Positions 1 to 64,000 of a stretch of DNA of 64,000 nt are shown here, piece after piece (within the stretch, counting starts at the first letter, position 1; each line of letters opens with the position of its first letter). The translations under genes were made by a program, and so were the position numbers. The notes under the pieces were generated by a model that saw nothing but the letters and a program-made list of their open reading frames with translations, did not search any database and was not told where the DNA came from. This DNA is from Pedosphaera parvula Ellin514 (GTDB taxonomy: Bacteria; Verrucomicrobiota; Verrucomicrobiia; Limisphaerales; Pedosphaeraceae): NCBI RefSeq assembly GCF_000172555.1, contig NZ_ABOX02000010.1, forward strand, positions 62,001 to 126,000. Reading direction: 5' to 3'.

Positions 1-124
1 ATTTTTGCAAGTCCACCTTCTCCACGACATCCTTTGGGCGCATCGCTCGCCAGGCCTCATCCAACGCCGCCGCCGCCTGCAGGTGACCAGCACCCGCCGT
101 AATCGTTGCAATCAAAACGCGCAT
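1..124 (-). CDS. MGDG synthase-like glycosyltransferase, N-terminal fragment (runs off window)
   Basis: Partial gene. The start codon is at 124 and about 41 codons lie inside the window. The peptide opens MRVLIATITAGAGHLQAAAA and continues with a helix rich in acidic and basic residues. This is the pattern of the MGDG-synthase/processive diacylglycerol glycosyltransferase N-terminal domain: a hydrophobic strand, then a glycine-rich turn with G-H, then an Ala-rich helix. Members transfer a hexose from a nucleotide sugar to diacylglycerol at the inner membrane face. The acceptor and sugar cannot be judged from 41 residues. A plain UDP-glycosyltransferase with a similar N-terminus is the main alternative. 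It is too short for an ORF-length filter but reads cleanly. Confidence 0.6.
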   Translation of the reverse strand, partial: MRVLIATITAGAGHLQAAAALDEAWRAMRPKDVVEKVDLQK

Positions 125-206
125 AGTTTGGTTCCGAACCCTCCCGCCTGGGAAGTCTCCCCCCAAACTTGCCTGAGCTTCGGCACCGTGAGAAGCTGAA
201 AAGCGT

Positions 207-344
207 CTATTTCGAAGCCTGCAAGTACGACAGAAGATCGCGCAATTCCTCTTCGCTTAATGCGCCGCCCACGCCCTCCGGCATATCGCCAATCAGAGAA
301 AAGGTTCGCGATGCAGTTCGTACACGAGTATCCTTATCAAGTTG
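207..344 (-). pseudogene. 3' remnant of a PVC-type cytochrome/heme-binding protein gene
   Basis: Reading the minus strand from 344 to the TAG at 207-209 gives 45 residues with D-M-P-E-G-V followed by S-E-E-E-L-R-D-L-L-S-Y-L. This is the hallmark end of PVC cytochrome c/dehydrogenase proteins, an M-P-x-G-L motif followed by an acidic helix ending in a Y-L or F-L pair. The large fusion at 2843-7483 carries the related stretch M-P-S-G-L-I-D-S-L. An in-frame TAG sits directly upstream (345-347) and no start codon or heme motif remains. It appears to be a truncated gene tail lying just upstream of, and co-directional with, the glycosyltransferase at 1-124. The match is short. Confidence 0.45.
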
Positions 345-378
345 CTAAATCACAACGATCGACTCTCTCTCACTAACG

Positions 379-711
379 ATGAAGGCCGCTTCCAAATTCG
401 CAATTGTGTTGGTCACAGCACCAAATCTGAATGTCGCCCGGCAATTATCAAAATTAGCCTTGGAAAAGCGCCTGGTGGCCTGCGCCAATCTGATACCAAA
501 AATTGAGTCGCACTACTGGTGGCAGGGCAGAGTTGAAAAAAGTGCTGAGGTTTTAGTGATTATGAAAAGCACTAAGTCCAAGCTGCCAGCTCTGGAAAAA
601 CTCATTTTAGCTGAGCACCCGTACGACACGCCCGAATTTCTTGTGCTCCCCGTGAACTTTGGAACGGAACGATACCTGGATTGGATCACCAGGTCGGTCA
701 CTGCAAAGTAA
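379..711 (+). CDS. cutA: CutA1 family divalent cation tolerance protein
   Basis: 110 residues, normal for CutA1, a small trimeric ferredoxin-fold protein linked to divalent metal tolerance, whose exact biochemical role is unsettled. Diagnostic features are the N-terminal V-T-A-P strand followed by an A-R-x-L helix, the R-L-V-A-C-A-N segment (Cys conserved in the family), the S-x-Y-W-W-Q-G-R strand with the paired tryptophans, the E-V-L-V-I-M-K-S/T strand, and H-P-Y-D-T-P-E near residues 75-81. The ATG at 379 gives a start just before the first strand. The next gene starts 21 nt downstream on the same strand, so co-transcription with it is likely. Confidence 0.93.
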   Translation: MKAASKFAIVLVTAPNLNVARQLSKLALEKRLVACANLIPKIESHYWWQGRVEKSAEVLVIMKSTKSKLPALEKLILAEHPYDTPEFLVLPVNFGTERYLDWITRSVTAK

Positions 712-732
712 AGACCAGGATTCGCTACTTCC

Positions 733-1128
733 ATGAGCAGTTCATCATCCCAACTTAAGCCTGTAGGTTTGATTGATGGCAAGCTTCGTCCCTGCCCTGA
801 TTCACCCAACTGCGCCTGCAGTCAAAACGCTGATCAACAACATCTCATCGAACCTTTCCAATTCAACGGTTCCCGTTCAGAGGCTTGGAGCCGGCTCAAA
901 CAAGCCCTGCTAACCCAAAAACGGGTTACGATTATCACCGATTCCTCAAACTATCTTCACCTTGAATTCCGTAGCGTAATCCTGCGTTTCGTGGATGACG
1001 TCGAATTTTTATTGGCTGAAAATGTCATCCACGTTCGCTCCGCTTCCCGTGTCGGTTACTCGGATCTGGGAGTGAATCGCCGTCGTCTCGAGACCATTCG
1101 CCGTGCTTTTAATCAATTGAATCTCTGA
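733..1128 (+). CDS. DUF1499 family protein
   Basis: 131 residues. The N-terminal block G-K-L-R-P-C-P-D-S-P-N-C-A-C-S-Q is the DUF1499 signature (C-P-x-S-P-N-C-V-x-S). It is followed by a W-x-x-L helix and a strand pattern ending in the V-R-S-A-S-R-V-G-Y-S-D-L-G-V-N-R-R-R-x-E motif that closes this family. No signal peptide or membrane segment is visible, although many relatives are membrane-associated or lipoprotein-like. Molecular function is unknown for the family. The gene follows cutA by 21 nt. The two conserved cysteines near residues 17 and 23 could bind metal or form a disulphide, which is inference. Confidence 0.88.
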   Translation: MSSSSSQLKPVGLIDGKLRPCPDSPNCACSQNADQQHLIEPFQFNGSRSEAWSRLKQALLTQKRVTIITDSSNYLHLEFRSVILRFVDDVEFLLAENVIHVRSASRVGYSDLGVNRRRLETIRRAFNQLNL

Positions 1129-1186
1129 TTGCATTAGGAGCTTGTGATAAGCAACCCTTTTCCCTTACGTTGCGACACAATCACCG

Positions 1187-2842
1187 ATGACCTGGTCACA
1201 ACAATATGATCCGTTGGGCAATGCTGCCCTTTCCACAATTTTAGCTGCTCTGCCGGTGGCAGCTCTGCTTGGATCCATAGCCCTCTTCAAAATCCGCATT
1301 CATTTTGCCGCCATCGGCGGGTTGCTTGTCGCACTCGCGGTGGCAATCTTGGTGTTTCACATGCCAGTGAAACTTGCAGCCGCAACTACATTTTATGGCG
1401 CAGCCTATGGCTTGTTTCCGATCGGTTGGATTATCTTAAACCTGATTTTTCTCTATCAACTCACGGTTGAGAACGGCTACTTCACCATTCTCCGCAGCAG
1501 CCTGGCAACCCTGGCTCCTGACCCGCGCATCCAGGTAATCCTCATTGCCTTTTGTTTTGGTGCTTTCTTCGAAGGTGCGGCCGGCTTCGGCACTCCGGTC
1601 GCCGTAACCGCCGCCATTCTCATCCAACTCGGATTCAAACCGCTCCAGGCTTCAGGATTGTCACTGATTGCCAACACAGCACCAGTGGCTTTCGGCGCTT
1701 TGGGAACACCGGTCATCGCCCTCAGCAAAGTTACCGGCATCAGCGAGCTTGCGCTCTCCGCAATGATTGGACGGCAGTTGCCCTTCTTTTCCTTGCTCAT
1801 TCCTTTTTGGGTGGTCTGGGCTTTTGCCGGATTCCGCGGCATGATCGCAATCTGGCCGGCAGCTCTGACAGCAGGGCTTGCGTTCGCCATACCTCAATTC
1901 CTCGTTTCGAACTTCCATGGCCCCTGGCTCGTGGACATAATCGCTTCGCTTTGCGCCATGGCCGCGGTTGCCATCCTCTTACGTTTTTGGCAACCAAAGG
2001 CAATTTGGAAGCACGATACTCAAACCGCATCCGATGCACCAACTTCACTTCCTCACCATGGCGGCATGGTTGCTCGCGCCTGGACCCCATGGATTCTCCT
2101 AACCGCTTTCGTTTTCATCTGGGGTGTGCCGAAGGTCAAGGCAGGTCTCGATTCCCTCTCGACTCCCAAATGGGAAGTTCCAGCTTTGCACAACGCCATC
2201 GTCCGCGTGCCGCCAGTAGTTGTACCTCCCACGCCCAATAAGCCAACTATGGCAGAGCCTGCGATCTTTACCCTCAATTATTTATCAGCCACGGGAACAG
2301 GAATTCTTGTCGCTGCCATTATCAGTGGTTTCATCATGGGTTTCTCTTTCAAAGAGCTCATTCGTACCTATTGGAAGACTTTGGTCCGCGTGCGCTACTC
2401 CCTGGTCACAATTGCAGCCATGCTCGCTCTTGGGTATGTCACGCGCTATTCCGGCACGGATGTCACATTAGGTCTCGCACTCGCCAAAACCGGCAAACTG
2501 TACCCATTCTTTGGCACACTCCTCGGTTGGCTCGGCGTTGCCCTCACTGGCTCCGATACCGCTTCAAATGTTCTCTTCGGCAGTCTCCAAAAGATTACGG
2601 CTCAACAAACCGGAATCTCGCCCACACTCATGGCAGCGGCCAACAGCTCCGGCGGTGTCATGGGCAAAATGGTCGATGCCCAAAGCATCGTTGTCGCCAG
2701 CACGGCCACGAACTGGTACGGCGGCGAAGGGAGCATCCTCCGCTTCGTTTTCTTTCACAGCATCGCACTCGCTGCACTCGTCGGAATTCTCGTCTTCCTG
2801 CAAGCCTATGTTTTACCGTTTTGCAAACTGGTGGTGCGCTGA
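1187..2842 (+). CDS. lldP: L-lactate permease (LctP/LldP family)
   Basis: 551 residues with about 12-14 hydrophobic segments, the size of LldP-type lactate/glycolate:proton symporters. Family-specific blocks are the N-terminal W-x-Q-x-Y-D-P-L-G-N, the A-x-x-F-G-A-F-F-E-G-A-A-G-F-G-T-P-V-A pore motif near residues 122-140, F-G-A-L-G-T-P-V in the next segment, and L-T-G-S-D-T-A-S-N-V-L-F-G near 445-457 with A-N-S-S-G-G-V-M-G-K-M in the following helix. A hydrophilic, Pro/Thr-rich loop around residues 275-355 is longer than in many relatives. The stop codon at 2840-2842 abuts the stop of the opposing gene at 2843, leaving no room for a terminator. No lactate dehydrogenase gene is adjacent, so the in vivo substrate is inferred from family. 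Confidence 0.92.
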   Translation: MTWSQQYDPLGNAALSTILAALPVAALLGSIALFKIRIHFAAIGGLLVALAVAILVFHMPVKLAAATTFYGAAYGLFPIGWIILNLIFLYQLTVENGYFTILRSSLATLAPDPRIQVILIAFCFGAFFEGAAGFGTPVAVTAAILIQLGFKPLQASGLSLIANTAPVAFGALGTPVIALSKVTGISELALSAMIGRQLPFFSLLIPFWVVWAFAGFRGMIAIWPAALTAGLAFAIPQFLVSNFHGPWLVDIIASLCAMAAVAILLRFWQPKAIWKHDTQTASDAPTSLPHHGGMVARAWTPWILLTAFVFIWGVPKVKAGLDSLSTPKWEVPALHNAIVRVPPVVVPPTPNKPTMAEPAIFTLNYLSATGTGILVAAIISGFIMGFSFKELIRTYWKTLVRVRYSLVTIAAMLALGYVTRYSGTDVTLGLALAKTGKLYPFFGTLLGWLGVALTGSDTASNVLFGSLQKITAQQTGISPTLMAAANSSGGVMGKMVDAQSIVVASTATNWYGGEGSILRFVFFHSIALAALVGILVFLQAYVLPFCKLVVR

Positions 2843-5800
2843 TTAATTGGTCAGGAAAGTTCCATCCGGAGTTTCCAGCCTCACCGCGTCCGGTAATTTC
2901 TTCGAGTCGAGCTTCACGATTACCACGTGGTTGCCAGCCGTAAGTTCGGGTAATTTGCCGGTCGCCATCGGGTTGCCATCCACCCACATCCCACAACCAT
3001 CCGCCCCTGTCAGCGCGAGATGCACGGTGCCATTCCTGGGAACTTGCAATTGTGCCGCCGCATAAACTGCCTTTGGATCACGATCCTTTACCGAGTCCAG
3101 CGCGGCCTGCAAATCAGACTTCATCAAATGCCCGTCTACCAGCGTGTAAGCCTGAGTCCAGCCGCCATCGGTTAACTTGCTTTTCAACACCTTGTCATCT
3201 CCAAACTGCGCCACATCTATGGTCGCCGGATACAATCTCCACAACCTCGCCACATTCCCCTTTGAAGCGTCGTATGTGCCCGGCTTGCCAAGGTCGGAAA
3301 GGAAACGGAACAAGTTAAGCCGCTCACTGCTGCTCAAGGAGTCAATCAATCCCGACGGCATCAAGGAATTTCCCATCTTCCGATTCTTAATATTGTTCTT
3401 GGGAATCGAAACTTCCTTATCCGTCGTATCACGCAAGACAAGTTGCTCGTTATTTTCACGAACCAGGATGCCGGATATTTCCTCTCCATCTTTCGTCTCA
3501 ATCAGCAGGGAATGGTATCCTTCCTTGATTTTGCGGTTCGGATAAAAAACGGATTCCACCAGGTAATCCGGCTGTGCACTGGCTCCAATGCTGGTCAAAT
3601 CCGGCCCCACTTTTCCACCCACGCCACCAATGGCATGACAATTAACACAGCCAATTTCCTTGCGTCTGAAAATTTGCTCACCCAGCTTTGCATCCCCCTC
3701 TCGAATGGAGGTTTTGGCGAGCAACCGCATTTCAGCGTCGGACAAGCCCTGTCCTTCGCCTTCCAAATCTGCGCCTCGCGTCAGCGCCACCACCAAATCC
3801 GGTTCGTTGCGCCCGCCTTCACGCGCAACTTTCAAACCAGCCTTCGCCATGACTGCGGGCAAGCCTTCTTTCGGCAATGCCTTCGCCACCGCTGTCGATG
3901 CACCTTTGATACCCAACAATGAACGCCACAACTCCACCGCTTCCTTTTCGGTCTTCGCATCACTCAATAATGAAATGAGTGGCTGCTTGGCCTGTTCCAT
4001 GTCCAAGCCGGCCAGGGCCATCACAGAACCACGCCGAACCACGGCATCATTTTCTTTGCTGGCCAGCGGCAGCAATTTGGCAACAATTTCTTTGCCACCC
4101 ATTTCCCGCAAACCATCAAATGCCGCACGTTTCGTGCCCTCAGTCGACTTTTTGTCAGTTGCAATCGCCAGAATTTGGTCGCTCAACCCGCTGCATTTCC
4201 AGGTCCCGGCCAATCTCAAAGCCACCTTGCGGATCTTCTCGTCGGAATCAGCAAACAACTTGCTGACACCGTCCAAATCTCCTGAAGGCTTCGCATTTCT
4301 CTGTTTCATCGCATCGGAAAGCGCGGCCAAAGCTCGCACCGAAGCCTCCGCATCCAAACCGCCATCCAGGAGTTGATCAAAAAGCCGTTTCAACTCCTTC
4401 TCACTTCCCGCCTGGCCAATCAACTCAATCCACGGTCCATTCCCATCGCGCTGGATGGCCGTTTTGCTCAACACCTGCCCGAGCACGATATTTGCCTGAG
4501 CCGGTTCAATGGCCTTCAAAGCAAATTCCAACTGTTTCTCCCGCCCTGCCGGATTCCATTGACCCGACTGCACGGCATCCAACCATGGCTTTGCCAGATC
4601 ATTGATGCTCAGCCACACCGCATAATCCAGGAATGGATCCATCGGTTTGTTCAAAATGTTCAACACTAATTCAGCTGAGCGAGCACTCGGCATTTCAGCC
4701 AAGGCTCTTGCTGCTTCGATGCGCACTCTCGGAAAATCATCCATTGACCGTTTCTCGAGCAATTCCATTGGATTCTTGAGACGTGGATGCCAATAACTCA
4801 CCACACGCGTCGCCGCGGCCCGGATGTGTCCATCCTTTGCCTCCAGCATTCTGTCCAACAACGCAGGTTCCACCACATCGACTGCTTGATACATCCATAA
4901 CGCCTGTAGCAGGGCCGTTTCATCCTTTTGCTCCTTCGTCCATTTAACCAGGTCAGGAACAATCTTCACCCCCCTCTCCACCAATACGCGTTTGGCCTGT
5001 TGTTGATTGTATTTGTTTGGCGAAACAAGCTGTTCGAACAACTCCTTATTCGAAGCTTTTACCAGCTCCGGCCGTTTCAGCAAGGGACGTCCCTTGGCCG
5101 CAACCCGCCAGATGCGCCCATGCTCATGGTCACGACGCGGATCGCGGAAATCCACTTCGCCATGCTGAATAATCGGATTGGACCAATCCGCAATATAAAG
5201 CGCGCCATCCGGCCCAAGTTTCACATCAATCGGCCGGAAGGTGACGTTGGTGCTGCGAATCAGGTCTGGCAATTCCTTGGAAGCATAAGCCGAATCCTTC
5301 TCATCCACCGCAAAGCGAACCACTCGATGCGCCCGGAAATCACAGGTAATCGCATTCCCCTGCCAATCATCCGGGAATTGCTTGCTATAGATGATTTCCA
5401 ATCCGCAAAACTTCGGATAGTTCCCCGGACTGACACTCTTCAACTCCCGGCGCATCGATGCGTAAGTGAAATAGGTTGCTCCAGGAATTCCGTAAGTAAT
5501 CCCTTGATTACCCGCACCATCAGTCACAAACGACTGCCCGAAATCGTCAAATTGATGTCCCCACGGATTGCAGAAACCTTTCAAATAAACTCCCAACTCC
5601 ACCGTCGACGGACGCAAATGCCAGATGCCGCCGCTGTTCAAACGCTCCACTCCATTCTGCGTTTCCATATGGCTGTGGATGTATATTGATTGATCGAAAT
5701 AAAGCATCCCATCCGGCCCCCAATGCAGCGTATGCACGATATGATGGGTATCCTCCGTGCCGAATCCTGAAAGCACAATTCGCTTCTGGTCTGCTTTGCC

Positions 5801-7483
5801 ATCGCCATCCGTGTCCTTAAAGTGAATCAACTGCGTCCCCTGTCCGACATAGACTCCACCATCCCCCGGCTCCACGCCCGTGGGAATCAGCAGGCCATCG
5901 GCAAAAACCGTCGACTTGTCCACCTTACCGACTCCTTTCGTATCCTCGAGAATAAGAACTTTGTCGTTGGCTTCCTGCCCTGGTTGAATCTGGGGATAAA
6001 CTTCCGAACCCACCACCCACAACCGACCTTGCGGATCAAAGTTCATCTGGGTCGGCTTGGCGATGAGAGGACTTTCGGCATAGAGACTAACCTCAAACCC
6101 GGGTGCCACATCAAAATCAGGCAATGGCAACGGCTTTGTATTCTCCCTAAACGAATTGTCCGGTTTCACTTGATTCTTGGCTACGTTTGCTTCGGACTTC
6201 TTCACACGAACTAACTCAAAATTATGCGCCACAGGCATGCGCAATTGAGCGATCTTTTGCTCCTGTTCCGCCACCAAAGGATCGAACATCGGGATCTCCT
6301 TGGCATTTTGACCCTGTTCGTATTTGCGGAATCCGAAGAGATAGGTTTCGTTCTGGGGACGCCAGCGATCAAAATAAAGCCGGTTCTTCTTTAGAATGGC
6401 TTTGCGCAATTCCTCGGCCTGATCCCATTGCGGCCCTTGAGTAATCGCGACTCCTTTTTCCCAATCCTTCTCGGTCCCGGATGCAACTACGTTTCCATCC
6501 ACTCTCAATTCATAGTGTCCAGTCTTCAACCCATGCACCTGAACCAGTGAAGGCGCATCTGCCGTGTGAACCAACCCATGGTTGTCCCGCAACACCGGTT
6601 CTACCAACTGCAAATCAATGCTCGTAAACCGCACCTGGTCGGCACCCTTTTCCAGTTTGGAAACCTTCGTCCCATAGCTGCCGTCTGTAATCTTTCCTTC
6701 GGCCGTGATTTCCACACGCCAAAGATTCGGCTCCCAGACAAACCCTTTCTCCATCGCTTCAGCCATCCGCAGGTAACCATAATCAGAAAGGTGGATGCCG
6801 TTCTCCGTGTTGGCATGGGGAGGACGTACCAAGGTCCCGTCACCCAGCAAATTATTATATAGCGAAACGTAGTAAGCCTTCCGTTCCGTCGCAATTTCAT
6901 TAACCGCCTTGGCATACAACGCCAGGTTCTTGTTATGCTCCGTGGGATCAGGTAAAGGCGCACCCAAAGCCTCATGGCGAACTGGCGTCAGCATGATAAA
7001 GCGCAACGACTTGTTGGTGCAAACGGTCTGGATGGTATCCAACAGTTTGTTCAGGTCAGCCTTGAACTTCGGCAATCCCGCTTCTCCGTCAAAAGAACTG
7101 GCCATTCCATAACCCACGATCACGACCGTCGGCTGCAATGTCTCAATCTGCTCCTTCAGCTTTTCGAATCCTTTTCCCGGTTTATCAAAATCAAAGCTGG
7201 CGCGTGAAATCCCTTCCGGCGTATCAGCGCTCCACCCCAGGTTGCGGAAGGTCACATTCCTTTCGGGAAACCGCACGGTAAGTCGCTCCTCAACGTACCC
7301 GTAGGATTGTTCCCGCTCGATCAGTGTGTCTCCAATCAAAACCACCCGGTCACCATCCTTTAAATCCAACGTTGGCTTGGGTAGTGCCCCAACAAAGCTG
7401 CCAACTGTCGCGCTAATAACGGTGGCGAGCAAAAAAGCCACAGCCCGTCCACCGCGCTTCATATGAGACAAATCAGATTTCAT
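2843..7483 (-). CDS. Giant exported PVC-type protein: SGNH hydrolase + dehydrogenase propeller + HEAT + cytochrome c
   Basis: 1546 residues. Order of parts: export signal (about 8-35), SGNH/GDSL-like domain (about 45-245) with V-V-L-I-G-D-T in place of G-D-S at residues 51-53 and a C-terminal N-G-I-H-L-S block, a linker to about 450, a PVC-type membrane-bound dehydrogenase six-bladed propeller (about 455-815, starting P-G-F-E-V-S-L-Y-A), a HEAT-like helical region (about 830-1230), a c-type cytochrome with C-V-N-C-H at about 1278-1282, and M-P-S-G-L-I-D-S-L near 1375, then a C-terminal domain. Likely periplasmic or surface oxidation of a sugar or ester substrate, passing electrons to the heme. 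An alternative ATG at 7462 (residue 8) gives a more usual signal peptide. Neither start has a good Shine-Dalgarno sequence. The Thr in the GDS position could still be a nucleophile, which is inference. Confidence 0.9.
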   Translation of the reverse strand: MKSDLSHMKRGGRAVAFLLATVISATVGSFVGALPKPTLDLKDGDRVVLIGDTLIEREQSYGYVEERLTVRFPERNVTFRNLGWSADTPEGISRASFDFDKPGKGFEKLKEQIETLQPTVVIVGYGMASSFDGEAGLPKFKADLNKLLDTIQTVCTNKSLRFIMLTPVRHEALGAPLPDPTEHNKNLALYAKAVNEIATERKAYYVSLYNNLLGDGTLVRPPHANTENGIHLSDYGYLRMAEAMEKGFVWEPNLWRVEITAEGKITDGSYGTKVSKLEKGADQVRFTSIDLQLVEPVLRDNHGLVHTADAPSLVQVHGLKTGHYELRVDGNVVASGTEKDWEKGVAITQGPQWDQAEELRKAILKKNRLYFDRWRPQNETYLFGFRKYEQGQNAKEIPMFDPLVAEQEQKIAQLRMPVAHNFELVRVKKSEANVAKNQVKPDNSFRENTKPLPLPDFDVAPGFEVSLYAESPLIAKPTQMNFDPQGRLWVVGSEVYPQIQPGQEANDKVLILEDTKGVGKVDKSTVFADGLLIPTGVEPGDGGVYVGQGTQLIHFKDTDGDGKADQKRIVLSGFGTEDTHHIVHTLHWGPDGMLYFDQSIYIHSHMETQNGVERLNSGGIWHLRPSTVELGVYLKGFCNPWGHQFDDFGQSFVTDGAGNQGITYGIPGATYFTYASMRRELKSVSPGNYPKFCGLEIIYSKQFPDDWQGNAITCDFRAHRVVRFAVDEKDSAYASKELPDLIRSTNVTFRPIDVKLGPDGALYIADWSNPIIQHGEVDFRDPRRDHEHGRIWRVAAKGRPLLKRPELVKASNKELFEQLVSPNKYNQQQAKRVLVERGVKIVPDLVKWTKEQKDETALLQALWMYQAVDVVEPALLDRMLEAKDGHIRAAATRVVSYWHPRLKNPMELLEKRSMDDFPRVRIEAARALAEMPSARSAELVLNILNKPMDPFLDYAVWLSINDLAKPWLDAVQSGQWNPAGREKQLEFALKAIEPAQANIVLGQVLSKTAIQRDGNGPWIELIGQAGSEKELKRLFDQLLDGGLDAEASVRALAALSDAMKQRNAKPSGDLDGVSKLFADSDEKIRKVALRLAGTWKCSGLSDQILAIATDKKSTEGTKRAAFDGLREMGGKEIVAKLLPLASKENDAVVRRGSVMALAGLDMEQAKQPLISLLSDAKTEKEAVELWRSLLGIKGASTAVAKALPKEGLPAVMAKAGLKVAREGGRNEPDLVVALTRGADLEGEGQGLSDAEMRLLAKTSIREGDAKLGEQIFRRKEIGCVNCHAIGGVGGKVGPDLTSIGASAQPDYLVESVFYPNRKIKEGYHSLLIETKDGEEISGILVRENNEQLVLRDTTDKEVSIPKNNIKNRKMGNSLMPSGLIDSLSSSERLNLFRFLSDLGKPGTYDASKGNVARLWRLYPATIDVAQFGDDKVLKSKLTDGGWTQAYTLVDGHLMKSDLQAALDSVKDRDPKAVYAAAQLQVPRNGTVHLALTGADGCGMWVDGNPMATGKLPELTAGNHVVIVKLDSKKLPDAVRLETPDGTFLTN

Positions 7484-7718
7484 TAGTCGATTGTTATGGT
7501 TTAATGCTTACAGTAAACTGTTCCCGACCTTGCGAAGCAAGTACATGAACGAGTCCCTACAAGATATTCTGGGCAATCAGGTTCGAGCCATATCCCCATT
7601 TTGTTTGCGGCATGCATACTCGACGCCCCTGAATATGGGGAAATTCAGAAGAAACACTTTTCCTGCTGATTTCCAATTGAACATGCCGAATCCTGACGTA
7701 GATTGAGGTATGGGTGCC

Positions 7719-8483
7719 ATGGATCACAAGGTTATCGCGACGTTTCTGATATCGCTCCTTTGGTTCGTCTTGGCGGTTGGCGTACTAATGACGATCGCCA
7801 TTATTCATTGGAGACGTTCCCGCGTTCCCGGTCATACGGCCGATTTGGATTTACCCAAGTCCCCACGTCCCTATTGTCACTCAGCGGTTAAGAATTCATT
7901 GCTCCACCGCCCAACCTGTTGGCTGGCCATCAAAAATAAGAACCTTTTGACGATCCAATCCGCGCTCGCCTTGCATAACCCCAAACCTTGCTCCTGGCTC
8001 GAGGGCATTTCGGGCGATGGCGACCAAAAACTCTTCGTCTCCCCGCCTGTAAATGGTTGGGTGCTCGTCATCGGCTCGGCCCTGCCTGATCCCGGAGAGG
8101 ACATCGACGCCTGCTTCCGCTTCCTCCTCGATCTCAGCAGGAAAGTCGGCCATGTCCAATATTTCATCGCCAATACGGTCTTGAACTACCATGCCTGGGC
8201 CCAAATGGAATCCGGCCATGTCCTGCGCGGCTATGCTTGGGCTGGCAAAACACTTTGGAACCAGGGTCCAACCACCCAGGCAGAAATCGATCTGGCCATG
8301 AAATGCTACACCTATACCGATCCCGGTGAAGCACTGCCCTTCAGTTCGTCCGAACCGAGCGCCAGCAATTCCGAAAAGGTCCATCTCCTTGCCTCCCGCT
8401 GGAGCATCGACCCCGAAGAAATCGACGACCATTTCATCGACCAGGAATGGGGCATCGTCGGCGAACCCTCGAAACACTTTTGA
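7719..8483 (+). CDS. Conserved hypothetical membrane-anchored protein
   Basis: 254 residues from the ATG at 7719. An earlier in-frame ATG at 7710 lies only one base after the GAGG at 7705-7708, so 7719 (10 nt spacing) is preferred. One N-terminal transmembrane helix (residues about 7-29) is followed by a basic W-R-R-S-R stop-transfer segment. The soluble part carries well-ordered blocks: N-G-W-V-L-V-I-G, D-P-G-E-D-I-D-A-C-F-R-F-L-L-D-L-S, a V-Q-Y-F strand, and Y-A-W-A-G-K-T-L-W-N-Q-G. I recognise this as a widespread uncharacterised family but no function is known to me. It stands alone, transcribed away from the giant dehydrogenase gene. Confidence 0.75.
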   Translation: MDHKVIATFLISLLWFVLAVGVLMTIAIIHWRRSRVPGHTADLDLPKSPRPYCHSAVKNSLLHRPTCWLAIKNKNLLTIQSALALHNPKPCSWLEGISGDGDQKLFVSPPVNGWVLVIGSALPDPGEDIDACFRFLLDLSRKVGHVQYFIANTVLNYHAWAQMESGHVLRGYAWAGKTLWNQGPTTQAEIDLAMKCYTYTDPGEALPFSSSEPSASNSEKVHLLASRWSIDPEEIDDHFIDQEWGIVGEPSKHF

Positions 8484-9194
8484 TGCATCCCCCTCCGCAC
8501 GTTGCATCCAACCGGTAAATCCCTTGTTCATTCTGTCTCCAATATTTTTTTATCAGGTTAACCCAGTTTAAGTCAGTTTAGCTCAGTTCAACCAATTCCC
8601 CGGCACCCTCGCTTTGAATCCTCCCAAGCCACACTCCTGGAAAAAAATTGTCGAATCGCCGTTAAGTGCCGATAGCTGTCGCTGCCTGCCATTTCCCTCC
8701 CAACTCCGCCCTCCGACGCTCCTCCTCCATTTCCACCCAGGCACAAATCGCCCCTCCACCCCGCCTCCTGCCGGCCCCATACCAATGAATAACCTGCAGA
8801 CCATTTCATCATAAAAAATTTTTAACCGACTAATACCGACTATTGGCGTCTATTACCGTCCGAACCACTTACACGTATCAATCCCTGTCTCGCAAAAACT
8901 CCCGCTCGGAATTCGTAACCACACGACCCGCACATTGGGTGCTTGGGAATTTATCATTGGACATTTCTTTATCTCCCCTTTCATATGCCTCCCAGACTAC
9001 AAAACCCCCAACCGCTGTCAACCAATAAACCCATACATTCACATAGTATCAGTTTCCATAATCCTCCCACCCCGCCAATTCCGCCACCAGCTTCACTAAT
9101 CCTTCCCACCCCATCCGCGTAAACGACCGTGCTCGGAAGTGTAACCCATCACTCCGGATTGTTTGTTACCTACCACTCCGGTTCATACCGTGGA
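8484..9194. other. Long non-coding stretch
   Basis: About 700 bases without a convincing gene. A short degenerate tandem run lies at about 8556-8595 (units like CAGTTTA, GTCAGTTTA, CTCAGTT). Around 8820-8865 there is another run of similar ACCGACTA/GTCTATTACCG units. At 8957 the phrase CATTGGACATTT recurs at about 20421, suggesting a common intergenic filler of this genome. No tRNA, promoter pair or protein-like frame was seen. Confidence 0.5.
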
Positions 9195-9326
9195 TATTTT
9201 TTATGCAAAAGACTGGCCGGAGTGGGGGCGGAAATGAGTTTAACCGTGCTGGCCTACAACCTGAAACGCGTTTTGAACATCGTCAGCCTCGAGGATTTGA
9301 TCAAGGCCGTGGCAGTGAAGGAATAA
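9195..9326 (+). pseudogene. IS5/IS1182-type transposase C-terminal remnant
   Basis: The last 43 codons of a 65-codon open frame read Y-F-L-C-K-R-L-A-G-V-G-A-E-M-S-L-T-V-L-A-Y-N-L, then K-R-V-L-N-I. This is the conserved end of DDE transposases of the IS5/IS1182 group (x-F-L-x-K-x-L-x-x-V-x-T-E-M-S-L-H-V-L-A-Y-N-x-K-R). The catalytic D-D-E core is absent, and upstream sequence (9129-9194) does not look like transposase, so only the tail of the gene survives. The TAA at 9324-9326 is followed immediately by an intact intrinsic terminator. It sits next to the putative integron remnant, so this is a region with a history of mobile elements. Confidence 0.75.
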
Positions 9327-9349
9327 AAGGAGGGCGAAAGCCCTCTTTT
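9325..9349 (+). terminator. Intrinsic terminator of the transposase remnant
   Basis: GAGGGC, a GAAA tetraloop, then GCCCTC, flanked by AAAAG on the left and TTTT on the right. The stem is perfect and begins within the stop codon of the transposase remnant, so it is probably the original terminator of the insertion sequence gene. Confidence 0.75.
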
Positions 9350-9456
9350 GCCACTGGCGACGCCCATAACCACCTGGAACGCTCCCATTCCCAGATCAAT
9401 AATTTGGCCTCCCGGAAAACTTCAAAAAGAAAAACCTCAAAATCCGGTGAACACCT

Positions 9457-9521
9457 CGCCAACCCCACGCCATTTACAAAAAGTAAAATACTTTTCACAC
9501 AGGCTCGCGCGGTGTTAGGCG
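9457..9521 (-). repeat. attC-like recombination site (candidate)
   Basis: On the minus strand, GCCTAAC (9520-9514) begins 11 nt after the stop codon of the 9531-10229 gene, and GTTGGCG lies at 9463-9457, so the ends can pair imperfectly (CGCC/GGCG and AAC/GTT with one bulged base). The interior holds a second perfect stem, AAAAGTA/TACTTTT (9479-9485/9489-9495). R''-like box after a stop codon, imperfect outer pairing, inner hairpin and a length of 65 nt fit an integron attC site. The R' box departs from GTTRRRY, so it would be a decayed or weak site. Confidence 0.45.
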
Positions 9522-9530
9522 ACTTGCGTT

Positions 9531-10229
9531 TCATTTGAAGTTCTCAAGCGGAATTTCCCAGGTGCCAGTGATTTTCAGATCAAGCTGTGAAACGGGCTCT
9601 TTGCGAAAGTCGGTCCGATTAGCGGATGTCTTGGTGTCCCAGTTGAGGTTGTCCGCCTGAGTCTTTGCCGGCACGAATGTCCGGGCATCCGAAAGTGTTT
9701 GGTAAGGCAGCCAATTCTCCAAAGTCTCCTTGCCATTCACTTTGATTTCGTCGGCGGTCCACACTTTGAAGGAACGAACATAATCGGACCACATCTGGAA
9801 CTCGTAGCTCTCAAACTCCACTCTGCCGCCGGGTGGAAGCCTGAAGAGCCGAAAGCCCTTGTCATCAGTGACGTTCAGAACTGTGATTCGGATCACCTTC
9901 CCTTTGCTGCCTGACTCAGCCTTGTAATATTCTCCCGTATTGAAGCCATCCGCAGGAATCCAAGTCGGCTCGAAGCCCTCCGGGATTCGGACAGGCTTGT
10001 TCAGTCCCGGCGGTTGGTCGCAATTGTAGGGCAGGACGAACCAGAGTGGCGTCTTGGTGCGATTGGTCAGCACGAGGGCCGCGCGGATAAACTTCATGGG
10101 CGGCTTGCCCTCATGTTTGGAAACGAACGTGGCAGACACAGGAGGTGGCAAGCGGTCTGCGGCGTCACCAGTCACACTGGCAACGCTCGCGACCGCCACC
10201 ACCAGAAAGGTTTGAAAAAGAGTTTTCAT
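9531..10229 (-). CDS. Hypothetical secreted protein, putative integron cassette gene
   Basis: 232 residues with a cleavable N-terminal signal (hydrophobic residues about 4-22, A-A-D near the expected cleavage site). The mature part looks beta-rich, with L-V-L-T-N-R-T-K-T-P-L-W-F-V-L-P-Y typical of small beta-sandwich proteins and a P-P-G-G-R-V-E-F turn. No catalytic motif is recognised. The start codon lies about 17 nt after a GTCTAGGC box and the stop about 10 nt before a GCCTAAC box on the same strand, the spacing expected of a gene cassette. No promoter is evident between it and the upstream small gene, again cassette-like. Function unknown. Confidence 0.65.
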   Translation of the reverse strand: MKTLFQTFLVVAVASVASVTGDAADRLPPPVSATFVSKHEGKPPMKFIRAALVLTNRTKTPLWFVLPYNCDQPPGLNKPVRIPEGFEPTWIPADGFNTGEYYKAESGSKGKVIRITVLNVTDDKGFRLFRLPPGGRVEFESYEFQMWSDYVRSFKVWTADEIKVNGKETLENWLPYQTLSDARTFVPAKTQADNLNWDTKTSANRTDFRKEPVSQLDLKITGTWEIPLENFK

Positions 10230-10245
10230 GGAAAACGCTCGAGTC

Positions 10246-10293
10246 GCCTAGACCTTATGCCTCGGCGAAGGGTTTAGCAGCGCATGGTTAGGC
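10246..10293 (-). repeat. attC-like recombination site (candidate) between two small genes
   Basis: On the minus strand it runs from GCCTAAC (10293-10287) to GTCTAGGC (10253-10246), 48 nt. Ends pair as GCCTA/TAGGC with CC/GG next and ATGC/GCAT further in (10256-10259 with 10282-10285), leaving a loop of about 22 nt. The upstream gene's stop codon lies inside it, 10 nt after the first box. This matches the order R''-L''-loop-L'-R' of attC sites, though it is shorter than most known sites and the R' box has one extra base relative to GTTRRRY. Confidence 0.45.
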
Positions 10294-10720
10294 GGCTCCA
10301 GTGTTCCGGATATGAAAAGTTTATATCGAACTTCTTCGCCCATTTCGCTGTCTCCTCTGTGTATACATGGCCCGGGAATGAACATGTTGGAAGATCTGCA
10401 ACCCGTCCGATCATGAGTACTCCGCCCCGCGGACACTTTGGCATGGGAGGCGCATTGCGGCCGAGGTATGGAAGAATATCATCCACTGTCGGTACTGCAT
10501 TCGAGTAAACGGTCCTGTAATCCTCGGCCCGGCCGCTACTCCCTCGCTCAGAACGAAACTTCTCCAGTGCCCACTGTTGCTTCGCACTATCAATGCATAT
10601 CATATTATGGATGCATTGCGCATCCAGTGCTTTCCTATGTTCGTGAACAAGCCACGCAATCCCCGCGATGAGAGAGAGAATGCTTGCTACCGAAATTCCG
10701 ATTATAGTCCTTCGTTTCAT
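10274..10720 (-). CDS. Small membrane-anchored hypothetical protein, putative integron cassette gene
   Basis: 148 residues from the ATG at 10720. An upstream in-frame ATG at 10744 would read through the recombination box and is rejected. It starts M-K-R-R-T followed by one hydrophobic helix (about 6-24), then C-I-H-N-M, D-S-A-K-Q-Q-W-A-L-E, a Y-L-G-R segment, P-K-C-P-R-G-G and P-T-C-S-F-P-G-H. These blocks are typical of verrucomicrobial pseudopilin-like exported proteins with paired cysteines, but the usual prepilin cleavage signal is absent. A perfect GTTAGGC box lies 15 nt upstream of the start and GCCTAAC covers the end of the gene, so it has the dimensions of a gene cassette. Function unknown. 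Confidence 0.6.
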   Translation of the reverse strand: MKRRTIIGISVASILSLIAGIAWLVHEHRKALDAQCIHNMICIDSAKQQWALEKFRSERGSSGRAEDYRTVYSNAVPTVDDILPYLGRNAPPMPKCPRGGVLMIGRVADLPTCSFPGHVYTEETAKWAKKFDINFSYPEHWSRLTMRC

Positions 10721-10735
10721 GTCAGTGTAGTAGCC

Positions 10736-10766
10736 GCCTAACAATTAATATGCGACACGTGTCGCA
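10736..10766 (-). promoter_or_regulatory. GTTAGGC box and 16-bp palindrome (candidate attI/regulatory region)
   Basis: GTTAGGC on the minus strand (10742-10736) is an exact GTTRRRY core box, 15 nt before the start of the first putative cassette gene. No complementary partner box was found on the far side, which is expected of an attI site rather than attC. Next to it, 10751-10766 is the perfect palindrome TGCGACACGTGTCGCA, flanked by AATTA and TAATT that can extend the stem. It could be an operator. Both roles are inference. Confidence 0.4.
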
Positions 10767-10797
10767 ATAATTCCCATATACGAACAATATTTCGAGT

Positions 10798-10935
10798 GTC
10801 AGATGTCATTCGGCAAGGCATCCTGCATTGAACGCCGAACAGGTTTACTGCGACTGGCTCAAGCGATGCCGCAATTATCTTCAAACACTGCCGCCTCACT
10901 TGCCCAGCGAACTCAAACTGGAACGATTCAGGCTA
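10798..10935 (+). pseudogene. Possible N-terminal fragment of a tyrosine recombinase (integron integrase-like)
   Basis: In one frame (TTG at 10828, open back to a stop at 10768) the peptide reads L-N-A-E-Q-V-Y-C-D-W-L-K-R-C-R-N-Y-L and then H-L-P-S-E-L-K-L-E-R-F-R-L-L. This resembles the core-binding domain start of integron and Xer-type integrases (T-E-Q-x-Y-V-x-W-I-K-R followed by H-P-x-E-L-x-x-x-E-x-F-L). It runs into the 3' end of the opposing gene at 10933 and has no catalytic domain. Its orientation, divergent from the two cassette-like genes, is what an integron predicts. The match is short and by eye only. Confidence 0.3.
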
Positions 10936-12060
10936 CTTACGCAAACGGTAGAACCGGTTCCCGCTCGAAGCGGAATTCGTGACGGAGTATCGGTCGTTCA
11001 CGATGCCAATTTGGCTCGCAATTGTTCCCCAATTCGTTGAGTCCAACGTGGCGTTGGTTTCCAAAATGTAACCGGTGCTGTTGGTCGTCCAGGAAATCAC
11101 GGTATTGGGCGAGGCCGCCTGAATGCGCAAGGCAAGGTCCAGCGGCGTCACATCCGCCCAGGTCGTGCCGACGCGGAGATCGTCAATTTGAGTGCTGCTG
11201 GGTTCCACGCTGTTATTCCGAAGGAAAAATGATTGTATCTGGTTGTTACTGACATCTCCGCCCAAGGAGGCCGCGGTGACCACTGGGGTGTTTGCACTTT
11301 CCAGGCTTCCTGGAACCGGGTTGACGTAAAGCTTCGCCACATCATCATTCGTCGTTCCGGAATTGAAGGTGTAGGAGACCACAATGAAAAGAGTGTCACT
11401 CGTCGTGTAGACATGATTGGGGTCGAACGTGCGGTTGGTGTTTGCTGCGGTGACGCCCACACCGAGTTGATAGCCTTGGAAACTCGCAGCGCCGGTAGTG
11501 TTGTTCGGGTCACCAGTGCGGATGAGCAAAGGTGCTGCCGCATCGCCGAGTCCTATCGCGGTGCCAGTTTGCAGCTTCTGGTTGAATCCCAACATGAATG
11601 AACCATTCGTCCAACTGCCTGCCGCCGTGCCCCAATCGTTCGCAATGATGCTAGTGACCTTAAGCGTAAGGGAATAATAGAGCGTTGGCGCATTGGCGAT
11701 GTTATAGGGCTTCTGAGAGAGGTTGCGGGCGGCGGTGCCGCTTTCGCCCGCTCCATTAAGAAGGACACTATTGTCCCCCGACCCGGTGAGCAATCCCGGA
11801 TAACTCAAACTGCCCAAGAAGTTCGTCGGATGGACGCCACCACCCGCGTAGGCCACCCAATTGGTTCCCGCCACCGTCGCCAGTTGCGCATTAACATTGG
11901 TGTAGTTGAACGAGTCATAGAAGTCCAAGCTCGCCTGCAATGGAGAAGCCGAAGCAGCGATCAGGACAACCGCACAAATCAGTTTCGTCAAGAAACGGAC
12001 AGGGGTTTCTTTTGTAGGCGTTATGGGTTTGAGGAAGTAATGGATGGGTAACGTCTTCAT
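10933..12060 (-). CDS. Secreted hypothetical protein with a verrucomicrobial C-terminal FYRL-type module
   Basis: 375 residues. The start at 12060 is supported by GGAGG eight bases upstream on the minus strand. Hydrophobic signal at about residues 22-43 (A-S-P-L-Q-A before the mature end), which begins S-L-D-F-Y-D-S-F-N-Y. The body is Gly/Asn/Thr-rich and likely a concanavalin-like beta-sandwich (F-x-L-G-F-N-Q-K, I-D-D-L-R-V-G-T-T-W-A-D-V, typical of LamG-like exported proteins in this phylum). The last 60 residues form a separate module: V-I-S-W-T, L-E-T-N-A-T-L, W-G-T-I, then G-N-R-F-Y-R-L-R-K at the end. Two other proteins in the window share this ending. Ligand unknown. Confidence 0.8.
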   Translation of the reverse strand: MKTLPIHYFLKPITPTKETPVRFLTKLICAVVLIAASASPLQASLDFYDSFNYTNVNAQLATVAGTNWVAYAGGGVHPTNFLGSLSYPGLLTGSGDNSVLLNGAGESGTAARNLSQKPYNIANAPTLYYSLTLKVTSIIANDWGTAAGSWTNGSFMLGFNQKLQTGTAIGLGDAAAPLLIRTGDPNNTTGAASFQGYQLGVGVTAANTNRTFDPNHVYTTSDTLFIVVSYTFNSGTTNDDVAKLYVNPVPGSLESANTPVVTAASLGGDVSNNQIQSFFLRNNSVEPSSTQIDDLRVGTTWADVTPLDLALRIQAASPNTVISWTTNSTGYILETNATLDSTNWGTIASQIGIVNDRYSVTNSASSGNRFYRLRK

Positions 12061-12178
12061 CCTGCAATCCTCCCCATTTACAAGAAGAGAGACAAGAATT
12101 TTAGGGACGAAAGAATTCGGGTTTTTCGCACATCAACGCCCTCGCACCGATTCCACCAGTTCCGACAGCGGAAACCAA

Positions 12179-12282
12179 TGGCGGTGGATTGCCCAGCGGC
12201 TTGAACAGGGACCGCCACCAACATACAATCGGCCGTGTTCAAGTAGCCCATTGAAGGGTTGGTTCTCTCGTATGTTGGCTAC
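12179..12282 (+). promoter_or_regulatory. Structured intergenic element upstream of the methyltransferase gene
   Basis: Several inverted repeats overlap here. TGGCGGT (12179-12185) pairs with ACCGCCA (12211-12217). CTTGAACA (about 12200-12207) pairs with TGTTCAAG (about 12236-12243). CCAACATAC (12218-12226) pairs perfectly with GTATGTTGG (12270-12278). GTAGCC (12243-12248) pairs with GGCTAC (12277-12282). The order of the last two is that of a pseudoknot or of alternative folds. It ends 43 nt before the methyltransferase start and could be a leader RNA or a DNA repeat. No known riboswitch class was recognised. Confidence 0.4.
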
Positions 12283-12325
12283 CTGGGAAGCGTTCTAGTT
12301 TATCAAAACTTTTTGAAGGGCAAAA

Positions 12326-13129
12326 ATGTCAACGCACGAAGCAAAGCGAGTGAGATCGAATCGAGAACTTTGGAATAATCTTGCCAGGGTTCATTTTCAT
12401 TCGAAGTTTTACGATGTGCCCGGTTTCTTGAAAGGGAAATCTTCTCTCAACCCCATCGACTTGCAGGTGCTCGGCGATGTGCGGGGAAAGTCTGTCTTGC
12501 ATCTACAATGCCATTTTGGGAAGGACACGCTCTCTTTGGCTAGAATGGGCGCTGTGGTAACTGGAGTTGACTTCTCGGAGGTGGCCATAGAGAAGGCGCG
12601 AGAGCTGAAAGAGGCGTCTCGACTGGACGCCAGGTTCATCCACTGCGACGTCAATCACCTTGATGAGTCTCTCGACAAGAAATTTGACATCGTGTACGCG
12701 TCGTTCGGGGTCATCGGGTGGCATTCTGACCTCGGAAACTGGGCTCGGATTGTCTCTCGTTTCATGAAAAAGAAAGGCAAATTTTGCTTCGCAGAATTTC
12801 ATCCGGTGTTATGGATGTTAAGCGACGATCATTCGAAAATTGAGTATTCCTACTTCAAATCGGATCCCATTGTTGGAGAGAACGAGAAATCATACGCCGA
12901 TCCTGAGTCCAAAAACCTGGGCACGTCCCACTGCTGGAATCACAGCCTCGGCGAATTATTTGGCGCCCTTGAAAGCCACGGCCTAATCATCAAGGACTTC
13001 AAAGAATACGACTTTTCACCATATGCCACGTTTCCGGATGCCATCGAGAAGAATGGCAGGTATTATATCAAAGGCCTCGAGCACAAACTTCCCTTGACCT
13101 ATTCATTAACTGCCATCAAGAAAGCGTAA
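12326..13129 (+). CDS. Class I SAM-dependent methyltransferase
   Basis: 267 residues. GAAGGG at 12315-12320 supports the ATG at 12326. The Rossmann motif I is V-L-H-L-Q-C-H-F-G-K-D-T (about residues 55-66), motif II has V-T-G-V-D-F-S, acidic at the strand end, and motif post-II is F-I-H-C-D-V-N. The F-G-V-I-G-W-H block after motif IV and the C-terminal H-P-V-L-W-M and Y-S-L-T-A segments match a common family of small-molecule methyltransferases of unknown substrate (UbiE/Methyltransf_11-like core). No operon partner. The acceptor cannot be inferred. Confidence 0.88.
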   Translation: MSTHEAKRVRSNRELWNNLARVHFHSKFYDVPGFLKGKSSLNPIDLQVLGDVRGKSVLHLQCHFGKDTLSLARMGAVVTGVDFSEVAIEKARELKEASRLDARFIHCDVNHLDESLDKKFDIVYASFGVIGWHSDLGNWARIVSRFMKKKGKFCFAEFHPVLWMLSDDHSKIEYSYFKSDPIVGENEKSYADPESKNLGTSHCWNHSLGELFGALESHGLIIKDFKEYDFSPYATFPDAIEKNGRYYIKGLEHKLPLTYSLTAIKKA

Positions 13130-13143
13130 AAAAAAATGGGTCA

Positions 13144-13227
13144 CCTGAATCTAAACAATTCATCGATGTTGAACCTGGTTCCCGCGCCAGATAAAATATC
13201 ATCCTGCCATCCGAGCCCAAGCCGACC
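13144..13227. repeat. Dispersed intergenic repeat, copy 1 (5' part)
   Basis: CCTGAAT, then TTCATCGATGTTGAACCTGG, then TTCCCGCGCCAGAT and ATCATCCTGCCATCC. The same order of words is found at 27166-27249, and the last word also opens the copy at 13808. Identity to the 27 kb copy is roughly three quarters by eye. Confidence 0.6.
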
Positions 13228-13325
13228 ATCATTCATAAATAAAAGCACTGACAGTCAACACGCTTGAGCACACTCTGGAGTCCAAGCAACAGGCCAATCC
13301 AAAGATAATTGGCACGGGCAAATGA
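13198..13325 (+). repeat. Direct repeat R1 ending at a start codon
   Basis: About 128 bp with roughly 75% identity to 13808-13936. Shared words include ATCATCCTGCCATCC, CAAGCCGACCATC, TTCATAAA-TAAAAGC-CTGACA, and TCTGGAGTCCA. It ends in ATGAC, where ATG is the start of the gene at 13322. Confidence 0.7.
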
Positions 13326-13753
13326 CTATTTTTGAATTATTTCCATTTTTTATCGCAATCGGTGTCGCCGCCGTGGCTGGATCACTCTTGGCCAACAAAA
13401 CCGGATTGAGCACTGTTTGGGTGTGGACAATTGCCGCCCTGCTAGGAATCGCTTCTATTGGAGCAAATCGGTTGACCTTGGGAAAGCTCGCTTCATGGTT
13501 AGACCAAAGGAAGTGGAGAAAGGAGAAATGGGAAAGAGAAAACCGAAAGTATCGAGAGTTTGACGCGGCTAAAACTTATGTGGGCGAGAAGAACCTCTAT
13601 TACCAATGCCTCACCTGCGGGAATGCAATTCCGACGATGCCGAAAAAGGATGTTACCTGCAAGTGCGGGAACATCACGGTTGATGCATCCGGTCGTCTAA
13701 CAGTTCAAAACCAAGAGAAAATCAAACTCTTCTCCGCTCCACGGCAGAGGTGA
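13322..13753 (+). CDS. Hypothetical membrane protein with zinc-ribbon-like C-terminus
   Basis: 143 residues. Two hydrophobic segments (about 7-26 and 33-53) form a hairpin in the membrane, followed by a very basic stretch (Q-R-K-W-R-K-E-K-W-E-R-E) and then a C-L-T-C-G ... C-K-C-G-N pair of CxxC-type knuckles at about 97-101 and 115-119, probably a zinc ribbon facing the cytoplasm. No homologue is recognised. It is bracketed by two direct repeats, the first of which ends exactly on its start codon, so it may have been duplicated or inserted together with its upstream sequence. Function unknown. Confidence 0.7.
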   Translation: MTIFELFPFFIAIGVAAVAGSLLANKTGLSTVWVWTIAALLGIASIGANRLTLGKLASWLDQRKWRKEKWERENRKYREFDAAKTYVGEKNLYYQCLTCGNAIPTMPKKDVTCKCGNITVDASGRLTVQNQEKIKLFSAPRQR

Positions 13754-13807
13754 TAATGATTGTTTGGCAAACTGAAGCGACCGACCCCATTGCTCGACGG
13801 TTGAATG

Positions 13808-13936
13808 ATCATCCTGCCATCCCCGCTCAAGCCGACCATCCTTCATAAAATAAAAGCGCTGACAACCACCACACTTGCTTGCATTCTGGAGTCCAGACCC
13901 ACAGGCAAACCAAAAAGAATCGGCAGCATCACGTGA
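13808..13936 (+). repeat. Direct repeat R2 ending at a start codon
   Basis: Second copy of R1 (13198-13325). It ends in GTGAC, where GTG at 13933 is in frame with the downstream GNAT-like gene. The alignment of the two copies puts ATG of the first gene on GTG of the second. Confidence 0.7.
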
Positions 13937-14856
13937 CAACGTCCCTGATAAACAAGGCTGGGATACCCGACCTGGCGATACGCGAACCCGCTCCCGCGGA
14001 GGTCGAGCGCGTGCTGTATCTGCTCCGCGAAGTGCCGCTCAACCCGCAAGCCCGGTTGATGGCAGTAGCTCGGAGCCATCCGATAGAGCGCTTCATCGCC
14101 GCCGCCGCCTGGTGGCCGGAGGGAACGATTGGGCGCTTTCAGCTCGCCTGCCAACCGGGAGTAGCTCGAGCCACGGTCGCTGGCTTGTTGATTGAAAGGC
14201 TGGAGGAATCCGCGCGCCAGGCGGGAATGAAATCAATCGGATGTGTGACTCTGCTCACCGAGGATAACGATTGGTTCGAAATCCTGCGCAGCCATGGCTT
14301 CGAGCATTTGCATTCCGAACGCTCCTTCGAGGTTTCCTATCGGGTCGCATGGACGCGTGTGATGCAGCTCCAACAAAAGCACCGCTCGCAGTTTCCTGCC
14401 GGGTGGCGCACGGAGTCCATTCGAAATCATCCTCCGGAAATCGCCCTCGATTTAATTGCCAGCCACCGGCTCATGCCCTCCGACGAAATCCGCAGCTATT
14501 GGCAGTCCGGTTCTGCTTTTGGCTTCGAACCCGACCTGTCCTGCATTCTGTTCGACGGCCAGCGGCCTTTCGGCGTGTTCCTGACCCGCCGCATCGGTGA
14601 GCGACTCTACATTGATGTCCAAGTCGTTGAGGAAAGTAATCCCCTCTTGCGTTCATTGGCCAGTTTGTTCCTGCTCTATCACGACGCTCAACGCATCGCC
14701 CCCGACGGCCCCATTCGCTGGATTTGGTTTCGCAGCGGCCAGACCGAACATCGCCAAACCGCCAATCTCGCCCTGCGCATGGGCGGGCGGGAAGTGGCGC
14801 GATCCCACCTCATGACGAAAACCCTGACGACGACGCAAAACGGAGCCATTACATGA
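13933..14856 (+). CDS. GNAT-like acetyltransferase family protein
   Basis: 307 residues from GTG at 13933. An ATG at 13879 lies inside the repeat R2 and is rejected. The N-terminal half (R-E-P-A-P-A-E-V, F-I-A-A-A-A-W-W-P-E, L-L-I-E-R-L-E-E-S-A-R-Q-A-G-M, F-E-I-L-R-S-H-G-F) has the strand/helix order of a GNAT fold, with the L-R-S-H-G-F ending usual for acetyl-CoA enzymes. The R/Q-x-x-G-x-G/A acetyl-CoA loop is poorly kept (C-Q-P-G-V-A-R-A-T). The C-terminal half may be a second degenerate GNAT domain. It overlaps the next gene by ATGA, so translation is coupled. It probably modifies the product of, or cooperates with, the phosphodiesterase next door. Confidence 0.7.
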   Translation: MTTSLINKAGIPDLAIREPAPAEVERVLYLLREVPLNPQARLMAVARSHPIERFIAAAAWWPEGTIGRFQLACQPGVARATVAGLLIERLEESARQAGMKSIGCVTLLTEDNDWFEILRSHGFEHLHSERSFEVSYRVAWTRVMQLQQKHRSQFPAGWRTESIRNHPPEIALDLIASHRLMPSDEIRSYWQSGSAFGFEPDLSCILFDGQRPFGVFLTRRIGERLYIDVQVVEESNPLLRSLASLFLLYHDAQRIAPDGPIRWIWFRSGQTEHRQTANLALRMGGREVARSHLMTKTLTTTQNGAIT

Positions 14857-16697
14857 TGGGCAAGCGACTATTGCTGATCGGCTGGGAAGCGGCGGATTGG
14901 AAAATTCTGCACTCTCTGATCGACGCTGGAGAAATGCCAGTGCTCCGCCGCATCGTCGAAGGGGGCGCATCTGGCCAACTGCTCTCCACCCAACCGCTGA
15001 CGCCGGTGGCGCAATGGACCTCCATCGCCACGGGAAAACGCCCCTGGCAACATCGCATCTGTCACCCGATAGAAAGCATCACGGTTGCAAACGAGACAGT
15101 TCCAGTGACGGCCGCGCGACGGCGCTCGCTGGCGCTCTGGGAAATGCTCGCTCAAGCAGGAAAGCGAAGTCTGATCGTAGGCTGGCCCGCGACCCACGGA
15201 GGCCGCGCTGAAAACACCATAATCGTATCCGACCGGTACGCCCAACCGACCGCAGGACCGGGCATCAAACCGTGGCCACCCGCCGCACCGGGAACTTACT
15301 GGCCGGAGGAAATCGGTGTCCGGTTGGATGGTTGGCGAATGAGTCCCGCAGATGTCCAGGCAGATATCATTTCGTTGTGCGTGCCCGAGTGGAAGAAAAT
15401 CGACCAGAAACGCGACCGTCGCCTCGGCCAATTGCGCGTCTTCCTGGCCGCGGATTTTTCACACCAGGCGGCGATGATGACCTTGCTCTCCGGTGGCAAC
15501 TGGGACATTGCCGCCGTTCACTTTCCTGCTCTGGGAGCGATAAGCCGAATGTTTCTCGCCAACCATTTGTCATCCCCGGAATCCATTCCCGAGGCAGAAT
15601 CCGCGCTCTATCAAAACGTGATTCGCGGCACCTGCCGCCTGCTGGATCAGATGCTGGGCAATCTCGTCCGCGCAGCCGGAAGCGACACAGCCACCATGGT
15701 GGTCTCCGCTCACGGTGTCGCCAGGTGTCCGGCGCCTCCGGCCAATATGCGCGCCACTGATGACGAATGGAAGTCGCCCCGCGGCATCTTTGCCGCTTGC
15801 GGTCGGGGATTAACCGGCAATGCACAGATATTCGGCGCGTCAGTTCTCGATGTGGCTCCCACGGTGCTCACGTGGTTCGGGCTGCCCATCGGCGATGACA
15901 TGGAGGGGCGTGTGTTAGTGGAGAGCTTTGTGAAGCCGCCCGAAATTGCACGAATCGCAAGCTGGGAGCCAACACAGTCAGTGAGTTCGCCGCATGCCGC
16001 CGAAGTCCCTGGTGCGCCAGGTAATTCTGCAGCGGCTGCCACGCTCCGGGGGGAATCGGATTGGAATCTCGCGCAATCTTATTTGGAAGCCTCGCGATAC
16101 GAAGATGCACTACCAATTTTCGAAGGATTGTTTCGCAGCTTTCCGGAGCGGCCAGAACTGGGACATGCGCTGTTCCAATGCCAACTAACGCTCCGGAAAC
16201 TTTCTGAAGCAACCGAGACACTTGAAGTGGTGTTGGAAGGTTTACCCGCCGGGATTTGGTCGCTCCTGCCTCGGGCTGAACTTTGCCTGGCCAAAGGACA
16301 AATCCAGGAGGCGCGTGCCTTGGTAAACGAAGCGCGGCAACTCCATCCCACGCATCCGGACGCGTTGCGTCGACTCGGTTTGCTGCTGTTACGACTTCGC
16401 GAATGGAATGCACTGGAAGACCTGGCCAGACAGGCACTCAAGTTGGACGATAACGATGCCCTCGCCTGGGCGGGGTTGGCCGAAGCGCAATTGCGGAAAC
16501 AACTCGCAGCCGAAGCAACAGAGTCCGCGCTGAAAGCCATTCAATTGAACTATTACCTCTCTGAAGCCCATTTCGTGTTGGCGCGGGCACTCGTCGCCAA
16601 AGGCAAATGGGCCCAAGCCCGCGATGCCATGCAAGTCCTCCTGCAACTTCAGCCCAACAACCGCGCTGCCGCAACCTACGGTAGACGGCTGGGCTAA
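14853..16697 (+). CDS. Alkaline phosphatase superfamily phosphodiesterase with C-terminal TPR repeats
   Basis: 614 residues, starting ATG-ATG at 14853 in a 4-nt ATGA overlap with the GNAT gene. The N-terminal 400 residues fit the type I phosphodiesterase/nucleotide pyrophosphatase fold: L-I-G-W-E-A-A-D-W (first metal Asp), P-V-A-Q-W-T-S-I-A-T-G (T-S as the nucleophile region), V-V-G/I-V-G-W-P-A-T-H, and V-V-S-A-H-G-V near residue 285 (His of the metal site, although the usual D-H-G is A-H-G here). From about 440 to 610 are at least four TPR-like helical hairpins. No signal peptide, so probably cytoplasmic. Substrate unknown. Confidence 0.85.
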   Translation: MMGKRLLLIGWEAADWKILHSLIDAGEMPVLRRIVEGGASGQLLSTQPLTPVAQWTSIATGKRPWQHRICHPIESITVANETVPVTAARRRSLALWEMLAQAGKRSLIVGWPATHGGRAENTIIVSDRYAQPTAGPGIKPWPPAAPGTYWPEEIGVRLDGWRMSPADVQADIISLCVPEWKKIDQKRDRRLGQLRVFLAADFSHQAAMMTLLSGGNWDIAAVHFPALGAISRMFLANHLSSPESIPEAESALYQNVIRGTCRLLDQMLGNLVRAAGSDTATMVVSAHGVARCPAPPANMRATDDEWKSPRGIFAACGRGLTGNAQIFGASVLDVAPTVLTWFGLPIGDDMEGRVLVESFVKPPEIARIASWEPTQSVSSPHAAEVPGAPGNSAAAATLRGESDWNLAQSYLEASRYEDALPIFEGLFRSFPERPELGHALFQCQLTLRKLSEATETLEVVLEGLPAGIWSLLPRAELCLAKGQIQEARALVNEARQLHPTHPDALRRLGLLLLRLREWNALEDLARQALKLDDNDALAWAGLAEAQLRKQLAAEATESALKAIQLNYYLSEAHFVLARALVAKGKWAQARDAMQVLLQLQPNNRAAATYGRRLG

Positions 16698-16810
16698 GTG
16701 AGGTTGGGAAAGTTTTTGCAGGAAGGTCGTTCGGGATGTTTTCGAATAATTGCCGACAAACCGTCATCCTGCCCAAATTACCCGTCTCACTAGGGACGAG
16801 CCGATGACTT

Positions 16811-16931
16811 CTTAAGACCCGTATGGGTCGGCATGATTATAGGGACCAAACCCCAAAAGAATCCCCGCTTCGGCCCAGGAATTTAAACAGCTCATCGCAC
16901 GCGATCCGAAGCGGAACCCAGCAGCTCAATC
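16811..16931. repeat. Dispersed hairpin repeat, copy A
   Basis: About 121 bp. Two inverted repeats: GACCC/GGGTC (16816-16820/16825-16829, loop GTAT) and CCGCTTCGG/CCGAAGCGG (16865-16873/16906-16914, loop 32 nt). The same words in the same order are found at 20221-20339. Copy A lies between converging gene ends. Confidence 0.75.
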
Positions 16932-17050
16932 AAGCACATCCCATTGATTCGTGCTAATATTTTACTCACCTCAATTAGCACTTCCGGCTATTATCCGCGG
17001 AGGAAAACTAAAGAACCATTCCGAACCAGCAGTTACCTTCAGCCTTCCCC

Positions 17051-17080
17051 ATCTGTGTTCATCCGCGTCCATCCGCGGTT
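17051..17080. repeat. Short dispersed repeat (ATCCGCGTCCATCCG type), copy 1
   Basis: ATCTGTGTTCATCCGCGTCC followed by ATCCGCGGTT. A close copy is at 27692-27720. This phrase is a familiar interspersed repeat of PVC genomes (established knowledge, not checked here). The rest of 16932-17097 shows nothing else. Confidence 0.6.
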
Positions 17081-17097
17081 GAAACAAATGTTCCCGT

Positions 17098-18849
17098 TCA
17101 GTGCACCAATCGGAAAAATCTCGCTGCTCCCGTGCTCGTCAGGCTCACCTGCCAATTAGTTCCCACCAAGGCAGGCGCGTTGGTCAGCGTGGTCCAACTC
17201 GGGGCACCACTCAAAGTCGATGTCGACTGGACGGCGAAACCAAAGTTGGACGCCGGCCAGAAGAGAGCCACATTCCCGCCACTGGAAGCGGCCTTGAGGG
17301 TGGGATTGGCCGACAACTGAATGTAATTAGCAGGTCCCACTGCATCATTTAAGGCGATGGCTTGGACTGGCAGAACGCCTTGATAAACACGGAATTCGTA
17401 AATCGTCCCGGCCAGGTAGGGATCACTCGAAACCAATGATGCCCCAATCCAATTATCGACGTCATTGCTGTTGGCCAGGGAAGGAACCGCACCATTCAGC
17501 GTGGAGACGACGGAGACTCCGTTGTAATAGCACAATGCCCCTTTAACGGAATCCACAATCACAGTGATGTGGTTGTTGGTCGTGCCATTAAGGCCGGCAT
17601 TATTGTTGGCGTAAGTACTTGCCCCGGTTAAGTCTGACAAATCAAGGTTCTGGTAATTGCCGCCAGCGTATGGACAGTAATCCACTCCTGAGTTTTTCGT
17701 ACCGCCTCCCGTTTGATCACCAAAGGAAAAAACACGTGTCCAGACCGGGTTGCCCGGCGCAATGTCGGTCCAGAACTCCACCGTCATCTGGGTGTAATTG
17801 CTGGTAATATAAGGCGGCAGCGACGCGAAGCAGCCGAACGACCCGTCCAAGTGAAGACTGGACCCCGTCAGCGCTGCGCTTCCCTGAAGAGCACCATTCC
17901 AATCCAGACCGCCAACCGAGTCCACAAATGTCGAGCTTCCTGCCGGATCATGAAAACTATACCGATGCACGAGTGTAGCCGGGCTGTCGCTCGCAGGAAG
18001 CACGGTCAACTTTGCCGGTATCGAACTGGTGACAGCACCATGTGCGTTTGAAACCACCACCACATAATCCGCCACATTCGCCAGCGTCAGGTTCTGAAGC
18101 TTCAACGTGTTGAACGCCCCGTCCGTGACTCCTGCGCCATTCGGGAGATTGGTATAGACACCACTGCCAACCGCCCCCGCACGCCATTGAAAAGTCGGCG
18201 CCGGAAAACCTTGCGCAATCACTGTCAACTGCGCATTCCCGCCAAGGTAACCGGTCTGGGACGCAGGCGACACCGTCACCACCGGCGCCCCGGTCTCAGC
18301 CGTCTGTCCCGCCAAAATGCCAACATCTGGAGTTGTTTCCATCGCGGCATCCACCAGTCTGAGCGTGCCCGTGTCCTTGTTATTGTCAGGCACACCATTG
18401 GCATTGAAGATGAAATGCGCCCAACCGTAGTGCGTGCCCGTCCCGTCTGTCAGCTCCAACCCCACATAACCTTCAATGTCCCCAGAGGCGGTCCAACCTC
18501 CCACCACCGTGCCACCCGAGTTCTTGTTAAAATAACCCGTTGACTGCGCGCTTTGATAGCTCCCATCAATCATCGTGCCCGCCACAGTCAAGGGTAACCC
18601 TTGGTTTGCGCTCCCGGAAAGGACATACGACGGCGTTGCCCCGGCAACCGAATTGTTAATGAACGGTTTCGGAGCGCCACTAAAACCCATTTGAAAATCC
18701 GGCGCACCATCCTGGTTGAGATCCAGGTTCAGCTTTCCACTTGCGGAGAGCGTGATATTGACTGGCGTATAAAGGACCGCGCCATGCGCCGCGCCAGCGG
18801 CAAGAGCAGATGTGGACAAGAGCGCTAAAGCCTTTTTGGTAGTATCCAT
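17098..18849 (-). CDS. Secreted Ig/LamG-domain protein with C-terminal FFRL-type module
   Basis: 583 residues from the ATG at 18849. The open frame reaches 18897 but the signal peptide begins at M-D-T-T-K-K-A-L-A-L-L, with cleavage expected after A-A-H-G-A. Then an N-terminal beta domain with L-D-L-N-Q-D-G-A-P-D-F (about 35-180), an immunoglobulin-like domain (about 185-285, V-T-V-S-P-A-S-Q-T and A-D-Y-V-V-V-V-S-N), a LamG/concanavalin-like domain (about 290-500) with M-T-V-E-F-W and I-T-V-I-V-D, and the terminal module V-A-L-F-W-P-A ... A-R-F-F-R-L-V-H. Likely binds or is displayed on the cell surface. No catalytic residues are recognised. Confidence 0.85.
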   Translation of the reverse strand: MDTTKKALALLSTSALAAGAAHGAVLYTPVNITLSASGKLNLDLNQDGAPDFQMGFSGAPKPFINNSVAGATPSYVLSGSANQGLPLTVAGTMIDGSYQSAQSTGYFNKNSGGTVVGGWTASGDIEGYVGLELTDGTGTHYGWAHFIFNANGVPDNNKDTGTLRLVDAAMETTPDVGILAGQTAETGAPVVTVSPASQTGYLGGNAQLTVIAQGFPAPTFQWRAGAVGSGVYTNLPNGAGVTDGAFNTLKLQNLTLANVADYVVVVSNAHGAVTSSIPAKLTVLPASDSPATLVHRYSFHDPAGSSTFVDSVGGLDWNGALQGSAALTGSSLHLDGSFGCFASLPPYITSNYTQMTVEFWTDIAPGNPVWTRVFSFGDQTGGGTKNSGVDYCPYAGGNYQNLDLSDLTGASTYANNNAGLNGTTNNHITVIVDSVKGALCYYNGVSVVSTLNGAVPSLANSNDVDNWIGASLVSSDPYLAGTIYEFRVYQGVLPVQAIALNDAVGPANYIQLSANPTLKAASSGGNVALFWPASNFGFAVQSTSTLSGAPSWTTLTNAPALVGTNWQVSLTSTGAARFFRLVH

Positions 18850-19049
18850 ATTATAGAGTTTGGTCTCCTGAGTCGTGGGGCTGAATTGTGGTATCACGCC
18901 GCCCCGCTGAAATCAACCTCTTTCGATCAACAAATCCGCCGGGACTGCTAAATACAGGTTTCGTCTATGGTGAGCGACCAATTTGACTATTGGAAATTGG
19001 GCATTCTTTGGAGCTTGGTCATTCTTCAACGATGTCAACTAACGCTGCT

Positions 19050-20108
19050 CTACTTAATGTCCTTCACCGGCCGTCCAAAACTCCACGCCCCCCCCCGCTC
19101 CAACCGTTCCGCCACATGATCACTATGATGCCCTGGTGGTTCATAGAAAACGCACGATGAAGAACGCTTCTTCATCACTTCATAAATTTTTCGTGCACCA
19201 ACATTGGCCTGGTATTCATCCAGCGCCGCTCCCTCGAGATAAACCGTTTGCCTCGGTAGGAAGGCACTGTGCTTCCGCTCCACGATCGTCAGCGGATCAT
19301 TATCCAGCCACTTTTGCCAGACCTTCTCGCGAAAGTGTCCATGGCCGTCGTAGGGCCATTCAAATTCCCCCCGATGCCACCATCCGCGCGGCGCGTAAGC
19401 CGCGGAGAGTCCAAGGGCATACCGCAAGTCACCATCCTTCGGCATTGGTTGCGCATTGTCAGTAGCGGCAAACGCCTTCACCTGGGCAAGCGTAAGATTG
19501 CTAACCGCCGGCGCCTGCACGAAACGCAAATGGGACGTCGGAAAATCCGAATCCGGACTCAGCGCCACCACCCCGTCAAAAAGCTTCGGCCGGAACATCC
19601 CCAAACGCAACGCACCAAAACCGCCGCTCGAATGCCCCGCAACAATGCGCTGTGGTTTAAAGGGAGTGACACCGAAACGCGATTCAACCTCTTTGACAAT
19701 CTCATCGCAAACATAATCCGCGTAATTCCCCTGCGCAGGAGAATTGATGTATTGGCTCCCGCCCCAGCGATTCCGCCCATCCACCACGACCAGCAACACA
19801 GGCGTGACCTCATCCGCCAGCTTCTGGGTGAACGTGCACCACTTCTCCGCATCCTTAATAAATCGCTCCGAAGAACCACCCCACCCCGGCAAATAATAAA
19901 TAATCGGCAGTGGCTCGTTGCTGCTATATTGGGACGGAATAAAAACCGCCACCTGTCGCGTGTCCGGATCGTGCAGCGGATTGCCCTTCAACGCATGGCT
20001 GGAAAACTTCAATACCTCCAACCGCGCCGCATGAACCGGCAGTTGCCCCACACTCAATGTGACGAGCAACCAGTAAACACACAGAGAACATCTATGCAGG
20101 AATTTCAT
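19050..20108 (-). CDS. Secreted alpha/beta-hydrolase esterase (esterase D/PF00756 type)
   Basis: 352 residues from the ATG at 20108. A 12-codon longer start at 20144 would hide the signal peptide. Signal segment M-K-F-L-H-R-C ... P-V-H-A. The alpha/beta-hydrolase core shows P-I-I-Y-Y-L-P-G-W-G-G-S (oxyanion region), nucleophile S160 in G-H-S-S-G-G, a following L-S-P-D-S-D segment, and the C-terminal P-G-H-H-S-D-H block that should supply the catalytic His. The family includes feruloyl and acetyl-xylan esterases, so a role in removing ester groups from polysaccharides is likely but inferred. A repeated hairpin element (20221-20339) lies upstream. Confidence 0.85.
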   Translation of the reverse strand: MKFLHRCSLCVYWLLVTLSVGQLPVHAARLEVLKFSSHALKGNPLHDPDTRQVAVFIPSQYSSNEPLPIIYYLPGWGGSSERFIKDAEKWCTFTQKLADEVTPVLLVVVDGRNRWGGSQYINSPAQGNYADYVCDEIVKEVESRFGVTPFKPQRIVAGHSSGGFGALRLGMFRPKLFDGVVALSPDSDFPTSHLRFVQAPAVSNLTLAQVKAFAATDNAQPMPKDGDLRYALGLSAAYAPRGWWHRGEFEWPYDGHGHFREKVWQKWLDNDPLTIVERKHSAFLPRQTVYLEGAALDEYQANVGARKIYEVMKKRSSSCVFYEPPGHHSDHVAERLERGGAWSFGRPVKDIK

Positions 20109-20220
20109 ATTAATTCTAAAGTTGGAAAGCTTTTGAAAGACCATTCATCCGGCTTTCGACCGTCTATCGTCATCCTCTGTCTTAGTACAAACATTTCACT
20201 TGGGAAAAACCGACAATCTG

Positions 20221-20339
20221 CCTAAGACCCGTAGAGTCGGCCCATCTATAGCATTTTACCAAATAAAAATCCCCGCTTCGGCCCAGGATTCCAAACAGCA
20301 CGACACACGCAATCCGAAGCGGAACAGGACAGCGCAATC
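20221..20339. repeat. Dispersed hairpin repeat, copy B
   Basis: Matches 16811-16931. Conserved words are TAAGACCCGTA, ATCCCCGCTTCGGCCCAGGA, AAACAGC and CCGAAGCGGAAC. The stem CCGCTTCGG (20273-20281)/CCGAAGCGG (20314-20322) is identical to copy A, whereas the GACCC/GGGTC stem is weakened (GACCC/GAGTC). It lies between the esterase start and the response regulator's stop. Confidence 0.75.
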
Positions 20340-20471
20340 CCCGCCTTCCATCCACTCCACTGCAGTCACGCAACACGCAACCAGCCAGGCCACTTCATCT
20401 ACTACCAGCCATTCCTTGGTCATTGGACATTTTAACATTGGTCATTCCCAACAGGTCTTTGCAACTTCCCC

Positions 20472-20536
20472 CTTGCCTTCCCATCACGGTCCATTACTTT
20501 CGCCTCAACCATGAAACCTGCGCGTGCCAGCAACCG
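20472..20536. repeat. 65-bp dispersed repeat, copy 1
   Basis: CTTGCCTTCCC ... TCCATTA ... CTCAACCATGAAACCTGCGC, then TGCCAGCAACCG. Matches 24768-24832 almost word for word. The flanking bases 20340-20471 hold only low-information text such as CATTGGACATTTTAACATTG. Confidence 0.7.
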
Positions 20537-20581
20537 CGACAAGGGTGGCGCCAATGATTGCTTTTTGGAGTGCTGTCATAG

Positions 20582-21262
20582 TCAGGATTCAAACCGATAT
20601 CCCACATCCCGGATGGTTTGAATCAATACCGGCTGATGCGGATTGGTCTCGATTTTCGCGCGCAGCGTCGTCACACAACGGTCCACGCTGCGGTCGTTGA
20701 CGACGATGTCGTTTCCCCAAACCCCATCCAGAATTTGGTCGCGGGTGAGGGCGCGCCCCGGACGCGTCGCGAAAAATTCCAACAGTCGAAATTCCTTGGT
20801 GGTCAGCTCGATTTCCTTTCCGCCTTGATAAAGTTTGTGCGCGGCGAGATCGAGCTTGCAGTCACCAAATTCAAACACCGTCGCTGCATGCCCCTTCCGT
20901 CGGCGTAAAAATGCCGCCGCGCGCGCGAGCAATTCGCGAATGCTGAAGGGCTTCGTCACATAATCATCCGCGCCTAATTCCAGGCCGCGAATGATGTCCT
21001 CTTCCTGGCCCTTGGCGGTGAGCATGATTATCGGCATATCGAATCGCTTCGCCCGAATGGCGCGGCAAATCTCGTAGCCGTTCATTTTGGGAAGCATGAT
21101 GTCCAACAGCACGAGGTCAGGCGGTTGGTTGAGCGCAGCGCCGAGTCCTTCCTGTCCGTCGCGCGCGATCTGGACGCGGTACTTCTGAGCCTCAAAGTTA
21201 TCCTTCAGCCCGCGCAGCAGGGCCGGATCGTCTTCGATAATCAGCACGGAGGGCTTATGCAT
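20582..21262 (-). CDS. OmpR/PhoB-family response regulator
   Basis: 226 residues from the ATG at 21262. A longer frame to 21346 runs inside the kinase gene and is not needed. Receiver domain 1-120: L-I-I-E-D-D with acidic pocket at D11/D12, phosphoacceptor D54 in V-L-L-D-I-M-L-P, T in M-L-T-A-K-G, and the K of Y-V-T-K-P-F. DNA-binding winged helix about 130-224 with E-L-T-T-K-E-F-R-L-L-E, S-V-D-R-C-V-T-T-L-R-A-K-I and the closing R-D-V-G-Y-R-F. It overlaps the kinase gene end by 8 nt (21255-21262), the last gene of a three-gene operon. Target promoters unknown. Confidence 0.95.
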   Translation of the reverse strand: MHKPSVLIIEDDPALLRGLKDNFEAQKYRVQIARDGQEGLGAALNQPPDLVLLDIMLPKMNGYEICRAIRAKRFDMPIIMLTAKGQEEDIIRGLELGADDYVTKPFSIRELLARAAAFLRRRKGHAATVFEFGDCKLDLAAHKLYQGGKEIELTTKEFRLLEFFATRPGRALTRDQILDGVWGNDIVVNDRSVDRCVTTLRAKIETNPHQPVLIQTIRDVGYRFES

Positions 21263-23081
21263 CGGCGGACTCCTTCGCGGTCGGCAGGGTAATAGTGAAC
21301 GTGCTGCCGCGCCCGGGCTCGCTTTCGACTGATACGCAGCCGTCATGCGCGCGGACGATCGATTGCACGATGCTCAATCCCAGACCGCAGCCGCCGCCTT
21401 TGCGGGAAAGGCGCTGATCGACTTGATAGAACGGATCGAAAATCTTCTTCGTCTCGCGAGCAGCGATCCCGATTCCGTGATCCTGGACTGAAAACAAAAC
21501 GCTGCCATTCCTCGCCTCGGCGCGTAGGACAACATGCCGGCCAGTTTCGGAATATTTGCAGGCATTATCGAGTAGGTTAATGAGGGCCGTGGCCACCGCG
21601 TCCGCATCGGCCATGACGCGCGGGAGATCAGATGGCACTTGCAATTCCAGCCGGCCGCCGGGCATGGCTTCGACGGCAATGTCGATGATCGGGCGCACCG
21701 CCAGTGGCATGACGTGAAAGGCCTGCTTGTTTCGCTCCATGCGAGAGAAGGTCAAAAAATGCTGGATCAGGCGGCTGAGCCGCTCATTTTCCCGTGCAAT
21801 GAGTTGAAGATATTCCCGGGCTGTGCCTTCGTCCAACTTCTCGGCGTCCAGCAACGTATCCACCAGCACGCGTATCGAGGACAACGGCGTTTTAAGCTCA
21901 TGCGAAACAGTGGCTGCGAGGTCGTTCTTCATTCGAGCCAGGGCAGCCTGCCGGCGCAGCAGGCGGATCGCAAACAGCGTCAGCACACCCATCGCCGCCA
22001 ACACCAACATGCCCGTCCACAAATAAATATGCGTGGGCTGCTCAATCGGATGACCAAGCGGAATGATCAACCGCGCCCCGGCCAATCGCGCTCCCGCAGG
22101 CACCGAAACGAATGCGGCATCATGCTCAGTTCCCGGCGGGGCGAGTGAAACGGGCGCATCGGTAACCGTCCGCAAGTGCGATTGCAGTTTATCGAATCGC
22201 ATCAACGCCACGACGCGACGATTGGCAGTTGTAAACTTCCACAGATTTGTTGGCAAGCTCTGTGCAGCCAATTCTTCAGCCGCCAACGTCGGGAATTCCA
22301 TATCGGGACGCAGCCTCCGCAATTCCTTCATCAAAAAGCGCCGCTGCGGCGCAGCCAGCACCCGATTGTCGTAATCCATCAGCCGCTGCTTCAATCGCTG
22401 CGCTATCACGTCATCGGCCCCAAGTTCCAACGCCATCAATTCGGCGTTTGCCGCAATCAGCCGTCCCTGCGGATCGGCCGCATTACAGTACCGTTCCTGG
22501 GCAAACATGTCCTTCACGAGTCGAATCGCCTCTTCCTTTCGCCCGGCACTCACCAGGCATCGAGCTTCGGCCTGCAACGCCCGGGCCGCCAGGTGCGTGT
22601 TAGTCGCGTCCCTGGCCAGGGCACGATACAGACTCGCTGCCGCGCCGAAGTCCTTTTGAACATATTCGCTGTGATTCGCCTCCGCCCACTTTGGGCCTGC
22701 TTCGCCGGCAGCTACAGGCGACGGCGAATTGGGGTACACAATATCGCCTTGTTCATTGGCAATGAGCACGCTGTCCGAAAAGCCGGATTGGATGCATCTG
22801 GCAAAGGCCGCTGCCGGAGACGTTGTTCGCGCCAGTTTCTCCAGTTCGTCCAACTTTTCCTCCCAATGGCGCTCGAGTTGCATCTGGATGGAGGAAAGCT
22901 GCGCGCGATAACTGTCGGCCAACTTCTGGCGCGCCGCCAGGCGTTCATTCTTCATCGCGGCGTTCATGAACCACACCAAACACACCGCCGGTACCACCAC
23001 GGCAAACAATAACAGCACCACCGGCCAGAGTTCGCTGTTCTGGCCGGTGCGACTGAATAATCTTCTAATGAACCGGATCAC
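21255..23081 (-). CDS. Membrane sensor histidine kinase
   Basis: 608 residues. Transmembrane helices at about 18-38 and 340-360 frame a 300-residue extracytoplasmic region with an early coiled-coil-like segment (Q-M-Q-L-E-R-H-W-E-E-K-L-D-E-L) and a helical, TPR-like middle (A-R-A-L-Q-A-E-A-R-C-L-V-S-A-G). The HisKA box has phosphoacceptor H394 in V-S-H-E-L-K-T-P-L. The ATPase has N (L-D-N-A-C-K-Y-S), D-H-G-I-G-I, F-D-P-F-Y and G-C-G-L-G-L-S-I. The start overlaps the stop of the S41-type gene by ATGA (23078-23081). Partner of the downstream regulator. The signal may concern the cell envelope, judged only from the neighbouring protease homologue. Confidence 0.95.
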   Translation of the reverse strand: MIRFIRRLFSRTGQNSELWPVVLLLFAVVVPAVCLVWFMNAAMKNERLAARQKLADSYRAQLSSIQMQLERHWEEKLDELEKLARTTSPAAAFARCIQSGFSDSVLIANEQGDIVYPNSPSPVAAGEAGPKWAEANHSEYVQKDFGAAASLYRALARDATNTHLAARALQAEARCLVSAGRKEEAIRLVKDMFAQERYCNAADPQGRLIAANAELMALELGADDVIAQRLKQRLMDYDNRVLAAPQRRFLMKELRRLRPDMEFPTLAAEELAAQSLPTNLWKFTTANRRVVALMRFDKLQSHLRTVTDAPVSLAPPGTEHDAAFVSVPAGARLAGARLIIPLGHPIEQPTHIYLWTGMLVLAAMGVLTLFAIRLLRRQAALARMKNDLAATVSHELKTPLSSIRVLVDTLLDAEKLDEGTAREYLQLIARENERLSRLIQHFLTFSRMERNKQAFHVMPLAVRPIIDIAVEAMPGGRLELQVPSDLPRVMADADAVATALINLLDNACKYSETGRHVVLRAEARNGSVLFSVQDHGIGIAARETKKIFDPFYQVDQRLSRKGGGCGLGLSIVQSIVRAHDGCVSVESEPGRGSTFTITLPTAKESADA

Positions 23082-24589
23082 GGTTGTGCGCGCAGATAAG
23101 CCAGCGCTTTTTCCAGCTGACGATCACGGAATTCGGCCTTGGACGCCTCCGACGGATTCTCCTCGTTGTGGGCTTTTTCGTATTGCTTCAATTCGTCATC
23201 GGTGAAGATGATTTCATAACCTTCATCCGGCTTCACGCCCCAATCGTCGGCATCTGTAAATCCCGGAAAGCGATTCACATTTTTTCCGCTCGGCCGATAA
23301 TAAGCCGATACGGGAAGCTTCAATGACCCCACGCCGCTCTTCAACGGAAAAAGTGCGCGCACAATCGCCTGACCATAAGTCCGCTCGCCGACAACCACCG
23401 CCCGCTGATGATCCTGCAAGCAGGCCGCAATAATCTCGGCGGCAGAAGCCGTGTGGCGATTCACCAGCAACACCATCGGAAAGCCGCCATAAGTGCCTTC
23501 CCTTTTCGCCTCATAAGCCTTTTCCCCCGAACGCCCTTTCACGGTCACAATAGTCCCGCTTTCAACAAACTGGTCCGCAATGGCGATCGCCTCCGACAAA
23601 CTGCCACCAGGATTGTTCCGCAAATCAAGAATCAGCCCTTTGATGCCTCCGGCCTGGAGCCCTTTCAGCGCGGCTTCCATTTCCTGCGGGCTTTGCTTGC
23701 CAACGTAAGTCAACTTCACATAGCCGAGCTTGTGCTCCGCATCCAGTATGAAATTCCAGGTATCGTCGGTTTTGTAATGATCGCCTTTGACACTGGACAA
23801 ACGAACGTTATCTCGCGTGAGCTTGAACTCGAGGGATTGGTCCAAACGTTTGACCGTCAGCCGAACCACTGTGCCCACTGGGCCTCGAATTCGTTTTACG
23901 GCTCCCGCAAGCTTCTCCTCGTCCGGCACCTTCACACCATCGATCTGCACGATGCGATCCCCAGGTTTGATGCCAGCCTTCCATGCCGGCGAATGTCGCA
24001 ACGGCGCGGTGATTACGATTTCTCCCGTCGCCTCATCGACTTTCAACGTCGCACCCACCCCTGCAATCTGCTGCTCCAGATTTACATTCATCTCCGCCAC
24101 CGCGTTGGTGCCCAGGAACTCCATGTCGCCAACCCGCAAAAAGCCTCCGCGCGCATCGAGCTTGCCAATGATCGCCCGGATGGCCGTCTCCACCAATTCG
24201 CTGCGATCCACTTCCTGGATGTAATTTTGCTCGATCTGCTTTACCAATTCCTCGAGCAATGCCGGCATCTGATCGTCCACCAGCGCCAGCAATTTGTCCT
24301 TGTCCGGAAATTCCTGCGTGAGCCGTTCCAGCGCCGAGATTGCCTTGGGCCGGTTCCCCAACTTCAACTGGCACAATCCCAGCCGCAACTGCGCCTGCGC
24401 CACCAAGCTCCGGTCCGCCTTCGCATCCTCGACAATCTGCTCATAAATCTGGCTTGCCGTCTCCAACTCGCCTTTGGTTTCCTCCGTGTAGATGCCCTTC
24501 TCCAACAGTTCGTCCGCGGATGCCGCCCCTGCCGACGCCATCCCCAGAAAAGCCACCAAACCCAAGGCCAACAGTAATTTTGTTTTCAT
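23078..24589 (-). CDS. S41-family C-terminal processing peptidase homologue (PDZ), catalytic Lys replaced
   Basis: 503 residues. Signal peptide 1-25 (A-S-A-G-A-A-S-A). Helical TPR-like region about 30-120, then a PDZ domain about 190-275 (G-D-R-I-V-Q-I-D-G-V), then the S41 core with G-G-I-K-G-L-I-L-D-L-R-N-N-P-G-G-S-L and the nucleophile S382 in H-T-A-S-A-A-E. The general base Lys, expected 25 residues later in G-x-x-T-x-G-K, is Q407 here (E-R-T-Y-G-Q-A). Periplasmic. Family members trim C-termini of envelope proteins or cleave regulatory proteins, but with Lys missing this one may be inactive or use another base. First gene of the kinase operon. Confidence 0.9.
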   Translation of the reverse strand: MKTKLLLALGLVAFLGMASAGAASADELLEKGIYTEETKGELETASQIYEQIVEDAKADRSLVAQAQLRLGLCQLKLGNRPKAISALERLTQEFPDKDKLLALVDDQMPALLEELVKQIEQNYIQEVDRSELVETAIRAIIGKLDARGGFLRVGDMEFLGTNAVAEMNVNLEQQIAGVGATLKVDEATGEIVITAPLRHSPAWKAGIKPGDRIVQIDGVKVPDEEKLAGAVKRIRGPVGTVVRLTVKRLDQSLEFKLTRDNVRLSSVKGDHYKTDDTWNFILDAEHKLGYVKLTYVGKQSPQEMEAALKGLQAGGIKGLILDLRNNPGGSLSEAIAIADQFVESGTIVTVKGRSGEKAYEAKREGTYGGFPMVLLVNRHTASAAEIIAACLQDHQRAVVVGERTYGQAIVRALFPLKSGVGSLKLPVSAYYRPSGKNVNRFPGFTDADDWGVKPDEGYEIIFTDDELKQYEKAHNEENPSEASKAEFRDRQLEKALAYLRAQP

Positions 24590-24767
24590 ATCCCTAAAAC
24601 TTATGAAACCAATGTTACCGTTTTATTACCCCCGTGTCCGCTCTTTATCCTTTATGGAGTGCGCCGGACTTCAGTTCGCAAATGATTAGCTGCCATCAAC
24701 CGGTGCATGTCAGGTGTGTAGTTACCACTACCTACCCCAAACACAAAACCACCAAAATCAATTACCT

Positions 24768-24832
24768 CTTGCCTTCCCGTTCCTTTCCATTAATTTCCAC
24801 TCAACCATGAAACCTGCGCCTGCCAGCAACCG
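24768..24832. repeat. 65-bp dispersed repeat, copy 2
   Basis: Second copy of the repeat at 20472-20536, including the identical stretch CTCAACCATGAAACCTGCGC. It ends 23 nt before the start of the oxidoreductase gene at 24856. The rest of the gap 24590-24767 shows no feature. Confidence 0.7.
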
Positions 24833-24855
24833 TCCTTTCCTGTATCGAAAGTAAT

Positions 24856-26184
24856 ATGAGCAGTCCCATTTTTGATTCGAAGGTCACGCGTCGCAAGTTT
24901 CTTGGTTTTGCAGGTGCGGCTCTGGCCTTCCCCACGATTATCCCCGGTCGCGCACTCGGTCTGGAGAACAGTCCAGCCCCTTCCCAACGCATCAATTTGG
25001 GGCTGGTCGGTTGCGGCAACATGGGCACCGCGAACTCCAAAGCCTTTCTTGGTCTGAAAGACTGCCAGGTCGTCGCGGCCTGTGATGTTGACAAGCAACA
25101 CCTGAAAAAAATGGTGAATCTTGTCAACAAGCATTACCAGAACAAGGACTGCAAAGCTTATCACGATTTCCGCGAACTGATGGCCCGAACGGACATTGAT
25201 GCCGTCATGCTCGCCGTGCCGGATCACTGGCATGAGCTGGTCGCAGTGGAAGCCGCCCGTCACAAAAAGGACATTTACGGCGAGAAACCCCTCGGTCGCA
25301 CCATTGCTGAGCAACAGGCCATGGTCAAGGCGGTCCAGGAAAACAAGCGTATCTGGCAAACCGGTTCATGGCAGCGTTCCGAAGCAAATTTTCACAAAGC
25401 TGCTGAGATCGTGCGCAACGGCCTCATTGGCGACGTCACCCGCATCGAAGTAGGCCTCCCCGGTGGAAACAATAATTCCGGGAACGCCGCCGAGTCCATG
25501 ACCCCCAGCGATCCTCCGTCCGATCTGGATTATGATGCCTGGATCGGTCCCTCGCAGATGATGCCTTATATCCAAGGCCGGGTTCACCGCAATTGGCGCT
25601 GGAATTATAACACTGGAGGCGGCCAGTTGATGGACTGGGTCGGCCATCATTGTGACATCGCCCATTGGGGATGCGACTTTGACAACTCCGGCCCGTCTGA
25701 GATCGAAGGCCACGGCGAGTTCCCGCCCAAGGATGCCGTCTGGAACACCTGCACCAAATACCGCATCGAGTTGCGTTACCCGCGAAACATCACGATGATC
25801 ATGGCTGGTGGATACGAAGACATCCGCAGCGGCGTTAAATGGATCGGGACAAAAGGTTGGGTTTGGGTCAACCGGGGCGCCTTTGAAGCTTCCAACGAAG
25901 ACTGGCGCGACTACAAAAACCTGCCGGAAGAAATGCGCAAGGTGAAACTCTACGTCTCCACCGACCACCGTCAGAATTTCCTCGACTGCATCAAATCCCG
26001 TAAAGCAACGATCACCCCTGTCGAGACCGCTCATCACTCCGCCATTCCCGGCCACCTCGGATTGATCTCCATGCTTGTTGGCCGCAAGCTCAAATGGGAC
26101 GTCCAAACCGAGTGCATCCAAGGCGACCCCGAAGCCAGCCAATTGCTCACCCGCCCTTTCCGTTCCCCTTGGAAACTTGGCTGA
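24856..26184 (+). CDS. Tat-exported Gfo/Idh/MocA family oxidoreductase
   Basis: 442 residues. Twin-arginine signal T-R-R-K-F-L-G-F (about residues 10-17) with a hydrophobic A-A-L-A-F-P segment. The Rossmann domain follows with G-L-V-G-C-G-N-M-G (about 48-56), D-V-D after strand 2, and the invariant E-K-P-L-G (Lys of the catalytic centre) at about 138-142. Substrate domain: W-Q-R-S, G-D-V-T-R-I-E-V, and W-N-Y-N-T-G-G-G-Q-L-M-D-W-V-G-H-H. Such exported members oxidise sugars or sugar acids with a tightly bound nicotinamide cofactor. It precedes a DUF1080 gene by about 43 nt in the same direction, a pairing common in PVC bacteria and linked to 3-keto-glycoside chemistry. Confidence 0.93.
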   Translation: MSSPIFDSKVTRRKFLGFAGAALAFPTIIPGRALGLENSPAPSQRINLGLVGCGNMGTANSKAFLGLKDCQVVAACDVDKQHLKKMVNLVNKHYQNKDCKAYHDFRELMARTDIDAVMLAVPDHWHELVAVEAARHKKDIYGEKPLGRTIAEQQAMVKAVQENKRIWQTGSWQRSEANFHKAAEIVRNGLIGDVTRIEVGLPGGNNNSGNAAESMTPSDPPSDLDYDAWIGPSQMMPYIQGRVHRNWRWNYNTGGGQLMDWVGHHCDIAHWGCDFDNSGPSEIEGHGEFPPKDAVWNTCTKYRIELRYPRNITMIMAGGYEDIRSGVKWIGTKGWVWVNRGAFEASNEDWRDYKNLPEEMRKVKLYVSTDHRQNFLDCIKSRKATITPVETAHHSAIPGHLGLISMLVGRKLKWDVQTECIQGDPEASQLLTRPFRSPWKLG

Positions 26185-26227
26185 AACGCCAGCAACCACA
26201 ATCTCGAAAACAAAAACGCCAATTTAT

Positions 26228-27040
26228 ATGACACCCCTAACTAGACGCACATTCCTTAAAGCCTGCGGCATCGCAGGCGTCGGTCTATGCCAACCGGCAT
26301 GGGCCGCAGAACAAAGCTCCACACAATTATTTGATGGCCAGTCACTCAAAGGCTGGCACAAGCCACCCCAAAAAATCGGCCACGGTACCGGCGGCCACTG
26401 GTGGGTGGAAAATGGCGTGCTTCAGGGCGAACAAGATCCTCCCGGCTCCGGAAACGGCGGCATGCTCCTGAGCGATGAGAAATTCGGCGACTTTGAACTG
26501 CAACTCGACATGAACCCCGACTACGGCCCGGACACCGGCGTGTTCTTCCGCTGCACTGACAAAGGCGAAGGCTTCCAGTATTACGTCGACTATCACGAAG
26601 GCGGAAACGTCGGCCATTTGCGCGGCGAAATGGACCGCTCGTTTGCTATGAAACCCTTCCAAATTTTCGCAGAACGCGGCCCCGACGGCGAGCCGAAGAG
26701 CTTCACCACAAAAACCGATCCCCGCGCAAAGAAATGGCCCAAGGGCGTCTACGAATATTCCTGCACTCCGGAAGAGTGGCTCAAAGCCTGGAAAATAAAC
26801 AACTGGAACACCGCCCGCATTCGCTGCGTCGGCAAATATCCGCAGATCACCACCTGGGTCAACGACCTGAAAGTCTGTCACTGGAACGGCGAAACCTGTC
26901 CCCTGCCCGAGTATGACAAGGAACACGTCCTCCAAACTCTCGGTCGTGAAGGCCACATCGGCCTGCAAATCCACGGCGGAAAAGGTTGGCCCGTCGGCAA
27001 AGTCTGCCGCTGGCGCAATATCTCCATCAAACGCCTTTGA
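26228..27040 (+). CDS. Tat-exported DUF1080 protein (3-keto-disaccharide hydrolase-like)
   Basis: 270 residues from the ATG at 26228. An upstream extension to 26075 overlaps the previous gene out of frame and is rejected. The Tat signal is L-T-R-R-T-F-L-K with A-G-V-G-L and A-W-A-A cleavage. The beta-jelly-roll typical of DUF1080 follows: S-L-K-G-W, W-W-V-E-N-G-V-L-Q-G, F-G-D-F-E-L-Q-L-D, D-T-G-V-F-F-R, then W-N-T-A-R-I-R and the end G-H-I-G-L-Q-I-H-G-G. Members of this family hydrolyse 3-keto-glycosides made by Gfo/Idh oxidoreductases, so this gene and its upstream neighbour likely work as a pair outside the cytoplasm. Confidence 0.92.
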   Translation: MTPLTRRTFLKACGIAGVGLCQPAWAAEQSSTQLFDGQSLKGWHKPPQKIGHGTGGHWWVENGVLQGEQDPPGSGNGGMLLSDEKFGDFELQLDMNPDYGPDTGVFFRCTDKGEGFQYYVDYHEGGNVGHLRGEMDRSFAMKPFQIFAERGPDGEPKSFTTKTDPRAKKWPKGVYEYSCTPEEWLKAWKINNWNTARIRCVGKYPQITTWVNDLKVCHWNGETCPLPEYDKEHVLQTLGREGHIGLQIHGGKGWPVGKVCRWRNISIKRL

Positions 27041-27165
27041 GGCGGCTCATCCCGGACGCCCGGTTTTTCAGCCCAGTAGTTGGTTGAGAATGGATTCATT
27101 ACAACAAGCAAACACTGTCGAAGATTTGTGCATCAATTTGACGGATCGGCTATTCAAAATGATTG

Positions 27166-27249
27166 CCTGAAGCCAAAACACTTCATTGAGGTCTAACCTG
27201 ATTCCCGGGACAGATGAAAATCATCCTGCCATCCCGTCCCAGGCAGACT
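27166..27249. repeat. Dispersed intergenic repeat, copy 3
   Basis: CCTGAAGCC, TTCATTGAGGTCTAACCTGA, TTCCCGGGACAGAT, AATCATCCTGCCATCCCG, in the same order as 13144-13227. Unlike R1 and R2, it does not end at a start codon. The next gene starts 110 nt further on. Confidence 0.6.
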
Positions 27250-27358
27250 CGCGCATCAGTTGTTTACATCCACCACCTGCCAACCTACCTTGTCAGTCGC
27301 CTTCGGTGAAACAACTATACCGCAGGTGAGTAAACCAAAAGCGAAAGAAAATAAGATC

Positions 27359-27475
27359 ATGGGCGACAAGTCTCCGAAATCAGTACAAAAGAAATCCACA
27401 CAGAAGGCCAAGGCCAGCACCGCAAACCAGAAGAAGAAACAAGCCACAGCTCCAGCGGGAAAAGCTAAGAAGTAA
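27359..27475 (+). CDS. Small basic MGDKSPKS-type protein
   Basis: 38 residues opening M-G-D-K-S-P-K-S and then almost only Lys, Gln, Ala, Ser and Thr, ending G-K-A-K-K. I recognise the opening as that of a small conserved bacterial protein family with this exact N-terminal motif. Function is unknown. A longer frame from 27260 is rejected because the family motif starts at this Met. A strong intrinsic terminator follows 35 nt after the stop, so it is transcribed as its own unit. The highly positive, disordered composition suggests nucleic acid binding (inference). Confidence 0.75.
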   Translation: MGDKSPKSVQKKSTQKAKASTANQKKKQATAPAGKAKK

Positions 27476-27509
27476 AAAGCAATTTCAGCCGTTTTCAAAT
27501 GCGGCTGAC

Positions 27510-27545
27510 AAAACTACTGCAATCACCAATGGTTGCAGTAGTTTT
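27510..27545 (+). terminator. Strong intrinsic terminator after the MGDKSPKS gene
   Basis: AAAACTACTGCAA (27510-27522) and TTGCAGTAGTTTT (27533-27545) form a perfect 13-bp stem with a 10-nt loop and A/T-rich base, readable from either strand. A weaker hairpin CAGCCG/CGGCTG precedes it at about 27486-27507. Confidence 0.85.
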
Positions 27546-27691
27546 CCCTCAGGTGTAACACCCGCGCCGCGACGTCGGCCAACCTTCCTTTCACGCCGCA
27601 GACCAACCCTTCACCTCTGCAGGATTGTACGCATCTGTCTTACTCTTGGAGCGGAATTTGTCGAAAAAACATTTAAAAATTGTCACTTTTA

Positions 27692-27720
27692 ATCTGTGTG
27701 AATCCGCGTCCATCCGAGAG
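27692..27720. repeat. Short dispersed repeat (ATCCGCGTCCATCCG type), copy 2
   Basis: ATCTGTGTGAATCCGCGTCC followed by ATCCGAGAG, a near copy of 17051-17080. The surrounding gap 27546-27904 otherwise shows only AT-rich text. Confidence 0.6.
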
Positions 27721-27904
27721 TGCCTGAATTCTTATCTCCCCTGAATTATCACACGATCGATTTGCCTCTCAGGAATATTTGATTGCGATTTGAATTAAAT
27801 ATCATCAAGTCCGTCAGAATCCATATAAGCAACTGGCACGACTGTCTCACCCTGCTTTGCTGCACCAACATAAGAACGGAGATGCGAAACCATCTTCATG
27901 CAAA

Positions 27905-30706
27905 ATGATAAATAATGGCCCAAACACTACTCCGGTGAAAATACATTCCAATTCATTTGAAAAAAGGCTCATTACAGTATGCTCAACCGCACTGAAATTT
28001 TGCCTTGTTGTATTTCTCCTTCTCTCAAATCAGGGCACAAAAGCTTTCGATAACACAAATGGTCAGAAGTTCAGTCTCGCTTCCAATAACCTGCTTCCTT
28101 CCGCGCGTTCAAATTCAACCTGGACCAGCACTGCCACGCCGGATTCACGGATTGAAATAAAAAATGACGGCCTCGAATTTAATGCAGCAACACATTCAAG
28201 AGCCCACCTTCAACAAACGCTCGATACTGATCTGTGTACGCTGAGTGCCAGGATTTCCCAGTGGGCTTCCATTTATCTGGTGTGGGATGAGCAAAACTGG
28301 TGCGCCGTCGGCCAGATATCTCCCACCCCCTTTGGTCGCCTCTTCAGCACGGCGGTAATCGGTGGACAAGACAATGAGGTTGATCACAGAGGCATTGATT
28401 TCGGCAGCAGCCGATTGGTCCGTATCAAGCTCGGAGGCAATTACGTCCGCTTTGAATTCAGCAATGATAACGGAAAAAACTGGACCGAACTGCGCACCAT
28501 TGAAAGACCCAAGGAATTCACCGGCCCGCCCAAATTGATGGCCATCGGAAAATATTATGAGAACGCAGACAAGCCATTCGACCTCGCCAGCTACGATATT
28601 AAAAGCAGTTCGACCGAAAGAATATCCGGACGGGTCAGCAACGTGATCATCGAACAAACTCCGGAGGCCGAGTCAAACCTCTCAGAGATCCAGCTCCAGG
28701 AACTCCGCAAGCCGAAGATCGATCCCGTAACTTCGATCCTGAACGAATCCGATGAAGACCCGACCTATGAAAAAGTCGTAAAATTTTATCCGCCAATGAA
28801 GGCCCCCCGTGAAGTGGTTGGCGTCCCTGCCCATCCGCTGGATATTGGTGTTGATCGGCTGGGAAGATTGGATGTGAGTCCCTGGGCGGCTCCGGTGGCA
28901 TGGTTTGAAACCGGTGATCCGATCACTCCTTTGGGTCGTGATGGCATTCCCTTCAAACGGCGACTGATGAACGGTTATCTGCCAATCGACACATTAAAAA
29001 CGAGCCGCGACGGCATCGATTATGAGCTTACTATCTTCGGCTGGTCGGAGAATTTCAGTGTTGAAAAGCCGTTGATTGCCTATGCGCGAATGATTGCGAT
29101 TTCCTCAAATGGCACTCCCCTTCCTCAAAAAATCGCATTGGTCTCACCGACGAATACTTGCCACACCTGGAACCTGCCGCAGAGCAAGGGAAGGCAAACA
29201 GAATTCTGTGTTGCTTTTGAATATCCAAATCCCGGATCAGCCAAAGCAATCACCACCAGGGAATTCGATTCCAAACTCAAAGAGGTATCCCGCTTCTGGG
29301 AGAAACGATTGGCGCTCATCCACCGGTTTGATGTGCCCGATACCCGCGTCATGGAAGCATATCGTGCCTGGGTTGCTTACTCTCTACTCAACGCAGATAC
29401 CGTTAATGGATACATCGAGCCACATGATGGCGCCGGCTTCTACGAGGAAATGTTCGGCAACAGCGTCTCCATGCACTCCATGGCCATGGATATGTACGGC
29501 CTGCATTCCTACACCGCCTCAATTCTCAATACACAAATTCATTTTCAGCAATCAAATGGCCTCTACACACAGGTCTGCGGGCTGACCGACCCGGGCGGAT
29601 TTCTTGTGGGTCTGGCAAAACACTATCAGATGACCGGGGACAAGGAGTGGCTGCTCACAGTGAGCCCAGGCATCATCAAGCAATGCGAATGGCTGATGCA
29701 GCAAAGAGAGAGAACTTCCAAAGATGGACTGGTTCGAGGTTTGATCAAATTCCGTCCCTATAATGATTACTCCGGTGAAGTCTATAATTACCTCGGAAAT
29801 ATGTGGTGCGCCAAAGGGCTGGAAGAAGCCGCGAAAGTCCTTGAAGAAATTAAAATACCAGGAGCAGGAAGGTACGCCGCGGAGGCAGCAAACTACCGAC
29901 AGGACATTTTGGATTCCATGCAAAGCGCAGCATTCGATCATCAAGGACAAACCCTTTTGCCGTTTGAACCTGAAACACGCCGGCTGTTGAAACTCGAAAG
30001 GTACAAAGGCGGCGGCTATTATGGACTTACCGTGAGTCCCGCTCTTGGCATTGGACTGCTCGCGCCAGACGACAAACCAACAACCTGGATTGTGGATGCC
30101 TTGGAAAAGCGGGGCGGCCTCATTGCTGGTGTATGCGAATTTGAAGGAGGCATCGACCACGCCTATACTTATGGTTATCTGTTAAATGAATTGAAAAGAG
30201 GTGAAGTGCGAAAGACCCTGCTTGGCTTTTGGAGCATGCTGGCTTTTGGCATGACACGCGATACTTATTCTCCGGTTGAAGTCACCATGATTGAAACCGG
30301 CGAGAACCATTACACTCTTCCGCATCTCTATTCCTGCACCGAACAACTCCATCTGCTTCGGCAAATGTTGCTGCGCGAAGACGGCGATGTGTTATGCATT
30401 GGAGATGGCATCCCGAGGGCCTGGTTGGAACCTGGCAACCGGGTCGTGGTCAACGCCGCCCCAACGGAATTCGGTGAGGTTAGCTATAAAATAGAACCTA
30501 AAAAGGATGGTTCGATGCAAATCCACATTCTCCCCCCCACACGGCATATGCCCAAAAAGATCGAGCTGCGCCTCCGGGCTCCTTCGCAAAAAATAATTTC
30601 CTCGGTAAAATCAAATCGGAAAGCCAATCTCACATATCAAGGGGAGCGCATAACCATCGAGAACCCCACTTCTCCGGTTGATCTGCACGTTCAATTCAAA
30701 CCATGA
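27905..30706 (+). CDS. Exported six-hairpin glycosidase-like protein
   Basis: 933 residues from the ATG at 27905 (an earlier ATG at 27857 is less likely). A long N-region is followed by a hydrophobic signal (L-K-F-C-L-V-V-F-L-L-L). N-terminal beta-sandwich about 50-240 resembling DUF1349/concanavalin folds (I-S-Q-W-A-S-I-Y-L-V-W-D, V-R-F-E-F-S-N-D). From about 300 an (alpha/alpha)6-barrel: R-A-W-V-A-Y-S-L-L-N, G-A-G-F-Y-E-E-M-F-G-N, D-M-Y-G, a G-L-V-R-G-L-I segment, D-Y-S-G-E-V-Y-N-Y, and E-G-G-I-D-H-A-Y-T-Y-G. The C-terminal beta-domain ends about 930. Acidic residues in E-E-M-F-G and E-G-G-I-D-H are candidate catalytic residues. CAZy family not assigned. Confidence 0.7.
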   Translation: MINNGPNTTPVKIHSNSFEKRLITVCSTALKFCLVVFLLLSNQGTKAFDNTNGQKFSLASNNLLPSARSNSTWTSTATPDSRIEIKNDGLEFNAATHSRAHLQQTLDTDLCTLSARISQWASIYLVWDEQNWCAVGQISPTPFGRLFSTAVIGGQDNEVDHRGIDFGSSRLVRIKLGGNYVRFEFSNDNGKNWTELRTIERPKEFTGPPKLMAIGKYYENADKPFDLASYDIKSSSTERISGRVSNVIIEQTPEAESNLSEIQLQELRKPKIDPVTSILNESDEDPTYEKVVKFYPPMKAPREVVGVPAHPLDIGVDRLGRLDVSPWAAPVAWFETGDPITPLGRDGIPFKRRLMNGYLPIDTLKTSRDGIDYELTIFGWSENFSVEKPLIAYARMIAISSNGTPLPQKIALVSPTNTCHTWNLPQSKGRQTEFCVAFEYPNPGSAKAITTREFDSKLKEVSRFWEKRLALIHRFDVPDTRVMEAYRAWVAYSLLNADTVNGYIEPHDGAGFYEEMFGNSVSMHSMAMDMYGLHSYTASILNTQIHFQQSNGLYTQVCGLTDPGGFLVGLAKHYQMTGDKEWLLTVSPGIIKQCEWLMQQRERTSKDGLVRGLIKFRPYNDYSGEVYNYLGNMWCAKGLEEAAKVLEEIKIPGAGRYAAEAANYRQDILDSMQSAAFDHQGQTLLPFEPETRRLLKLERYKGGGYYGLTVSPALGIGLLAPDDKPTTWIVDALEKRGGLIAGVCEFEGGIDHAYTYGYLLNELKRGEVRKTLLGFWSMLAFGMTRDTYSPVEVTMIETGENHYTLPHLYSCTEQLHLLRQMLLREDGDVLCIGDGIPRAWLEPGNRVVVNAAPTEFGEVSYKIEPKKDGSMQIHILPPTRHMPKKIELRLRAPSQKIISSVKSNRKANLTYQGERITIENPTSPVDLHVQFKP

Positions 30707-30740
30707 TCAGCAGTTGAGCGGTTAGTCTTCAAAGCAGGCT

Positions 30741-30765
30741 CGGGCTCGGAACCTAAATGAGCCCG
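30741..30765. terminator. Hairpin between converging genes
   Basis: CGGGCTC (30741-30747) and GAGCCCG (30759-30765) with an 11-nt loop, sitting between the converging stops at 30706 and 30793. No strong T-run on either side, so it is only a possible bidirectional terminator. Confidence 0.4.
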
Positions 30766-30792
30766 CTTGCCGTTCAACCGAATTTCTGAAGC

Positions 30793-33700
30793 TTATTGCC
30801 CCTGAATCTGATAAAATGCCGCATCATTACTCGGCGTGAGGGACAGGCTGTTCCCGCTCACCGGCGCACCAAAATTTTGCCAGCTGATTGGAACGGTCAG
30901 GTTCGTCGCCACCAGCACCCGGTACGGCGGAATCCCGCCCGTCCAGTTCAGGACCACATTGGATCCCTGCAAGCCCATCGTCGAGGTGATCAGCGGCGCA
31001 GCAGCCACCACCAGATTCATCGTTGCCGTATTGAATGCTCCTGCCGGGTCGGCTACTTTCACCAGAAACACGTTAGTACCAACATCGCCTGAGACCGGCA
31101 TTCCTGACAACAGCCCGTTGCCCGCCAGAGTCAACCAACCCGGTCCGCTGAGCTTGGAGAAGGTCATCGTATCCGCATTCGGATCGCTCGCGTTGGTCGC
31201 CATGTTCACGGAATAATTCTGCCCGGCAGTAACTCCAGCCACGGTAAATGGATTGACCAGGAAGCTCGGCGAACGATTCGTCACCGCACCGAAGTGCGCC
31301 TGCACCTGCGCCGCACTCAAGGCATAATTATAAACCGCCACTTCCTCAATGCTGCCGTTAAACTGGCTGTCATAAGCCGTGGTGCCGGATTGACGCGAAC
31401 CGATGGTCATCGCATTCGCCGAACTCTTGAGTCCGCTGCCACTGGGAATCGTGCCCGCTGCATTCGAAACACCGTCCACGTAAAGCACCACTATCCCATT
31501 CGGCTCATCGCAAACGCCCACTACGTGATGCCACGCATTATTCAGCACCACGTTGCCGCTCGCCAGACGCGCCGTGCTGCTTGCGCCGTCACGCACGAAG
31601 AACCGGAAGGCATGGCTTGTTCCTCCGGTATCGAGATTGAATTGCTCGCCACCTGACCCGGTTCCCCTGGTCACAATGCCCGCATCCGTTGACTGCGCTG
31701 CCCCTTTCACCCAGGCCTCCACTGAGAATGCCGGGTTATTGGTCGTGGAAAAATCAATCGGTATGCCCCCCACATAACTGTTGATGGCCGGGCCAAACTT
31801 CACCGCCGTATGAGTATCCAATGTATTATTACCCGGCTGATTGAGCGTTACGCTGTTAAAGGTCCCATTATTGCCGGCCACATAGTCATGCGCAATCGTC
31901 CCCGTCTTCTCGTCCAAACGCCAATAACCCATGGGATTATTTGCCAACACATTTTGCCAAAACGGATTTGTCGGCGCGGCTTGCACCGTGACTGATACAA
32001 CCCGGCTCGTGACGCTTCCAAACGAATTCTGCGCGATCAGTGTATAATTGCCTGCGTTGGCCGCCTGCAGGTTGTTCAAATTGAAGGTGGAACTTGCCGA
32101 ACTGGAAATGTTCGCTCCATTCAATGCCAATGAGTATGTGACCGGCGTCGAGGCGGTGACTCCCAGTGAAAAACTGATCTTGCCTCCGGTGAATAATGTG
32201 GAATTCGTTGGCCCCGGCTGTTGCACAATCACCGGACTGCGGTACACCGTCAGCGTGGCCACGGAACTTGTCGCGGCACTGCTGCTGTTCGTCACCACCA
32301 CATAGTAATTGGTGATCTGGTTCACCTGCACTGGTGTCACCGTCAGGCTATTGCCATTCTGCCCCGGCAGGAGCGTTTCACTTCCCGGGGTTCCGCTATA
32401 CCATTGATAACCCAAAGGCGGAGTCCCCATCGCCGCTGTTGTGAAAATCGAACTCGCACCGGCCGTCTGGTTGGTGACTGAAACCGGTTGCTTCGCGATA
32501 CTCACCTGCGCCGGCATCGGCACGCCACTCACCGCGAAGATTCCCGAACTGCCAGCTGCCGCTGGCTTCGTGAAAGCAATGGACGCTACCGCCTGGTTCA
32601 ATCCCAACACCGAGAGATCAATGGTGGTTTGATACAAATTCGGATTTGCGCTGCCGTTATCCTCGGTGAAAAGTCCGCTATTCAGTTGCAATCTGCCAAA
32701 GCCTTGTATGCCGACATTGCCGGTATTGTTAAACCAATCCTGGGCGTTGTAATTCAGCACTTGGCTCGTCGACCCGTTTGTGAAAGTGATAACGAATGTG
32801 CCAAGGCCGCCACCGTTGGCCGAGGACGCAAGAATTGAAAGTGAATTGTACGCCTGCGGATTCAGAAATGTCAGGGTTCTCGTGGTGGGATAAGGACTTC
32901 CCAGCATCAGCACGTTCGTCTTTCCATACGGCCCCAGTTGAAAAACGGTGCCATCGTTCGGACTTAGTATCGTTCCGCTTCCTGGCAGCCCTTGATTGCC
33001 TCCGCTCCCGGAAACTTGCGCGTTGCCGTTCAGACCGGCTTCATAAAAAGCAATGTTGTTGGGAATGTCGAACGCAGTCGCCTTCTTGCTGGCTAGCGTG
33101 GCGGTGTAGGGAGCAATGACACTGGCATTGAAACCGGTTAACGCGATTGGATTATTCACCGCGGAATTCTGCACTGCGATGACTACACGCCGACTCACCT
33201 CCGTTTGCGTGGGATCGGTCTGGTCGGCGATGTTCACGAATAACTCAAACTGAACCGCATACATCGTATTGGTTGCCAGCCGGGCATAATCAAGGGTTGC
33301 GCTGTTGGCCACGGTCATGATGCCATTGGCATTGATTGAGAAGGTGTTACTCGTATTTCCGGAAACAATGGTGTAGATAAGAGCATCATTCGTATTATTG
33401 GCGGCGACTATTCCCACCACCGTGCCATTTGCCGAATGTTCCATCACACTCAATCGCGTCGGTAGGTAACCACCTCCCACAGAACCTGCAATCGAGTAGT
33501 AACCCTTGCTCGCATAGGAACTGAAGCCATCCACCAAAGGGTTGTTGCGTCCCGCCCCGGTAACACGAAATGTATAGGTTCCCGCCGGCAGATTAGTGTT
33601 GATGGTTGCCGATAAAACCGTTTGTGGATTGTTACTCGCAATGATTGTATCGGTCGCATCTGCCAGTGTGGCCATCACCGCCAGGTCAGCCCAATCCCCC

Positions 33701-35178
33701 ACGGGGCTGGCTGTCAGATTTATCTGGCCGCCCGTGGTCGTAAATTGAAACGCATCCGTGTCATCCTGCTTTTCTATCACCCCTTCCGCCGAAGCAGTGA
33801 GATCCGAATAAATTTCCAAATAGCGTGAGGTCGCCAAAGTGCTCCCGGTATCATCCGGGCGATAGCTCACATTGTTGTTCTGGGTCGTGATCATGTTTTC
33901 CTGATCCTGCGTATTGCTCGGATTGGCGTAGTCACCCTTGGAGAAAGTGGTCACCGGCTGATAATAACCTGCACCCATGATCGGGCACCAACCGGTCGGC
34001 GCGGCCCCTTGTCCGGTATAATACTCGGTATGATTCGTGCCAATATTTGTGCCCATATGGCTTAAGCCAAGCGTATGTCCCGGCTCGTGTGCTCCCACCT
34101 CTCCCCCGTTCTTACCGGTCGTATAGATCGACCAACAAACAGTATCACTTCCCCAGTTCCAGGAACCGATGTAAGCCACGCCAGCTGCTCCGGGACCGAT
34201 TGCCGGGGTTGATGGCGTGAACACACAGCGCTGACGGCTCGTGGCAGGCGCATTTTGGTATACACGGAGATCCGTGGTCACATTGATGTTGAACGCCATG
34301 TAATCCTCCGCCACCCGTTTCCACAAATCCTTGATCTGCGCGTTGCTCACGCTGGGCTTCGGATAAGCCGCCCCACCCCACGTAATTGTATAACCACCGA
34401 AGAAATCCAATAATAATACTGCTGGCGATCCCGGGTAACTTTGCAGCGAGACAATGTTGCTGTTGTAAGAAGGGACATACAATAATGGGTCAAGATCAGG
34501 TCGCAATGGCGGCATGTTTGCAACTTCATTGGTGCTGCCCGTGTCCTCCGCCAATGGCATCGCTTGACACAGCACCTCATCCATCCGCCGCTGCCACAAC
34601 TCCGGTTCACCATTTATTCCCGTCGGCTCGATGCGATACGCCGTCTGGCTCGCTGGCAACTCAACGACTCCCACCGCCTTGCCCGCCTTCCCCTCCGCTG
34701 GCGGTGTCAAAAAGAAGAACTTGCCTTTCTCCGGCTCCGCGAGTTCACCGGAAACATAAGTCAACTCGCCATCACGATACTGGGTGATTTGGATCGTGCC
34801 CGAAGCCATGCGCCCTTCGGTCAACTCAAAACGAATCGGCTCGCCCGACTGCGGATGTCCGAGGCTCTTGAGAAAATTAGCATCCCAAGCACGCTTCGAC
34901 TTCCCCGGACCGTGCAATGCCGCCGCATACGGATTTAATGCTGGATCAAGCTCCCGCGACTTCACCTGACCTGATACCGCCGAATTGGTGCTGGCTGCGA
35001 CAACACTCGTCAATTGCGCCACTGGAGGCTTGGCCACACCCGTCGGAGTGACTGCTGGAGCGGCAGGTGCATGAGCAGCCTCGACCGGGTGCTTCGACTT
35101 CCCGGTGGAAAACGTGTAGTAACAACCAATGGCAGTAAGAATAGCCAGTCCGACGAGTAAGAGGGTTCTTCTGATCAT
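30793..35178 (-). CDS. Giant secreted metzincin protease with PPC, Ig, LamG and FYQI-type C-terminal modules
   Basis: 1461 residues from the ATG at 35178. Signal 1-22 ending in a Cys-Tyr-Tyr, propeptide to about 200, metzincin catalytic domain about 215-460 with H364-E-P-G-H368-T-L-G-L-S-H374 and a downstream M-G as candidate Met-turn. Then a bacterial pre-peptidase C-terminal domain about 465-570 (D-T-D-A-F-Q-F), cadherin-like segment about 575-660, an unassigned beta region to about 900, two Ig-like domains to about 1080, a LamG domain about 1095-1290 with M-G-Y-W-R-L-D-E, a putative Ig (He_PIG-like) domain about 1300-1400, and a final module with V-V-L-N-W-T ... A-F-Y-Q-I-Q-G-Q. Extracellular or surface-anchored protein degradation. 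Confidence 0.88.
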   Translation of the reverse strand: MIRRTLLLVGLAILTAIGCYYTFSTGKSKHPVEAAHAPAAPAVTPTGVAKPPVAQLTSVVAASTNSAVSGQVKSRELDPALNPYAAALHGPGKSKRAWDANFLKSLGHPQSGEPIRFELTEGRMASGTIQITQYRDGELTYVSGELAEPEKGKFFFLTPPAEGKAGKAVGVVELPASQTAYRIEPTGINGEPELWQRRMDEVLCQAMPLAEDTGSTNEVANMPPLRPDLDPLLYVPSYNSNIVSLQSYPGSPAVLLLDFFGGYTITWGGAAYPKPSVSNAQIKDLWKRVAEDYMAFNINVTTDLRVYQNAPATSRQRCVFTPSTPAIGPGAAGVAYIGSWNWGSDTVCWSIYTTGKNGGEVGAHEPGHTLGLSHMGTNIGTNHTEYYTGQGAAPTGWCPIMGAGYYQPVTTFSKGDYANPSNTQDQENMITTQNNNVSYRPDDTGSTLATSRYLEIYSDLTASAEGVIEKQDDTDAFQFTTTGGQINLTASPVGDWADLAVMATLADATDTIIASNNPQTVLSATINTNLPAGTYTFRVTGAGRNNPLVDGFSSYASKGYYSIAGSVGGGYLPTRLSVMEHSANGTVVGIVAANNTNDALIYTIVSGNTSNTFSINANGIMTVANSATLDYARLATNTMYAVQFELFVNIADQTDPTQTEVSRRVVIAVQNSAVNNPIALTGFNASVIAPYTATLASKKATAFDIPNNIAFYEAGLNGNAQVSGSGGNQGLPGSGTILSPNDGTVFQLGPYGKTNVLMLGSPYPTTRTLTFLNPQAYNSLSILASSANGGGLGTFVITFTNGSTSQVLNYNAQDWFNNTGNVGIQGFGRLQLNSGLFTEDNGSANPNLYQTTIDLSVLGLNQAVASIAFTKPAAAGSSGIFAVSGVPMPAQVSIAKQPVSVTNQTAGASSIFTTAAMGTPPLGYQWYSGTPGSETLLPGQNGNSLTVTPVQVNQITNYYVVVTNSSSAATSSVATLTVYRSPVIVQQPGPTNSTLFTGGKISFSLGVTASTPVTYSLALNGANISSSASSTFNLNNLQAANAGNYTLIAQNSFGSVTSRVVSVTVQAAPTNPFWQNVLANNPMGYWRLDEKTGTIAHDYVAGNNGTFNSVTLNQPGNNTLDTHTAVKFGPAINSYVGGIPIDFSTTNNPAFSVEAWVKGAAQSTDAGIVTRGTGSGGEQFNLDTGGTSHAFRFFVRDGASSTARLASGNVVLNNAWHHVVGVCDEPNGIVVLYVDGVSNAAGTIPSGSGLKSSANAMTIGSRQSGTTAYDSQFNGSIEEVAVYNYALSAAQVQAHFGAVTNRSPSFLVNPFTVAGVTAGQNYSVNMATNASDPNADTMTFSKLSGPGWLTLAGNGLLSGMPVSGDVGTNVFLVKVADPAGAFNTATMNLVVAAAPLITSTMGLQGSNVVLNWTGGIPPYRVLVATNLTVPISWQNFGAPVSGNSLSLTPSNDAAFYQIQGQ

Positions 35179-35609
35179 AGCGCGGCAATGGCGAATTATG
35201 GCACACAACACCTCTCAGAGCCACACAAAACTGGCTTTTCCTCCCGAAAACAGCTCCGTTGCCCTTCCGTCTATGGGTTGCTCATCATAACTGGTGCCCA
35301 TAAAAGTGTTATGTAACACTAACTACAGAGTTACAGCAGTTACTGTTTCAGTTGAACTTATACTCCAACAATGAGCCAACAAAATTCGAATTGTATGCAA
35401 TCAAGACAATCCCGTCGGCTGACAAAGAGCATTCGTCATGATGTTTGATCTGCTCAATTTCAGCAAATGGGCCGGATAAAGTTAAAGGCTTTCAAACAGC
35501 TCCATCTCTGCATTTTGGCAAACCCCGACATGGCTACCGATGCGGATGAATAACTTTCTTTTTTTCCGACACCAAATCTCGCCAGGTGGGTCTATACTCT
35601 TAGCAACAA
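35179..35609. other. Divergent intergenic region
   Basis: About 430 bases between a minus-strand and a plus-strand start. Holds an inverted repeat GTGTTA-TG-TAACAC (35306-35319) followed closely by further GTTAC/CAGTTACTG words, which could be an operator. TATACT at about 35593 is a possible -10 box for the zinc ribbon gene, but no good -35 box is at the right distance. Confidence 0.35.
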
Positions 35610-35882
35610 ATGGCCATAGCCCCTGAAATATGTCCCAACTGCGGTGCGGAAGTTCCGCCGAATGCAAAAGCTTGCCCCGGATGCGGCTCCTGCGCGGAGA
35701 CCGGCTGGTCAGGAGAGGCGCATGCCAGCGGCTTGGGCCTTCCTGACGATAATTTTGATTACGATGACTATCTTGAACGGGAATTCGGGAAATCCAAACC
35801 CGTTCCACGTGGAATGTCCCGGTTTTGGTGGGTCATCGCCGTGCTCATTCTTGCTCTGATTCTCGCCATGATATTCCTTTAG
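35610..35882 (+). CDS. Zinc-ribbon membrane protein
   Basis: 90 residues. N-terminal double zinc knuckle C-P-N-C-G ... C-P-G-C-G (about residues 8-27), an acidic linker D-D-N-F-D-Y-D-D-Y-L-E-R-E, then a single C-terminal transmembrane helix (W-W-V-I-A-V-L-I-L-A-L-I-L) reaching nearly the last residue. A tail-anchored protein with the zinc finger in the cytoplasm. Such proteins are common beside unrelated genes and have no known specific role. The stop lies 20 nt before the PQQ propeller gene, so it could lead that operon. Confidence 0.8.
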   Translation: MAIAPEICPNCGAEVPPNAKACPGCGSCAETGWSGEAHASGLGLPDDNFDYDDYLEREFGKSKPVPRGMSRFWWVIAVLILALILAMIFL

Positions 35883-35902
35883 TGCTCCTGGCTTTTCTTG
35901 TA

Positions 35903-37165
35903 ATGTCTGCAGGCATGACCGCCAGATTTGCCTCCCTCATCATTGTTTGCCTTGCCATGGCAAACCAAGCGTGGAGCACCAACTGGCCGCAATTCCTTGG
36001 CCCTGCTCGCAATGGAGTTTACTCAGGGAGTGACCTCGCCGATGCTTGGCCCGGGGAAGGCCCGCCCATCCTCTGGCAAAAGTCCATCGGCCAGGGCTTC
36101 TCCGCACCTGTTGTTACCGATCATAAATTGATTCTTTTCCATCGCCTCGCCGACAAGGAAACCATCGAAGCCTTGGATGCCAACACGGGCAAACAACTCT
36201 GGTACCTCGCCTACCCCACTCACTACTCCGACGATTTCGGCTTTGATGAAGGCCCCCGCGCCACTCCCTGCATCGCCGACGGCTTTGTCTGCACCTTCGG
36301 TGCTGAAGGCATGCTGAACTGCCTCAACCTCTCGGACGGCAAAAAGCAATGGAGCGTGGATACAAGAAAGGAATTCGGCGCTCGCAAAGGGTTCTTTGGA
36401 ATCGTCTGCTCCCCTCTGGTCGAAGGGAATGCAGTGCTGCTCAATGTCGGAGGAACGGACAATGCCAGTATTGTCGCCTTCGATAAATCGACCGGCAAAA
36501 CGCTATGGAAATCGTACAACGACGAAGCCAGCTACTCCGCCCCAACCGTCGCCACCATCAACGGTAATCGTTATGCCCTCTTTCTGACTCGCAGCGCCTT
36601 GGTTGCTCTAAACCCCGTGGATGGCAAAGTCTACTTCACATATCCGTTCCGCCCGCCGCTGGGAGCCTCCGTAACTGCCGCTACTCCACAAGTCATTGGC
36701 GATCTCATTTTCATATCCGGCAGCTATGGCAATGGTGCTGTGCTGCTCCGCATTAAGGATGGTAAACCAGAGAAAGTTTGGGCCGCCCAGGATGTTCTCT
36801 CAAACCATTACGCCACCAGCATCTATCACGACGGCTTCCTTTATGGCATCGATGGCCGCACCGACCCCGGCTTTCAACCGGGCCCAAGCCTGCGGTGCGT
36901 GGAACTTAAAACCGGAAAGGTTCGCTGGAAACAGGACGATTTCGGGGCCGCCACGCTCACCCTCGCTGGCGATCAACTCCTCATCGTCACCGAACGCGGT
37001 GAACTCATCCGCGCTAAAGCATCTCCCGACAGTTTTCAACCAATCGCCCGCGCCGAGGTTCTTCCCAATCACATCCGCTCCTACCCTGCTATCGCCGACG
37101 GACTTTTCTATGCTCGCAGCAAAGACAAACTCTTCTGCCTGGATTTGAGGAAACCAGCAAAATGA
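35903..37165 (+). CDS. Secreted PQQ-binding-like beta-propeller protein (copy 1)
   Basis: 420 residues from ATG 35903 (ATG 35915 also possible). The signal M-T-A-R-F-A-S-L-I-I-V-C-L-A with cleavage near A-W-S-T is followed by N-W-P-Q-F-L-G-P-A-R-N-G, the standard opening of PVC exported PQQ-like propellers. Tryptophan-docking motifs recur (A-N-T-G-K-Q-L-W, S-D-G-K-K-Q-W, S-T-G-K-T-L-W, T-G-K-V-R-W). No cytochrome motif and no evident PQQ-ligand set, so it may be a structural or binding propeller rather than a dehydrogenase. 3 nt upstream of the receiver-domain gene. A paralogue lies at 43268-44686. Confidence 0.88.
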   Translation: MSAGMTARFASLIIVCLAMANQAWSTNWPQFLGPARNGVYSGSDLADAWPGEGPPILWQKSIGQGFSAPVVTDHKLILFHRLADKETIEALDANTGKQLWYLAYPTHYSDDFGFDEGPRATPCIADGFVCTFGAEGMLNCLNLSDGKKQWSVDTRKEFGARKGFFGIVCSPLVEGNAVLLNVGGTDNASIVAFDKSTGKTLWKSYNDEASYSAPTVATINGNRYALFLTRSALVALNPVDGKVYFTYPFRPPLGASVTAATPQVIGDLIFISGSYGNGAVLLRIKDGKPEKVWAAQDVLSNHYATSIYHDGFLYGIDGRTDPGFQPGPSLRCVELKTGKVRWKQDDFGAATLTLAGDQLLIVTERGELIRAKASPDSFQPIARAEVLPNHIRSYPAIADGLFYARSKDKLFCLDLRKPAK

Positions 37166-37168
37166 TTC

Positions 37169-37600
37169 ATGGCTCGGAACACGATTTTAATTTTGGAAGA
37201 CAATGACGACCGCATCGCCGGATTTCACGCTGCCATCGCATCTCTGGATTCGCGCCTCAACGTCAAACTTTGGTATGACGCACCCACTATGATTAAAGAG
37301 TGTTCCCAGTTCTTGGATGCCGCTTGTCTATTTTCATTGGACCACGATCTGAATCCTCGGCCCGGAGCTTCTGAAGATCCTGGCACAGGACTGGATGTGG
37401 CAGAATATCTTTGCACCCATGTTCCTGTCTGCTCTGTCTTGCTCCATTCCACAAATTACGAAAGGGTTTGGTCCATGCACAACGAATTCCGATTTGCCGG
37501 TTGGCAGGTTGACCGTGTTGGCCCCATTGGAGAGGATTGGATTCCAAAGTTGTGGCTTCCTGTTGTCCGAAAAATTCTGAGCAGCCCGCTCCTCTCATGA
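37169..37600 (+). CDS. Cyclic-phosphate-processing receiver-domain protein (cREC type)
   Basis: 143 residues. Receiver-like fold with L-I-L-E-D-N-D-D-R at residues 6-14, L-D-H-D-L-N near residue 57, T-G-L-D-V-A-E-Y-L, and S-V-L-L-H-S-T-N in place of the usual T/S-x-x-K region. The D-H-D-L plus H-S-x-N combination is that of the cyclic-phosphate-processing receiver family (PF20274), proposed to act on 2',3'-cyclic phosphate or RNA ends and often seen near toxin or conflict genes. No DNA-binding domain. It starts 3 nt after the PQQ propeller and its stop overlaps the start of the DUF5009 gene by ATGA. Function in this carbohydrate context is unknown. Confidence 0.75.
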   Translation: MARNTILILEDNDDRIAGFHAAIASLDSRLNVKLWYDAPTMIKECSQFLDAACLFSLDHDLNPRPGASEDPGTGLDVAEYLCTHVPVCSVLLHSTNYERVWSMHNEFRFAGWQVDRVGPIGEDWIPKLWLPVVRKILSSPLLS

Positions 37601-38748
37601 GTGCCCCTACTTCAACCTCCGAAGCGCCTGCCCTCTCCAACCAGGCTGGCTCCACAGCAACCCTGAATCAAAAGGCAAACACACGCATCATCTCCATCGA
37701 TGCCCTTCGCGGCTTCGACATGTTCTGGATCATGGGCGGCGATCAGCTGGTTCGGTCGTTCCAAAAAATTGACGATTCAGCCCCCACCCATGCACTCGCA
37801 AACCAAATGGAACATTGCGAATGGGCCGGGTTCCATTTTTACGACCTTATCTTTCCACTATTTGTTTTTCTGGCAGGCGTATCAATCGTGTTTTCAATCA
37901 CCCGCCTGATTGAACATTCGGGCAGAGTCGCCGCGGTCAAGCGTATTGCGTTTCGCTCCGTAATCCTGTTCCTCTTTGGCATCTTTTACATGGGCGGGGT
38001 CTCGAACGGTTTCAAGAACATCTACCTGGCCGGTGTACTTCATCGCATCGCCGTGGCCTATTTCTTCGCTGCTCTGCTCTTCTGTTTTTTTCGGCCCAAA
38101 GCACTTATCGCCATCTGCATTGGCTTGCTGGTGGGTTACTGGGCTCTGTTAACCTTCGTCCCTGTTCCCGGCGTCGGTGCAGCCTCGTACGACCAAGGCA
38201 AAAACCTTGCCTATTATCTCGACCAACATTATCTGCCTGGCCAGAAGTTTGAAGGGACCTTACTCAGCACGATGCCAGCCGTTGCCAATTGCCTGCTCGG
38301 CATCTTCGCCGGCCTGCTGCTGACCAACAAAACTGTTGATGATCAAAAGAAGGTCTACTGGCTCCTCGGCAGCGGAATCACCAGTCTTGTCATTGGTTTA
38401 ATCTGGTCCATCCAATTCCCCATTATCAAACTTCTCTGGACTTCCACCTACGTTCTGCTTGCCTGCGGTTACAGCGCCATCCTTCTCGGCCTGTTCTATC
38501 AAATCATTGAGATCTGGAAATTCCAGAAATGGGCCCAACCCTTCATTTGGCTTGGTATGAATGCCATCACGATCTATCTGGTGGCAAACATCGTTAACTT
38601 CCGCCGCCATGGTGAACGCTTCGTCGGTGGCAACGTCAAGAACTTCCTCGGCAACTACCACGATCTCGCTCTTTCCGTTGTCGTTCTCATCCTGGTCTTT
38701 TGGGTGGTTCACTTCCTCTATCGCCGAAAAGTGTTTCTCCGCCTTTAG
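37597..38748 (+). CDS. DUF5009/HGSNAT-like acyltransferase membrane protein (copy 1)
   Basis: 383 residues from the ATG at 37597, overlapping the previous stop by ATGA. Ten or so transmembrane helices. Family signatures are S-I-D-A-L-R-G-F-D-M-F-W-I, W-A-G-F-H-F-Y-D-L-I-F-P-L-F-V-F near residues 72-87 (the conserved His is the likely acetyl carrier in the HGSNAT family), L-H-R-I-A-V-A-Y-F, and G-M-N-A-I-T-I-Y at the end. HGSNAT-type proteins acetylate glucosamine ends of glycans across a membrane. Its substrate here is inferred to be a sugar. Paralogue of 41096-42379. Confidence 0.9.
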   Translation: MSAPTSTSEAPALSNQAGSTATLNQKANTRIISIDALRGFDMFWIMGGDQLVRSFQKIDDSAPTHALANQMEHCEWAGFHFYDLIFPLFVFLAGVSIVFSITRLIEHSGRVAAVKRIAFRSVILFLFGIFYMGGVSNGFKNIYLAGVLHRIAVAYFFAALLFCFFRPKALIAICIGLLVGYWALLTFVPVPGVGAASYDQGKNLAYYLDQHYLPGQKFEGTLLSTMPAVANCLLGIFAGLLLTNKTVDDQKKVYWLLGSGITSLVIGLIWSIQFPIIKLLWTSTYVLLACGYSAILLGLFYQIIEIWKFQKWAQPFIWLGMNAITIYLVANIVNFRRHGERFVGGNVKNFLGNYHDLALSVVVLILVFWVVHFLYRRKVFLRL

Positions 38749-38806
38749 ACGCCTTCCTCTACAAACAATCCTTGTGACAGTCATCTTCCTCTCATAAAAG
38801 TATTCG

Positions 38807-40984
38807 ATGGCTTATCTGAAAATGCCAATAGCCCTTTTGGCGCTCTTTATCTGCCTGGAAGGAACTGCCTTTGCCCTGAACGCTGATGGTCCTGGATCAG
38901 CCCTCGCCAATCAGATGGTGGAATGGACCTTCACCTCAACCAGGCCTTACAAAGATCCTTTCAATCAAATCGAGTTGAATGTCACATTCACCACCCCTTC
39001 CGGCAAAAAACTCCTGGTCCCGGCCTTCTGGGACGGCGGGGATATTTGGCATGTGCGCTATTCCTCGACCGAAACCGGCATTCACCATTTCTCGACAGTA
39101 TGTTCCGATTCCAGGAACACCTCCCTCCATGCTGTGGCGGGAAAGGTGGAAATAAAACCCTATGTCGGCACCAATGCATTTTACCTGCACGGCCCCATCC
39201 AGGTCGCGAAGGATAAAAATCATTTCGAACATGCTGACGGCACTCCCTTCTTTTGGCTTTCCGATTCCTGGTATATGTCGCTCTGCAAACGCCTCAAGTG
39301 GTCCGAAGAGTTCAACACCTTGACACAGGACCGCGTTGCCAAAGGCTTCAATGTGGTTCAGGTGGTTGCCGGTCTTTATCCGGATATGGGAGCTTTTGAT
39401 GAACGAAGCGCGAACGAAGGTGGCTTCCCATGGGAAACAAACTTCACCCGCATCAATCCCAAATATTTCCAGGCCGCTGATCAACGTATCGCCTTCCTGG
39501 TGGACTCTGGCCTTGCTCCCTGCCTGTTCGGAGCCTGGGGCTATTACCTTCCCTGGATGGGTGAGAAAAAGATGAAGCAACACTGGCGCTATTTGGTAGC
39601 ACGGTATGGAGCTTATCCCATGTTCTGGTGTATCGCCGGTGAAGCCACCCGCCCCTGGTATCTTTCCAACACCCGCGCCAAAGACCAGGCACAGTTGCTC
39701 AAATCGTGGACCAAAGTGACCCGCTATGTCAGGCAGGTGGATCCTTATCATCGACCGCTCTCCATCCATCCCCCCATCGAACTTGGCCGTCAGCAGGTGT
39801 CGGATCCCAATCTGCTCGATTTCGAAATGCTGCAATCGGGCCATGACGATAGAGCCAGCGTTCCTTATACCATCTCTCTGGTGCGGCGCTCCCGCAGTTC
39901 TTCTCCACGCATGCCAACTATCGATGCGGAGGTTTGCTACGAAGGCATTCTCGGCAACTGCGAGGCCGACGTGCAACGCTACATGGAATGGCGCTGCCTT
40001 CTCGGCGGCACCGCCGGTCATTCCTACGGAGCCAATGGCGTCTGGCAAATCAACCAGCGTAATCAACCCTTCGGCACTTCTCCCGGCAACAACAACTGGG
40101 GCAATACTTGCTGGCAGGAGGCGATGAGACTTCCGGGATCAGGTCAGATGGGTTTGGGCCGGCACATATTAGAAAAATACAAATGGTGGGAATTCGACTG
40201 CCACCCCGAATGGGTTTCTCAAGACTCATCGGAAGGCTCCTTCAAATGGGGAAATTGGATCTGGTCGCCAGACGCAGAATCGGCCTTTGCCGCACCATCC
40301 GGGCGCCGCTGCTTTCGCAAAAGTTTCACGCTTACATCAACATCCCAGATCACGCAGGCGCTTCTGCATCTTGCTGTGGACGATAATGCCGAGGTCTTCT
40401 TGAACGGCACCCGGTTGGGCGGTTTGGTAGGTTGGAATCCTTATCGTGAATTGGAAGTGACGTCTCTCTTGAAATCAGGACCAAACATTCTAGCCATCCA
40501 CGCAGTAAATATCCAATCTGGCACCACACAGAAAAATCCCGCCGGACTTCTCGTCAATCTGGATATCCATTTCAATGATGATTCCAGGAAACAAATTGTC
40601 TCCGATGCCAGTTGGTTCTGTAGCGAACAGGAATCGTCCGGGTGGCAGGACGCCAACTTCGACGATAGGAATTGGACTTCTGCCAAATCCCTTGCCGAAC
40701 CTGGCCAGGGACCATGGAAAATCTTGACCTCTCCTAACTACCATCTGAATCCAGGGGCCGCCGGAATTGTGAAAAAAATTCGGCTAATTTATCTGGCTAC
40801 CAAAGCACCGGCCAAAGTGGAAAAGCTTGAGGCTGGAATAAATTATCGCGCCACCTTCATCAACCCGCAAAACGGAAACTCCGCCAGCGCGGGGATTGCC
40901 AAAGCCGATGCTGATCAAAAGTGGACCATTCCAACCCGACCGCCTCAATCTAAAGACTGGCTCTTGCTTCTGGAGGCTGAATAA
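38807..40984 (+). CDS. Exported DUF5060/DUF4038 glycoside hydrolase (GH140-like)
   Basis: 725 residues. Signal peptide to about residue 24 (G-T-A-F-A-L-N). DUF5060 N-terminal beta domain (F-W-D-G-G-D-I-W-H-V-R-Y-S), then a DUF4038 TIM barrel from about 135: F-F-W-L-S-D-S-W-Y, G-F-N-V-V-Q-V-V, F-G-A-W-G-Y-Y, candidate acid/base E279 in C-I-A-G-E-A-T-R and nucleophile region E375/E379 in I-D-A-E-V-C-Y-E-G. A galactose-binding-like domain (about 475-645; W-I-W-S-P-D-A, V-F-L-N-G-T-R) and a final beta-region follow. Relatives include apiosidase BT1012. Specificity unproven. Between two DUF5009 genes. Confidence 0.85.
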   Translation: MAYLKMPIALLALFICLEGTAFALNADGPGSALANQMVEWTFTSTRPYKDPFNQIELNVTFTTPSGKKLLVPAFWDGGDIWHVRYSSTETGIHHFSTVCSDSRNTSLHAVAGKVEIKPYVGTNAFYLHGPIQVAKDKNHFEHADGTPFFWLSDSWYMSLCKRLKWSEEFNTLTQDRVAKGFNVVQVVAGLYPDMGAFDERSANEGGFPWETNFTRINPKYFQAADQRIAFLVDSGLAPCLFGAWGYYLPWMGEKKMKQHWRYLVARYGAYPMFWCIAGEATRPWYLSNTRAKDQAQLLKSWTKVTRYVRQVDPYHRPLSIHPPIELGRQQVSDPNLLDFEMLQSGHDDRASVPYTISLVRRSRSSSPRMPTIDAEVCYEGILGNCEADVQRYMEWRCLLGGTAGHSYGANGVWQINQRNQPFGTSPGNNNWGNTCWQEAMRLPGSGQMGLGRHILEKYKWWEFDCHPEWVSQDSSEGSFKWGNWIWSPDAESAFAAPSGRRCFRKSFTLTSTSQITQALLHLAVDDNAEVFLNGTRLGGLVGWNPYRELEVTSLLKSGPNILAIHAVNIQSGTTQKNPAGLLVNLDIHFNDDSRKQIVSDASWFCSEQESSGWQDANFDDRNWTSAKSLAEPGQGPWKILTSPNYHLNPGAAGIVKKIRLIYLATKAPAKVEKLEAGINYRATFINPQNGNSASAGIAKADADQKWTIPTRPPQSKDWLLLLEAE

Positions 40985-41095
40985 ATCGCTACCTTCTTTA
41001 ATCAAGCAGGCTCAACCACCACTCCACCTTTCTGATTAACCTTGAAATGGGCGACCTTTTGACCTACACCTCGTTTTGATAAAACCGCGCTTTAC

Positions 41096-42379
41096 ATGAC
41101 CGAACTAACCGCACCCGTAATCGAAGCTTCTCCCGCCAAAGCCGCCAGCACTGCGTCGATTCCTCAGCGGCTCATGTCGGTGGATGCCCTGCGCGGCTTC
41201 GACATGTTCTGGATCATCGGAGCCGACTCGCTTGTCTATGCTCTGCATCGCCTTTCGCAAAATCGTGTCACGGACTTTCTAGGCCTGCAACTCGACCATT
41301 GTGACTGGGCCGGCTTTCATTTCTATGATCTCATTTTCCCACTATTTGTCTTCATCATGGGTGTGTCGGTCGTCTTCTCTCTGACGAAGGCCATCCAGCA
41401 ACTTGGCCGCGCCGAAGCGGTCAAACGTGTGTTCCGCCGAAGCGCTCTATTATTTGTCGTCGCACTCATCTATTCCGGCGGTGTGAGATCGGCTTGGCCT
41501 GATATACGCCTATTAGGGGTGCTGAATCGCATTGCCCTCTGCTATTTCGTCGGCGGGTTAATTTTTTGCTTTTTTAAACCCCGCGCCATGGTCGCTATCG
41601 CGGCAGCTCTCTTGATCGGCTATTGGTCGATTATGACCTTCGTACCCATTCGCGACATTCGGATGGCTCATTACAAGGAAAAGCACGAACTGGTTGATAA
41701 TGACGTGGATAAAATCATGCAGGACACCGGCGTCAGTGACCCTGCGAAAATTTTTTACAACACCACGAATTGGGTGACTGCCAAATATGACATGGGCTAT
41801 AATGTCGCCAATCACCTGGATTTCAAATACCTCGGCGGACGCAAATATGATACCTATTGGGATCCCGAGGGACTGCTCAGCACCATCCCCGCCGTGGCCA
41901 CCTGTCTCCTGGGTATCCTTGCCGGGCTTCTGCTGAGAAGCACAAACTACTGTGATCGCTGGAAAGTGATTTATCTCCTTTCTCTGGGAGCTGCGGGAGT
42001 GATTCTGGGCTTTCTGTGGAGCATCCAGTTCCCGGTGGTCAAAAAGATTTGGACCTCTTCCTTCGTCCTCGTAGCTGGCGGTTTCAGCGCCATACTGCTC
42101 GGAATTTTCTATCAGGTGGTGGATGTCTGGAAATATCAAAAATGGTGTCAGCCCTTTGTCTGGATGGGCATGAACTCCATAACTATCTATCTCACCAGCA
42201 ATTTTATCGGCGGCTTTCGGGGTCTGGCAACCCGCCTCGTTGGCGGTGATGTAAAAAGCTTTTTAGATCTCCACGTAGCCAAAGGCTCTGGCGACATGGT
42301 CCTCTCGATTACCGGACTTCTGCTGGCTTTCTGGTTCGTCCAGTTCCTCTATCGCAGGAAGATTTTCCTGCGGCTCTAA
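41096..42379 (+). CDS. DUF5009/HGSNAT-like acyltransferase membrane protein (copy 2)
   Basis: 427 residues, homologous over its whole length to 37597-38748 (S-V-D-A-L-R-G-F-D-M-F-W-I, C-D-W-A-G-F-H-F-Y-D-L-I-F-P-L-F-V-F, L-N-R-I-A-L-C-Y-F, W-M-G-M-N-S-I-T-I-Y). It carries an extra loop of about 45 residues around 200-245 (K-E-K-H-E-L-V-D-N-D-V-D-K-I-M-Q). Same predicted topology and conserved His. The duplication on both sides of the glycosidase gene suggests both belong to one sugar-processing pathway. No overlap with its neighbours (111 nt before, 286 nt after). Confidence 0.9.
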   Translation: MTELTAPVIEASPAKAASTASIPQRLMSVDALRGFDMFWIIGADSLVYALHRLSQNRVTDFLGLQLDHCDWAGFHFYDLIFPLFVFIMGVSVVFSLTKAIQQLGRAEAVKRVFRRSALLFVVALIYSGGVRSAWPDIRLLGVLNRIALCYFVGGLIFCFFKPRAMVAIAAALLIGYWSIMTFVPIRDIRMAHYKEKHELVDNDVDKIMQDTGVSDPAKIFYNTTNWVTAKYDMGYNVANHLDFKYLGGRKYDTYWDPEGLLSTIPAVATCLLGILAGLLLRSTNYCDRWKVIYLLSLGAAGVILGFLWSIQFPVVKKIWTSSFVLVAGGFSAILLGIFYQVVDVWKYQKWCQPFVWMGMNSITIYLTSNFIGGFRGLATRLVGGDVKSFLDLHVAKGSGDMVLSITGLLLAFWFVQFLYRRKIFLRL

Positions 42380-42665
42380 GCCTCCCCTCATTCAGCTAAA
42401 CCTGACTTTGCCGGAGCTGGGTTTTGGCTTCTGACAGAACCATCTGCAAATTTATTAAGATTTTTTGCAACGTTTCCCCGGCATCGGTGTCTGAATAGTT
42501 GATTGAAAGTAATATAGTGTCAGCCGGGGTTTGCGCTCCCACGGGCAAATCGTTGATTTTAACGAAGCAAATAAACAGCAGTTAAAAGCGTTTCCTTTGT
42601 CAGTTCGCACCTGAAGCCCGCCTTCGCAGACTAGGCGGCTTTGCTCATGCCTTGCGACCGCAATT

Positions 42666-43070
42666 ATGAAAGTCAAATTTACCCACGTCCGCATCTTGGT
42701 TTCAGATTATGCGAAATCATTTGCCTTCTATTCCGATGCCTTGAATCTCCCGGTGCGCTTCTCGGATGAGCAAAGCGGATACGGCGAATTCGATACCGGC
42801 ACCGTTACATTGGCTTTGTTCGACCGCAAGAACATGGCCGCCGCGCTGAGCGCCGAATTGCAACCATCAGAAGACAACGGCCTGGGCAGACCCACGTTGG
42901 TCTTGAACGTTGAAGATGTCGATGCTGCCTGCCTCGAACTCCAGAAGAAAGGCATCGCCATACTGGTTCCACCGATCGATCGACCTGCCTGGACTGTTCG
43001 CACCGCTCATTTTAAAGATCCGGACGGTAATATAATCGAGATAAACAGTTTCATGCGGCGCAAAGCTTGA
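42666..43070 (+). CDS. VOC-family (glyoxalase/bleomycin resistance fold) protein
   Basis: 134 residues. Two beta-alpha-beta-beta-beta halves: F-T-H-V-R-I-L-V-S-D-Y-A-K-S-F-A-F-Y opens the first, and P-T-L-V-L-N-V-E-D-V-D-A-A-C-L-E-L opens the second, which ends R-T-A-H-F-K-D-P-D-G-N-I-I-E-I. Metal ligands are plausibly H5, E43 or so, H116 and E124. Enzymes of this fold are dioxygenases, epimerases or resistance proteins. The reaction cannot be told here. Confidence 0.88.
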   Translation: MKVKFTHVRILVSDYAKSFAFYSDALNLPVRFSDEQSGYGEFDTGTVTLALFDRKNMAAALSAELQPSEDNGLGRPTLVLNVEDVDAACLELQKKGIAILVPPIDRPAWTVRTAHFKDPDGNIIEINSFMRRKA

Positions 43071-43090
43071 GTGAAGGAAAGAATTTACCC

Positions 43091-43230
43091 GCGTCCAGCG
43101 AAGCACTTCGCTGCGGGATGCCAGGGAGGAGCACAGGGATGGAAATGCGCCTAAAGCGCATCGTGGGAAATGGAGTGGGAGGAGCGGCTTTCAGGCGTGA
43201 TTAATGCCTAAAAAAGCTCCCCCACTCCAT
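43091..43230 (+). other. Run of three hairpins after the VOC gene
   Basis: CAGCGAAG-CA-CTTCGCTG (43096-43113), ATGCGC-CTAAA-GCGCAT (43145-43161) and ATGGAGTGGG-A-GGAGC / GCTCC-CCCACTCCAT (43170-43185 with 43216-43230) with an inner AGGC/GCCT pair. The last can end transcription of the VOC gene. The others look like REP-type palindromes. The PQQ gene starts 38 nt later. Confidence 0.5.
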
Positions 43231-43267
43231 CCATTTTACCTGATCTCATCCCGATGGACTTGCGATT

Positions 43268-44686
43268 TTGACAAACATCAATCAGAATCCGTCCGTGAAA
43301 ACCTCAGCGTGCAGCCTTAGGTCTTACCTCCAGTCCCTATCCTTCTTCTATCTCGTGCTTGCTTGCGTCAATTGTTTGATTACTTCACAAAGTTTCGGTG
43401 AAGATTGGCCCGGCTTCCTGGGACCACAAGCAAACGGGGTTTCTACAGAAACAGGTTTGATTGAAAGGTTTTCAACGAATGGTCCCCCTGTGATCTGGGG
43501 CAAATCCATCGGCACCGGCTATGGCGCGCCTTCCATCCTTGGCGATAGGCTCGTATTCCACCATCGAGTCGCCGGGGAGGAAATTGTCGAATGCCTGGAT
43601 GCCCTCACTGGCAAATCACTGTGGCATTACAATTATCCCAGCAAATTCATCGATCCCTACGGTTACAATAACGGCCCCCGCGCCACGCCCCTGCTGGTCT
43701 CAAATCTCTGTTACACCTTCGGTGCGGAAGGCAAACTCACCTGCCTCGAACTCGCCAACGGCAAACTCGTCTGGCAGCGTGATACCGGCTTTGACTTCAA
43801 TGTTCCTGAAGCCTTCTTCGGTGTCGGCAGTTCTCCCATTTTGGAAGACAACAAACTCGTTGTCGTGGTCGGAGGCCAACCGAATTCAGGGCTTGTTGCC
43901 TTCGACCTCAAAACCGGCAAAACCATCTGGGAAAGCGTGGGGCGAACAAATTGGGAAGGTCGCCCCATGATCGGCTGGCCCGGCGAACGCACCGTCAAAT
44001 GGCAATCAACCGAAAAGCAGGCCAGCTATTCCACCCCGGTTGCGGCTACCATTCATGGCCGATGCCAAATCCTCTGTTTGACACGTCAAGGCCTCGTCTC
44101 CTTGAATCCCACCAACGGAGCGGTGAATTTTAGCTTCTGGTTTCGCGCGCAAGTGCCGGAATCCGTCAATGCGATGAACCCCATTGTTGTGGACGACCTG
44201 ATTTTCATCTCCGCTGCCTACTACAAAATCGGATCAGTGCTCCTGCGCGTGAAACCTGACGGTAAGGACGTCGAGGAGGTCTGGCGCAATCCAGTGCTTG
44301 AAATCCATTGGAGCACACCCATTTATAAGAACGGTTATCTCTACGCCTTTAGCGGTCGAAACGAGCCCGACGCCCGCTTCCGTTGCGTGGAATTGAAATC
44401 GGGTAGATTAATGTGGGATAGGGAAGAAAGCTGGCCTCACCACAGTTCCGAGCAACCTTCTGTTTTCGGTCGCGGCTCGTGTATCCTTGCCGATGGCAAA
44501 CTCTTTGCCCTGGGTGAAGGCGGCCTGTTGGGCATTTTTAAACCTAATCCCGAAAAGCTTGAAGAAATTTGCCGTTGTCAGATCCCGCAGCTACATCACC
44601 CCTGCTGGGCCGCTCCAATTCTCTCTAACAAAAAGCTCTATCTCCGCAGCGAAGATCACCTCGTTTGCCTCGACCTGGCTAAATAA
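43268..44686 (+). CDS. Secreted PQQ-binding-like beta-propeller protein (copy 2)
   Basis: 472 residues from a TTG at 43268. Hydrophobic signal F-F-Y-L-V-L-A-C-V-N-C-L-I. Mature start E-D-W-P-G-F-L-G-P-Q-A-N-G-V, matching copy 1 at 35903. Docking motifs T-G-K-S-L-W, G-K-L-V-W, T-G-K-T-I-W, S-G-R-L-M-W. Longer than copy 1, mostly by an insert of about 25 residues near 230 (G-R-P-M-I-G-W-P-G-E-R). No Cys pair or PQQ ligand set is apparent. The opposing MFS gene ends 10 nt after its stop. Confidence 0.88.
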   Translation: MTNINQNPSVKTSACSLRSYLQSLSFFYLVLACVNCLITSQSFGEDWPGFLGPQANGVSTETGLIERFSTNGPPVIWGKSIGTGYGAPSILGDRLVFHHRVAGEEIVECLDALTGKSLWHYNYPSKFIDPYGYNNGPRATPLLVSNLCYTFGAEGKLTCLELANGKLVWQRDTGFDFNVPEAFFGVGSSPILEDNKLVVVVGGQPNSGLVAFDLKTGKTIWESVGRTNWEGRPMIGWPGERTVKWQSTEKQASYSTPVAATIHGRCQILCLTRQGLVSLNPTNGAVNFSFWFRAQVPESVNAMNPIVVDDLIFISAAYYKIGSVLLRVKPDGKDVEEVWRNPVLEIHWSTPIYKNGYLYAFSGRNEPDARFRCVELKSGRLMWDREESWPHHSSEQPSVFGRGSCILADGKLFALGEGGLLGIFKPNPEKLEEICRCQIPQLHHPCWAAPILSNKKLYLRSEDHLVCLDLAK

Positions 44687-44696
44687 CAAACATTTG

Positions 44697-46118
44697 CTAA
44701 TGGACAGGGCTGGTTGCCGACGCCGGCTTTGCATCCTTGGAACCAACACTATCTTCCGGTAACGGTTGCCCTTTGGTTTCAGGTAAAAAGATAAGCGCTA
44801 CCAGTCCCAGCAAAAACACCGCGCTCAGATAACAAGCCGCATTGCGAAATGCTGTTAACTTTGCTGCATCCGTCGTCGCACCGGCAGCCAGGCTGGCTTG
44901 TAGCTTGCCCAATGTAAACGGCCCGGAAGCCGCAATGAACCTCCCCACATTGTAACAGAAACTGGTCCCAGTGCTACGCAACCGCAAAGGAAAAAGCTCC
45001 GGAAGGTAAATTGCAAAACCGGCAAACAACGCAAGTTGGAAAAAACCCATGATAAAACTCATCCACATATCGGACTTGCTGTTGAAGAAATGAAAATACC
45101 CTATGGTGGCAATACAGGCACAGACATAAGCAACCGCGAATGAAGGCTTGCGACCGAAAGTCTGGGCGGCTTTCGTAAAGCAAAGCATCCCCAGGAAAGA
45201 TCCGAAATTCTGAACAATCATGTTCACTCCCGTCCAGATCGTTCTTTGCTGAGCGATTTTATCCGGGCTGATGCCTTCGTTCTTAAGCGACCGGGTAATT
45301 ACATCACCGACCAATTCGGGACTAAAAAATCCTATCCCCCATAATCCAACGACGCCCGCGATACACAAAATCATTCCCAGAAGCGCTCCCTTTCGCCAGC
45401 GTGGCTCGCCGAACAGGGATGCATAGGATCCAAACTTCACTCCGGTAACTTTGCCCGCCGCTCGTGCTGCTACCCATTTTTCCGGCTCTTTAAGACGAAT
45501 CTGAATAAAAACACAGAGAAACGCGGGCAACGCACCAATTAGAAACATGTACTTCCAGGACTGGCCGGCCTCGATGCGTGTTCCTTCCAAATTGCCAAGA
45601 AAAATAGCTATGCAACCAGCGGCCATATTGCCAATTGCTGAAAGCGCCTGCAACGTTCCCAGAGCCCCGGTGCGCGCTTTTTCGGGCAACCCATCTGCGA
45701 TTAAAGCAACTGCCAGGCCGAATACGCCACCCACTCCCAACCCCGTGACAAAACGAAAAACTGCGAAACTAATCCACCCTTTGGAAAATGCGGACAACCC
45801 AGTACAAACCGCGTACATCAGCACCATGATGGCGAGGGTTTTTGCACGGCCGACGCGATCACCCACTGCACCGAAAATCAAACCGCCCGTAGCCCAGCCT
45901 GCGACGAAGATGGTGGTTGCATACCCACCGTACAGCCTTAGATCCGCTCCCGCAGGCAAAAGAGCCTTCATGGCGCCGTTTCGAGCCAGCAGAAAGAGCT
46001 GTTGATCCAGACAATCGAACAACCAGGCAAGCGAGGCGACCAGAAAAACGAACCAGTGATAACGATTCAATTGGCGCCACCAAGGGCCTTGAATGGCGGA
46101 GGGATTCGAGGCAGTCAT
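44697..46118 (-). CDS. MFS transporter, sugar/sialic acid or aromatic acid type
   Basis: 473 residues with 12 transmembrane helices. Signatures are W-L-F-D-C-L-D-Q-Q in helix 1, G-A-V-G-D-R-V-G-R-A-K-T between helices 2 and 3, F-R-F-V-T-G-L-G-V-G-G-V-F-G in helix 4, and Y-L-P-E-L-F-P-L-R-L-R-S-T-G in the second half. These occur in the sugar porter and aromatic acid/proton symporter branches of MFS. The nearby glycosidase and acyltransferase genes favour a sugar substrate (inference). It faces the plus-strand cluster with a 10-nt gap. Confidence 0.88.
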   Translation of the reverse strand: MTASNPSAIQGPWWRQLNRYHWFVFLVASLAWLFDCLDQQLFLLARNGAMKALLPAGADLRLYGGYATTIFVAGWATGGLIFGAVGDRVGRAKTLAIMVLMYAVCTGLSAFSKGWISFAVFRFVTGLGVGGVFGLAVALIADGLPEKARTGALGTLQALSAIGNMAAGCIAIFLGNLEGTRIEAGQSWKYMFLIGALPAFLCVFIQIRLKEPEKWVAARAAGKVTGVKFGSYASLFGEPRWRKGALLGMILCIAGVVGLWGIGFFSPELVGDVITRSLKNEGISPDKIAQQRTIWTGVNMIVQNFGSFLGMLCFTKAAQTFGRKPSFAVAYVCACIATIGYFHFFNSKSDMWMSFIMGFFQLALFAGFAIYLPELFPLRLRSTGTSFCYNVGRFIAASGPFTLGKLQASLAAGATTDAAKLTAFRNAACYLSAVFLLGLVALIFLPETKGQPLPEDSVGSKDAKPASATSPVH

Positions 46119-46234
46119 GTTACAAAATAGTGAACTGGGTCAGTAGCAATCTTACCTACACGTAATTACTTCTGACGCCAAGGCTTAAATGCTGATTCAC
46201 CTTCAACTTCCTCCCTCTTCGCCTCGTGAATAAA

Positions 46235-46267
46235 GCAAAAAGCCCGCTCTTGCGAGCGGGCTTTTGC
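46235..46267 (-). terminator. Intrinsic terminator of the ribosomal supercluster
   Basis: On the minus strand GCAAAAGCCCGCTC, a four-base loop and GAGCGGGCTTTTTGC form a long GC stem followed by a T-run, 20 nt after the rplQ stop codon. Confidence 0.92.
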
Positions 46268-46286
46268 TTGCTGCTAAGTTATTGAA

Positions 46287-46712
46287 CTAAGCCTTGGCTT
46301 CAGCGGCTTTTGTTTCCGCTTCAGGCTTGGCCTCAGGTGCTGCTGCACCACCGGCTGGCACGTCGACCCATTCAAGAATCGCGAGCTGGGCGGCATCGCC
46401 CTGGCGTTGGTTCAGCTTCACAATGCGGGTATACCCGCCACGGCGGTCTTTTTGGCTCGGGGCGATCTCGTTAAAAAGAATCTTAACGGCATCTTCCTGA
46501 TGCAAACGGGAAGCGGCGAGGCGGCGATCATGGATTGTTCCGCTCTTGCCCAATGTGACCATTTTCTCGGCCACGGAACGTGCGGCTTTGGCCTTCGCCA
46601 AAGTGGTGGTCACACGTTTGTGCTTGATCAGACTGCAAACCATATTGTTCAGCATCGCATTCCGGTGTGTACCAGTGCGGCCCAATTTGGCGGTTCTCTT
46701 AAGGTGACGCAT
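46287..46712 (-). CDS. rplQ: 50S ribosomal protein L17
   Basis: 141 residues. Opens M-R-H-L-K-R-T-A-K-L-G-R-T-G-T-H-R, the L17 signature. After about residue 118 there is an Ala/Glu/Lys-rich tail (A-A-P-E-A-K-P-E-A-E-T-K) absent in shorter homologues. Last gene of the cluster, before the terminator. Confidence 0.97.
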   Translation of the reverse strand: MRHLKRTAKLGRTGTHRNAMLNNMVCSLIKHKRVTTTLAKAKAARSVAEKMVTLGKSGTIHDRRLAASRLHQEDAVKILFNEIAPSQKDRRGGYTRIVKLNQRQGDAAQLAILEWVDVPAGGAAAPEAKPEAETKAAEAKA

Positions 46713-46718
46713 AAACTC

Positions 46719-47747
46719 TTATTCCACGGTTGTGGTCACGCTGGTAGTCTCCTCTTTCGGAGTATCCAACGCTTCCGGGTCGAAACTCATACCCAGGGAC
46801 AATCCAAGGGCTGTGAGCTTCTCTTTTATTTCGTTGAGAGACTTCTTGCCAAAGTTACGATACTTGAGCATCTCGGCCTCGGTCTTCATCGCCAGCTGAC
46901 CTACAGTGGTGATGTTGGCATTATTCAAGCAGTTTGCTGCACGAACACTGAGCTCAATTTCATTCACGCTCATGCCCAACAGCTTCTTCAGCTTGGTCTT
47001 TTCTTCGTCCTGCTTGTCAACCACCTCTTCAAACTCGACAGCATTCTTGTCGTAACCGACGAAAACGTCGAGATGATGTTGAAGAATCGCAGAGGCCTGG
47101 GTCAAAGCGTCGTCAGGAGAAATGCGGCCATCAGTCCACACTTCGAGGATCAAACGATCATAATCTGTGCGCTGACCGACACGGGCGCTTTCAACAGCGT
47201 AACGAACTCGTGTCACAGGTGAAAACAGCGAATCAATGGCAATGACACCAATGGCCTGATTAGGCTTTTTGTTTTCATCACCAGGGCAAAATCCACGTCC
47301 GACCTTCACTTCGAGCTCGATCTCAAACTTCTTCTTTTTGTCGAGCGTGCAGATGTGCTGCTTTGGATTTACCAACTCAATATTTTGATTGACTTGAATG
47401 TCCGCGGCAGTCACTTCGCCATCCTTGTTGGCAGAAAGCAAGAGCGTCTGGGGTTCACGATTGTGAGCCTTGAACAACACCTTTTTCAAATTTAAAACAA
47501 TGTCGGTGACATCTTCCACGACACCGTCAACCGTGGTGAATTCGTGCATCGCACCATCGATCTTGATTGAGCTGATTGCAGCCCCTTCCAGGGAGGACAA
47601 AAGAACTCGGCGCAACGAATTGCCAATCGTGTGACCGTAACCAGTTTCAAATGGTTCCGCCACGAATTTGGCATAGGTTTCGGTTGAGGTTGTCTCATCT
47701 TTCGTCAACCGCTTCGGCATTTCAAAACGTCCTAAACGTACTGGCAT
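46719..47747 (-). CDS. rpoA: RNA polymerase subunit alpha
   Basis: 342 residues. N-terminal dimerisation domain with G-Y-G-H-T-I-G-N-S-L-R-R-V-L-L-S-S. C-terminal domain about 265-325 with L-S-V-R-A-A-N-C-L-N-N (Arg and Asn that contact UP elements) and N-F-G-K-K-S-L-N-E-I. Full length. 6 nt before rplQ, and 107 nt after rpsD with two hairpins between. Confidence 0.98.
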   Translation of the reverse strand: MPVRLGRFEMPKRLTKDETTSTETYAKFVAEPFETGYGHTIGNSLRRVLLSSLEGAAISSIKIDGAMHEFTTVDGVVEDVTDIVLNLKKVLFKAHNREPQTLLLSANKDGEVTAADIQVNQNIELVNPKQHICTLDKKKKFEIELEVKVGRGFCPGDENKKPNQAIGVIAIDSLFSPVTRVRYAVESARVGQRTDYDRLILEVWTDGRISPDDALTQASAILQHHLDVFVGYDKNAVEFEEVVDKQDEEKTKLKKLLGMSVNEIELSVRAANCLNNANITTVGQLAMKTEAEMLKYRNFGKKSLNEIKEKLTALGLSLGMSFDPEALDTPKEETTSVTTTVE

Positions 47748-47776
47748 ACTATTTTTCCTTTTGGCAAATTTAATCT

Positions 47777-47846
47777 GACCAACCCGGGTGTTATTCCCGC
47801 CCCGGGATGGTCCGTGTATTTGCCATTTGTGCTCTCGACTGAGAGC
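47777..47846 (-). promoter_or_regulatory. Two hairpins between rpsD and rpoA
   Basis: GACCA-a-CCCGGG / CCCGGG-a-TGGTC (47777-47812, 11-bp stem) and GCTCTC/GAGAGC (47831-47846). Neither has a T-run on the minus strand, so they are more likely mRNA processing or control structures than terminators. Confidence 0.5.
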
Positions 47847-47854
47847 GGGTTTAA

Positions 47855-48463
47855 TTAGCGGGAATAAAATTCAACCACGGCCTGTTCGTTGGCGATCGGC
47901 TGGATTTCATCGCGTGATGGAATCCGCATGACCACACCCTTTAGCGCTTCCTTGTTCAAGGAAAGCCAATCAGGAACCGAACGGTTGGTGGAAGTCTCCA
48001 AATTCTTGGTGGCGAGCTGACGTGAAACATTCGAATCTTTTGCTTCGATAACATCATTCACCTTTAAGGCGAACGAGGGAATGTTCACTTTGCGGCCATT
48101 GACCCGGACGTGACCGTGGCTTACCAATTGACGGGCAGCAGCGCGCGTATTCGCGAAGCCAAGGTGGAACACCACATTGTCCAGGCGGGTTTCGAGAATC
48201 TGCAGCATCTGTTCACCGGTAACACCACGACGCTTCAAGGCGCGTTCGTAGACACCACGAAACTGACGTTCCATGAGCCCGTAGTAATAACGAAGCTTCT
48301 GCTTCTCGATCAAACCAAGACCGTAATCGGTATGTTTGCGGCGGGACTTGGGACCGTGCACGCCCGGACCGTAATTGCGGCGTTCGAGGTATTTTGTTGG
48401 ACCAAAAATGGGTATGCCGAAACGACGGCTGATGCGAACGCGGGGACCTGTATAACGAGCCAT
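47855..48463 (-). CDS. rpsD: 30S ribosomal protein S4
   Basis: 202 residues. Opens M-A-R-Y-T-G-P-R. S4 RNA-binding domain near 95-160 (L-E-T-R-L-D-N-V-V-F-H-L-G-F-A). The N-terminal cysteine knuckles of the zinc form are absent. In many bacteria it represses its own operon. Confidence 0.97.
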   Translation of the reverse strand: MARYTGPRVRISRRFGIPIFGPTKYLERRNYGPGVHGPKSRRKHTDYGLGLIEKQKLRYYYGLMERQFRGVYERALKRRGVTGEQMLQILETRLDNVVFHLGFANTRAAARQLVSHGHVRVNGRKVNIPSFALKVNDVIEAKDSNVSRQLATKNLETSTNRSVPDWLSLNKEALKGVVMRIPSRDEIQPIANEQAVVEFYSR

Positions 48464-48489
48464 ATCTTAAAATTAGTTGAGAGTTTCTG

Positions 48490-49098
48490 TTAGACGCGGC
48501 GTTTTTTACGAGGACGGCATCCGTTATGAGGAACCGGGGTCACGTCTTTGATTACGCTGACTTCCAAACCGATTGCTTGCAGCGCGCGAATGGCCGATTC
48601 ACGACCGGATCCAGGACCCTTTACACGCACTTCAACTTCACGCATGCCGTGGGCCATAGCCTGACGGGCAGCGTCTTGAGCGACCTGCTGAGCGGCGTAA
48701 GCCGTGCTCTTGCGGGAGCCTTTGAATCCAACACGACCAGCGCTGGACCAACCAAGGATGTTACCTTGCATGTCGGTAATGCATACCTGGGTGTTGTTAA
48801 ATGTCGCCAGAATGTTCGCAATACCGTTCGAAATGTTCTTGGCACCTTTGGCTTTGATGATCTTCTTGCCGCTTAGATCGTCAGCCAGCAGTTCCGCAGC
48901 GGTTGGGGCGGCAGCAGCCACAGGACCTTCCGGAGCGGCACCAGCCTTGGGAGCTTCAGCAGCACCTTCGGCAGCAGGAGCAGCCTTCTTCGCAGGCTTC
49001 GCAGCACCGGCCTCACCTGCCGGCTTTGCTGCATCGGCAGCGGCTTCTGGTTTTGCTTCCTTCTTGGGAGCCGTCTTTTTCTTTGTCTCTTCAGCCAT
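48490..49098 (-). CDS. rpsK: 30S ribosomal protein S11 with long N-terminal extension
   Basis: 202 residues compared with about 129 usual. The S11 core begins near residue 74 ([21 protein letters not shown]) and is complete to C-R-P-R-K-K-R-R-V. The first 70 residues are almost entirely Ala, Pro, Lys, Glu and Gly ([10 protein letters not shown]), in frame with no break. ATG at 49098 follows rpsM by 9 nt. An internal start would fall in the repeat-like extension, so the extension appears real. Confidence 0.95.
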
Positions 49099-49107
49099 AA
49101 AAATAAA

Positions 49108-49503
49108 TTAGTGAATACCAGTCTTGGCGTTCGGATTCCGTTGCACACCGACCGTCTTGCGTGGACCTTTACGCGTACGGGCGTTGGTTTGAGTGCGCTG
49201 CCCACGCACAGGCAGGCTACGCAGGTGGCGAACGCCACGGTAGCATTTAATGCCCTGCAAACGCTTCAGATTCATGCCCAATTCCCGGCGTAGGTCACCT
49301 TCAATGACATACTTGCCTTCTTGAATTGCGTGAACAATTTGTGACATTTGCTGTTCACTCAGGTCTTTGGCTCGGATGCTCGGATCAATCTTGGCATTCT
49401 CCAAGATCTCTTTCGCATTCACCGGCCCAATGCCGTAAATATATCGAAGCGAAATATCAATCCGCTTCTCACCCGGAATTTCTACACCAATGATACGTGC
49501 CAT
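49108..49503 (-). CDS. rpsM: 30S ribosomal protein S13
   Basis: 131 residues. [14 protein letters not shown] and the C-terminal [15 protein letters not shown] motif. Slightly longer tail than usual. Confidence 0.97.
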
Positions 49504-49511
49504 ATTAGATC

Positions 49512-49625
49512 CTAACCTTGCCGCTGTTTATGACGTTGATTCGTGCAAATAACACGGATCACGCCTTTGCGCTTGATGACCTTGCAATTTTCGCAAAGCT
49601 TTTTTACTGATGCGCGAACTTTCAT
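49512..49625 (-). CDS. rpmJ: 50S ribosomal protein L36
   Basis: 37 residues, reading [20 protein letters not shown]. Zinc-ribbon ligands C-x2-C, C27 and H32 are all present, so it is the zinc (C+) form. Its start overlaps the infA stop by ATGA (49622-49625). Confidence 0.95.
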
Positions 49626-49846
49626 ACTTTTTCTTGATTCCAAATAATGCAACCCGTCGATAAATCGAAAGGCGTCATTTCCAATATTACTTTGTCTCCA
49701 GGCACCAGGCGAATTTCCCTCGCCATTGCCCGACGTTTAAAATGCGCCATGACCTGATGTCCGTTGGCTAACTCCACGCGGTACACCGTGTTCGGAAGCG
49801 CTTCCACTACTGAACCTTCTGCTTTGATGGCGTCTTCTCGGGCCAT
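49622..49846 (-). CDS. infA: Translation initiation factor IF-1
   Basis: 74 residues, S1-like OB fold: [28 protein letters not shown]. Its start lies 40 nt inside the 3' end of map in another frame, and its end overlaps rpmJ by 4 nt. The three are translationally coupled. Confidence 0.97.
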
Positions 49847-50583
49847 GTCAAAATCTCCGGCTCACCCTCGGTGATGAGCACCGTATGCTCAAAATGGGCG
49901 GACAGTGAACCATCTTGCGTCACCACTGTCCAGCCATCATTCAAAATTTTTACGCCCGGCAATCCAGCGTTCACCATGGGCTCAATTGCCAGCGTCATTC
50001 CCGGCCGCAGTTTCGGGGACGACTTTCCATCCACGAAATTCGGAACCTGCGGCTCCTCATGCATTGAACGCCCTACACCATGCCCCACAAACTCACGCAC
50101 AATGCTGAATCCATTACCTTCCGCGTAGTTCTGAATGGCCCGGCTTATATCAATCACCCGGTTGCCCGCTATCGCTTGAGCAATACCCTCATGCAGCGAC
50201 TTTTCAGTCACGTCCATAAGCTTTTGCGCGACAACACTACAGCCACCCACCGCAATCGTCCGGGCCGTGTCACCAATAAACCCGTTATAGACTACGCCAA
50301 CATCCAGGCTCACGATATCGCCAAATTGTACCTGCCGATTACTCGCCAAGCCGTGAACAACCTGATCATTCACCGAAATACAAATCTGGCAGGGATATTT
50401 GCGATATCCAAGGAAGGCACTCTTCCCGCCATAATGCTTAATACGGGTAGCTGCATAAGCATCAATCTCTTTCGTCGTCATCCCGGGCTTGATCCAGGCA
50501 GCTACATCATTCAAAACCGAACCGGCTACGGCACATGCGGGCCGCATAGCTTCCAAATCCCGGTCGTTTTTCAAAATGATCAT
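49807..50583 (-). CDS. map: Methionine aminopeptidase, type I
   Basis: 258 residues. Metal ligands in S-L-D-V-G-V, F-I-G-D-T-A-R-T, G-H-G-V-G-R-S-M-H, L-A-I-E-P-M-V and E-H-T-V-L-I-T-E-G. Removes initiator Met from nascent proteins. Follows secY directly (no adk gene between, unlike in many bacteria). Confidence 0.97.
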   Translation of the reverse strand: MIILKNDRDLEAMRPACAVAGSVLNDVAAWIKPGMTTKEIDAYAATRIKHYGGKSAFLGYRKYPCQICISVNDQVVHGLASNRQVQFGDIVSLDVGVVYNGFIGDTARTIAVGGCSVVAQKLMDVTEKSLHEGIAQAIAGNRVIDISRAIQNYAEGNGFSIVREFVGHGVGRSMHEEPQVPNFVDGKSSPKLRPGMTLAIEPMVNAGLPGVKILNDGWTVVTQDGSLSAHFEHTVLITEGEPEILTWPEKTPSKQKVQ

Positions 50584-50646
50584 GTTTAGCCAGCTCGAGC
50601 TTGAAAAAGTAGCATAAAACTCAATTCTCGCTACCTCTTCTTTACA

Positions 50647-52053
50647 TCAAAACCTGCCTCGGAGCCTTGGCCCACCACCGCGACCACCCCTGCCACCTTT
50701 AAGGAAACCATCGTAATTGCGCATGACAAGGTGTGATTCCATCTGGCGCATGGTGTCCAAAAGAACACCCACCAGAATAAGCATGCTGGTCCCCCCGAAG
50801 AAGGTTGCCACTTGAAATGGAATATTCATTTGCCTGGACAAAATGATTGGGATTACAGCGATGACTGTCAGGAACACGGCTCCCGCGAGCGTGATACGAC
50901 TCATCGCATTGTGCAGAAAGTTCGTAGTAGCCTGGCCAGGGCGAACACCGGGTATGTAGCCACCGTTCTTCTTCAAATCATCCGCAATCTGAAGTTCGTT
51001 GAATTGCGTCGCGGTCCAAAAATAAGAGAAAAACAAAATCATCAAGGTATAAAGAAACAAATACCAAAATGCCCCTTCATTTAAGGCAATGGAAATCTTT
51101 TTGAGAAAGCCCAGCGTAGGATAGCTTCCACCTAGAAATTGAAATGCCTTTTGGGGCACCATCAAAATGGCCTGGGCGAAGATAATCGGCATGACACCAG
51201 CAAAATTCAGGCGCAACGGAAGGAATGAAGTGCCGCCAGAATAAACCTTGCGGCCAACAGCACGCTGGGCGTATTGCACTGGTATTTTACGTTGAGCTTG
51301 GGTGACTGCTATAACCCCAGCCACCACAGCCACGAGAAGAACTACAAGGATCGTGCCGGTTCCCAATAGATGATATTTGGCTTCTACGCCACCCGATGGC
51401 CAAAACATATCTATCAGAGCACGTCCCGCTGATGGTAAACGAGCCATGATACCAATGGTGATGATAAGGGAAATACCATTTCCAATGCCGCGCTCCGTAA
51501 TCTGTTCACCCAACCACATAAGCAACATCGTGCCAGTGGTCAGAATCAAAACCGTCTGAATACGATACCACCAAATGTTCTCGCTCAGAATGAGACTGCC
51601 TTTGAAGCCAGGAAAAATGCTCTGAGGATTTTCCCAGCCGATGGCCATGAACAACCCTTGCCCAACGCAAAGCAAGACGGTCAAATACCGTCCATACTTT
51701 ATGATTTGTGTACGGCCATTCTCTTCACGAGCCAGCTTGCTCAGGGAGGGAACGACAGCAGTCAATAACTGAAGCACGATCGTAGCGCTGATGTAAGGCA
51801 TGATTCCAAGTGCACCCACGGCGCAGTTTTCAAGTGCACCGCCAGTGAACAAGCTATACATGCCTAGCATGGACGACCCACTTTGAGGCAAACTCTGGAA
51901 GTAGGCCGATAATGCTGCTCCATCCAAGCCAGGAATGCGGATAAACGCAGCCAGGCGACAGATCGCGAGCACTAACATCGTGAACAAAATCCGTGACTTC
52001 AGTTCCGGAATTTTGAAGCAATTGCTAAAGGTATTGACTATGGAAGCAAACAT
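50647..52053 (-). CDS. secY: Preprotein translocase subunit SecY
   Basis: 468 residues, ten transmembrane helices, somewhat longer than the usual 430-440. Conserved R-I-P-G-L-D near the start, the I-T-E-R-G-I-G-N-G-I-S-L loop, and F-L-P-L-R-L-N-F-A-G-V-M-P-I-I-F. The C-terminus is unusually Gly/Arg-rich (L-K-G-G-R-G-G-R-G-G-G-P). Forms the Sec channel. Confidence 0.97.
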   Translation of the reverse strand: MFASIVNTFSNCFKIPELKSRILFTMLVLAICRLAAFIRIPGLDGAALSAYFQSLPQSGSSMLGMYSLFTGGALENCAVGALGIMPYISATIVLQLLTAVVPSLSKLAREENGRTQIIKYGRYLTVLLCVGQGLFMAIGWENPQSIFPGFKGSLILSENIWWYRIQTVLILTTGTMLLMWLGEQITERGIGNGISLIITIGIMARLPSAGRALIDMFWPSGGVEAKYHLLGTGTILVVLLVAVVAGVIAVTQAQRKIPVQYAQRAVGRKVYSGGTSFLPLRLNFAGVMPIIFAQAILMVPQKAFQFLGGSYPTLGFLKKISIALNEGAFWYLFLYTLMILFFSYFWTATQFNELQIADDLKKNGGYIPGVRPGQATTNFLHNAMSRITLAGAVFLTVIAVIPIILSRQMNIPFQVATFFGGTSMLILVGVLLDTMRQMESHLVMRNYDGFLKGGRGGRGGGPRLRGRF

Positions 52054-52072
52054 GGATCAGTAATTAAATATC

Positions 52073-52546
52073 CTAGGCTTTTGCGGGCGTGGCGGACTTA
52101 TTACCGACGACTTCGCATTTCCCGCCTTTGGCCTCGATCTTAGTGCGAGCAGAGGCGCTGAAAGCGTGAGCTGTGACCGTAAGTCTTTTGGTGATTTCAC
52201 CTGAGCCAAGGATTTTGATTCGGCGCAACCGGCCATTTGCCAGGCCAACAGTCCGCAACGCAACTTCATCAACACGAGCGCCGTCTTCAAATTGGTTCAA
52301 AGACTCCAAGTTGACGGGAATGAACTCGATGGTGTGCTGAGCATTGTTGAAACCGCGCTTCGGAATACGGCGAATCAAGGGCATCTGACCACCTTCAAAG
52401 CCGATACGGATCGAGCTACCAGAGCGGGCAGATTGACCTTTTCCGCCTCGTCCGCTCGTCTTGCCATGGCCGCTGCTTTCACCTTGGCCGATACGCTTGC
52501 GGCGATGCTTCGCTCCAGGACGGGGTTTAAGATCGTGTAAACGCAT
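52073..52546 (-). CDS. rplO: 50S ribosomal protein L15
   Basis: 157 residues. M-R-L-H-D-L-K-P-R-P-G-A, R-I-G-Q-G-E-S-S-G-H-G-K-T-S-G-R-G-G-K-G, G-F-E-G-G-Q-M-P-L-I-R-R. rpmD (L30), normally between rpsE and rplO, is absent: only 9 bases separate the two. Confidence 0.97.
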   Translation of the reverse strand: MRLHDLKPRPGAKHRRKRIGQGESSGHGKTSGRGGKGQSARSGSSIRIGFEGGQMPLIRRIPKRGFNNAQHTIEFIPVNLESLNQFEDGARVDEVALRTVGLANGRLRRIKILGSGEITKRLTVTAHAFSASARTKIEAKGGKCEVVGNKSATPAKA

Positions 52547-52555
52547 ATTCTAAAA

Positions 52556-53188
52556 TTAAGCTGTAGTTACTACTGTTTCTGTGGGCTGAGCTGTCGGAGC
52601 TTCAGGCTTCTTCACCGCCAAACCGCGGCTACGATAAATATCTTCGCGCAAGCGAAGCTGTTGCAATGCACGCAATGTCGCCTTGACAACGTTTGCCGGA
52701 TTCTTGGACCCGAGCGATTTGCTCAGAATATCCTTAACACCGGCAGACTCCAACACGGCACGGACTGTTTTGCCGGCGATGATGCCAGTTCCAGGTGATG
52801 CGGGACGAAGGAGAATCTTGGCGCCATCATAGTGCGAAAAGATTTCGTGTGGAATGGTGGCATCTTTCAATGATACGCCAACCATGTGCTGGCGGGCCAG
52901 TTCCCCACCCTTGCGAATGGCGTCTGCCACTTCGCCAGCCTTGCCCAAACCAATGCCGACACGTCCACGCTTGTCGCCAACGACAACAAGGGCGCTAAAA
53001 TTAAAACGCCGGCCACCTTTCACCACCTTGGCGGAGCGATTGATAAACACTACCTTCTCGACGAGTTCCTGCGAATCGCCTCCGCCGCTAGCATCACCAC
53101 CTTCACCAGGACCACGATGGCGGCGTGAACGGCCCGCGCCGCGTCCACCGCGATTATCACCTACATCAGATTTCGTTATTTCAGCCAC
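52556..53188 (-). CDS. rpsE: 30S ribosomal protein S5 with Gly/Arg-rich N-terminus
   Basis: 210 residues. A low-complexity segment ([17 protein letters not shown]) occupies about 13-35. The S5 core follows with [16 protein letters not shown] and [11 protein letters not shown]. Confidence 0.97.
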
Positions 53189-53206
53189 AATATTCTCTTG
53201 GTTAAA

Positions 53207-53572
53207 TTAAAATTGCAGACCTGCTTCACGCGCCGCATCCGCAAGGGCTTTCACCTTACCATGATAACGCTTGCTGCCACGATCAAAAACTACGGATTTA
53301 ATGCCCTTCCCTTGGGCTGCCTGAGCCGCCAGCGTCCCGATTGACTTTGCGGAATCAACATTCGCGGCCAACTTCTCACGATTAGGAGTCGCTTTGCTCA
53401 TAGTCGATGCAGCCGCAACCGTAACACCAGCGCTGTCATCAATAAACTGAACGTAAATGTTTTGGTTGCTGAAGCACACGCTCATCCGGGGGCGATCTTT
53501 GGTGCCAACAACTTTTTTGCGAATGCGCCAACGCCGTAACTGCTCGAGTCTTTGTTTCTTTTCAGTTCTCAT
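53207..53572 (-). CDS. rplR: 50S ribosomal protein L18
   Basis: 121 residues. R-P-R-M-S-V-C-F-S-N-Q-N-I-Y-V-Q-F-I-D-D and the end F-D-R-G-S-K-R-Y-H-G-K-V-K-A-L-A-D. A small hairpin (GGTTACGG/CCGTGACC on the minus strand, about 53580-53600) sits just upstream. Confidence 0.97.
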   Translation of the reverse strand: MRTEKKQRLEQLRRWRIRKKVVGTKDRPRMSVCFSNQNIYVQFIDDSAGVTVAAASTMSKATPNREKLAANVDSAKSIGTLAAQAAQGKGIKSVVFDRGSKRYHGKVKALADAAREAGLQF

Positions 53573-53611
53573 TGTTTTAGGGTCACGGATTTGCCGTAAC
53601 CATTCTTTTAA

Positions 53612-54148
53612 TTATTGTACAGTCTTACCTTCCTTACGAACCACGTGTTCATCAGCGTAGCGGACACCTTTGCCTTTATAAGGCTCAGGAGGATAAAAGC
53701 TCCGGATTTCGGAGGCTACCTTCCCAACCAGCTGTTTATCAGGACCTTCAATCGTTAACTTAGTATTCTCCTCCACCGTAACCTTGACCTGGTCAGGGAT
53801 AGGATAAAGGACAGGATGAGAATAACCAAGGCTCAGGTTCACAACTTTGCCTTGTACGGCAGCTTTAAAGCCAACGCCTTGGATTATGAGGCGCTTCACG
53901 AAACCTTCGCTCGCACCTTTTACCATGTTGTTTACCAAGGCCCGGCTCAGACCGTGCATGGCCTTCGCTTCGGCGTCATCGCCATCGCGGCTGACGACAA
54001 CCTTGTCACCTTCAACTTTTAAGCTCGTGCGGCGGTTGAGTTCCAAATCTAATTTACCCTTCGGCCCTTCGACCGAAACTTTGCGGCCATTCACATTCAC
54101 CTTAACTTTGGCGGGAATGGCGATCGGTTGTTTTCCAATGCGTGACAT
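53612..54148 (-). CDS. rplF: 50S ribosomal protein L6
   Basis: 178 residues. M-S-R-I-G-K-Q-P-I-A-I-P-A-K-V and the C-terminal P-E-P-Y-K-G-K-G-V-R-Y. Full length. Confidence 0.98.
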   Translation of the reverse strand: MSRIGKQPIAIPAKVKVNVNGRKVSVEGPKGKLDLELNRRTSLKVEGDKVVVSRDGDDAEAKAMHGLSRALVNNMVKGASEGFVKRLIIQGVGFKAAVQGKVVNLSLGYSHPVLYPIPDQVKVTVEENTKLTIEGPDKQLVGKVASEIRSFYPPEPYKGKGVRYADEHVVRKEGKTVQ

Positions 54149-54163
54149 AGCTTTGCCTTAAAA

Positions 54164-54550
54164 TTACCAAATATAACAAATTAATTCGCCGCCCAGATTG
54201 CTCTTGCGGGCCTGATTTCCGGTCATCACTCCCTGGGAAGTGGAAACAACCGAGATGCCCAATCCTCCGCGAACGCGAGGAATTTCCGTGGAGCCCACAT
54301 AACGGCGCAGACCAGGAGTGCTTACCCGGCGCAAACCCTCGATCACACTCCGCTTGCCCTCATACTTCAAGGTCAATTTGATCTTTTTGGGTGCTGCCGT
54401 CTCCACCACTACTTCGCCCACATAACCCTCTTTCTTAAGGATATGAGCAATGCTTTCCTTCATCTTGGAATGAGGAACTTCAACGACCGGCAATTGCACA
54501 CGGCTAGCGTTGCGGATGCGAGTCAACATGTCAGAAATCGTGTCAGTCAT
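54164..54550 (-). CDS. rpsH: 30S ribosomal protein S8
   Basis: 128 residues. D-M-L-T-R-I-R-N-A, K-K-E-G-Y, and S-T-S-Q-G-V-M-T-x-x-x-A near the end. In enterobacteria S8 represses the spc genes. Whether that holds here is unknown. Confidence 0.98.
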   Translation of the reverse strand: MTDTISDMLTRIRNASRVQLPVVEVPHSKMKESIAHILKKEGYVGEVVVETAAPKKIKLTLKYEGKRSVIEGLRRVSTPGLRRYVGSTEIPRVRGGLGISVVSTSQGVMTGNQARKSNLGGELICYIW

Positions 54551-54554
54551 ACTA

Positions 54555-54824
54555 TTACCAGCTGGCTTTCGTCATTCCCGGGATCAATCCATTGAGAGCA
54601 GCTTCCCTGAAAGTTAAACGGGAGCAGCTAAATTTGCGCATGTAACCGTGGCGGCGTCCGCTCATCGCGCAACGATTTACCACTCGTGTTGGGCTCGCAT
54701 TGCGCGGCAACTTTGACAGTGCTGCATAATCACCCTTGGCTTTCAATTCCGCGCGCAAAGCGGCATACTTCTTGACCGTGTCGGCCTTTTTCTTGTTGCG
54801 CTCCAACCATGATGTTTTAGCCAT
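54555..54824 (-). CDS. rpsN: 30S ribosomal protein S14 (zinc-free long form)
   Basis: 89 residues. [20 protein letters not shown] and [12 protein letters not shown]. The four-cysteine zinc site of the short form is absent. Confidence 0.97.
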
Positions 54825-54828
54825 AAAT

Positions 54829-55374
54829 CTATTTTCCTTCGGCGAACGGCATCCCCATCATTTTCAAGAGGTCCATCGCTTCGCCATCTGTAGGTGCGCT
54901 GGTGACAATCGTAATGTCCATGCCTTGTTGTCTCTTAATTTTCTCAAGCTCAATTTCCGGAAAGATCGTCTGATCGGAAACGCCCAGAGAGTAATTTCCG
55001 CGGCCATCGAATGACCGGGGCGAAATGCCGCGGAAATCGCGAATGCGAGGAAGCGCAGCGGCCACCAGGCGGTCGAAAAACTCATACATCGCTTCGCGAC
55101 GAAGTGTCACGCGGCAGCCAATTGGCTGATTTTCGCGAAGTTTAAAATTAGCGATGCTCTTCCGCGAACGGCTGATGACTGGCTTGCGACCAGTGATCAT
55201 TGCCATGTCCTTGGCGGCATCTTCAACTGCGCCCTTTTCCAGGGAGGCGCTAACACCCATGTTCACCACAATCTTCTCCATCCGGGGCACTTGATGAACG
55301 TTCTTGTACTTCCGCTTTTCCGTCAGAGCGGGGCGTACTTCGTTAATGTATTTTTCGTAGAGTCTTGGTTTCAT
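54829..55374 (-). CDS. rplE: 50S ribosomal protein L5
   Basis: 181 residues. [40 protein letters not shown]. 62 nt separate it from rplX. Confidence 0.98.
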
Positions 55375-55436
55375 TTTTCGCTTTTTTCCGGGTTTTGCCG
55401 GAGCGTCCGTTTGTTAATAGATACTGTTTAAATTAC

Positions 55437-55712
55437 TTAAGCCTTGGCCGTTGCCGTTCCACGTTTGGTGGAACGAGCGTCGAATTGGTCCGCCAACATC
55501 ACGTTGGAAACATGCACTGTTCCTTCACGCTCGATGATTGCGCCCTGAGGATTGTTTTGGTTCTTACGCATGTGTTTCTTGATCATGCGCACACCTTCAA
55601 CCACCACTCGCTCTTTCTTTGTCTCGACTGAAAGGATCTTGCCGCGCTTGCCCTTTTCAGAGCCGGCAATAACTACCACTTCGTCGCCCTTTTTAACATG
55701 AAATTTTGTCAT
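55437..55712 (-). CDS. rplX: 50S ribosomal protein L24
   Basis: 91 residues, about ten shorter than most. KOW motif [19 protein letters not shown], then [10 protein letters not shown]. Confidence 0.96.
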
Positions 55713-55716
55713 ATCT

Positions 55717-56082
55717 TCAAATCACTTCTGGGGCCAGGGATACAATCTTCATGAACTTCTTGTCTCGCAGTTCACGAGCCACGGGTCCGAAAATACGGGT
55801 ACCACGAGGATTGTGTTCCTTATCAATGATCACGATGGCGTTGCTGTCAAAACGCAGATAGGAACCATCATTACGACGGATGGCCTGTTTGGTCCGAACC
55901 ACCACAGCATCCACGACATCACCCTTTTTCACAGTGCCATCTGGGGACGCTTCCTTGATATGCGCCTTGATGACATCGCCAATGATGGCATAACGCTTGT
56001 TGCGCCCAATAACACCAATCGCCGCCGCCCGCTTGGCACCGCTATTGTCGGCTACATCTAAAATGGAACGTATCTGTAACAT
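55717..56082 (-). CDS. rplN: 50S ribosomal protein L14
   Basis: 121 residues. [33 protein letters not shown]. Full length. Confidence 0.98.
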
Positions 56083-56095
56083 AATTCTCTAATGA

Positions 56096-56398
56096 TTAGG
56101 CGGCCACCGGAGCAGCGTCCGTATTGCGTTCAACTACCTCAACCAGGCGCCAGCTCTTCGTCTTCGAAAGCGGTCGGGTTTCTTCAATGCGCACGAGATC
56201 GCCAACCTTGGCTTCACTCTTCTCATCGTGGGCATAAAACTTCTTATAGCCGGTGACGACCTTCTTGAAGCGCGGATGTGGGAATCGACGCTCCACTCGC
56301 ACGATAATGGTCTTCGCCATCTTGTTCGAGATCACTTCACCTACGCGCTCTTTGCGCTGGCTACGTTCTTTAATTTCCGTATTCGTTGTATCAGCCAT
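56096..56398 (-). CDS. rpsQ: 30S ribosomal protein S17
   Basis: 100 residues. [26 protein letters not shown] and [16 protein letters not shown] short Ala-rich tail. Confidence 0.97.
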
Positions 56399-56408
56399 AC
56401 AAATTCAG

Positions 56409-56612
56409 TTATGACGCTTTCTTGCGTAATTGCGAAATCCGGGTTTCGACACGGGCGATGTCTTTCCGTAAGGTGCGCAAACGAGCCGGCTTTTCTAACT
56501 GACTGCTGGCTTGTTGCAAGCGCAAATTGAACATCTCCTGCCGCAAATCACGGCCAAGGGCCGTCAATTCAACCAGGGTTCCATCTTTAATTTTGGGATC
56601 CGACATTTTCAT
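56409..56612 (-). CDS. rpmC: 50S ribosomal protein L29
   Basis: 67 residues. Typical helical hairpin: E-M-F-N-L-R-L-Q-Q-A, then R-L-R-T-L-R-K-D-I-A-R-V-E-T. Confidence 0.96.
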   Translation of the reverse strand: MKMSDPKIKDGTLVELTALGRDLRQEMFNLRLQQASSQLEKPARLRTLRKDIARVETRISQLRKKAS

Positions 56613-56622
56613 AAACTCTCAA

Positions 56623-57042
56623 TCAGCTGATCTTGTGACGGGAGATAAACTTCGTCTTAATCGGCAGCTTAGTGGCAGCCAGACGCATCGACTCACGCGC
56701 GACAGCCTCGGTTACACCGTCAACCTCAATCAGCACATTGGCTGGACGGATAACAGCAACCCAGGATTCCAGTGGTCCCTTGCCCTTACCCATTCGGGTT
56801 TCCAAGGGCTTTTTGGTGAAGGACTTGTCGGGGAACACCCGAATCCAAACCTTACCACGGCGCTTCATAAAGCGCGTCACGGCGACACGAGCAGCTTCAA
56901 TTTGCTTGGTGTCAAGCCAGCAACGTTCAAGGGACTGCAATCCATACTCGCCAAATGCAACGGTTTGTCCACGCGTGGCCATCCCCGTGCGGCTTCCGCG
57001 GTGCATCTTGCGGTACTTCACTCTTGCAGGCATCATTGGCAT
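56623..57042 (-). CDS. rplP: 50S ribosomal protein L16
   Basis: 139 residues. [32 protein letters not shown]. Full length. Confidence 0.98.
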
Positions 57043-57065
57043 ATCAAAATCCTTCTTCTGTTAAA

Positions 57066-57752
57066 TTAAGCAGCAGCGGGGGCAGCAACAGCTGCCATGG
57101 CCGGAGCCTGCGCTTGAGCCCGATCGCTCTTGGTTTCACCCTTACAAATCCAGCACTTCACTCCCAATTTGCCGTACATCGTCTTGGCCTCGGCAAAACC
57201 GTAATCAATATCCGCACGCAAAGTATGCAAGGGTACGCGCCCCCAATGATATTGTTCCACGCGTGCAAGTTCAGCACCGCCCAAACGTCCAGCACAGCGA
57301 AGCTTGATGCCTTCAGCACCAAAGTCCTTGGTGGTCTGGAGAGCTTTCTTCATCGCACGACGGAAGGATACGCGGCGTTCCAACTGCAGAGCAATATTCT
57401 CAGCAACCAATTGCGCGTCCAACTCTGGAGTCTTGATCTCCATGATGTCCACATAAATCTCCTTGCCGGTCATCTTGCTCAACTCTTCCTTAAGCTTGTC
57501 GATTTCGGCGCCCTTGCGACCGATCACGACACCAGGACGTGCAGTCAAGATGGTGATCCGGCAGCGGGTGGCAGCGCGTTCGATCAAAATACGGGGGACG
57601 GAAGCAGACTCGAGCTTCTTCTTCAGAAGGTCGCGAATTTGTCGGTCCTCGGTAAGTAGCTTGCCAAATTCCTTTTTGCCAGCATACCACTTGGACCGCC
57701 ATTCTCTATTGACCGCTATGCGCAGTCCGATTGGATTAGACTTTTGACCCAT
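57066..57752 (-). CDS. rpsC: 30S ribosomal protein S3
   Basis: 228 residues. [13 protein letters not shown]-type [33 protein letters not shown]. Short Ala-rich tail. Confidence 0.98.
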
Positions 57753-57757
57753 AACAA

Positions 57758-58105
57758 TTACTCGTCTGACAAAACAATTTTAATGTGGCAACTGCGCTTC
57801 AAGATAGGTCCGGCAGAACCGCGAGCCTTCGGAACGAAGCGCTTGAGTGTGGTGGCTGTTCCAGCTACAGCTTCAAGAACACGGAGGTTTTCCGGATTCA
57901 GATTGATATTTTTGTGGCGCGCCTGATCTTCGGCGTTCGCAATGGCAGACTTTAAAGTCTTGGCTACGAAACGAGCTGATTTGCGAGGGACCACAGCCAG
58001 CACAGCTTGAGCTTGGATCGCGGGCAAACCTTGAATCTGGCGAACAACTTCCCGCATCTTCTGCGCGGACATACGAACGTTTTTGGTAATGGCCTGTACT
58101 TCCAT
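57758..58105 (-). CDS. rplV: 50S ribosomal protein L22
   Basis: 115 residues from the ATG at 58105 ([13 protein letters not shown]). The frame stays open to 58138, but that would overlap rpsS, and GGAGG lies before 58105. Conserved S-A-I-A-N-A-E and P-K-A-R-G-S-A. Confidence 0.95.
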
Positions 58106-58106
58106 A

Positions 58107-58388
58107 CTATTTCGCCTCCGCTTTTGCTGTGTGGGCACCGTGTTTCCTAAATGTGCGAGTCAATGAAAACTCACCCAAACGATGGCCAACCATGTTTTCC
58201 GTCACAAACACCGGGTTAAAAACCTTGCCATTGTGGACGTTAAACGTCAGACCCACAAAATCAGGAGTAATCATTGAGCGACGTGACCAAGTCTTGATCG
58301 GCGTCTTTGTCTTGGCCTCTTTGGCCTTGACGATTTTATCCATCAAATGGCCGTCAATGAACGGGCCTTTTTTAATCGAGCGTCCCAT
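58107..58388 (-). CDS. rpsS: 30S ribosomal protein S19
   Basis: 93 residues. [36 protein letters not shown]. One base separates its stop from the rplV start. Confidence 0.98.
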
Positions 58389-58391
58389 ATG

Positions 58392-59246
58392 CTATTTGTT
58401 CTTCATTGGCCTGCCATCACGGCGAACCAAAATAAATCTGTTGGAAAGTTTACGCTTATTGCGAGTCCTCTTACCCTTCGCAGCCACACCCCAAGGGGAA
58501 ACAAGCTGCTGCCAGCCGCCACCACCCTTTGATTTGCCTTGACCACCACCATTCGGATGGTCAACAGGATTACGGGAAACACCACGGTTGATTGGACGAA
58601 TCCCACGATGGCGGGAACGACCGGCTTTTCCCAAAATTACGTTTTCGTGCTCGATGTTGCCGACCTGACCAATGGTTGCCAGGCAGTTCACATTGATACG
58701 GCGGATTTCCCCGGAAGGAAGGCGCACTTGCGCGTATTCTTCATCACGAGACATCAGCGTTGCCGAACCACCAGCAGTGCGGACCATTTGGCCGCCTTTG
58801 CCTGGAATGATTTCCAGATTATGGATGGCCAAGCCGACAGGAACAGACTTCAAGGGAATACAATTACCAAGGTCTGGAGCAGCTCCTGGCCCACTCATTA
58901 CTTTGGCACCAACTTCCAAGCCAACGGGAGCAATGATGTAACGTTTTTCGCCATCCTTGTATTGCAGGAGAGCGAGACGCGCTGTTCGCATTGGATCATA
59001 TTCGATGGCAGCCACCGATGCTTCGATCCCGTGCTTATTCCGTTTGAAATCGACAGTACGAACTTTTTGCTTATTGCCGCGGCCAATGCCGCGCGCAGTA
59101 ACACGCCCGTAGCAATTACGCCCACCCGTCTTTTTCCGGGTATAAATCAAGCTCTTCTCAGGCTTGGTCTTGGTAATCTCATCATACGATGCGATCGTGA
59201 TATATCGCGTCGAGGGAGTTAATGGTCTAAAAACTTTTACTGGCAT
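58392..59246 (-). CDS. rplB: 50S ribosomal protein L2
   Basis: 284 residues. Usual L2 core: G-R-V-T-A-R-G-I-G-R-G, A-Y-D-P-type I-E-Y-D-P-M-R-T-A-R, and the end G-V-S-R-N-P-V-D-H-P-N-G-G-G-Q-G-K-S with the peptidyl-transferase-associated His. Full length. Confidence 0.98.
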   Translation of the reverse strand: MPVKVFRPLTPSTRYITIASYDEITKTKPEKSLIYTRKKTGGRNCYGRVTARGIGRGNKQKVRTVDFKRNKHGIEASVAAIEYDPMRTARLALLQYKDGEKRYIIAPVGLEVGAKVMSGPGAAPDLGNCIPLKSVPVGLAIHNLEIIPGKGGQMVRTAGGSATLMSRDEEYAQVRLPSGEIRRINVNCLATIGQVGNIEHENVILGKAGRSRHRGIRPINRGVSRNPVDHPNGGGQGKSKGGGGWQQLVSPWGVAAKGKRTRNKRKLSNRFILVRRDGRPMKNK

Positions 59247-59258
59247 AACGTCAAATGA

Positions 59259-59540
59259 TTAGGTCAATGTGATTTTATCGCCCTCTTTCAGAGTGACGAG
59301 GGCCTTCTTCCAATTCGGAGCCTGGCCGGCTTGGGTGGTACGCTTGCGGCGGGATTTGCCACGAACATTCAAAGTATTTACTTTGATGACTTTAACTTTG
59401 AACAGCTCCTGAACCGCTTGACGGATCTGAATCTTGTTGGCGCGACGATCAGCCACAATGGTGTACTGATTCAGCTTTTCAGACTGCTGGGTCCCCTTTT
59501 CAGTCAGGCGGACAGTTTTAACAATTTCGAAAGAGTTCAT
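59259..59540 (-). CDS. rplW: 50S ribosomal protein L23
   Basis: 93 residues. R-L-T-E-K-G-T, A-N-K-I-Q-I-R-Q-A-V-Q-E-L-F-K-V-K-V, V-N-T-L-N-V-R-G-K-S-R-R. Docking site for trigger factor and SRP at the exit tunnel. Confidence 0.97.
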   Translation of the reverse strand: MNSFEIVKTVRLTEKGTQQSEKLNQYTIVADRRANKIQIRQAVQELFKVKVIKVNTLNVRGKSRRKRTTQAGQAPNWKKALVTLKEGDKITLT

Positions 59541-59548
59541 ATGCTTGC

Positions 59549-60175
59549 TTATTCCTTACCCAAACGCTCCTCTACTTTTTCAAACGCGCTGCGAGTAAAC
59601 ACCAACTTGTCACTGCGCAGGATTTGGTAAGTATTAACCGAATCGCTGGTTGCAACTTCAACTTTCGCCACATTGCGAGAGGCACGTGATAAATTGGCAT
59701 CCAACGCGTCAGCGACAACCAAAGCAGTGCCTTCCACCTTGAGGGCAGTCAGAACACCAACAAATTCCTTCGTCTTGGCAGAGGCCAGCTTGAAATTGTC
59801 GACCACGAGAACATCCCCCGCGTTTAAACGCTCAGTCAAAGCTTTGCGAAACGCCAATTGCTTCGTCGAACGCGAAATCTTCTTGCTGAAATCACGAGGC
59901 CTGGGTCCGAACACCACACCACCACCGCGCCACAAAGGAGAACGGACTGAACCAGCGCGAGCGCGACCTGTCCCCTTCTGCTTCCAAGGCTTCTTGTTGC
60001 TTCCCGCAACCTCGCCAACAGTTTTCGCGCACGCTGTCCCACTGCGCTGTGCAGCCCGGTATGCCACAACGGCATCATGAACGGCCTGTGTGCCACGACC
60101 ATTTGTAACGAGTGAAAACTTAACATCCATCTCGCCCTGGCTGTTGCCCTTAATATCTTGAATCTTTAATTTCAT
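59549..60175 (-). CDS. rplD: 50S ribosomal protein L4
   Basis: 208 residues. Loop K-P-W-K-Q-K-G-T-G-R-A-R-A-G-S-V-R-S-P and V-F-G-P-R-P-R-D-F-S. Full length. Represses the S10 operon in E. coli. Confidence 0.98.
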   Translation of the reverse strand: MKLKIQDIKGNSQGEMDVKFSLVTNGRGTQAVHDAVVAYRAAQRSGTACAKTVGEVAGSNKKPWKQKGTGRARAGSVRSPLWRGGGVVFGPRPRDFSKKISRSTKQLAFRKALTERLNAGDVLVVDNFKLASAKTKEFVGVLTALKVEGTALVVADALDANLSRASRNVAKVEVATSDSVNTYQILRSDKLVFTRSAFEKVEERLGKE

Positions 60176-60184
60176 GTGCTTGCC

Positions 60185-60859
60185 TTATTTCTTCTTGGCA
60201 TCAGCCTTCGGTTCAGCCTTCACCGAACCTTTGGGATTCTTTTTGGATTCACGAATTACGACATAGTCGCCCTTCGCGCCTGGAATTGCGCCTTTGATCA
60301 GAAGCAGATTATCCGCTTCCCGCACCTGGATGATTTCCAGATTCTGGGTGGTGCGCTGAACCTGCCCCATGTGACCAGGCATGCGCATACCACGCATAAC
60401 TGTGCCGGGGAACAATCGTTGACCGATTGCACCAGCACGACGATGCCAACCCTTGGCACCGTGGGTCATATCACCACCAGCAAAGTTGTGGCGCTTCATA
60501 ACACCTTCAAATCCACGTCCCTTGGTAACTCCAATCGCGTCAATAAAATCACCCTTTGCAAAGATTGTCGCGCCAATTACGTCACCAGGTTTAACCGAGA
60601 GAGTAAAATCGCGAAATTCACGGATGCGCTTCACGGCAGCACCATTGTGCTTCTTAATGTGACCGAGTAAAGGTTTGGTCACGCGCTGATCCTTTTGGTC
60701 GTCAAAACCAAGTTGAACTGCGTTGTAACCGTCACTATCCTGAGTCTTGCATTGCAGAACCCGATTGGGGCCCGCCAAAACCACTGTCACAGGCCACAGC
60801 ACGCCCTTGTCATCATAGACACGCGTCTGTCCCAATTTTTTTCCAAGTAAGCCGAGCAT
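60185..60859 (-). CDS. rplC: 50S ribosomal protein L3
   Basis: 224 residues. M-L-G-L-L-G-K-K-L-G-Q-T-R-V, V-T-K-G-R-G-F-E-G-V-M-K-R-H, G-R/K-x-M-x-G-H-M-G-type R-M-P-G-H-M-G. Lys-rich tail. Confidence 0.98.
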   Translation of the reverse strand: MLGLLGKKLGQTRVYDDKGVLWPVTVVLAGPNRVLQCKTQDSDGYNAVQLGFDDQKDQRVTKPLLGHIKKHNGAAVKRIREFRDFTLSVKPGDVIGATIFAKGDFIDAIGVTKGRGFEGVMKRHNFAGGDMTHGAKGWHRRAGAIGQRLFPGTVMRGMRMPGHMGQVQRTTQNLEIIQVREADNLLLIKGAIPGAKGDYVVIRESKKNPKGSVKAEPKADAKKK

Positions 60860-60864
60860 ATAAA

Positions 60865-61173
60865 TCAGATCTTAATGGTAATGTCCACACCAGCAGGAAG
60901 GTTAAGCTTCTTCAATTCGTCCACTGTTTTTGCAGTGGGTTCGATGATGTCCAGCAACCGCTTGTGCGTGCGTTGTTCAAAGGTTTCTTGAGACTTCTTA
61001 TCGGAGTGAGGCGAGCGTAAAACGGTAAACCGTTCAACTCGTGTCGGAAGAGGAATAGGTCCTGCAACCCTGGCTCCAGTGCGCTTAACTGTGTCTGCAA
61101 TGTCGCGCGCGGATTGGTCAATCACTCGATGATCAAAAGCCTTCAGTCGAATACGTATGCGTTGTCCAGCCAT
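60865..61173 (-). CDS. rpsJ: 30S ribosomal protein S10
   Basis: 102 residues. [30 protein letters not shown]. It follows fusA by 27 nt. The tuf gene often found here is missing. Confidence 0.98.
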
Positions 61174-61200
61174 AGAAAGAACAATTATATAGTTATTGGT

Positions 61201-63396
61201 TTATGAACGAGCCGCCGGCTTTGATTTCGCCGAGTCCAAAATTGTGGTCAAAACACTGTTCGGAACCTGTTCGAATGTCAAGGGTTCCATTGAATAAGAT
61301 GCACGTCCTTTCGAAAGCGAACGAATAGCGGTCGCATAACCGAACATTTCGGCCAAAGGAACGTTTGCGTTTAAGATCGTCTGCCCACCTTTCGCATCAA
61401 TACCGATGATGGTGCCGCGACGACGGTTAATATCGCCCAAAAGGTCGCCCTGATATTCATCAGGAGTGGTAACTTCCACCTTCATAATCGGTTCGAGCAA
61501 AATTGGACCTGCCTTTTTGAAAGCGTCTTTCAAGGCGAAAATCCCAGCCATTTTGAAGGCCAATTCGTTGGAGTCAACTTCGTGGAAAGAACCATCAATA
61601 ACGTCTACTTTGATATCGATGACTTGATATCCAGCATAAACTCCGCTGCGAATGGCTTCTTCAATGCCATCAATAACCGCCGGGACATATTCCTTCGGAA
61701 TCGCACCGCCAACAATCTTGTTATTGACTTCGACACCCTTGCCTTTTTCATTTGGTGCAACCTTGACCAAGGCGTGACCATATTGACCACGACCGCCAGA
61801 TTGACGGATGAACTTGCCCTCTCCGTCAGCGCCTTTCGTAATTGTCTCACGATAGGCGATTTGCGGAGCGCCAGTATTGGCATCGACTTTGAATTCGCGC
61901 TTCAAACGATCAATGATGATTTCCAAGTGCAACTCACCCATTCCTGCGATGATGAGCTGGCTGGTCTCTTCATTGGTAAAGCAACGGAAAGTCGGATCTT
62001 CTTCAGCGAGACGCTGCAAACCTTCAGACATCTTATCGCGATCCGCTTTGGTCTTAGGCTCCACAGCCATGCTGATAACAGGCTCTGGAAAGGTAGGAGG
62101 TTCCAAGGTTACATCGAAATCTTCGTCGCACAGCGTATCGCCAGTCGTGATATTACGGAGACCGACGAGAGCAGCAATATCTCCAGCGTGCGCATGATCC
62201 ACGTCTTTACGTTCGCTGCCCTGAATGACCATTAGGCGGCTGACGCGTTCACGTTTGCGCGTGCGCGGATTATAAATGGTATCACCCTTCTTGAGCTGAC
62301 CCGAATAGACGCGGAAAAATACCAATTTACCGGCATAGGGATCGGTCCAGAGCTTGAATGCGAGAGAACAGAACTTGGCGTTATCGCTGGTTTCAACTTT
62401 AACAACATTGTCAGTCCCAACTTCGGTACCCTCGGCACCAGGGACGTCCAAAGGACTCGGCAAATAGTCGATCACGGAATCAACCAAGACCTGGACCGCC
62501 TTCTTTTTGAAAGCTGAACCGCACAGAACCGGGATCAGTTCAATCTTGCAAGTCAACCGACGGATCGCAGCTTTAAGTGTGGGCGCATCAATGGGCTTTT
62601 CTTCCAAAACCAGTTCAGCCAGCGAGTCATCCTTGTTGGAGACAGCATCGATGAGTTCCTGACGGGCAGCCGCAGCCTTTTCCTTAAGATGCTCAGGAAT
62701 ATCCTTGATCTCGTAATTCAGACCTTCATTGGCGATATCACCAGCACCCCAAACAATTGCCTTCTGGTTAACCACGTCAACAACGCCTTCAAAATTCTCT
62801 TCAGCACCAATAGGCAGGAAGATGGGGAATGCATAGGCATTCAACTTCTTGCGCATGTCATTCAGTGCATTCTCAAAGTTTGCCCCGGTGCGATCCATCT
62901 TATTGACGAATGCAATGCGAGGAACTTTGTACTTGGTCGCCTGTCGCCAAACAGTCTCCGACTGAGGCTGCACACCTGCCACTCCGCAAAATACCGCTAC
63001 TGCCCCGTCCAACACGCGCATCGAGCGTTCGACTTCAGCCGTGAAATCAACGTGACCGGGGGTGTCGATGATATTAATGCGATGGGGAACATTCAGGAAT
63101 GCTTTGTAGATATCATTCTCATTCGCCTTCGTTGCTTTCTGGGTCCAGAAGCACGTAACGGCGGCAGAGGTGATGGTAATGCCACGCTCCTTCTCCTGCT
63201 CCATCCAATCCGTAACCGTATTGCCGTCATCTACGTCACCAATCTTGTGGATCAGCCCCGTGTAGAACAGGATACGCTCGGTGGTAGTGGTCTTACCAGC
63301 GTCAATGTGTGCGGCGATACCAATATTGCGCGTCCGCTCCAGGGTGTAAGGCCGGTTGGGCGCGTTTACCGATTTATTTTCAACTACAGCTTCCAT
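61201..63396 (-). CDS. fusA: Elongation factor G
   Basis: 731 residues, slightly longer than usual (about 700). G1 [10 protein letters not shown]2 R-G-I-T-I, G3 D-T-P-G-H-V-D-F, G4 N-K-M-D-R. An insert of about ten residues ([10 protein letters not shown]) sits between G2 and G3. Domains II-V complete. An intrinsic terminator-like hairpin lies upstream in the rpsG-fusA gap. Confidence 0.98.
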
Positions 63397-63413
63397 CTAA
63401 AATTTGGAGAATA

Positions 63414-63452
63414 AAAACGCCCCGAGATTATTCGGCCTTCGGGGCGCGTTTT
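63414..63452 (-). terminator. Terminator-like hairpin between rpsG and fusA
   Basis: Minus strand AAAACGC-GCCCCGA ... TCGGGGC-GTTTT then TATT: a GC-rich stem (GCCCCGA at 63419-63425, TCGGGGC at 63439-63445) extended by AAAAC/GTTTT and followed by a T-rich run. Probably an attenuator lowering or adjusting downstream transcription. Confidence 0.7.
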
Positions 63453-63465
63453 GATTATTGTTTAA

Positions 63466-63939
63466 CTACCAACGGAAATGAGCGAACGCCTTATTGGCCT
63501 GCGCCATCTTATGCACTTCATCGCGTTTGCGAATTGCATTCCCCTGCCCTTGATAGGCTTCCATAATTTCCGCCGCGAGGGCTTCCCTCATCGGAATACC
63601 TTTACGGGCGTCTGCAAAGTCAACCAGCCATCTGAGCGCCAACGCAAACTGGCGATCTGGAGTTACCTCCACAGGCACCTGATATGTTGCACCACCAACG
63701 CGACGAGGCTTAACTTCCAACCGCGGCTTGGCGTTGTCAACCGCACGCTGCAAAATTTCTAAAGCATTTGCGGTCGGATTCTTTTCCGAGAGCTGGTCGA
63801 AGGCACCGTACACAATACGCTGTGCAGTGCTCTTCTTGCCACTCTTCATAACCGTGTTGACCAAACGCGAGACGAGGACATTACCATACTTCGCATCTTT
63901 GACAACAGGTCTTTTTACTGCTTGACGACGTCGGGACAT
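63466..63939 (-). CDS. rpsG: 30S ribosomal protein S7
   Basis: 157 residues. M-S-R-R-R-Q-A-V-K-R-P, N-V-M-K-type V-N-T-V-M-K-S-G-K-K-S, R-R-V-G-G-A-T-Y-Q-V-P-V-E-V, and the end K-A-F-A-H-F-R-W. Full length. Confidence 0.98.
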   Translation of the reverse strand: MSRRRQAVKRPVVKDAKYGNVLVSRLVNTVMKSGKKSTAQRIVYGAFDQLSEKNPTANALEILQRAVDNAKPRLEVKPRRVGGATYQVPVEVTPDRQFALALRWLVDFADARKGIPMREALAAEIMEAYQGQGNAIRKRDEVHKMAQANKAFAHFRW

Positions 63940-63945
63940 AAAACG

Positions 63946-64000
63946 TTATTTCTTTTCTGCAGTCTTGGCTGCCTTGGGCCGTTTAACTCCGTATTTGGAA
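63946..64000 (-). CDS. rpsL: 30S ribosomal protein S12, C-terminal fragment (runs off window)
   Basis: The last 17 residues before the TAA at 63946-63948 read S-K-Y-G-V-K-R-P-K-A-A-K-T-A-E-K-K. S-K-Y-G-x-K-R-P-K is the invariant end of S12, and its place just upstream of rpsG agrees. The tail is longer and more basic than in E. coli. Confidence 0.93.
   Translation of the reverse strand, partial: SKYGVKRPKAAKTAEKK

Follow-up and report, generated by a model that had tools for sequence, protein, structure and literature searches.

The locus raises the question of whether two small minus-strand genes, bracketed by 7-mers of the integron core type, are the remains of a chromosomal integron. The window (the whole stretch of DNA analysed, 64,000 nucleotides of Pedosphaera parvula Ellin514) had been proposed in an initial annotation to contain a decayed integron with two cassettes and a truncated divergent intI. 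The open reading frames, the 7-mers and the EQVYCDWLKR frame were recovered upon reading of the sequence where they had been placed. Comparison within the own genome and with genomes of relatives supports the proposal overall, except for the second attC pair and the structural call of attC1. The locus is very probably a dead chromosomal integron, with two cassettes, a truncated divergent intI, an eroded attC1 and an attC2 split by an IS1182 element (Table 1). On the minus strand, attI is followed by cassette 1, attC1, cassette 2, one half of attC2 and the IS1182 remnant, while the intI fragment lies on the plus strand, divergent from attI and the array.

Table 1. Features of the integron locus and their coordinates in the window.
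Feature	Position	Strand	Remarks
Locus	contig C10		own genome of 7.4 Mb, 95.9% complete
intI 5' fragment, core-binding region	10797..10929	+	93% identity over 121 nt to consensus of own-genome copies
TATACGAACAATATTTCGAG, conserved, between attI and intI	10777..10796	+	in most attI-intI copies of own genome and in G005
16-bp perfect palindrome TGCGACACGTGTCGCA in attI	10751..10766	.	kept in C15, C22 and G005 attI copies, some with 1-2 changes
Core box of attI (GTTAGGC, recombined at G/TT)	10736..10742	-	other attI copies share the box and the sequence upstream of it
Gene of cassette 1 (148 aa)	10274..10720	-	hydrophobic stretch at N-terminus; remote homologues frequent in order
attC1, decayed	10246..10293	-	exact 5' half GCCTAACCATGCGCTGC; eroded 3' half; R' reads GTCTAGGC
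Orphan gene of cassette 2 (232 aa)	9531..10229	-	signal-peptide-like start (by eye)
attC2 5' half, GCCTAACACCGCGC	9507..9520	-	broken after GCGC
IS1182-family element end	9192..9506	-	TIR GAGCCTGTGTGAAAA from 9506 downward; 95% identity to intact same-genus copy (G001)
IS1182 transposase C-terminal remnant, DDE type	9192..9326	+	contains GAEMSLTVLAYNLKRVLNIV; inside element end
Short repeat adjoining IS break	9129..9191	.	63 bp; 89% identity to C22:32734-32796; 29-nt exact match on C13

The GTTAGGC box (10742-10736) is located 15 nt before the first ATG of the cassette 1 gene. An attI with a GTTRRRY box lies next to intI. The intI that diverges from the array belongs to the IntI clade and is present solely as a truncated fragment, identified by its DNA identity to own-genome copies with an IntI-like translation. 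Compared to the copies on contig C15 and in G005 (a genome of another genus of the same family), the window intI carries a 43-bp deletion at 10796/10797, which removes the ancestral ATG, and an additional 1-nt deletion causing a frameshift. It ends at 10929, adjoining the end of an unrelated gene, and the catalytic part is absent. The integrase-like start of the plus-strand frame, claimed from the letters alone, was confirmed with a consensus translation composed from several own-genome copies, which matched Phage_int_SAM_4 (E = 1.7e-16); longer own-genome copies of the stretch continue as IntI-like protein. The HMM check suggested for the plus-strand frame taken alone (70 aa) yielded no match to any Pfam or NCBIfam model. 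The conserved sequence between attI and intI might be a promoter or operator of intI. A promoter scan remained at chance level; transcription of cassette 1, the one adjacent to attI, may still start from a promoter somewhere in the stretch of attI and intI.

For the attC sites, a covariance model was built on 12 sites, of which relatives contributed eight and a cluster on C15 of the own genome four. Its consensus fold comprises the R and L stems; the 5' arm contains extra bases that are unpaired, and both partners are changed in 10 pairs. With this model and a limit of E <= 1, 30 sites were detected in the own genome (best 1.6e-22; four of the 30 were used for model building) and 66 in the relative G003. 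In the whole window, neither the model with default filters nor an Rfam scan gave a match. The exact pattern GCCTAAC-N-GTTAGGC was also tried as a lineage test; at the spacing used it is useless, since it had 0 matches in the own genome, fewer than the reversed control.

Between the two genes, GCCTAAC is found at 10293-10287 and GTCTAGGC at 10253-10246. The first 17 nt of attC1 are those of the lineage attC 5' half (17/17), which occurs once without mismatch in the window, where 0.19 matches are expected even at 3 mismatches; the stop codon of cassette 1 falls within this site. With the model filters switched off, attC1 was the best match in 1.6 kb, with 9.8 bits compared to 9.6 for a chance site. 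The hairpin between the genes is weak (DNA fold z = -1.4), 20 of 200 shuffled sequences being equally or more stable. The attC pair annotated between the genes is thus upheld in its exact 5' half and matching cassette ends but not in its model score, which is at noise, or its unremarkable fold. It is not callable from structure and rests on the exact 5' half together with the cassette ends. A complete attC anatomy (R'', L'', L', R' and hairpin) is represented at this locus by that exact 5' half with a noise-level score and, at attC2, by a half-site. As judged from the missing 3' half, attC1 has probably lost its function.

The cassette ends are paired. Both ends of cassette 1 read GTTAGGC-GGCT and both ends of cassette 2 TAGGC-GACT, one of them as the reverse complement in each case, which gives 4 bp of agreement beyond the core box for either cassette. 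In arrays of the lineage, agreement of at least 4 bp past the 7-bp box was found for 8 of 13 cassettes (62%), a control limited to these 13, compared to 0.6% of mismatched pairs. The paired ends are the strongest local evidence for what appear to be two distinct cassettes, and such a rule may provide a way to recognise cassettes with decayed attC. In G003 (C93:43.5-48.5 kb), most cassettes agree by 3-5 bp past the core box at start and end. For the protein of cassette 2, a search of 57 relatives gave no homologue at E <= 0.001, and Pfam and NCBIfam gave no match either.

Past the second stop, GCCTAAC is located at 9520-9514. The initial annotation had paired it with GTTGGCG (9520-9457), which lies within DNA common to IS1182 elements on C22 and in G001. 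This 7-mer is therefore a chance occurrence and was rejected as an R' box; only GCCTAAC-ACCGCGC belongs to attC. Since the end of the IS1182 element extends from 9506 downward, attC2 is a 5' half-site and not a degenerate R''-R' pair. An intact IS1182 copy in G001 (C37:12934-14613) is situated inside an attC and encodes a transposase of 482 aa, for which NF033551 gives 405 bits at a cut-off of 270. The window remnant, 95% identical to this copy in DNA, is assigned to the IS1182 family on this basis. The breakage of both intI and attC2 is demonstrated by comparison with other copies.

The stretch 10731-10929, comprising attI and the intI start, is a multi-copy DNA repeat of the own genome and occurs in G005 as well. 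The plus-strand frame has eight relatives in the own genome, on C15 and C22. The own-genome attI-intI copies are 87-97% identical to their consensus, and the G005 fragment is identical to it over 93 nt. No functional IntI was detected in the 95.9% complete own genome, as no TIGR02249 match exceeded the cut-off; integrase fragments were found on C15 and C22. Among the 58 genomes searched, IntI was above this cut-off in 18. The attC cluster on C15 (68-84 kb) contains at least five copies of attI with truncated intI in tandem between cassettes and no intact integrase. In G005 (C93, about 9.8-11.5 kb), attI and the intI fragment precede a different set of cassettes, as well as an attC that a MITE about 150 bp long has interrupted. 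The intI breaks differ in position between the copies, and no shared recombination site was found at these breakpoints.

A complete integron may never have existed at this locus, if the cassettes were inserted off-target or if the attI-intI-cassette block was copied from the C15/C22 cluster. This is a possible though distinctly less probable explanation, in keeping with the presence in the own genome of eight or more attI copies, clustered on C15 and C22, whose intI is truncated, and with the finding that the intI breaks differ, yet every such remnant in the stretches examined is without the catalytic end. Against copying, both cassette genes are absent elsewhere in the own genome at high identity, so that any copying of the block in recent time did not include them. 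The flanking genes were searched in relatives for an empty site, and none with the same flanks was found. Improbable is a third explanation, in which attI and the intI fragment are a spreading unit, carried for instance in cassettes like the delta-attI-type cassettes of mobile integrons, which are functional there (PMC12901181). The tandem copies between cassettes on C15 and the near-identical copy that another genus carries beside other cassettes point in this direction, but with differing intI breaks and no shared site, decay after repeated capture or duplication fits better. The many attI-intI copies may be due either to repeated capture with subsequent decay or to block copying. The view that the genes form an ordinary operon or are unrelated, and that the 7-mers arose by chance, would suit the noise-level attC1 score and the lack of a domain match for the 70-aa frame; it is already contradicted by the DNA identity to the multi-copy attI-intI of the own genome and G005, the exact attC half and the paired cassette ends.

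For the dead integron as the preferred reading, a sequence of events can be proposed from the anatomy of the locus. IntI joins the attC of a circular cassette to attI at G/TT of GTTAGGC. An IntI active when the locus was formed would have inserted both single-gene cassettes at attI via attI x attC. Later, intI would have lost its start and catalytic part, and attC1 would have eroded, in an order that can only be suggested. An IS1182-family element would have entered attC2 7 nt past the R'' box and then itself been cut to 315 bp, again in a presumed order. The locus is predicted to be no longer capable of recombination by its own means.

As an integron the locus is ordinary. It resembles sedentary chromosomal integrons and CALINs in that its cassettes contain one gene each and point the same way, its attC are of the lineage type and a working IntI is lacking. 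CALINs are proposed degraded integrons, as the term is used by IntegronFinder, with a reporting threshold of two attC (PMC9024848). With fewer than two intact attC the window locus is below this threshold and, in contrast to a CALIN, it retains attI and an intI 5' fragment. The attC 5' half and the complementarity of cassette ends are common to the window, the G003 C93 array and the C15 cluster of the own genome, the latter also containing the attI and intI sequence. The G003 array differs from the window remnant in its longer IntI (277-aa frame, above the cut-off) and its 11 attC.

The IS1182 remnant is the less ordinary by-product of this analysis. Its junction is located at the same attC position in the window as in many other copies. 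Nearly all TIR copies in the own-genome stretches examined and in G005 start 7 nt after R'' or at the mirrored place, with the exception of one on C35. On C15 (70856-70964), a MITE of about 110 bp interrupts an attC and is flanked on either side by GCGC, an apparent duplication. The intact G001 element is the apparent autonomous partner of the MITEs. In a scan of public genomes, the TIR was widespread and a simple context test flagged attC at 9 of 127 copies among the matches listed, attC contexts recurring in verrucomicrobial contigs among the same matches. Specificity for attC across all bacteria was rejected on this count, many other copies following GGCC-like sites, so that the targeting is confined to a sub-lineage. 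The count of 28/36 TIR loci is biased upward, because several loci were chosen after the attC flag in the public-genome scan. Among the matches listed, the TIR GAGSCYGTGTGAAAACTC has a wide distribution in bacteria; it frequently follows GGCC-like sites, and at several loci it forms MITE-like inverted pairs about 150 bp apart.

Other parasites of attC are IS1111-attC elements and group IIC-attC introns. A branch of IS1182 and its MITEs is likely specialised on integron attC, with insertion 7 nt past R'', and would add a third type to these. Like the window element, IS1111-attC insertion sequences target attC (Tetu and Holmes, 2008; Post and Hall, 2009, both as cited in PMC11187229). The window element differs from them in being a DDE element of the IS1182 family (NF033551, Pfam DDE_Tnp_1_6), and the DEDD transposase characteristic of IS110/IS1111 is not present. 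Another member of the IS1182 family is IS1272. It was reported to target inverted-repeat structures, as attC sites also are, and to replace the inverted repeats without target duplications (PMC5678879). The elements described here enter attC at a single fixed position, and one MITE shows an apparent duplication of GCGC. No published description of IS1182 targeting attC was found in the open papers searched.

The locus is an example of the death of a chromosomal integron in a phylum with few described integrons, with the integrase lost, an attC eroded and another site broken by an element aiming at attC. Cassettes blocked in this manner would become fixed genes. The attC-seeking IS1182 branch in Verrucomicrobiota is the part worth following and, if confirmed, would account for part of this decay.
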